From: a virus
Direction: 5' to 3' (one strand)
Virus record (IMG/VR): IMGVR_UViG_3300037517_000960
Location: 1-22,251 of that record
Length of the DNA stretch: 22,251 nucleotides
Shown: in pieces, positions 1-22,251 of the stretch
Position numbering within the stretch: position 1 is the first letter of the stretch
Layout: each line of letters begins with the position of its first letter
Notes under the pieces: model-generated
What the model was told of the DNA's origin: nothing
Databases searched by the model: none
Seen by the model: the letters and a program-made list of their open reading frames with translations, nothing else
Translations under genes and position numbers: made by a program

Positions 1-636
1 GGTTGGCCGTGTCATGGCGGCCGCGGCCTGGTTGTTGGCGTAATCGCCGGCCCTCATGCGCAGACCGGTGAGATCGGCCACCATTGGCGGGGCAAAGATC
101 CGCGCGGGTGATAGGTAGCCAGCGGATGTGAGCATCTGGACTGATGGCCCCTCGACTAGCGCGTCGAATGTGTCGCGCAGGCCGCGGCCATCAAGGCGGC
201 AGGGTGTGGCGGTGACGCCGAGCCGCAGCGCACCGGGCCAATGGTTCATGATCTGCGACCAAGAACCGGCGGCGGCGTGGTGTGCCTCATCGATGATGAT
301 CAGGCACGGCTGCCAGTCGATCGTGTCGAGCCTGCGAACGAGCGTTTGCACGGATGCAACCTGCACTGGTGCATCTGCACGCTGCACACCGGCCGCGATG
401 ATGCCATGCTCGACGCCGACGGCGATGAGTTTGCTGCTGGCCTGATGGATCAGTTCACGGCGATGCACAAGGATGAGCACCTTGCGGCCGCGTTCGATCG
501 CGCTTGCGGTGATGGCGGCCAGGATGACGGTCTTGCCTGCACCGGTGGGAGCGACCAGCAGCGGCGCGCGTGCGCCTGAGCGGTAGGCATTGCGCAGATC
601 GTCGATCGCGCGGTGTTGGTAGGGGCGGAGTTGCAC
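1..636 (-). CDS. Superfamily 2 DEAD/DEAH-box helicase, N-terminal part (partial)
   Basis: ATP-dependent DNA helicase or translocase of superfamily 2, probably acting in phage replication or recombination. From a GTG start at 636 the reading frame stays open to base 1, giving the first 212 residues. Visible motifs in order are a Q-motif-like LRPYQ at residues 3-7, Walker A APTGAGKT at 29-36, motif Ia VHRREL near 57-62, the DEAH box at 116-119 and motif III VTATP soon after. The second RecA domain lies beyond the window. No ATG is available: upstream in frame a TAG lies at 664-666, so GTG 636 is the only sensible start, and it lacks a clear Shine-Dalgarno. It is divergent from the nuclease gene, separated by 56 bp. 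The helicase class is secure; the exact role (UvsW-like or replicative) is not. Confidence 0.92.
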   Translation of the reverse strand, partial: MQLRPYQHRAIDDLRNAYRSGARAPLLVAPTGAGKTVILAAITASAIERGRKVLILVHRRELIHQASSKLIAVGVEHGIIAAGVQRADAPVQVASVQTLVRRLDTIDWQPCLIIIDEAHHAAAGSWSQIMNHWPGALRLGVTATPCRLDGRGLRDTFDALVEGPSVQMLTSAGYLSPARIFAPPMVADLTGLRMRAGDYANNQAAAAMTRPT

Positions 637-692
637 GCCGATGTTGCTGTTAGCCGTCTGATGCTATACGATGCGGGTCGTTGCGCCACTTC
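637..692. promoter_or_regulatory. Divergent intergenic region, possible bidirectional promoter
   Basis: This 56-bp gap is the only space between the minus-strand helicase and the plus-strand nuclease. On the plus strand TGCTATACG at 662-670 resembles an extended -10 (TGnTATAAT). The reverse complement of the same bases offers TATAGC as a -10-like hexamer for the helicase. A weak TTGCTG lies at 644-649, with a 15-nt spacer. These are suggestive only; no good -35 is visible on either strand. Confidence 0.3.
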
Positions 693-1529
693 ATGGAAAA
701 CGCCGACTACCACGCCCACCCCGCCATCTCAAAGTCGCATCTGGATCTGATCGCCCGCAGCCCGCTCCATTACTGGGCGCGCTACCTCGACCCGAACCGG
801 GTGCCGACTGAACCTACTGATGCGATGCGACTCGGAAGCGCTGTCCACACGCTGACCCTTGAGGCCGACCAGTTTGAGGCTCGCTACGTCACCACGCCGT
901 CGGTCGATCGGCGCACCAAGGAAGGCAAGGCCCGCTGGCTTGAGTTCCAATCCGAAGCCGGTGGCCGCGAGTTGATCGACGCCGACGACCGCGCCACCAT
1001 CAGCCGCATGGCCGAATCAGTCTGGCGCCACCCGGCCGCGGCGATGCTGCTGCATTGGCAGGGCAAGGCTGAGACCACGCACATGTGGACCGATCCGACT
1101 ACCGGCGCCGAATGCAAGTGCCGGCCGGACTGGCTGACCAATGACGGCAACCTGATCATCGACCTGAAGACAACCGAGGATGCCAGCCTTGGCTTCCAGC
1201 GCAGCGTGGCGAATTACCGCTACCACTGCCAAGCGAGTTGGTACCTCGACGGCGTTGAGGCATCCACCGGGCACCGGCCCGATCAGTTCATCTTTATCTG
1301 TGTCGAGAAGAAGCCGCCCTATGCCGTGGCCGTCTACGCCGCCGATGCGGAGATGATCCAGATCGGTGCTGAGACTGCCGCGCGTGATCTGGCCCGGCTG
1401 GTCGAATGCAAGGCCAGCAACACCTGGCCCGGATACAGCGACCAGATCGAACCGCTCAGCCTGCCTGCGTGGATGCGGCCGCGGGCTGATGGTTCACTGC
1501 CTAACCCACCTGAGATTGAGACTTACTGA
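693..1529 (+). CDS. RecE-like PD-(D/E)XK exonuclease (DUF3799 family)
   Basis: Predicted 5'-3' double-strand DNA exonuclease that resects ends so the neighbouring RecT-type protein can anneal single strands. The 278-residue product opens with ENADYHAHPAISKS, typical of the RecE/DUF3799 nuclease domain. Visible catalytic-type residues are H52 in GSAVH, D146 in RPDW, D157-L-K159 (the (D/E)XK element) and Q180...Y184 (the QxxxY motif of RecB-like nucleases). I chose ATG 693 because the conserved start of the domain follows directly; an upstream in-frame TTG at 681 would add four residues. It ends in a one-base TGATG overlap with the next gene. The nuclease fold is confident and exonuclease activity is inferred from the pairing with RecT. 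Confidence 0.9.
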   Translation: MENADYHAHPAISKSHLDLIARSPLHYWARYLDPNRVPTEPTDAMRLGSAVHTLTLEADQFEARYVTTPSVDRRTKEGKARWLEFQSEAGGRELIDADDRATISRMAESVWRHPAAAMLLHWQGKAETTHMWTDPTTGAECKCRPDWLTNDGNLIIDLKTTEDASLGFQRSVANYRYHCQASWYLDGVEASTGHRPDQFIFICVEKKPPYAVAVYAADAEMIQIGAETAARDLARLVECKASNTWPGYSDQIEPLSLPAWMRPRADGSLPNPPEIETY

Positions 1530-1690
1530 TGAAGAACCGCAATCTTTACGCGCCGGACAGGCTCAAACCGTTAATGCCGCCGCCGCCGTTAATCCACCCA
1601 GACATTGAGACGGACCGGATCAACATGCGGCGTTATGCAAGAGAGCGCTATCTAGCTGGTATTTACATCGACACGGACTTTCAACCATGA
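1529..1690 (+). CDS. Small hypothetical protein (53 aa) between exonuclease and RecT
   Basis: I do not recognise this protein. It begins at the ATG that shares one base with the exonuclease stop and ends in an ATGA overlap with the RecT start, so it is very probably translationally coupled to both. The product has 53 residues: a Pro-rich stretch (LMPPPPLIHP) followed by a charged, aromatic segment (RRYARERYLAGIYIDTDF). No membrane segment or cysteine pair is visible. Its fixed place inside the recombination module suggests an accessory role there, but this is inference from position alone. Confidence 0.7.
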   Translation: MKNRNLYAPDRLKPLMPPPPLIHPDIETDRINMRRYARERYLAGIYIDTDFQP

Positions 1691-2355
1691 CCGACCAATC
1701 CACCGCCCTCACCACCACCAGCACCGGATCGGTGTTCTCGGGCATACAAGCCTTCGAGGACGCCCAGCGGATCGCCAAGGCGCTTGCCAGCAGCACGCTG
1801 ATCCCGCCGCAGTTCCAGGGGCAGCAGGGATTCGCCAACTGCTTGGTCGCGCTTGAGATCGCCAACCGGATGGGCATCAGCCCGTTCCTGGCGATGCAGC
1901 ATCTACATGTGATCCATGGCCGCCCGTCGTGGAGCAGCAGCTTCATCATCGCGATGGTCAACGGCTGCGGCCGGTTCAGCCCGTTGCGGTTTGAACTGAG
2001 CGGCGAAGGCGACAGCCTTGCCTGCTATGCCGTCGCGACCGACCTGGCCAGTCAGCAGGAACTGAAGGGGCCAACCATCACGATGGCCATGGCCAAGAAA
2101 GAAGGCTGGGCGACAAAGGCCGGCAGCAAGTGGCAGACGATGCCTGAGCTGATGATCCGCTACCGGGCCGCGGCGTTCTGGGGCCGGCTGTATGCCAGCG
2201 ACATGTTGCTTGGGATGCAGAGCCAGGAGGAAGTGGTGGACATCGAGCCGGTCAAGGTCACCGCGGCTGATACATCGCTCGACGATCTGAATGCCAAGAT
2301 CACGGCCGAACCTGACCCCGAACCCGTGGAGATTGTGGCCGATGACCTCTTCTGA
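1687..2355 (+). CDS. recT: RecT-family single-strand annealing protein
   Basis: Phage recombinase that binds single-stranded DNA and anneals complementary strands after resection by the RecE-like nuclease. The 222-residue product shows RecT-family features: an N-terminal helical region with a conserved GISPFLAMQHLHVIHGRP segment, then MAKKEGWATKAGSKW and MIRYRAAAFWGRL, the hallmark C-terminal core segment. The last 30 residues are acidic and end in ADDLF, like the acidic tip by which SSB proteins recruit partners. The start is fixed by the ATGA overlap with the upstream 53-aa gene. Family assignment is confident; recT is used as the family symbol. Confidence 0.92.
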   Translation: MTDQSTALTTTSTGSVFSGIQAFEDAQRIAKALASSTLIPPQFQGQQGFANCLVALEIANRMGISPFLAMQHLHVIHGRPSWSSSFIIAMVNGCGRFSPLRFELSGEGDSLACYAVATDLASQQELKGPTITMAMAKKEGWATKAGSKWQTMPELMIRYRAAAFWGRLYASDMLLGMQSQEEVVDIEPVKVTAADTSLDDLNAKITAEPDPEPVEIVADDLF

Positions 2356-2533
2356 TTATCTGACCGCGCCGCAGCTGGCGCAGCGGTGGGGGTTGCACCC
2401 TGACACGCTGATGCGCTGGCGCAAGGCGGGCAAGGGCCCCGCCTATTTCAGAACGCCCGGTTTCGTGCTCTATCCCTTGGCCGAGGTGGAGCAATACGAA
2501 AAGGCCAACACCATCACCCACGACGAATCATGA
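2342..2533 (+). CDS. Small MerR/excisionase-like helix-turn-helix protein
   Basis: A 63-residue predicted DNA-binding protein of the HTH_17/excisionase class. Residues 6-30 (YLTAPQLAQRWGLHPDTLMR then WRKAG) form a winged-HTH signature and the following GPAYFRTPGFVLYPLAEVEQY matches the usual wing and C-terminal helix. Excisionase-type proteins bend DNA during excision or act as small repressors. With no integrase in view I cannot choose between excision and regulation. ATG 2342 overlaps the RecT end by 14 nt, and the stop overlaps the next ATG by four. The fold is confident, the role is not. Confidence 0.8.
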   Translation: MTSSDYLTAPQLAQRWGLHPDTLMRWRKAGKGPAYFRTPGFVLYPLAEVEQYEKANTITHDES

Positions 2534-2904
2534 CCTTCAAAGCCAACGGCGCATTGTTCAGAAACACCGAGCAAAAGCTGCGCGAGCGGCTGCGCGACCG
2601 GTACGACGCCAGCAAGAAGTATCCGATGTACGACGGCGTGGTCAGCGTGCCGGCCGATCAGGCGTATGCGATGGCCAACTACCTGATGAATGCCACGCCG
2701 AACGATCGGGGCAACATCCCGATGCGGATCAGCGGCTGGCGCAAGGAGCCGGCCAGCGGCGGTGACGCGTATGTGTCGATGGCGATCGAGCCGGACTACA
2801 AGACACAGAAGGCGATCGAGGAGGCGGGCGCCACTGCCGAGGCAGCGGCCACAAGCCTGGCCAAGGCGACCGGCGGCACGGTGATTCAGGACGACGTGTT
2901 CTGA
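2530..2904 (+). CDS. Probable phage single-stranded-DNA-binding protein (OB-fold-like, acidic tail)
   Basis: 124 residues with no catalytic motif. The pattern GALFRNTEQK near the start, a mid-protein YPMYDGVVSVP, then MRISGWRKEP, GDAYVSMAIEPD matches the layout of small phage OB-fold ssDNA-binding proteins (GxLFxN ... YxGxxxV ... WxK ... GxxYxSxxI). The end, VIQDDVF, is acidic with a terminal Phe, as in SSB tails, and resembles the ADDLF end of RecT three genes upstream. It would coat single-stranded DNA made by the RecE-like nuclease and hand it to RecT. Evidence is motif layout plus operon position; no database match was run. ATGA coupling to the HTH gene fixes the start. Confidence 0.65.
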   Translation: MTFKANGALFRNTEQKLRERLRDRYDASKKYPMYDGVVSVPADQAYAMANYLMNATPNDRGNIPMRISGWRKEPASGGDAYVSMAIEPDYKTQKAIEEAGATAEAAATSLAKATGGTVIQDDVF

Positions 2905-3125
2905 TTCATGATCATCAGCTCTAGGCGCGCAATCTCATGGACCGCCGCCTGGAGCATCTCCTGCTGCCGCATGGTTTGCCGCAGCAGCTGCGCCGCGAGT
3001 TGGCCGACGTTGCCGTGTTCGGCCAGGCCGCGACAGTTGGCCTCGAGCTTGAACAGCTTCTCTGGTGGGATGTCAACCACCATCCACTTACCGAAATCCA
3101 TCAATCCGGGGCGTAGTTGCCCCAT
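2886..3125 (-). CDS. Hypothetical helical protein (79 aa) antisense to the plus-strand operon
   Basis: I do not recognise this protein. It reads from ATG 3125 and its codons have strong G/C at third positions. The protein looks genuine: a short N-terminal segment (FGKWMVVDIPPEKLFKLEAN) followed by a long amphipathic helix rich in Leu, Gln and Glu (QLAAQLLRQTMRQQEMLQAA). The plus-strand frames over this interval give low-quality Ser/Cys-rich sequence, which supports minus-strand coding. Its stop lies inside the 3' end of the ssDNA-binding gene, and its ATG overlaps that of the zinc-ribbon gene on the other strand. A coiled-coil or regulatory protein is possible. Confidence 0.6.
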   Translation of the reverse strand: MGQLRPGLMDFGKWMVVDIPPEKLFKLEANCRGLAEHGNVGQLAAQLLRQTMRQQEMLQAAVHEIARLELMIMNQNTSS

Positions 3126-3417
3126 GGTGCCAATGAATTGTCCACAGTGCAGCAGCAACGATCACCGGGTTCCGGTGACGAATGGTCAGATGGCTGACCA
3201 GATCGTGCGGAAGCGGGTCTGCAAGGACTGCGGGCACATCTGGTTCACGGTTGAGGTGATCGTGCCGAAGTATGCGGTGGGATGGGCGACGGGCCTGCAG
3301 CGTAAACCGGTGCTGCGAGTGCCTGTTGAGGTAACCACCGGGATGGTGCGGATGCGCGCGAGCCACGTCGAGGAGCTGTCGTGGGATGTGAACAAACGTG
3401 ACAAGCCGGCTGCGTGA
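3124..3417 (+). CDS. NrdR-like zinc-ribbon protein
   Basis: A zinc-ribbon protein of 97 residues from ATG 3124, or 94 from ATG 3133. Numbered from 3133, CPQC at residues 3-6 and CKDC at 30-33 form a CxxC...CxxC zinc site. The intervening text (TNGQMADQIVRKRVCKDCGH) resembles the N-terminal ribbon of NrdR, the ribonucleotide-reductase repressor. The ATP-cone of NrdR is absent, replaced by about 55 residues with many Val and Arg. It may bind nucleic acid as a phage regulator. ATG 3133 directly before NCPQC is the more family-like start. Neither start has a clear Shine-Dalgarno. Confidence 0.78.
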   Translation: MVPMNCPQCSSNDHRVPVTNGQMADQIVRKRVCKDCGHIWFTVEVIVPKYAVGWATGLQRKPVLRVPVEVTTGMVRMRASHVEELSWDVNKRDKPAA

Positions 3418-3447
3418 TGCACCGTCTGCAGTGTAGGATTAGCGCAA

Positions 3448-3459
3448 GCCCGAAAGGGC
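3448..3459 (+). other. Small stem-loop with GNRA tetraloop
   Basis: GCCC-GAAA-GGGC forms a perfect 4-bp G/C stem closed by a GAAA (GNRA) tetraloop in RNA. It sits in the 59-base non-coding leader before the gene at 3477, about 17 bases upstream of its ATG. It has no U-tract, so it is not an obvious terminator. Confidence 0.4.
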
Positions 3460-3476
3460 ATCACCCGCAACCAGCC

Positions 3477-3701
3477 ATGACCACCGCCACCGTTCAGATC
3501 CAATCCGTCGGCCGCTGCAAGGGCAAAGCCGCAGGCCAGCTCCAAGCCGGCGACGTAACGATCTGGAACTTCGGGTATACCCACACGTTCGTTGGTTTCG
3601 TCAAAGAGACCAAGGCTCAGGTGATCGCACAATTCGCCAACAGCGATGGCACCACTTGGGAGAAGCGGATGGGCAAGGATCGTCTGGTTGCCATCGTCTG
3701 A
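3477..3701 (+). CDS. Hypothetical protein (74 aa) with WNFGYT motif
   Basis: A 74-residue protein of unknown function. It has a beta-rich look: repeated short hydrophobic strands (ATVQIQSV, DVTIWNFGYT, HTFVGFVKET) and a C-terminal EKRMGKDRLVAIV. The WNFGYT...F/V segment with a terminal K-x-x-R-L-V-A-I recurs in small phage proteins as I remember them, without known function. I took ATG 3477, where the ordered sequence begins, rather than the in-frame ATGs near 3414-3417, whose extension is compositionally unlike it. The gene has its own leader and is flanked by a GNRA hairpin before and a UNCG hairpin after, suggesting separate expression control. Confidence 0.75.
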   Translation: MTTATVQIQSVGRCKGKAAGQLQAGDVTIWNFGYTHTFVGFVKETKAQVIAQFANSDGTTWEKRMGKDRLVAIV

Positions 3702-3715
3702 GCCCTCCGGGGCTC
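3700..3715 (+). other. Stem-loop with UNCG tetraloop overlapping a stop codon
   Basis: GAGCCC-TCCG-GGGCTC gives a perfect 6-bp stem and, in RNA, a C(UCCG)G loop of the very stable UNCG class. It begins in the stop codon of the 74-aa gene. No T-run follows, so it is a candidate 3' stabiliser or attenuator rather than a standard intrinsic terminator. Confidence 0.5.
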
Positions 3716-3736
3716 TCCATACACCCACACCCACCC

Positions 3737-3931
3737 ATGCTCACCGCCACTGCTCTGGTGATCTGGAAGCTGCTCCTACCGCTGCTGGTGCTGGTCGCTC
3801 TGATCGACTGGCTGACCGCTTCCACCGATCGCCGCATCCGCGTGCTGGCCCATGCCGGCCGCAGTCAGCGCCAGATCGCTGACTCGCTTCACATCACCCG
3901 CTACCGCGTCCGCAAGGCGCTCGCATCATGA
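3737..3931 (+). CDS. Membrane-anchored mini helix-turn-helix protein (64 aa)
   Basis: Two modules are visible in 64 residues. Residues about 6-26 (ALVIWKLLLPLLVLVALIDW) form a single strongly hydrophobic transmembrane helix. Residues about 34-63 (RVLAHAGRSQRQIADSLHIT, then RYRVRKALAS) match a homeodomain-like/resolvase-type HTH (xSQRQIAxxLxIxRxxVRKAL). The charge pattern, with arginines after the membrane helix, predicts a cytoplasmic C-terminal HTH. This could tether DNA to the membrane or regulate genes; I know of no named family with this layout. The start is ATG 3737 after a CA-rich leader; the stop overlaps the next ATG by four bases. Confidence 0.72.
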   Translation: MLTATALVIWKLLLPLLVLVALIDWLTASTDRRIRVLAHAGRSQRQIADSLHITRYRVRKALAS

Positions 3932-4056
3932 TCAACCGCATCGCTGCCGCTGTCCTGCTGCTGATGGTCTATGTGGCCGGTCTCGACACCGGCCGCACCG
4001 ACGCAGTCAAAGCGCACCACAACCATCCCGCTTGCCATCAGAACCTGAAGCCATGA
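3928..4056 (+). CDS. Tiny membrane or exported peptide (42 aa)
   Basis: 42 residues: an N-terminal hydrophobic helix (INRIAAAVLLLMVYVAGL) followed by a polar tail with several histidines and one cysteine (KAHHNHPACHQNLKP). It resembles a signal-anchor peptide with a short soluble tail. No lipobox is present. It is coupled by ATGA overlaps on both sides to the membrane-HTH gene and the next gene. Function unknown; a role at the membrane together with its upstream neighbour is inference. Confidence 0.6.
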   Translation: MINRIAAAVLLLMVYVAGLDTGRTDAVKAHHNHPACHQNLKP

Positions 4057-4235
4057 CACCCAAAATGCGCCGCTTCTACTTCCAGATCCGCAGCGCCAAC
4101 GTGATCGAGGCCATCACGGCGCACAGCCTGACCGAAGCGCAGCAGATCGCTGCCGAAACAGGTTGGCTGCCGTGGTGGTCCGAGATCGAATGGCTCAACC
4201 CGCAAACCGTGACCGACCCAGCGCTGCACCAATGA
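4053..4235 (+). CDS. Hypothetical protein (60 aa)
   Basis: Not recognised. The 60-residue product starts MTPKMRRFYFQIRSANVIEA and continues with TAHSLTEAQQIAAETGWLPW, a pattern of a beta strand then a helix that recurs in small phage proteins whose strand-helix core reads xFxVxxxNxxEAxxxAxxxG. It is acidic and Trp-rich at its C-terminal half (WLPWWSEIEWL). ATGA overlaps at both ends fix the frame and suggest translational coupling. Confidence 0.65.
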   Translation: MTPKMRRFYFQIRSANVIEAITAHSLTEAQQIAAETGWLPWWSEIEWLNPQTVTDPALHQ

Positions 4236-4423
4236 ACACCTACCGCGTGATCCTTGAGACCGATCAGGTCGAGCTGTTAGCGCCGAACGCTGCCACTGCT
4301 GTTCTCAGCGCGATGGAGCTGTACCCAGACCAGCAGCTGCTGAACGTCGAACTTGAGCCTGAATGGGCTGACGATGACCACCCATCACTGACCGCCGCTG
4401 AGCGCAACCCGAGCCTGCGATGA
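4232..4423 (+). CDS. Hypothetical protein (63 aa), strand-helix fold
   Basis: Not recognised. Residues 2-20 (NTYRVILETDQVELLAPNA) form two strands, followed by a helix (ATAVLSAMELYP) and an acidic tail (ELEPEWADDDHPS). This strand-helix layout parallels the upstream 60-aa gene, so the two may be distant relatives, but identity is low. ATG 4232 overlaps the previous stop by four bases and its own stop overlaps the next ATG by four. Confidence 0.65.
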   Translation: MNTYRVILETDQVELLAPNAATAVLSAMELYPDQQLLNVELEPEWADDDHPSLTAAERNPSLR

Positions 4424-4623
4424 CCGACCACATCCGCGCCAAACTCGAGGCCCTGATCAGCGACTCGGGCATGTTTAACGCCGGCCAGCAGGAGGAGCGC
4501 CGCCGGTTGCAGTTGTTGATCACCGCCAGGATCGACGAACTGCGCGGCGCCGGTAGCGTGCCGCATGTCAGTGCCGTATGCGCTGAACTGCTCAGAATCC
4601 GCCAAGCACTGGAACCATGCTGA
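4420..4623 (+). CDS. Hypothetical helical protein (67 aa)
   Basis: Not recognised. 67 residues, largely alpha-helical, with a charged centre (GQQEERRRLQLLITARIDEL) and a C-terminal helix (SAVCAELLRIRQALEPC). No membrane segment and no paired cysteine motif. Coupled upstream through ATGA; the next gene starts 7 bases inside its end. A short coiled-coil protein is plausible. Confidence 0.62.
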   Translation: MTDHIRAKLEALISDSGMFNAGQQEERRRLQLLITARIDELRGAGSVPHVSAVCAELLRIRQALEPC

Positions 4624-4886
4624 CCCGCGTCCGACTTGACCAGCAACGCGCCGAAATGATCGATTCTCTGTATCAAGCCAGCGGCCGCACCTGCGGCACT
4701 TACACCGGCCTGTGGCAGGAGTTCTGCCAAGACATCGCCACCAACTTCAGAGACACCGACTACGCCGACCTGTTCGCTGCGTGCGTGATCGCGATCGACC
4801 ACACCGAGAGCCACCTGGCCGAGAAACACGCGCAGCAGTGCATCGCCGTCTGCCGGCGGTTCTTGCTCAGGGAGAAGTGGTTGTGA
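4617..4886 (+). CDS. Hypothetical protein (89 aa)
   Basis: Not recognised. The 89-residue protein is predominantly helical and contains five cysteines (residues about 26, 37, 56, 74 and 79) without a clear zinc-site spacing. Segments such as GLWQEFCQDIATNFRDTDYA and LFAACVIAIDHTESHLAEKH look like packed helices. It ends FLLREKWL. The gene overlaps its upstream neighbour by 7 nt and the downstream GTG by 4 nt (GTGA). Confidence 0.65.
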   Translation: MLTRVRLDQQRAEMIDSLYQASGRTCGTYTGLWQEFCQDIATNFRDTDYADLFAACVIAIDHTESHLAEKHAQQCIAVCRRFLLREKWL

Positions 4887-5113
4887 CCGACCGCAAGCCC
4901 AACGGCAAGGGCCGCAACTTCACGGTCAACATCAGGATGAGCCGCGAGGAGATCGAGGCCGCGCGGAAGCTGGGCGATGGCAACATCAGCATGGGCTTCA
5001 GGCAGGCGATCCGGTACGCGTGCTGGAAGGAAATGCGGCCGATCAAGCTGAGCACCATGTTGCGCTCGGCATCGGTAATGGCCGCCGCGCTTGAGGATGG
5101 GAACCATGAGTGA
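4883..5113 (+). CDS. Small ribbon-helix-helix-like regulator (76 aa)
   Basis: Residues 12-50 read NFTVNIRMSREEIEAARKLG, then DGNISMGFRQAIRYACWKEM. This matches the strand-helix-helix signature of small phage ribbon-helix-helix proteins (TVxIRMSxEExExARxLGDGNxSxGxRxAI). Such proteins bind DNA as dimers through the strand. A GTG at 4883 is preferred over the in-frame GTG at 4877 because GGAG at 4871-4874 lies 8 bases before it and it forms a GTGA overlap with the previous stop. Target genes are unknown; autoregulation of this cluster is a reasonable guess. Confidence 0.72.
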   Translation: MTDRKPNGKGRNFTVNIRMSREEIEAARKLGDGNISMGFRQAIRYACWKEMRPIKLSTMLRSASVMAAALEDGNHE

Positions 5114-5300
5114 CCACTACCGCCAGGGCGAGATCGAGTGCATCGACGCGATCGAGGCCGCGCTGACGCCTGAGGAGTTCCGGGGGTTTTGCAAGGGCAA
5201 CGTGATGAAGTACGTCTGGCGCGAGCAGCACAAGGATCCGGAATCGTTAAGAAAGGCGCAGTGGTATGTCGCCAGACTCCTTGGCACCATGGAGTCATGA
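5106..5300 (+). CDS. DUF3310 protein
   Basis: 64 residues matching the DUF3310 family found in many tailed phages. The hallmark order is present: HYRQGEIECIDAIEAAL near the start, FRGFCKGNVMKYVWREQHKD in the middle, and LRKAQWYVARLL at the end. Molecular function is not established; it occurs beside phage DNA-metabolism genes, sometimes fused to nucleotide-modifying enzymes. The start is supported by GAGG at 5093-5096, nine bases upstream. It overlaps the ribbon-helix-helix gene by 8 nt and is ATGA-coupled to the next gene. Confidence 0.88.
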   Translation: MSDHYRQGEIECIDAIEAALTPEEFRGFCKGNVMKYVWREQHKDPESLRKAQWYVARLLGTMES

Positions 5301-5548
5301 AGCAGACACACCTAAATTGGCTCGAGCGGTGGGCGCTGAGGCTGCTGCACCACAGCCCGCGTGTCAGCCTATTGATCCTCAAGCCAGTCGACACGACGCT
5401 GATCAGCTGGTCGGCGCGGCCTGATGACGAGATCGCCACCGCCATCATTGATGACCTGCTGTGCCTGCCTGAGACCAGCGACGACGAGCCGGCGAGCATG
5501 ATGCTCGAGCGGTTGTATCACGCGCCGAGTTACGGCGAACGCGAATGA
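5297..5548 (+). CDS. Hypothetical protein (83 aa)
   Basis: Not recognised. The N-terminal third is helical and basic (LNWLERWALRLLHHSPRVSL), followed by a strand-rich part (LLILKPVDTTLISWSARPDD) and an acidic helical end with ETSDDEPASMMLERLYHAPS. There are no cysteine pairs or membrane helix. ATGA overlaps on both sides place it firmly in the coupled chain. Confidence 0.65.
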   Translation: MKQTHLNWLERWALRLLHHSPRVSLLILKPVDTTLISWSARPDDEIATAIIDDLLCLPETSDDEPASMMLERLYHAPSYGERE

Positions 5549-5880
5549 TCAGCTTGCACGCCGGCCGCCTGCTGCTGGTGTGCAGCTGCTCCTCTCGCAA
5601 CTGGTGGGCCCATGTTGTGCTCGGCCCGCGGCCTGAGTTGCAGATCAAGGCCGACACCGGCACGGTCCACCTGCCTGATGCGTTGATCCGCGCGCAGTCG
5701 ATCTACAAGATGGCAGTGGCATCTATGCGGCCCGCTGATGCGCCGCGCATGTGTTGGGATTGCCTCCAGTGGGATATGCGCCGGCAGCGTTGCGATCTGG
5801 GGCTGCCAGAATCGAAGCGAAGCGGCGGCCGCTATGCGCCCCGGTGCGAGATGTTCCAACCATGTCGCGCGAATGGGTAA
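5545..5880 (+). CDS. Hypothetical protein with C-terminal four-cysteine zinc-finger-like motif (111 aa)
   Basis: Residues 1-65 are beta-rich (LLLVCSCSSRNWWAHVVLGP). From about residue 69 the text MCWDCLQWDMRRQRCDLGLP, then a Gly/Arg linker, then YAPRCEMF gives CxxC...C...C, a plausible zinc site seen in small phage proteins of unknown function. It could bind nucleic acid. It is ATGA-coupled upstream, and the next gene starts 19 bases inside its end. Family not identified; the motif is what I see. Confidence 0.68.
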   Translation: MISLHAGRLLLVCSCSSRNWWAHVVLGPRPELQIKADTGTVHLPDALIRAQSIYKMAVASMRPADAPRMCWDCLQWDMRRQRCDLGLPESKRSGGRYAPRCEMFQPCRANG

Positions 5881-6071
5881 CGGCCACGCGTGAACCGTGG
5901 TGCCCGCTGATTAAGCAATGCCTCGACGGCATCGACCGCCACAACAGTCTGTGGTTCGCAACAGGTGACGCGTGGCACCTGCATCGAGCTGAGTACCTGC
6001 GGCAGTATGTGGTCGAGCTGAAGGACTGGATCCATCGCGATGAGCGCGCCGGAAGTGCTGAGCCGTACTGA
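5862..6071 (+). CDS. Hypothetical protein (69 aa)
   Basis: Not recognised. From ATG 5862 the product begins SREWVTATREPWCPLIKQCL and continues with helices (DGIDRHNSLWF, then HLHRAEYLRQYVVELKDWIH). It is rich in Trp and His. An upstream in-frame extension exists, but it lies inside the previous gene and is Arg/Pro-rich, so I kept the ATG start with a 19-nt overlap. It overlaps the following gene by 32 nt. Confidence 0.6.
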   Translation: MSREWVTATREPWCPLIKQCLDGIDRHNSLWFATGDAWHLHRAEYLRQYVVELKDWIHRDERAGSAEPY

Positions 6072-6213
6072 TCGAGACGGCGGCTGGATCGAGACGTTGC
6101 AGCCCGAAGGTGGCGGCGAGCTGTACTACCGCAGCTGCGCGCACGGGATGTGCCGCTACTCAAGCGACCTGTGGCAGGCTGAGATGTATCTGGACCACCT
6201 GCTAGCCCGATGA
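6040..6213 (+). CDS. Hypothetical protein (57 aa)
   Basis: Not recognised. From ATG 6040 the frame is open for 57 codons: APEVLSRTDRDGGWIETLQP, then a short strand region with GGGELYYRSCAHGMCRYSSD and a C-terminal helix (DLWQAEMYLDHLL). The sequence has a genuine coding look (strand-loop-strand with two cysteines five residues apart). It starts inside the previous gene and is ATGA-coupled to the next. Confidence 0.6.
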   Translation: MSAPEVLSRTDRDGGWIETLQPEGGGELYYRSCAHGMCRYSSDLWQAEMYLDHLLAR

Positions 6214-6299
6214 CGCTGCCCGAGATTGCCTACTTGGCCGTGATGTACTGGGTGATCTGCGTGCTGATCATTCTGCTGCTGAGTCGGATCCTCCCGTGA
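6210..6299 (+). CDS. Single-span membrane micropeptide (29 aa)
   Basis: ATG 6210 overlaps the previous stop by four bases. The 29 residues are almost entirely one transmembrane helix (IAYLAVMYWVICVLIILLLS) ending RILP. Its 3' end overlaps the HNH gene on the other strand by 32 nt. Such small peptides are common in phage early regions and can act on host membrane proteins, but nothing here identifies a target. It could also be chance, although the clean overlap chain argues for a gene. Confidence 0.5.
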   Translation: MTLPEIAYLAVMYWVICVLIILLLSRILP

Positions 6300-6588
6300 T
6301 CCACCGGGCCACGGCCCACTCTCCCAGCTCGGTGTAGAAGTCTTGCTGTCGATACCAGTCAAGCCATGGCTTGTGACCTTTGCGGCTGTTGCAGCTGAGG
6401 CAGCAGGCCACCAGGTTGGCGCGCACCGTCAGGCCGCCGTGCACCTTTGGCACCACATGGTCGAGCGTTGGCGATCGGCCTAGGTCATCGCCGCAATAGG
6501 CACAGCGATAGGACCATGCGAGCAGCACCTGATCGCGCGCCGATCGACGGGTGACCAGGCGGGTTCCGTCAATGTGCGCCTTGTCCAC
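6268..6588 (-). CDS. HNH endonuclease (106 aa)
   Basis: A compact HNH (His-Me finger) DNA endonuclease. Zinc ligands C29-x-x-C32 (CAYCGD) and C63-x-x-C66 (CLSCNSRKG) frame the catalytic core D43-H44 (TLDHVVPKVHGG) with N58 (RANLVACC) and N67. The C-terminal helix (PWLDWYRQQDFY) may aid DNA binding. Free-standing phage HNH genes are either homing-type nucleases or assist terminase; no terminase is nearby here. The gene lies on the minus strand inside a plus-strand cluster and overlaps genes on both sides, so it may be a mobile islet. It overlaps the upstream 61-aa gene by 20 nt. Confidence 0.9.
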   Translation of the reverse strand: MDKAHIDGTRLVTRRSARDQVLLAWSYRCAYCGDDLGRSPTLDHVVPKVHGGLTVRANLVACCLSCNSRKGHKPWLDWYRQQDFYTELGEWAVARWITGGSDSAAE

Positions 6589-6754
6589 TGAGATTCGGCG
6601 GCAGGGGCATTGCCTGAACCTCGAGGGTCAGGATGTCGTCGTCGTCGTGGATGTGCTCAGCTATCCGGCTGTAGACATCAGCCGGCAGGTCTTCGGGGTC
6701 AGCGTCGGAGCGGACCACGACGGTGGCGGTGACTTCAACGATGAAGGCCCGCAT
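6569..6754 (-). CDS. Hypothetical protein (61 aa) upstream of the HNH gene
   Basis: From ATG 6754 the product begins MRAFIVEVTATVVVRSDADP and continues EDLPADVYSRIAEHIHDDDD, then ILTLEVQAMPLP. This is a strand, helix, acidic loop, strand arrangement, ferredoxin-like in outline. A GTG at 6844 would extend it by 30 residues of Gly/Pro-rich, less ordered sequence, so I kept ATG 6754. It overlaps the HNH start by 20 nt and is likely cotranscribed with it. Not recognised as a named family. Confidence 0.6.
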   Translation of the reverse strand: MRAFIVEVTATVVVRSDADPEDLPADVYSRIAEHIHDDDDILTLEVQAMPLPPNLSGQGAH

Positions 6755-6891
6755 TGGATCGCCGCCGCTTGCCCCAACGGTAGCGGGCGCGACTGGATCG
6801 CCCGATGTGTGACAGATTGTGAACGGGCCGCCCTGATCGCGCACTATGCGCTGCCGGTGGTGTATTGTTAGTTCATCAACGCACCGGACCG
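6755..6891. promoter_or_regulatory. Longest gene-free gap; divergent spacer with promoter-like motif
   Basis: This 137-bp gap separates the minus HNH islet from the plus-strand gene at 6892. Near its right end GTGTATTGTTAG (6860-6871) contains a -10-like TATTGT and shares 9 of 12 positions with GTGTAGGATTAG at 3431-3442, which also precedes a small gene. No convincing -35 hexamer is present at the right distance. I see no other structure in it. Confidence 0.3.
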
Positions 6892-7065
6892 ATGCTCGCC
6901 ACCTTCACCGCCAAGCTCGCCACCCTCTCCACCGCTGACCTGCTTGAGCTGATCCGCCAGCTGATCGCTGATGAAGTGTTCAACGCCTGCTTTGACGCCG
7001 CCCTCGACGAAGCCTGCAACCGCGACGCCGACCTGGCATTCACGATTGAGGCCATGATGGCCTGA
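6892..7065 (+). CDS. Hypothetical acidic helical protein (57 aa)
   Basis: Not recognised. From ATG 6892 the product begins LATFTAKLATLSTADLLELI and continues RQLIADEVFNACFDAALDEA, all strongly alpha-helical and acidic. An in-frame TTG at 6865 would add nine residues lacking the helical pattern, so ATG 6892 is chosen. It lies in a short plus-strand pair between two minus-strand units and has its own leader. Confidence 0.62.
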   Translation: MLATFTAKLATLSTADLLELIRQLIADEVFNACFDAALDEACNRDADLAFTIEAMMA

Positions 7066-7088
7066 TCCGCCGGCCACGCCTCCCACCC

Positions 7089-7262
7089 ATGACCTACATC
7101 CTCCACACCGGCCCGTGGCACATCGGGCCATTCCCGACCCACATCGCGGCGCAGCACTTCGCTGAGAGCCACGGCATCGACGACTACCGCATGATTCCGC
7201 TGGATGATCCAGCCGAAGCGCCGGGCCGGATCGCGCGGTTCAATACTCCCAGCGCACCCTAG
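7089..7262 (+). CDS. Hypothetical protein (57 aa) convergent with the endolysin
   Basis: Not recognised. Starting at ATG 7089 after a C-rich leader, the product reads TYILHTGPWHIGPFPTHIAA, then QHFAESHGIDDYRMIPLDDP. It is rich in His and Pro with a probable strand then helix. Its last 23 bases overlap the 3' end of the endolysin gene on the opposite strand, leaving no room for a terminator between the convergent units. Confidence 0.62.
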   Translation: MTYILHTGPWHIGPFPTHIAAQHFAESHGIDDYRMIPLDDPAEAPGRIARFNTPSAP

Positions 7263-8310
7263 GCCGGCCCTTGCGGATGCCGAGATGTGTAAATCCCTTG
7301 GCAGCGCCGTAGCCGACGCTATAGGGCCAGTTCTTATCGCACCAGTCCTGCACCGCGTAGATGTCCGCGCCATGCACGAAGAAGTCAACCGCACCCACAC
7401 CATGCGCGTCGTAGAGGTGCTCGCTGCCTGACGCCCCGCCCACCTGCCGGTTGACTGCTGGCGGCCTGAATCCAGATGTGATCACGATCGGCTTACCACC
7501 GAACGCACCCCGCACCCGCTCAAGGAACGCCGCCAGCTCGGCGGCTGTGTCAATCTGATGCTGGTGGTCGAACCTGCGCGCCTCCTGATCGAGCGCAAAC
7601 TCGCCCAGCCGTATGTGCGGCGTGATGTGCGCTGAGAACGGGCTGGCGGGCGTCAGCTTGGCCGGTTGCCGGTCCTGCTCAGGCAGGCCCCACAGGCGAC
7701 CCTCGGCCTCTCTGCGGCGCTTCAGGCCGGCCTCGACGTTGGTGCCAGGGTTGCGGTACAGCAGCAACGCTTCGGGCACCTGCGGCCACTCCTTGCCCTT
7801 CAGCCGCTTGCTGATGGTCTCGAACCCGGCGGCGCCGTAGAAGCCCGAGCCAAGGTTGTAGGCGAACGAGATCAGCGCGCACTTCTGTTGATCGCTCATC
7901 GCCACCCAGAACGGCACGGTCGCGCGCAGCTTCTCAGCAATGCGGTCTACCTCGCTGCGCAGCAGCATGTCGGCCTCGACCCGGTTGATCTTGTCACCCT
8001 TCTGCACCTTGCGGCCGTCGCTGTATCTGGTGGTGCCATAGCCAATGGTCCACGGGTCGCCGCCGCTCAGTGGGTCGGGGTAAGCATCAAGGTGACAGCC
8101 CTCGAACTGCTGGATCAACTTGAGCGCTGCGCCCAGGTCAGCCTGTTTGCCGTCTTGGCTCCATGTCTGAAACCACGCCTGATCTCTATTAAACAGATCC
8201 GGCGCAACCTTTAACAGCTCCGCTTCCAATTCAGAAATGGCCGCCATCTGATGCGGCAGCCCTTTCCAGTAACGGAACAGGTCGCTTGGTTTGATCGGTG
8301 CTTTAGCCAC
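7240..8310 (-). CDS. Endolysin: GH24 lysozyme plus M15 peptidase
   Basis: Degrades host peptidoglycan at lysis. In 356 residues, an N-terminal helical segment (about 1-60) precedes a T4-lysozyme-type GH24 domain (about 60-210) with E70 in QQFEG, D79 in YPDP and T88 in WTIGYG, the Glu-Asp-Thr triad with an insertion between Asp and Thr. A second domain (about 225-356) looks like a Peptidase_M15 metallo-endopeptidase: GFRPPAVN, then H298 in SEH, D309 in GAVDF and H342 in FTHLG as candidate zinc ligands; the His-Asp loop is a little longer than the usual SxHxxGxAxD. It would therefore cut both glycan and peptide. The start is GTG 8310, overlapping the preceding small membrane gene by 8 nt. No signal peptide is visible, so a holin is needed. 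Confidence 0.92.
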   Translation of the reverse strand: MAKAPIKPSDLFRYWKGLPHQMAAISELEAELLKVAPDLFNRDQAWFQTWSQDGKQADLGAALKLIQQFEGCHLDAYPDPLSGGDPWTIGYGTTRYSDGRKVQKGDKINRVEADMLLRSEVDRIAEKLRATVPFWVAMSDQQKCALISFAYNLGSGFYGAAGFETISKRLKGKEWPQVPEALLLYRNPGTNVEAGLKRRREAEGRLWGLPEQDRQPAKLTPASPFSAHITPHIRLGEFALDQEARRFDHQHQIDTAAELAAFLERVRGAFGGKPIVITSGFRPPAVNRQVGGASGSEHLYDAHGVGAVDFFVHGADIYAVQDWCDKNWPYSVGYGAAKGFTHLGIRKGRPRVRWEY

Positions 8311-8443
8311 GCTTGGGGAACATCAGACGCAGTGCCTGCAGCAGCAGTTGTATCCAGCTATTCGACTTGAGCGGGGTCAACGCGATAACCTCGCTACCAG
8401 CGGCGAGGATGATGGCGATGACGGCGACGGTTTGCGCGTCCAT
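8303..8443 (-). CDS. Small membrane protein, holin candidate (46 aa)
   Basis: A 46-residue protein with one clear transmembrane helix at residues about 4-22 (QTVAVIAIILAAGSEVIAL) and a second amphipathic hydrophobic stretch (SWIQLLLQALRLMF) before a basic end (PKRG). It lies directly upstream of the endolysin with an 8-nt overlap, the classic holin position. Similar short proteins occur in cyanobacterial phage and prophage lysis regions as I remember them. Holin function is inferred from size, topology and position only. Confidence 0.68.
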   Translation of the reverse strand: MDAQTVAVIAIILAAGSEVIALTPLKSNSWIQLLLQALRLMFPKRG

Positions 8444-8445
8444 GA

Positions 8446-8694
8446 TCAGCGGTGTGGGCGTGCCTCCAGCGTAGCCACGCGTTGCTCAACGCCATTCAGC
8501 CGCTTGAAGGTCTCCTGTCGATCCGCGCGGATGTCACCATGGAGCACCTCGAGCTGAGTGGCGATATGCTCGACGGCCGCAGTCAAACGGATCACGGCAT
8601 CACGCGCTTCATCGTTGCGCTTGCTGAAGCCCATCGCGCCCATCGCAGCCACGCTGATGGATGCCCCAGCAACAGCAGCGATCAGCTCGATCAT
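8446..8694 (-). CDS. Membrane-anchored coiled-coil protein, second lysis candidate (82 aa)
   Basis: Residues 1-23 (IELIAAVAGASISVAAMGAM) are a membrane helix. The rest is charged and forms a heptad-like coiled coil (RDAVIRLTAAVEHIATQLEV, then RQETFKRLNGVEQRVATLEA). This topology resembles small phage proteins of the lysis cassette such as XhlA-like or spanin-like partners, although XhlA has its membrane helix at the other end. There is no lipobox. It is separated from the 46-aa holin candidate by two bases. A lysis role is inferred from the neighbourhood. Confidence 0.65.
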   Translation of the reverse strand: MIELIAAVAGASISVAAMGAMGFSKRNDEARDAVIRLTAAVEHIATQLEVLHGDIRADRQETFKRLNGVEQRVATLEARPHR

Positions 8695-8703
8695 GCACCT
8701 AGG

Positions 8704-8841
8704 TTAGCGCCCCTGCCCGCGGCGAGGTTTCTTGCCGCGGCGGCGGGGCCGGCTGTTTTGGCCGTAACCGATGCGGGTTGTCTTAGGCGGACCAGGCTGA
8801 TGCTCGATCCGCGCTGCGCCGGCTTTGGCTTTTACGACCAT
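8704..8841 (-). CDS. Arginine-rich small phage protein (45 aa)
   Basis: ATG 8841 opens a 45-residue basic protein: VVKAKAGAARIEHQPGPPKT, then TRIGYGQNSRPRRRGKKPRR and GQGR. The ending PPKxTRIGxGxxSRP...KK.RGQGR recalls a family of short basic proteins near tail genes in cyanophages and other phages; function unknown. It overlaps the upstream gene by 10 nt. Its 3' half contains a 7-bp inverted repeat at the DNA level. Confidence 0.72.
   Translation of the reverse strand: MVVKAKAGAARIEHQPGPPKTTRIGYGQNSRPRRRGKKPRRGQGR
8717..8740 (-). repeat. 7-bp inverted repeat (possible RNA hairpin) between tail and lysis genes
   Basis: CCGCGGC at 8717-8723 and its perfect complement GCCGCGG at 8734-8740 are separated by 10 nt. 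It lies within the coding sequence of the basic 45-aa protein, just before the holin candidates. The all-G/C stem would be stable in mRNA but no T-run follows on the minus strand. It could be a by-product of Arg/Gly codons. Confidence 0.35.
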
Positions 8842-9188
8842 GATTGCGATGCCTCATCCCAGTCATAGAGCTGCCCATCATCGGGGTAGGGAATAGGTGA
8901 CTGCCAGTCGTAGGTGGCGGTGTTCAACGTCCAACTCGGGAAAGGCTGCGGCGGAATGAAGGCGTCTAAGGCTGGATCGTAAGCGTAGCCGATGCCGGCG
9001 TAACGCTTGCGGATGTTGCCGTTGTAGCTGGTCTGCAGCCAGCGAGTGTTAGCACCAAACAGTCGCTGACAGAACGCAATGCCGACTGCTTCAGACTCGT
9101 CGCCGGCGTCATCCAGGCAATCGGGGTTGCCAACGACAATCACGCGGATTACGTTGTTGTTTGAGTCAAGTTCTGCAAAGTGTGCCAT
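8832..9188 (-). CDS. Conserved phage tail-region protein (118 aa)
   Basis: The product begins MAHFAELDSNNNVIRVIVVG and contains WLQTSYNGNIRKRYAGIGYA, then YDPALDAFIPPQPFPSW and a Trp/Asp-rich end. This AHFAxLDxNNxVxRVIVV...WLQTSYNGN...YAGIG pattern is a conserved protein of many cyanophages and other marine phages, usually near tail fibre genes. Its function is not established; a fibre tip or fibre assembly role is inferred from location. The start is ATG 9188, five bases after the end of the glycine-rich gene. Confidence 0.8.
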   Translation of the reverse strand: MAHFAELDSNNNVIRVIVVGNPDCLDDAGDESEAVGIAFCQRLFGANTRWLQTSYNGNIRKRYAGIGYAYDPALDAFIPPQPFPSWTLNTATYDWQSPIPYPDDGQLYDWDEASQSWS

Positions 9189-9193
9189 TGGTT

Positions 9194-10141
9194 TTAGAAA
9201 ATGATGCTGCCAGAACCTGTGAATTGATAGACGCGGTAACCGCTGCGTGTAGGCTCCGTATAGGTTCCTGTGATGGATGCAGGCGGATCGTATGTATTTG
9301 AATAGGCAATGATAACGATGCCAGCACCGCCTGATCCTCCTGAAGTTTGTGCTCCAGTGTTTCCATAGTCACCACAACCACCACCACCGCCGCCGCCTGT
9401 ATTTACAGTCCCGCCTGCTCCACTTCCTTCAACCCCGGATACTACTGATCCACCAGCACCGCCACCAGCTATTGCACTGCCGCCTGCCGCATTATTTTGT
9501 GCGTATCCTCCAGACCCACCGCCACCGGCACGAGAAGTTGAAGAACCCGTTATTGAAGACGAAACTCCTGCTCCTCCTGCGACTCCGGTTTGTGTAGTAA
9601 CTGATGTGCCACTATTTGTTGCACCGGCACCCCCAGCACCGCCGCCGCCGCCACCAGAGCGAGTTGTATTACCTGTGTCCCCTCCCGAATAGCCTTGATT
9701 TGCTGTACCTGTTTTTACTGTGTCACCAGTAACGCTTTTATGGGGGGCAATACCTCCTCCTGAGCCTCCATTTGTAGATAATTGACCAGTTGTGCTGCCA
9801 CCCCCTCCACCGCCAGTAGAGGTTATTGTACTGAAGACACTATTTGTTCCTGCAGTTCCCGCGAAAGAAGGATTACCCCCAGCGCCACCACCGCCAATGG
9901 TTATTGTGTACGTCGTTGCAGCATTTACACTTAATACTGATTCGGCTGATGATCCTCCCCCGGAGCTTTCACCTGATACTGAACAACGATAACCGCCAGC
10001 ACCACCGCCACCGGCGCTCCAGGAGGCGCCAGCACCACCACCACCACCGCCGCCGCCAGCGATTACCAAGTATTCAACCGTAGGAGGCGGATTAGACACT
10101 CCTCCAAGGCTTAGAAGCAAGGCTTGCGAACAAATAGACAT
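9194..10141 (-). CDS. Glycine-rich tail tip/adhesin-like protein (315 aa)
   Basis: A tail-tip protein dominated by glycine-rich blocks. After a short leader (about residues 1-20), PPPTVEYLVIAGGGGGGGGA opens the glycine-rich domain typical of phage adhesin tips, in which poly-Gly segments pack as polyproline-II helices. The C-terminus has a Gly-free beta segment (GIVIIAYSNTYD, then SGYRVYQFTGSGSIIF) that closes the domain. It may contact the host surface. ATG 10141 overlaps the upstream stop by three bases and is preferred over an in-frame upstream start (GTG/TTG class) at 10189. Codons use many A/T third bases, unlike flanking genes. Confidence 0.82.
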   Translation of the reverse strand: MSICSQALLLSLGGVSNPPPTVEYLVIAGGGGGGGGAGASWSAGGGGAGGYRCSVSGESSGGGSSAESVLSVNAATTYTITIGGGGAGGNPSFAGTAGTNSVFSTITSTGGGGGGSTTGQLSTNGGSGGGIAPHKSVTGDTVKTGTANQGYSGGDTGNTTRSGGGGGGAGGAGATNSGTSVTTQTGVAGGAGVSSSITGSSTSRAGGGGSGGYAQNNAAGGSAIAGGGAGGSVVSGVEGSGAGGTVNTGGGGGGGCGDYGNTGAQTSGGSGGAGIVIIAYSNTYDPPASITGTYTEPTRSGYRVYQFTGSGSIIF

Positions 10142-10512
10142 CAGCTCAATCCGGCACCTGAAATAACAAACGTATTTGATGCGACACACAGCACTGTCGC
10201 CACGCCGTATTGTCCCAATGTGCGATTGCCTGTGTTAGCTGTTCCAGCTTGTCTTAAGGTTGTCGATGATCCCTGTGTGATTGTTTGACTGCTGGCACTG
10301 TTATTGAAAATTGATACTATGTCGCCAGCACTAAACACACCAGATGGAACTGTGACGCCGCCCGTTGTAATGCTGATGTGCTTGCCAGTATCAGATGCTA
10401 CCAATGTATAGGCAGCTGTTTTTGATTCTTGAGAAAGAATAAACAAGTCATCGACTGTTACCGTTTGGGTGCTGGTAACAATGCTGTCAACTTTGACGGA
10501 TCCGTAAGCCAT
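10141..10512 (-). CDS. Tail-fibre-associated beta-rich protein (123 aa)
   Basis: Between the fibre and the glycine-rich protein. Residues 1-40 (AYGSVKVDSIVTSTQTVTVD, then DLFILSQESK) are followed by a C-terminal beta-barrel-like part: AYTLVASDTGKHISITTGG, VPSGVFSAGDIVSIFNNSAS and GQYGVATVLCVASNTFVISG. The same arrangement occurs as a C-terminal module in phage fibres. It is probably a fibre tip or trimerisation subunit. ATG 10512 has no clear Shine-Dalgarno, and it lies three bases after the fibre stop. Confidence 0.72.
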   Translation of the reverse strand: MAYGSVKVDSIVTSTQTVTVDDLFILSQESKTAAYTLVASDTGKHISITTGGVTVPSGVFSAGDIVSIFNNSASSQTITQGSSTTLRQAGTANTGNRTLGQYGVATVLCVASNTFVISGAGLS

Positions 10513-10515
10513 GGT

Positions 10516-11952
10516 TCAAATGATTGTCCAGGTGGCGCCGGCGGGCACAGTCACAGCATAGGTGGCTGCAACTTCAACAGGGCCAGCAGACAGTCCATTG
10601 TATCCGGTTGACAAAGTGTAATTAGCGTTGATGGCCTGCTGGCTTTCAAGAATTGGCGTGCCAATCGCTGGTGTGTACCAGCCTAATGTACCGCTGCCGT
10701 TGGTGCTGAGCAGCTGTCCGTTGGTGCCATCAGCAGCAGGCAGCGTCCATGTGACATTGGCCGCGATCGTGGTCGCCCCTTGAAATGCGACCCAGTTGCT
10801 GCTGTCTGCATCGGCAAAGCGCAGATCTGACTGGGCATTCAGGGTGATGTCGCCAGTCATGGCGCCGCCAGACTTGGGCAGCGCAGCATTAGCTAGGTCA
10901 TAGGCGCTCTTGACCGCGTTGGGCGTGGCTGCCTTGGTGGTGCTGGTGCTACTGGTTGAGTCCTCAAGCTGAACGGCGCCCTTCTGACTGGTGGTGCCGT
11001 CCTGAATACTGATGACAGGCGTTGTGCCACCAGTGCTAGCCAACGGGCTGCTGGCAGTGACGGCTGTGACCGTTCCACCAGTGCCAGCGATCGAGATGCT
11101 GCCGTTGCCGTTTGTGATCGTGATGCCACTGCCAGCTGTCAGCGTGGCCTTTGTCAGCGTGTTGCCAGTGCTGTTGCCGATCAGCAGTTGACCGTCGGTG
11201 TAGCTGGTCTGGCCGGTGCCGCCATAAGCCACACCGATCGTGGTGCCCTGCCATGTGCCGGTGCCGATGGTGCCGACGCTGGTCAGGCTGCTGCTAACGA
11301 CAGCGCTGCCAAGGCTGGTAGCATCCAGCACCTTGGTGCCAGCAATGCGGTATTCCTTAGTGCTGGCGATGTTGACGTGTTCACTGAACGTCCACGCATC
11401 AGTGGCGTCAACCCAGTTGATTGTCTTGTCGGTGCTGCCCTTAAGCGTGATACCGCCACCGTCGGCGGTCACGTCCGTCGGCGTTGTGACCTGACCGATG
11501 ACGACGTTCTTGTCTTCAACGATCAGATGCTGCGTGTCGATCGTGGTCGTTGTGCCGTTGACCGTCAGGTCACCCTGAATCGTGACGCCACTGTCGAACG
11601 TCGCCGCGCCAATTACGTCGAGCGTGCCGGGCACATCAATGTTGCTGGCCCACTCAACGCCTGTGCCGGCCGCATCGGTTTGCAGCAGCTGCCGCGGTGT
11701 GCCATCAGCCAGCTTGCTGACGGCGATCTCGGCGTTGCTGGCGATGTCAGCATTGACCAGCGGATACGCGCTGATCGACAGTCCGGGGATGTACCCAAGG
11801 CTGGCCCATGCCGTTGTGCCGTCGCCAACCTTCCACTTGTTGGTGTTCGACTCAATGCCAATCTCGCCAGCCAGCAGCGTCGGATTGACCGATATCCAGT
11901 TGGCGGCGGTGTCGCGGCGTTGCTTTTGAAACGCCAGCAGCGTTGTAGTCAT
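10516..11952 (-). CDS. Tail fibre protein (478 aa)
   Basis: Host-recognition fibre. Order of segments: an N-terminal virion-attachment domain (about 20-55: NPTLLAGEIGIESNTNKWKV, then GDGTTAW), a repeat-like region with LTVNGTTTTIDTQHLIVEDK and DVTADGGGITLKGSTDKTIN, a YGGTGQTSYTDGQLLIGNS turn, and a phage-fibre repeat (SQKGAVQLEDSTSSTS, then TPNAVKSAYDLA) before GGAMTGDI. The TADGGGITLKG/WVDATDAW segments are ones I know from cyanophage structural proteins. It starts at ATG 11952 after a perfect AGGAGGT, overlapping the previous stop by three bases. A fibre is confident; host specificity is not readable. Confidence 0.88.
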   Translation of the reverse strand: MTTTLLAFQKQRRDTAANWISVNPTLLAGEIGIESNTNKWKVGDGTTAWASLGYIPGLSISAYPLVNADIASNAEIAVSKLADGTPRQLLQTDAAGTGVEWASNIDVPGTLDVIGAATFDSGVTIQGDLTVNGTTTTIDTQHLIVEDKNVVIGQVTTPTDVTADGGGITLKGSTDKTINWVDATDAWTFSEHVNIASTKEYRIAGTKVLDATSLGSAVVSSSLTSVGTIGTGTWQGTTIGVAYGGTGQTSYTDGQLLIGNSTGNTLTKATLTAGSGITITNGNGSISIAGTGGTVTAVTASSPLASTGGTTPVISIQDGTTSQKGAVQLEDSTSSTSTTKAATPNAVKSAYDLANAALPKSGGAMTGDITLNAQSDLRFADADSSNWVAFQGATTIAANVTWTLPAADGTNGQLLSTNGSGTLGWYTPAIGTPILESQQAINANYTLSTGYNGLSAGPVEVAATYAVTVPAGATWTII

Positions 11953-12455
11953 GCGGCACCTCCTGCCTCGATGATAAAGCCGCGTGCTGGTGATGCCGCA
12001 GCAGCCAAGCCATCCACAATGTAAAGCCGTTCTGGTGTCGTGGGATTTGCCACGCTGCCGTCGAACACAAGATCGCCAAGGTCGACCGGCTCGGTGATCA
12101 GCTCAACATCGACGTTGTATCGGCCGCATGACGCGTGACTGACGAGCATCGGTGATGCATAGCGCCAGGTGTAATCGCTGATCAATGCGACTGGCGGCGT
12201 GGCCAGCCCAGACCATACCTCAGCCGAAAGCCAGAACCGATCGAAACTGCCCTGCACAGCGATGTAATGCTGCGTCAGCAGGGTCAGGTCGGCCTCTTGC
12301 AGATTCGTGAACGTCAAGTTCAGCGCTTGCCCGATGCGGCGGTTGCCGCGCCTGAAGCTGGCATCAACGCCGCTGAGTGACTGCATCCGCGACTGTGGCA
12401 GATCACCCGGCACATAAACGCGTGTCGATGGCACCAGTGACGGGAACAGGTTCAT
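11949..12455 (-). CDS. Tail-region protein, paralogue A (168 aa)
   Basis: 168 residues with no named domain that I recognise. The first 120 residues align with the next upstream gene: FPSLVPSTR, GDLPQSR, SGVDASFRRGNRR, ALNLTFTNL and VWSGLATPPVALISDYTWRY correspond segment by segment. A C-terminal extension (RLYIVDGLAAAASPARGF) ends in a Gly-rich tail whose DNA also carries the fibre Shine-Dalgarno. Position between the tail hub and the fibre suggests a tail-tip adaptor. The start ATG 12455 overlaps the paralogue's stop by four bases. Confidence 0.72.
   Translation of the reverse strand: MNLFPSLVPSTRVYVPGDLPQSRMQSLSGVDASFRRGNRRIGQALNLTFTNLQEADLTLLTQHYIAVQGSFDRFWLSAEVWSGLATPPVALISDYTWRYASPMLVSHASCGRYNVDVELITEPVDLGDLVFDGSVANPTTPERLYIVDGLAAAASPARGFIIEAGGAA
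11958..11964 (-). promoter_or_regulatory. Perfect Shine-Dalgarno of the tail fibre gene
   Basis: The minus strand reads AGGAGGT at 11964-11958, five bases before ATG 11952. It is the strongest ribosome-binding site seen in the window. It lies within the last codons of the upstream paralogue, where it encodes Gly-Gly. It fixes the fibre start and predicts high translation of the fibre. Confidence 0.7.
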
Positions 12456-12826
12456 GGTGCCAACAGCACGGACACGAGCTGCACGCCGACATTGTAGGAA
12501 AGGGGCGCCGCCTGCTCAACGTCCACCTGGTCGGCGTAGCGCCATTCATATTCAACGCCGATTGGCGGTGTGGTGAATCCTGACCAGATAATCGCCGGCA
12601 GATCAAAGGACAGCATGGTGCCCTCTTGGCCGATGTAGTGATTCAGGATCTGATACAGCTGCGACTCGCTCAGGTAAAGCCATCGAAGGTTGAGCACCTG
12701 CGCCACGCGATCAGTGCCCTGCAGGAACCTGACGCCCACGCCGCTGACGCCATCATGATTCAGCTGCGGATAATCACCGAAGCTGAGCTGACGCGTTGCC
12801 GGTTCAATGGCGGGGAACGTGGTCAT
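12452..12826 (-). CDS. Tail-region protein, paralogue B (124 aa)
   Basis: A shorter relative of the downstream gene, with matching segments FPAIEPATR, GDYPQLN, SGVGVRFLQGTDRVAQVLNL, QILNHYIGQEG and WSGFTTPPIGVEYEWRYAD. It ends after NVGVQLVSVLLAP, without the C-terminal extension of paralogue A. The pair arose by tandem duplication and divergence and probably forms a heteromeric or stacked layer near the tail hub. Four-base overlaps on both sides keep it in the late operon. Confidence 0.72.
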   Translation of the reverse strand: MTTFPAIEPATRQLSFGDYPQLNHDGVSGVGVRFLQGTDRVAQVLNLRWLYLSESQLYQILNHYIGQEGTMLSFDLPAIIWSGFTTPPIGVEYEWRYADQVDVEQAAPLSYNVGVQLVSVLLAP

Positions 12827-14952
12827 GACAACACCCGGAATGATCCATTCAACACTTCATCACTGATCACTGCAATGTCGCTGTTGTCGACGGGGAAGTG
12901 CTCAGCATTGATCTCGCTGGTGCCATCGCTGACGTAGCTGATGCTGGTGATCTGATACCACTCAACCTCTGCGCGGTTGTCGCCTTTGCTGCTGATCCGT
13001 TGCCGCTCGAGCTTAATCACGTCGGTCGGTTTGAGGTCGGTCACGACCAGCGAAGTTTGAAAGCTGATCGTGTGGGTTGAATGCTTGCGCCGGGCCAGCT
13101 CATACTTGCCGTAAATGGCGGCGTGATTAGGGTCGCAACAGAAGTCTGTTAGGTCAAACTGTTGCACCGGTGCGTCGCGTGATGTGGTTGTGTATGCCAC
13201 CTGCACGGTGCGTTGAATGCCGATCTGGCTTGGGTTGCTTTCGCGCCATAGCATCACGGCGATGAAGTCTTGCCGATCCGCAACGGGTTTGTATGCCTTG
13301 CCGAAGCTGCCCGGCAGAATGTTTGATTCGTCGAACGTCTCGGCAGGCGTCAGCGCTGTCACGTCAATCTGATCGCTGTTGTTCAACGGCAGGATTGGCT
13401 CGAACCGATACTGACCACCAACGGACAGGAACGACAGCAGAAAGAACGGCGCGATGGCTGACGCGAACTCGATCAGATTGACCGACTCATCTAGGATGCC
13501 GTTGTAATGCAGGCTGTATTCATCGCAGAATGCAGCGATGTCGGTCATGTTGCCGGTGTAGATCGGCGCAGCGATCGCGGCGGTTGCAGCGCCGGCAGCG
13601 CGCTTGTAGATCGTGAACAGGTACATAATCAGATCAATGACCTGGTTGCTGGCGCCGGTTGGGTATACGCCGCCTACCAGGCCGCCGCTGTAGAGATCGA
13701 CCTCGACGCCTTCGTCGTAGAAGATGAACAGTTGCTTTGTCGTGGTCGGGAAGGATCCTTCGCTAGGCGGATCGTAGATGTCGCCTTCGACCCGCAAGAA
13801 TGTGATGTCCGCATAAGCTGAGTTATCAGCGGTTGGTGTGATGGCGGGGTCAGCGTATGGAGTCTGGACGATCTCAGTTTGCACGCCGTAAAGGGTGCCG
13901 GTGCTGGCCGGCAGCAATGCGTTGTATTGCGTGTCAACATCTGTGACGGTGTGCTGAAAGATTGCATTGGCGCCATCCGGCAGGCCCAGCGCAGTCTCCA
14001 ATCCAGTATCTGGCGCAATATACCCGAACGTGGCGATGAAGTCTTCAATGGTTCCGACCGTAAGGCCGCCACCTGTCACTGAATCGTAATTGTTCAGAAA
14101 AACAGTTCCGGGGGAAAAGCCGCTATAAGTCAGCCATGCAGACGTGACATCGGCGCCGCTATCTGAATTGAAGACTTGAACGTCTGCAGCGGTGTAACTG
14201 AAGACGGTGTTGCTTGTGTCGCCCAGACCACGAGTGATCGTTCTGAATCCTCCATAAAGTCCTTTTGGGACGATCTCTGTATAAACAGAGTTCAACTCTG
14301 CTTTCTTAAGCTGCGACAGATAGGAATAAGTTTCAATCCCGCAATACAGCGTGCTGCCACCGATCGGGCATACATCAGGGGCTGATGCAAGCGTGGCCGC
14401 GCTGGCGTAATCATGCGTCAACGTGATCGTCTGATCTGGCAAGAACGCTACGTTGCGCAGGCCGACGAAGGTCCGATGCTTCTCAGGGCTGGCGACGATC
14501 TCGCCCTGGCTGATTGTGTAGAGAAAGCTGCCGACGAACTGTTCGGTTCCGGCCTTGACCATGGGCGGTTGAAGCCACACGCCGCCGACATCGCTGACCC
14601 GTTTGCCGAAGACAATCGGGATCGTCTCGCCGGGCGTCGCGATCCGCTGCGCCTTGTCCAGGTCAGACGATGGCTTCTTGCTGGTCAGCAGCGAGTCGTC
14701 GAGCTTTGACCCAGCACGCGCTGGCCGCGCCTTGGGTTGCGGTGGCGCCTGAAATGTGGTGATGCCTTCAGGTGCCAGCGTGGCCGGCATCGGCGCTGGT
14801 GGGGGCGGCAGCGGTGCAGCAGGCGGCGGCTCTTGAGTTGGCACCGCCTCCGTGTAAGTCTTTGGGAAAGCACCCGACATGAAGTCGGTGATCTGCTTTG
14901 TGTAGCCTCCGCCCTTCAGAAAGGCCGCTCCACCCAGTTCGATCTCAGGCAT
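12823..14952 (-). CDS. Tail tip/central hub protein, lambda gpJ-like (709 aa)
   Basis: Large tail-tip protein in the position of lambda gpJ, expected to close the tail tube and carry the fibres. Residues about 45-80 are a Pro/Ala linker (EPPPAAPLPPPPAPMPATLA). From about 105 the segment GETIPIVFGKRVSDVGGVW is the opening motif of phage tail hub proteins. The rest is beta-rich with YTGNMTDIAAFCDEYSLHYN, and the C-terminal part (KLERQRISSKGDNRAEVEWY, then QITSISYVSDG) resembles the third tail domain. 709 residues is shorter than lambda gpJ (over 1100). Position between minor tail genes and fibres supports the call. Confidence 0.8.
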   Translation of the reverse strand: MPEIELGGAAFLKGGGYTKQITDFMSGAFPKTYTEAVPTQEPPPAAPLPPPPAPMPATLAPEGITTFQAPPQPKARPARAGSKLDDSLLTSKKPSSDLDKAQRIATPGETIPIVFGKRVSDVGGVWLQPPMVKAGTEQFVGSFLYTISQGEIVASPEKHRTFVGLRNVAFLPDQTITLTHDYASAATLASAPDVCPIGGSTLYCGIETYSYLSQLKKAELNSVYTEIVPKGLYGGFRTITRGLGDTSNTVFSYTAADVQVFNSDSGADVTSAWLTYSGFSPGTVFLNNYDSVTGGGLTVGTIEDFIATFGYIAPDTGLETALGLPDGANAIFQHTVTDVDTQYNALLPASTGTLYGVQTEIVQTPYADPAITPTADNSAYADITFLRVEGDIYDPPSEGSFPTTTKQLFIFYDEGVEVDLYSGGLVGGVYPTGASNQVIDLIMYLFTIYKRAAGAATAAIAAPIYTGNMTDIAAFCDEYSLHYNGILDESVNLIEFASAIAPFFLLSFLSVGGQYRFEPILPLNNSDQIDVTALTPAETFDESNILPGSFGKAYKPVADRQDFIAVMLWRESNPSQIGIQRTVQVAYTTTSRDAPVQQFDLTDFCCDPNHAAIYGKYELARRKHSTHTISFQTSLVVTDLKPTDVIKLERQRISSKGDNRAEVEWYQITSISYVSDGTSEINAEHFPVDNSDIAVISDEVLNGSFRVLS

Positions 14953-15168
14953 CTACGGCTCCTCCATCGGGCAGTAGCAGGTGACCATCGTGGCTTCCAT
15001 GGCCGAGACTAGAAAGATGCCATCGTTGATCTTGTCGACGCATAGCTTCTCACCGCTCGGTAGTTCGTAGACGCGCTTACCATCGCGCAGGGTCAGCGTC
15101 ACATCAGAATGCGTGCTGCCGTCCCTGCAGGTGACGGTGAGATTCATGGCGATCAACCGATCCTTCAT
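14953..15168 (-). CDS. Small tail-region protein (71 aa)
   Basis: 71 residues, beta-rich: MNLTVTCRDGSTHSDVTLTL, then RDGKRVYELPSGEKLCVDKI and NDGIFLVSAMEATMVTCYCP. Three cysteines lie in the last half. It starts at ATG 15168 in a four-base overlap; an in-frame ATG at 15147 is an alternative. It sits where small tail assembly proteins occur before the tail hub gene. No family recognised. Confidence 0.65.
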   Translation of the reverse strand: MKDRLIAMNLTVTCRDGSTHSDVTLTLRDGKRVYELPSGEKLCVDKINDGIFLVSAMEATMVTCYCPMEEP

Positions 15169-15665
15169 CGCCCCGTGAACCTACCGATCAAATCCGACGA
15201 AACCTTACGGCTCGGGATCTGCGCTTTAAGTTTGTCGATCGCAGGGTTGACCGTCCATGAGACTGTCGTATCGTTCAGGCTTGCCGATTGAATGCTGCCG
15301 ATGTAACGGCTGACGATCTGCGCGCTTGTGGCATCGAAAGAATCCTCGCCTGGATCTTGGATCACCAGCGACGCGATCACGAGCGTGTCTCCATTGATGG
15401 CCGCATCAGTCAGATCGACCACATCACCCACCGCTGCCAGCACGATCGACAGGTCGTTGACCGATCCGGCATCAGCCGATCCGAACCCGCTCACATCAAA
15501 CGCCAGATAGCCGTAGGTGCCAGCCACGTCGGTGTCGATCGTCAATGGCTGCGCTACTTGATAGAAGTTTTGCCATTGCCGCGTCGGTGCGCGCAGGCCG
15601 CCAGACATCACGCTGGCCCGGTCGGCGTAATACTCAAGGAAGCACATGATGTCGTAGTAACCCAT
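15165..15665 (-). CDS. Minor tail protein (166 aa)
   Basis: 166 residues directly after the tape measure, in the position of lambda gpM/gpL. The N-terminus (GYYDIMCFLEYYADRASVMS) is helical and the rest is beta-rich with repeated short strands: VNDLSIVLAAVGDVVDLTDA, GDTLVIASLVIQDPGEDSFD and QIVSRYIGSIQSASLNDTTV. It ends with a basic stretch (AQIPSRKVSSDLIGRFTGR). It likely forms a distal-tail ring connecting the tube to the hub. The start overlaps the tape measure stop by one base. Confidence 0.68.
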   Translation of the reverse strand: MGYYDIMCFLEYYADRASVMSGGLRAPTRQWQNFYQVAQPLTIDTDVAGTYGYLAFDVSGFGSADAGSVNDLSIVLAAVGDVVDLTDAAINGDTLVIASLVIQDPGEDSFDATSAQIVSRYIGSIQSASLNDTTVSWTVNPAIDKLKAQIPSRKVSSDLIGRFTGR

Positions 15666-18028
15666 CAGGCCAGCCCCACCGCTCGACGTGTGCCCATGTC
15701 ATTGCGCAGCATGGCAAGCGTCTGATTCACACCGGCCTGCACGGCGCGGCTCATGTCCTGCGTGGTGACGTAATTGGTGCCATTCATCTGTGTGACCGGG
15801 CCAGTTTGGATGCTGACATTCGCGCTGGTAGGCATCACTACGCCGCCCTCTGCAAACCGTGGGATAGCAGAAGCGCCACGGCGACCAGCCATCCAGTTGG
15901 CGGCAAAGCCTGCTGCTTTGGACTGCGGCACGATGTACTCAGGCTCGCCGCCTTCGCCAACGAGCGCCATGGTCGGGCCGTTCACCACGCCGCCATCAGC
16001 GAATCGCGGCAGGCTCACGCCGGGGAAGAATGGAATCTGCGGCAGCTGCAGCACGGCCAGCGCGCGATTGGCTGCGGCGATCAGCTGGTTGATGCCGCCG
16101 ATGGCGCCGTTGATTGCGTTCTGAACGCCACCGATGACGCCGTTCACGATGCCGCGAATGGCGCCAGCAGCTGCCTCGAATGGTCGGGACAATATGCCGC
16201 CAAGCGTTTGGAACAGCTGGCCGATGCCCTGGGCCATAGCGCTCAGGTTGCGGGTGATCGGGTCAATGAAGACCGACTTAAAGCCCTGCGCCGCAGCCTG
16301 CAGCACGTAGCCGATGCCCTTGAAGACATCGGCAATCTTGTCGCGGAAGGCGTAGATCGCCACGCCTGCAGCTACCAGTAGCGCAACCCACCCAACCGGG
16401 CCGGTGAACACAGCCGCAAGGATTGGCAGCAGGCCGCTAAGCGCGCCGCCGATGGCGGTGATTGTGGGAATGACCGCGCCAAGGTAGCCCGCAATCGTGG
16501 CGAAAATTGTTCCACCTGCAAACACACCGGCTAGGGCACCGCCGATCGAGATGATGGCGCTGATGGCGGGTGCCAACAACACGAACGCTGCAGTCAGCGC
16601 GCCAACCGCCAAGATGATCCCTTGAAGCGGAGCCGGCAGTCCGCTGAACCATTGCGCAAGACCCGCGATGCCTTGAGCCAGTTGTGTGATGAATGGCAGC
16701 AGAGCGGTGATCGCTTGGTTGAAGGGACCGGCCACCGATCGGGCGATGCCATTCAGCGCATCGTTGAACTTGTCAGCCGCCTGCGCCATCTCGGTGTCGA
16801 TCGTTGAGGCGTATTGCCCGAGAGCACCGCGACCCTGGTTGAGCATGGGGATCAGGTTGGCGCCTGATCTGCCAAACAGCTCTTGAGCAATTGATGACTT
16901 CAACGCGCCATCCTCCATCTTCGAGAACTTGTCTGCGATGTCAAGCATTAACTCGTCAACGGGTCGCATTTTATTGCTTGAATCAACCGCTGAAATGCCG
17001 AGCTTGGCGAGGGCATTACCAACGCCCTTTGTGCCGTTCTCTATTGATTCTGCAGCTTTTTTGTAGTTAGCTTGAACAGCCGCAAGCTGCTGTGCTGTTG
17101 CCGCCTCAATCACTTTAGATTGAGATTCCGAATTCTTTTTAATGATTGACTCTTCTGCTCTGCGCCTGTCCTCTAATGCATCTTCGTCAATTCTACGCGC
17201 ATCCCGAAGCTGCCGATCTCGCAATTTTTGAGCGCTTGCAAATCTTTTTTGTATCATGTTTAACTCGTCTTCTTCTTGATTCCTTAAGCTGTCAAGCCTT
17301 TGGCTTTTCTCTTGATCTGACAAAGACTGATCATTTTTAATTGAATCGCGAATCAAATCGTATCGACTGTTGACTTGTCGCTGTACCTCGCGCAAAGATT
17401 GATCAGCAACCTCACGCTCTCTGTCAGCTTGATCGTCATAGCTGTCATTGAGCAAAGTTTGCTCCCCTCTGTATCGCTTGTTAAGCTCGCGCATTCTTGA
17501 ATCAGTTTCATCTTGCAATGCGCTAAGACGTTCTCTACCCTGATCTTTGATTAAATCGGTTTGCTCGCGCTCTCCTCTTCTAATCGCTTCCAGCGCATCA
17601 TCACTTGATGTTTTGACTTTGCTTGCGTATTCGTCTGCGCCAGAGCTTGCGGCGACCAACCCCTTGCTGAACCTGCCCATGGCCTTGGCAACTTCATCAA
17701 TCGAAGTGCCGCTGTCATCGGCAGCCCCTTGAAAACGGCTCAAGGATTCAACACTAACGCCGGTCCGTTTGCTGAGATCATTCAGGTTGTCAGCTGCGTC
17801 AATGGCGCGCTTCCCAAATGCAGCAATAGCTGCAATGCCCGCCGCAGGGACAATGGCGCCAAGAGCGCCGGCCAATCCGCCAGCCACGCCCTTGATCCGC
17901 CCTAGCGCACCGCCAGTCTCCTTGGCTTGCCGTTCAGTATTGCCAAGCGCTTTGTTCAGGCTGTTGATCTCGCCCAGCCCGTCAACGCTGGCCCTGACCC
18001 TAACGGCCGCATCCATGTTCAGCGCCAT
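15665..18028 (-). CDS. Tape measure protein (787 aa) with inserted coiled-coil block
   Basis: Sets tail length and is ejected ahead of the DNA. Residues 1-135 carry the usual start of tape measures (AAVRVRASVDGLGEINSLNK, then LSKRTGVSVESLSRFQ). Residues about 138-338 are an almost pure Arg/Glu/Asp/Gln coiled coil. The canonical text resumes at LAKLGISAVDSSNKMRPVDE and ELFGRSGANLIPML. Hydrophobic helices follow at about 460-570 (LQGIILAVGALTAAFVLLAP, GPVGWVALLVAAGVAIYAF), then two GGVV repeats near the end. AGGGGG-type Shine-Dalgarno lies eight bases before ATG 18028. If about 1.5 angstrom per residue holds, the tail would be about 115-120 nm. Confidence 0.93.
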   Translation of the reverse strand: MALNMDAAVRVRASVDGLGEINSLNKALGNTERQAKETGGALGRIKGVAGGLAGALGAIVPAAGIAAIAAFGKRAIDAADNLNDLSKRTGVSVESLSRFQGAADDSGTSIDEVAKAMGRFSKGLVAASSGADEYASKVKTSSDDALEAIRRGEREQTDLIKDQGRERLSALQDETDSRMRELNKRYRGEQTLLNDSYDDQADREREVADQSLREVQRQVNSRYDLIRDSIKNDQSLSDQEKSQRLDSLRNQEEDELNMIQKRFASAQKLRDRQLRDARRIDEDALEDRRRAEESIIKKNSESQSKVIEAATAQQLAAVQANYKKAAESIENGTKGVGNALAKLGISAVDSSNKMRPVDELMLDIADKFSKMEDGALKSSIAQELFGRSGANLIPMLNQGRGALGQYASTIDTEMAQAADKFNDALNGIARSVAGPFNQAITALLPFITQLAQGIAGLAQWFSGLPAPLQGIILAVGALTAAFVLLAPAISAIISIGGALAGVFAGGTIFATIAGYLGAVIPTITAIGGALSGLLPILAAVFTGPVGWVALLVAAGVAIYAFRDKIADVFKGIGYVLQAAAQGFKSVFIDPITRNLSAMAQGIGQLFQTLGGILSRPFEAAAGAIRGIVNGVIGGVQNAINGAIGGINQLIAAANRALAVLQLPQIPFFPGVSLPRFADGGVVNGPTMALVGEGGEPEYIVPQSKAAGFAANWMAGRRGASAIPRFAEGGVVMPTSANVSIQTGPVTQMNGTNYVTTQDMSRAVQAGVNQTLAMLRNDMGTRRAVGLA

Positions 18029-18352
18029 TTATTTGGCCCCCTTCTGCGCAGCCATAAGCACCTCGCCTTCAATCACCTGGATGTCCTCCAGCATGGCGGC
18101 GGGGTCCTCTGCTCCATACAGTCTAAACGCTAGATCCAGCGCAAGGTAGTCAAGCCCGATCACCCCAGTCGGCCCGCTGCGCCACTGAGTCTGACACCTC
18201 AGGAACATTTGCACAGCAGGCCATGCCTCCGGTTCAACCTCAAAGTGCTCCGGCTCTGGCGGCAGGTTGAGATCAATGCCGAAGGCTGCAGCGTCGTCAG
18301 CGGTGTTGTCAATGACGCCACCCTTGATCCAGTACCGCGCAGCCTCGGTCAG
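18029..18352 (-). CDS. Tail assembly chaperone T region, read by -1 frameshift (DUF1799-like)
   Basis: The open frame from 18352 to the stop at 18029 has no ATG, GTG or TTG until a GTG at 18214, which is inside the conserved part. The translated region (KLTEAARYWIKGGVIDNTAD, then EPEAWPAVQMFLRCQTQWRS and GPTGVIGLDYLALDLAFRLY) matches DUF1799, the T portion of phage tail chaperones. It lies in the -1 frame relative to gene G, and A AAA AAC occurs at the junction. Frameshifted G-T would be about 233 residues (126 + 107). It chaperones the tape measure and is absent from the virion. The independent GTG 18214 (61 aa) would lack the start of the domain. Confidence 0.82.
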   Translation of the reverse strand: MTEAARYWIKGGVIDNTADDAAAFGIDLNLPPEPEHFEVEPEAWPAVQMFLRCQTQWRSGPTGVIGLDYLALDLAFRLYGAEDPAAMLEDIQVIEGEVLMAAQKGAK

Positions 18353-18729
18353 TTTTTTGTTTTCTTCCCTTGGATGCTTTCGAAATAGGACTGAATTATC
18401 GAGCCCGCTAGACCGGGGATGTTTAGCAACTGGGCTTTGCTGGTGGCGCTGAATGGCACCTCCTCGCCCTCGTCATCAACAACGCCGGCCCAGCCCGCCA
18501 GCACTTCGTCAGCAATCGAGATGTCCGAAACGTCTCCTTCAAACGGTCGACCAAACTCAGTCGCGCGTAGGCGTGCCTGTACCTCAGTTTGGATCTCGTT
18601 GATCCTTGACTGCGGCAGCCGCTTGAACTCCGCATCAAAGGTCTGCTTCTCGTATTTGCCGCCATCGGTCGGCACCTTGAAGGGCACCGGCCATGAGTAG
18701 GTGGCGGATTGCTTGAGGACGAATGCCAT
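18349..18729 (-). CDS. Tail assembly chaperone G (126 aa)
   Basis: Lambda gpG-type tail assembly chaperone. The strand-rich N-terminal half (AFVLKQSATYSWPVPFKVPT, then QTFDAEFKRLPQSRINEIQT) and the helical part (DEVLAGWAGVVDDEGEEVPF, KAQLLNIPGLAGSIIQSYFE) match phage tail chaperones with the D-E-V-L-x-G-W/VVDxxGxxVPF signature. Gene order tail tube, G, G-T, tape measure is diagnostic. It ends QGKKTKN, where codons ACA AAA AAC precede TGA, the frameshift site. The start ATG 18729 lies eight bases after the tail tube stop; no clear Shine-Dalgarno. Confidence 0.88.
   Translation of the reverse strand: MAFVLKQSATYSWPVPFKVPTDGGKYEKQTFDAEFKRLPQSRINEIQTEVQARLRATEFGRPFEGDVSDISIADEVLAGWAGVVDDEGEEVPFSATSKAQLLNIPGLAGSIIQSYFESIQGKKTKN
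18352..18358 (-). other. Slippery heptamer A AAA AAC for -1 programmed frameshift
   Basis: On the minus strand the G-frame codons ACA AAA AAC TGA contain the heptamer A AAA AAC in the right phase (X XXY YYZ), immediately before the TGA of gene G at 18351-18349. Slipping back one base gives AAA AAA CTG ACC, continuous with the DUF1799-like frame. This replaces the GGGAAAG of lambda. I did not fold the downstream RNA. Confidence 0.82.
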
Positions 18730-18736
18730 GCAGGGA

Positions 18737-19900
18737 TCAGGTGAAGACCAGGATCATCTCATCATTGCCGGTGCTGCCCGGAACCGCAACCACTGGGATC
18801 GACAGCATGTGGATGCCGTCCTGATCTTCGTAGCTCACATCACCGATGTCGACCGTCGAACTTGTCAGTGTGACTATGTTGCCGGCAGTCTGGCCATGCT
18901 TGAGAGTCAGGTTGCCGAGCGTCGAATCAGACAGGGCAGCCGTGAAGTAATCCTTGCTGGCGATCGTAGGCGCCTCGAGCACGACGGTGCCGGTGACGGC
19001 GCGGTTTGTGATCAGCACTTCCTTTGAGCAACCGACCAACTCGCGATAGACAACCTCGTTGCCCATGTCCATCTCGACCGACTGCAAACAGCCGGCGTAG
19101 CTCAGCAGCTGGAAGTTGGTCGTGTTGCCGTTCTTGAAGATGACCGGCACCGCTTGATTGGTATAGGTCGCAGTAGGAGCGGCAGTGTCGGTCGGGGCAT
19201 TGTAGATGCCCGTCATCGTGAAATCAAGCGTCGGAATTTCGCCAACGGCGCCATTGATTGTGAAGGTACCGCGGCAGCCGGTGACCTTATGCAGAACACC
19301 GTCGATGTTGTAGTAGATGCTGACACTGCTAAACGTGTCGCTCACCGGCTTGTAAGCCACGTTCGCGGCGATGCTGTAGACGCTGGTGTTATCAGGCGTG
19401 AATGTAGCGGTGGTCTTTTGAACGGTTGCGACCTTGGTGCTGCCGACGTAATCAGTGATGATGCCGCTCGAGCCGCTGCCGGTACCGCTGGTGATCGAGA
19501 TCACCATGCCGTTGTAGATGTCGTTTGTTGCACTTGCGCCAGCAGCCAACGTGATGCTGCCAGCCGATCCGGTCTGCGCAGTGCCGGTGATGGCCGAGCC
19601 GGTGGTCGTCGCGCTGAATCCACAGGCCTGGATCACCCGGCCAAATGCGGGCGCCGTACCGGCGGTGCCGCTGCCTGCCATCTCAACCTGAAAGGTTACC
19701 TCGACGCGGGTGTTGGCCAGCAGCTGCTGTGATGCGCCAAGGTATGGGCGGATCAGCTCACGATCAACGGTGTCGCTTTGAAGGGGCGTGATGCTGAGAT
19801 CACGCACCAGCACCGCATCAGTGCCGTCTGGGCTGCTGTCGGTTCCGTAGGGGCTTTCGGTTTTTGCCAGAATCAGGCGTTTGCGGCTTAGGAGCGGCAT
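18737..19900 (-). CDS. Major tail tube protein (387 aa)
   Basis: Forms the hexameric rings of the tail tube. The start PLLSRKRLILAKTESPYGTD, then VLVRDLSITPLQSDTVDREL is characteristic of siphovirus tail tube proteins (KRxILAKxExxYGTD...L). An interior Ser/Thr/Gly-rich region (GITGTAQTG-like, residues about 110-165) looks like an inserted surface domain, and DFTMTGIYNAPTDTAAPT and LITNRAVTGTVVLEAPTIAS belong to the conserved beta fold. ATG 19900 is supported by GAGG at 19913-19910, nine bases upstream, although this lies inside the upstream gene. 387 residues is in the range of tubes with an extra domain. Confidence 0.88.
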   Translation of the reverse strand: MPLLSRKRLILAKTESPYGTDSSPDGTDAVLVRDLSITPLQSDTVDRELIRPYLGASQQLLANTRVEVTFQVEMAGSGTAGTAPAFGRVIQACGFSATTTGSAITGTAQTGSAGSITLAAGASATNDIYNGMVISITSGTGSGSSGIITDYVGSTKVATVQKTTATFTPDNTSVYSIAANVAYKPVSDTFSSVSIYYNIDGVLHKVTGCRGTFTINGAVGEIPTLDFTMTGIYNAPTDTAAPTATYTNQAVPVIFKNGNTTNFQLLSYAGCLQSVEMDMGNEVVYRELVGCSKEVLITNRAVTGTVVLEAPTIASKDYFTAALSDSTLGNLTLKHGQTAGNIVTLTSSTVDIGDVSYEDQDGIHMLSIPVVAVPGSTGNDEMILVFT

Positions 19901-20018
19901 CGGTCAATTCCTCAAGGCTGGAGGGTTGTGCCGGCTCTGTTCGCTCGATGAGCTTGAGTTCGCCGGTGTGCGGATCCAAGACGTAGGAGCCGCCTTGGCC
20001 GTGGTATTCATTGACCAT
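19818..20018 (-). CDS. Small phage protein overlapping the tail tube start (66 aa)
   Basis: The N-terminal part VNEYHGQGGSYVLDPHTGEL, then KLIERTEPAQ is a pattern I know from small genes next to phage tail genes, of unknown function. It is hydrophilic and ends in a basic stretch (GKNRKPLRNRQQPRRH). It overlaps the tail tube gene by 83 nt in another frame; the conserved part lies outside the overlap, and the basic tail is read through it. ATG 20018 is nine bases from the tail terminator stop. Confidence 0.68.
   Translation of the reverse strand: MVNEYHGQGGSYVLDPHTGELKLIERTEPAQPSSLEELTDAAPKPQTPDSGKNRKPLRNRQQPRRH
19910..19913 (-). promoter_or_regulatory. Shine-Dalgarno of the tail tube gene inside the upstream gene
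   Basis: GAGG on the minus strand at 19913-19910, nine bases before ATG 19900, supports this start despite its lying within the coding sequence of the 66-aa gene. Confidence 0.55.
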
Positions 20019-20027
20019 CCTAGCTAC

Positions 20028-20456
20028 CTACGCTGTGGCCAGATTAACGACGCTGGTGCGATAGCGAACCAGGTAGTCGCAGCCAATCACGCCAGCAGGT
20101 TGATCAGCCTCTACCAGTTCAAAGTTGACGCCCTGCGGTTGCACGTCGATCGCATAGCCACCGAGCGTTAGGTCGGCCATCATCTTGGCGTGCAGGCTCT
20201 CGATGGTCGGGTCAGCCAACTGATCCGGCACATTGCCGCGCACAATCACCGCGATGCGCACCGTCAGTGACCAGTCCAGCGTCGGCAGGCTGGTGTTCTG
20301 CTCAGCCGTGTCATTGATCGGCTCGATCACCAGCGCTGGACTTTCACCCCTGCTGAGCGGTTCCACCCTGCTGCGATAGATGCGCGTGCTGACGCCCGTG
20401 GTGCCTGCCAGCGCCGAAGCAATAGCGGCCAAGATTGACTCGCGGCGCGTTGTCAT
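20028..20456 (-). CDS. Tail terminator protein, gpU-like (142 aa)
   Basis: Caps the tail tube at the head-proximal end. In 142 residues: an N-terminal helix (RRESILAAIASALAG), a strand segment RIYRSRVEPLSRGESPALVI (the typical RxYRxRxxPxxxxExPAxVI of tail terminators), LTVRIAVIVRGN (central strand), a helix (IESLHAKMMADLTLGGYAID) and an end with GVIGCDYLVRYRTS. Position between head joining and tail tube genes fits exactly. ATG 20456 overlaps the fibre-like gene by four bases. Confidence 0.82.
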   Translation of the reverse strand: MTTRRESILAAIASALAGTTGVSTRIYRSRVEPLSRGESPALVIEPINDTAEQNTSLPTLDWSLTVRIAVIVRGNVPDQLADPTIESLHAKMMADLTLGGYAIDVQPQGVNFELVEADQPAGVIGCDYLVRYRTSVVNLATA

Positions 20457-21091
20457 GCCGATGCCACCTGAATCACGGTGCAGATAATCCCGGGGATACC
20501 GGGGTGCGCGAACGGACTGGTTTGGGCGGCTTCGGCGTGGATGTATGCGGCAACGTTGGCGGTTGCCCAGATCAGCTCAATGTAATCCGCTGTTCCCAGC
20601 TTGAGCACAAAGTTAACCGTTCCGATCACGTTGCCGTCGATGCCGCCATGTCTGGCGATGACGCTGAATCTGCTGTCGCTGTCGGCCACATCACCGCTGG
20701 CGCCGCTGCCGTTCTTGCGCAGCCAAACGTTGACATCATGGATGCTGGAATCGGTATTGCTGAACTGGATCGAGAACGTGAAGCTGTAGATGCCAGGGTG
20801 GTCAACCGTGATGCGGCTATTTGAGATGACCTTGATGCCGCGGTTGTCTAGGTCGTTCTTGCGCAGCAGGATCGGCGTTGGCGTATTCGCTGTCGCCGTC
20901 TGCGAAGTTGTATCCCAGAACGATCCCCAATAACCAGGGTTCCCGAAGTAAGGCAGGCCAGACCATGCTGTCCGACCATCTCCGATCTTCAGATTCTCGG
21001 TCTCGCTTTCAACGCCAGGCTCGCCGGCCAGCAGCACCGGGTTCTGGGATGCCCATGCACTGCGGGTATTGATCTTGAAGGGACCGCTCAT
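20453..21091 (-). CDS. Fibre-like virion protein with attachment domain and C1q-like jelly roll (212 aa)
   Basis: Residues about 12-45 (NPVLLAGEPGVESETENLKI, then GDGRTAWSGLPY) match the N-terminal attachment domain of the tail fibre gene at 10516-11952. After a linker (YWGSFWDTTSQTATANTPTP), residues 75-212 form a C1q/TNF-like jelly roll: ITVDHPGIYSFTFSIQFSNT, VNVWLRKNGSGASGDVADSD and ADYIELIWATANVAAYIHAE. Such proteins trimerise as surface fibres. Its place between head joining and tail terminator suggests a neck whisker or head fibre; tail location is possible. Four-base overlaps at both ends fix it in the operon. Confidence 0.72.
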   Translation of the reverse strand: MSGPFKINTRSAWASQNPVLLAGEPGVESETENLKIGDGRTAWSGLPYFGNPGYWGSFWDTTSQTATANTPTPILLRKNDLDNRGIKVISNSRITVDHPGIYSFTFSIQFSNTDSSIHDVNVWLRKNGSGASGDVADSDSRFSVIARHGGIDGNVIGTVNFVLKLGTADYIELIWATANVAAYIHAEAAQTSPFAHPGIPGIICTVIQVASA

Positions 21092-21366
21092 GTTTTCTGC
21101 AATCCGAGCTGAACAATCTTGCCGTCATCCATCAGCATCACTTCACGCACCGTATAGGCCACAGCATCGACCGTGATCGAGCTGCCGCGGGTCAGCGTGC
21201 CAAAGTCAGAAGCCTTGGCGGTCAGTGTGTAGTCGGTGCTGAGCACCATGCCATTGGCTAGCACTTGGCTCGGCATGTCCAAGATGCCGAGGGCAGTAAC
21301 GGCGCCAGCTGTGCAGCTGACGCCGAAATCTGCCAGGAAGATTCCGAGATCCTCCGTAAAGGCCAT
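21088..21366 (-). CDS. Head-tail joining protein, gpFII-like (92 aa)
   Basis: Joins the finished head to the tail. The 92 residues begin AFTEDLGIFLADFGVSCTAG, followed by ALGILDMPSQVLANGMVLST and RGSSITVDAVAYTVREVMLM, then DDGKIVQLGLQK. The FLADFGV...ILD...V.....Y.V......DDG......L motif matches the lambda FII family (Phage_attach). Position fits. The start overlaps the upstream stop by one base. Confidence 0.8.
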   Translation of the reverse strand: MAFTEDLGIFLADFGVSCTAGAVTALGILDMPSQVLANGMVLSTDYTLTAKASDFGTLTRGSSITVDAVAYTVREVMLMDDGKIVQLGLQKT

Positions 21367-21749
21367 CAGCTGTACTTTTTAGAGCCGAGGCCGACGATCG
21401 TCACAGCGCCGGCACCAGTGCCGCCTGCAACTGTCACCACTGCCTTAATGAACCGCTTCATGTTGTCAGAGTTGACAGCGATTTTCTGAACCGATGCGGT
21501 GTTAGCGGCAGTGACCGTGAACGCGCCGCCAGTCACGTCGGTGTAGGTGCCGCCCGAGGTATCGGATTCGGTCAGTTTGCCGAGGTAGGTGATGCTGGCG
21601 CCGCCTGCTTCGGCGCAAAGGATCACGGCGATGTCGCCTTCATAATCCACCAGATCGATGGCGGTGCTGGCGGTGACAGTAGCTGTCACCACATCATTGG
21701 GCAGGAAGTTAAGGACCTCAGTTTTGGTCCCGAGATTGTGAATGGTCAT
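21366..21749 (-). CDS. Probable capsid decoration protein (127 aa)
   Basis: 127 residues of beta-rich sequence following the capsid gene. VVTATVTASTAIDLVDYEGD, AVILCAEAGGASITYLGKLT, then ESDTSGGTYTDV and NMKRFIKAVVTVAGGTGAGA resemble the beta barrel of phage cementing or decoration proteins (QESDxxxxYxDVxGAxFT...). The location immediately after the capsid gene and a small gene supports this. It could alternatively be a head-tail connector. Four-base overlap upstream. Confidence 0.68.
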   Translation of the reverse strand: MTIHNLGTKTEVLNFLPNDVVTATVTASTAIDLVDYEGDIAVILCAEAGGASITYLGKLTESDTSGGTYTDVTGGAFTVTAANTASVQKIAVNSDNMKRFIKAVVTVAGGTGAGAVTIVGLGSKKYS

Positions 21750-21952
21750 GACTTAGCCCTCCGTCTGGGGGTTGTTGGTTTGCGGGTCGGCTCAGGTCCG
21801 AACTGAGCCAGATCAGCCACCTCTGCGATGGCTTCAACAGCTTTGCCAATACCGATCAGGAACTTGGCGTCAGAGGGGGATGCCTCAAGGACATCCCCGA
21901 TTCTGGCCACCTGCCCTGCCAGCATTGTCTGCCGTAGGACCTTGATCAACAT
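21746..21952 (-). CDS. Small head-region protein (68 aa)
   Basis: Residues 1-45 (LIKVLRQTMLAGQVARIGDV, then LEASPSDAKFLIGIGKAVEA) form a small beta-helix fold common beside phage capsid genes (V.L...V..G...GDVLE.SD.DAK.LI..GKA). The C-terminal tail is Pro/Arg-rich (EPTRKPTTPRRRAKS) and probably binds nucleic acid or capsid. The function of the family is not settled. It starts two bases after the capsid stop. Confidence 0.72.
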   Translation of the reverse strand: MLIKVLRQTMLAGQVARIGDVLEASPSDAKFLIGIGKAVEAIAEVADLAQFGPEPTRKPTTPRRRAKS

Positions 21953-21954
21953 GA

Positions 21955-22251
21955 TCAGAGGGTATCAGCGCCGCGGCTGAAGGACTCAGGATGACGGACG
22001 GCGATGTCCACGTCCTGCATTGCGACCACGCGGACGGTGCCGCTGGTGCTGTTGCTGTAGGGATCGACCATGATGTCGAGACCGCTGAAGTAACCGATGA
22101 TCAGGTCGGCAAAGTTGCCGAACCACAGATCGCCAGCTGCCACTTGATTGGACAGCACGCCGCGGTAACCGTTGACCTCGTTGCCCTCCATGATGAACAT
22201 GCCGGAGCCGGCATCTTTCTTGGTGGTCTTGAGGCCGCCGCGCATCGCAGC
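21955..22251 (-). CDS. Major capsid protein, HK97 fold, C-terminal part (partial)
   Basis: The frame is open to the window edge and gives the last 98 residues of a major capsid protein. Segments GGLKTTKKDAGSGMFIMEGN, EVNGYRGVLSNQVAAGDLWF, then GNFADLIIGYFSGLDIMVDP and VRVVAMQDVDIAVRHPESF match the P-loop/A-domain end of the HK97 family (GDF..-x-IG...GL.I.VDPY...G.V.V.A..D.AVRHPESF). About 200-300 residues lie beyond the window. It is the first gene of the head-tail order as read right to left. Confidence 0.9.
   Translation of the reverse strand, partial: AAMRGGLKTTKKDAGSGMFIMEGNEVNGYRGVLSNQVAAGDLWFGNFADLIIGYFSGLDIMVDPYSNSTSGTVRVVAMQDVDIAVRHPESFSRGADTL

What the first reader, a model, noticed from the sequence alone, without database searches (positions are those of the whole stretch)
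18029..18729. Tail chaperone G/G-T with an A AAA AAC frameshift site directly at the stop
Gene G ends ACA AAA AAC TGA on the minus strand. The X XXY YYZ heptamer A AAA AAC (18352-18358) is in the correct phase, and a -1 slip continues into a frame with no ATG/GTG/TTG for about 45 codons that encodes a DUF1799-like T domain. The heptamer is of the classic viral type, not the GGGAAAG of lambda, and the stop follows it at once, which may itself tune efficiency.
Basis: partly seen in the sequence, partly recalled or inferred. Interest (0 to 1): 0.75.

Follow-up and report, generated by a model that had tools for sequence, protein, structure and literature searches.

The report
Phage tail chaperone ribosomal frameshift site
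This is an ordinary but unusually well-conserved ribosomal frameshift signal (slippery A AAA AAC, a stop codon touching it, then in most relatives an RNA hairpin) by which a Synechococcus-type phage should make a short and a rare long version of its tail-building helper protein.

Summary
Gene G (18729-18349, minus strand) ends A AAA AAC|TGA in the right phase. The -1 frame stays open for 107 codons to 18029, with no ATG/GTG/TTG until codon 46, and encodes a DUF1799 domain (E 8e-16). Relatives settle the interpretation. All 204 scored junctions from DUF1799 phages have an in-phase AAAAAAC (194) or GGGAAAC (10); in 196 it touches TGA or TAA. On a tree of 96 representatives the preceding codon changes at least 24 times, its third base only twice, both times with the switch to GGGAAAC. 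The stop swaps identity about 18 times but moves once, by one codon. The window itself has it (z about -2.8); the enterobacterial clade lacks it. So this is a programmed -1 frameshift cassette of a known kind: lambda G/GT is the archetype, and AAAAAAC touching the stop is already published for Acinetobacter phage Loki. That the stop tunes efficiency is plausible but untested. No expression data exist for this phage.

The parts
18349..18729 (-). gene G, tail assembly chaperone (Phage_TAC_4, PF08748), 126 aa
18352..18358 (-). slippery heptamer A_AAA_AAC, in phase with G
   Evidence: in-phase heptamer kept in 204 of 204 scored junctions
18349..18351 (-). UGA stop of G, touching the heptamer
   Evidence: stop touches the heptamer in 196 of 204 junctions
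18029..18352 (-). T part in the -1 frame (107 codons plus stop) of the G-T fusion
   Evidence: no usual start codon for 45 codons; homology among relatives begins at the first residue
18056..18250 (-). stretch of T that matches DUF1799 (PF08809), T residues 35-99
   Evidence: E 8.4e-16, 58.4 bits against a cut-off of 26
18339..18346 (-). 5' arm GAGGCUGC of the predicted stem, 5 nt after the heptamer
18282..18289 (-). 3' arm GCAGCCUU of the predicted stem
15665..18028 (-). tape measure protein gene, starts directly after the T stop
   Evidence: PHROG matches
18737..19900 (-). major tail tube protein gene
   Evidence: PF18906 6e-18

Best explanation
The region is a programmed -1 ribosomal frameshift that makes two proteins from one gene. 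Most ribosomes read G to AAA AAC and terminate at once on the adjacent UGA, giving gpG (126 aa). A minority, with tRNA-Lys on AAA and tRNA-Asn on AAC, slip back one base onto AAA AAA and continue with CUG ACC GAG, giving gpG-T (about 233 aa; G followed by the 107-residue T/DUF1799 part). A stem that starts 5 nt after the heptamer, inside the T coding sequence, is the likely stimulator. By analogy with lambda, many gpG and few gpG-T coat the tape measure protein, and the T part recruits tail tube subunits. Shown here: the anatomy, selection on the heptamer, the start-less T frame, and excess RNA structure at the usual spacing. Inferred: that the shift happens, its rate (a few per cent by analogy), the stimulator role of the stem, and the chaperone function.
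For: Phase and frames. In-phase heptamer in 204 of 204 scored junctions. At least 24 changes of the preceding codon but only two of its third base, both together with AAAAAAC to GGGAAAC; A is 13.7% of third positions in G. T homology starts at the slip, no conserved start, and in 30 junctions the T frame is open for three codons or fewer before the slip. Stems starting 4-10 nt after the heptamer in 62/96 against 22.3 +/- 4.3 with codon shuffles; window z -2.8, p 0.005; compensatory pair changes in relatives. Cultured cyanophages S-CBS1, S-CBS3 and S-LBS1 share the site. DUF1799 and TAC families between tail tube and tape measure genes.
Against: No expression, proteomic or reporter data. AAC is a weak second codon on E. 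coli ribosomes (PMC5009743, PMC4066793). The stem is not in excess in the phiES15-like clade (3/24, 4.2 expected) or the GGGAAAC clade (2/7, 1.4 expected). One DUF1799 phage, Shelby, has no heptamer in the overlap. The AlphaFold model of G finds no PDB fold match.
Confidence: 0.93

Rival explanations
1. T is a separate gene with its own, possibly non-canonical, start, and the heptamer is a coincidence of Lys-Asn codons at the end of G.
For: Databases annotate T alone from an internal start (S-CBS1 gp14, phiES15 gp41).
Against: No ATG/GTG/TTG for 45 codons in the window; the first start in relatives lies anywhere from codon 1 to 72. T homology begins before it. The heptamer is under selection at the nucleotide level.
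Confidence: 0.03
2. The shift happens by transcriptional slippage on the run of six A, not by ribosomes.
For: A run of six A is present in most junctions.
Against: Ten junctions have GGGAAAC and no long A run; six A is short for polymerase slippage (own knowledge); the phase requirement and the downstream stem at ribosomal spacing fit ribosomes.
Confidence: 0.02
3. Sequencing or assembly error, or a decayed gene: G and T were one frame.
For: Two adjacent frames of one protein can arise from a single-base error.
Against: The same split at the same place in 204 distinct junctions, including cultured phages sequenced independently.
Confidence: 0.005
4. The frameshift is real, but the touching stop has no role of its own; it is kept by common descent and because T must begin directly after the slip.
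For: T starts with an invariant Leu whose codon uses the first two bases of the stop; the stop sits one codon later in the L036 group; all junctions share descent.
Against: A stop is kept through about 18 changes of identity at that codon, and unrelated-looking chaperones of Loki and phiCbK also have AAAAAAC touching the stop.
Confidence: 0.6

Closest known systems
Lambda G/GT tail assembly chaperone frameshift (review PMC5009743; Xu, Hendrix and Duda 2004 cited there, not read)
   Same: Gene order tail tube, G, T in the -1 frame, tape measure; short G and rare fusion from one heptamer near the end of G
   Different: GGGAAAG with the stop 15 nt later in lambda; here AAAAAAC with the stop at 0 nt and a DUF1799 T domain
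Acinetobacter phage Loki gp12/gp13 (PMC5313236)
   Same: AAAAAAC immediately followed by the stop of the chaperone gene, plus an 8-bp hairpin 8 nt on
   Different: T sequence not recognisably DUF1799 by eye (not tested by profile); no Pfam match for its G
Caulobacter phages phiCbK (AAAAAAC) and Colossus (GGGAAAC) (PMC3556154)
   Same: The same two heptamers; phiCbK has AAAAAAC|TAA at 0 nt
   Different: Long, unrelated-looking T; giant phages
[quoted passage not shown]
   Same: Slippery site with a stop as the next codon and a downstream RNA structure
   Different: Eukaryotic RNA viruses, polymerase fusions; no homology

Membership tests
Frameshifted tail assembly chaperone (G/GT type) | gene between tail tube and tape measure genes | tested here: met
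Frameshifted tail assembly chaperone (G/GT type) | in-phase slippery heptamer near the end of G, conserved in relatives | tested here: met
Frameshifted tail assembly chaperone (G/GT type) | downstream ORF in the -1 frame without its own conserved start | tested here: met
Frameshifted tail assembly chaperone (G/GT type) | fusion protein made at low ratio and needed for tail assembly | not testable with these tools
   needs protein or genetic data
PF08809 DUF1799 | profile match above Pfam cut-off | tested here: met
   58.4 bits against 26
PF08748 Phage_TAC_4 | profile match above Pfam cut-off | tested here: inconclusive
   window G 20.0 bits against 21.1, full-length match; 23 of 30 aligned G proteins match, best 7.9e-31
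Canonical -1 frameshift cassette | stimulatory structure 5-9 nt after the heptamer | tested here: met
   predicted stem 5 nt after the heptamer, z -2.8 by codon shuffles in one chosen window; weaker in a 100-nt fold (z -1.1); role untested

The most novel reading that the evidence does not exclude
In DUF1799 tail chaperones, and perhaps independently in Loki- and phiCbK-type ones, the heptamer, touching stop and hairpin form one conserved module in which the stop is an active part: a bacterial counterpart of the retroviral/luteoviral arrangement, where release-factor competition at the next codon helps set the G to G-T ratio at a mammalian-type AAC site.
Probability: 0.28. Interest if true: 0.55.

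Novelty: new member of a known kind. Interest (0 to 1): 0.33.

Why it matters
It gives a heavily sampled natural series (204 junctions; two heptamers; stop at 0 or 3 nt; long stem, short stem or no stem) of one frameshift cassette, well suited to reporter tests of how a touching stop and a hairpin set -1 frameshifting on bacterial ribosomes. It also shows that the T part is mis-annotated in public cyanophage genomes. In itself it extends a mechanism long known from phage lambda.

Tried and rejected
Upstream Shine-Dalgarno stimulator: no enrichment. Separate start for T: rejected. Transcriptional slippage: unlikely, GGGAAAC junctions lack an A run. Rfam: one chance snoRNA hit, E 0.44. Stop tetranucleotide context: nothing clear; TAG is absent at 0 nt (0 of 95 representatives, 16 of 95 at the T stop), but T codon 2 must then begin with G, so coding explains it as well. 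PDB fold search with the G model: no match at E <= 0.001. PDB sequence search: none for G; for T only ribosomal protein L20 at E 0.002 and weaker over a C-terminal helical stretch, taken as chance. DNA-level match to a cultured phage: none. First T profile A1 too divergent for a locus search. My first codon-shuffle windows started 8 nt in and cut the outer pairs of the window's stem, giving z near -0.8 for a near-identical locus; the window covering the whole stem gives -2.8, so the value depends on the window chosen. Stem class A was selected by its pairing, so those counts are circular; codon shuffles and alignment A3 (with unpaired relatives added) carry the weight.

Full report
What is there. 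On the minus strand the window carries a tail tube gene (19900-18737), gene G (18729-18349), a -1 frame T (to 18029) and the tape measure gene (18028-15665). G ends ACA AAA AAC TGA; the heptamer A_AAA_AAC (18358-18352) is in phase with G, and the -1 frame continues CTG ACC GAG GCT for 107 codons. That frame is open from just after 18475, 40 codons before the slip, and has no ATG, GTG or TTG until GTG 18214, 46 codons after it. T is DUF1799 (PF08809, 8.4e-16); G is Phage_TAC_4, weakly in the window and clearly in its relatives. The window is an IMG/VR virus record; its exonuclease and one tail protein match Synechococcus siphoviruses (S-CBS1, S-LBS1, S-CBS3) best, at low identity and without DNA-level similarity to any cultured phage in the collection. 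The host is therefore probably Synechococcus-like, but that is inference.

Relatives. Scans of viral contigs, one scan of bacterial genomes and named phage records gave 331 loci with T. After removing duplicates, 204 distinct junctions could be scored; two were left out by hand, one with a mis-assigned G (L228) and Klebsiella phage Shelby (L166), which has no XXXYYYZ in the overlap. All 204 carry an in-phase heptamer: 194 AAAAAAC and 10 GGGAAAC. In 196 the stop, TGA or TAA, follows directly; in 8 (the L036 group) the end is AAAAAAC TTC TAG, one codon later. The codon before AAA is GAA, CGA, GCA, ACA, AGA, CTA, GTA or CAA: seven amino acids, third base always A, although A makes up 13.7% of third positions in G. 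On a tree of 96 representatives this codon changes at least 24 times, its third base twice (both with GGGAAAC), the stop at least 18 times, and the distance to the stop once. Many loci are close kin, so the tree counts matter more than the raw numbers. No other ORF of 100 codons or more in these loci ends in such a motif (0 of 363).

The T frame. Homology among T proteins begins at the first residue after the slip (L1 invariant, A4 invariant or nearly so), and the AlphaFold model starts a helix at residue 2. The first start codon downstream lies anywhere from codon 1 to 72, 12 of 204 junctions have one upstream, and in 30 the frame is open for three codons or fewer before the slip. In those the shift has to happen at or within a few codons of the heptamer.

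With protein and codon content held fixed, RNA just after the heptamer folds better than shuffled versions (mean z -1.45, -1.19 and -1.08 for 40, 60 and 80 nt; about 0 at +158 and +218; 68 representatives). Stems of at least 7 pairs start 4-10 nt after the heptamer in 62 of 96 against 22.3 +/- 4.3 expected, with peaks at 5 and 8 nt and no excess beyond 10 nt. By clade: window group 25/28 (8.2 expected), AAE/AAD group 27/32 (7.4), deep single lineages 5/5 (1.1), GGGAAAC group 2/7 (1.4), enterobacterial phiES15-like group 3/24 (4.2). The stem is thus a property of some clades, the window's among them, and not of the whole family. In the window, GAGGCUGC (18346-18339) pairs with GCAGCCUU (18289-18282); the 78-nt stretch folds at -33.5 kcal/mol against -24.1 +/- 3.4 for codon shuffles (z -2.8, p 0.005). 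That value depends on the stretch chosen: a 100-nt fold against dinucleotide shuffles is unremarkable (z -1.1), and 8/8 arm pairing alone arises in 22% of codon shuffles. In 30 relatives the stem is 95% paired, with UA to CG and GC to CG double changes. In other clades, including S-CBS1, the same 5' arm instead pairs with a nearer 3' arm, and S-LBS1 has a 13-bp hairpin of different sequence at the same 5-nt spacing. That different sequences give a stem at one spacing is the best argument that the stem is selected; its role as stimulator is inferred.

How it most likely works. Tandem slippage of tRNA-Lys and tRNA-Asn from AAA AAC to AAA AAA, helped by the stem, makes gpG-T of about 233 aa; the other ribosomes stop at once. 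The ratio is not measured. A_AAA_AAC is among the best sites on mammalian ribosomes but much weaker than A_AAA_AAG in E. coli (PMC5009743, PMC4066793), which would suit a product needed in small amount (30:1 in lambda, PMC5009743). A stop as the next codon lowered frameshifting at the HIV-1 site by about 70%, and raising RF2 abolished it in a bacterial test reported there (PMC4373837); so if the stop tunes anything here, it most likely acts as a brake. Adjacency could equally be inheritance plus the need for T to start directly after the slip, which I rate as somewhat more likely.

Known or new. AAAAAAC touching the stop of a tail chaperone gene was reported for Acinetobacter phage Loki, with the same motif in IME_AB3 (PMC5313236); AAAAAAC and GGGAAAC for phiCbK and Colossus (PMC3556154) and for haloviruses (PMC5009743); a stop as the next codon for RSV and BYDV (PMC4373837). 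In the paper library I found none naming DUF1799 together with frameshifting and none describing a stem in these chaperones, but most subscription papers, Xu et al. 2004 included, are not held. Mean heptamer-to-stop distances of 26 nt (SEA-PHAGES) and 36 nt (Xu set) (PMC10885494) and 15 nt in lambda make distance 0 across a family unusual, but not unprecedented. Verdict: real, correctly read, a new member of a known kind, with a conserved cassette as the useful addition.

Noticed in passing
L162:2501-2833, L165:1441-1776, L338:3904-4245 (S-CBS1, S-CBS3, S-LBS1): Public annotations of these cyanophages miss or truncate T (started at an internal codon, split, or called 'tail length tape measure protein'); PHROGs 569 and 680, which match G and T, carry the tape measure label too.
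   Followed up: partly
L036, L044, L046, L048 (junctions): AAAAAAC TTC TAG: the only group in which the stop has moved, by one codon.
   Followed up: partly
L166:1340-1380 (Klebsiella phage Shelby): A DUF1799 chaperone annotated as a frameshift product but with no XXXYYYZ heptamer in the overlap (GCA AAA GTT TAA); possibly a single-tRNA A_AAA slip.
   Followed up: no
L071, L072, L076 (GGGAAAC clade): Instead of a stem at 5-8 nt there is a 12-bp stem GCCAAGGGCGGC/GCCGCCUUUGGC starting over 20 nt after the heptamer.
   Followed up: no
window 11949-12455 and 12452-12826, minus strand: Two adjacent genes that both match PHROG 15525 (minor tail protein): a tandem pair of paralogues.
   Followed up: no
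window 7240-8310, minus strand: By eye, a lysozyme-like N-terminal half and a peptidase-M15-like C-terminal half in one 356-aa protein; not tested.
   Followed up: no
L052/L115 (IMGVR_UViG_3300049043_000351), gene G: G match is one base longer than in relatives and the frame is disrupted near its start, probably an assembly error.
   Followed up: no
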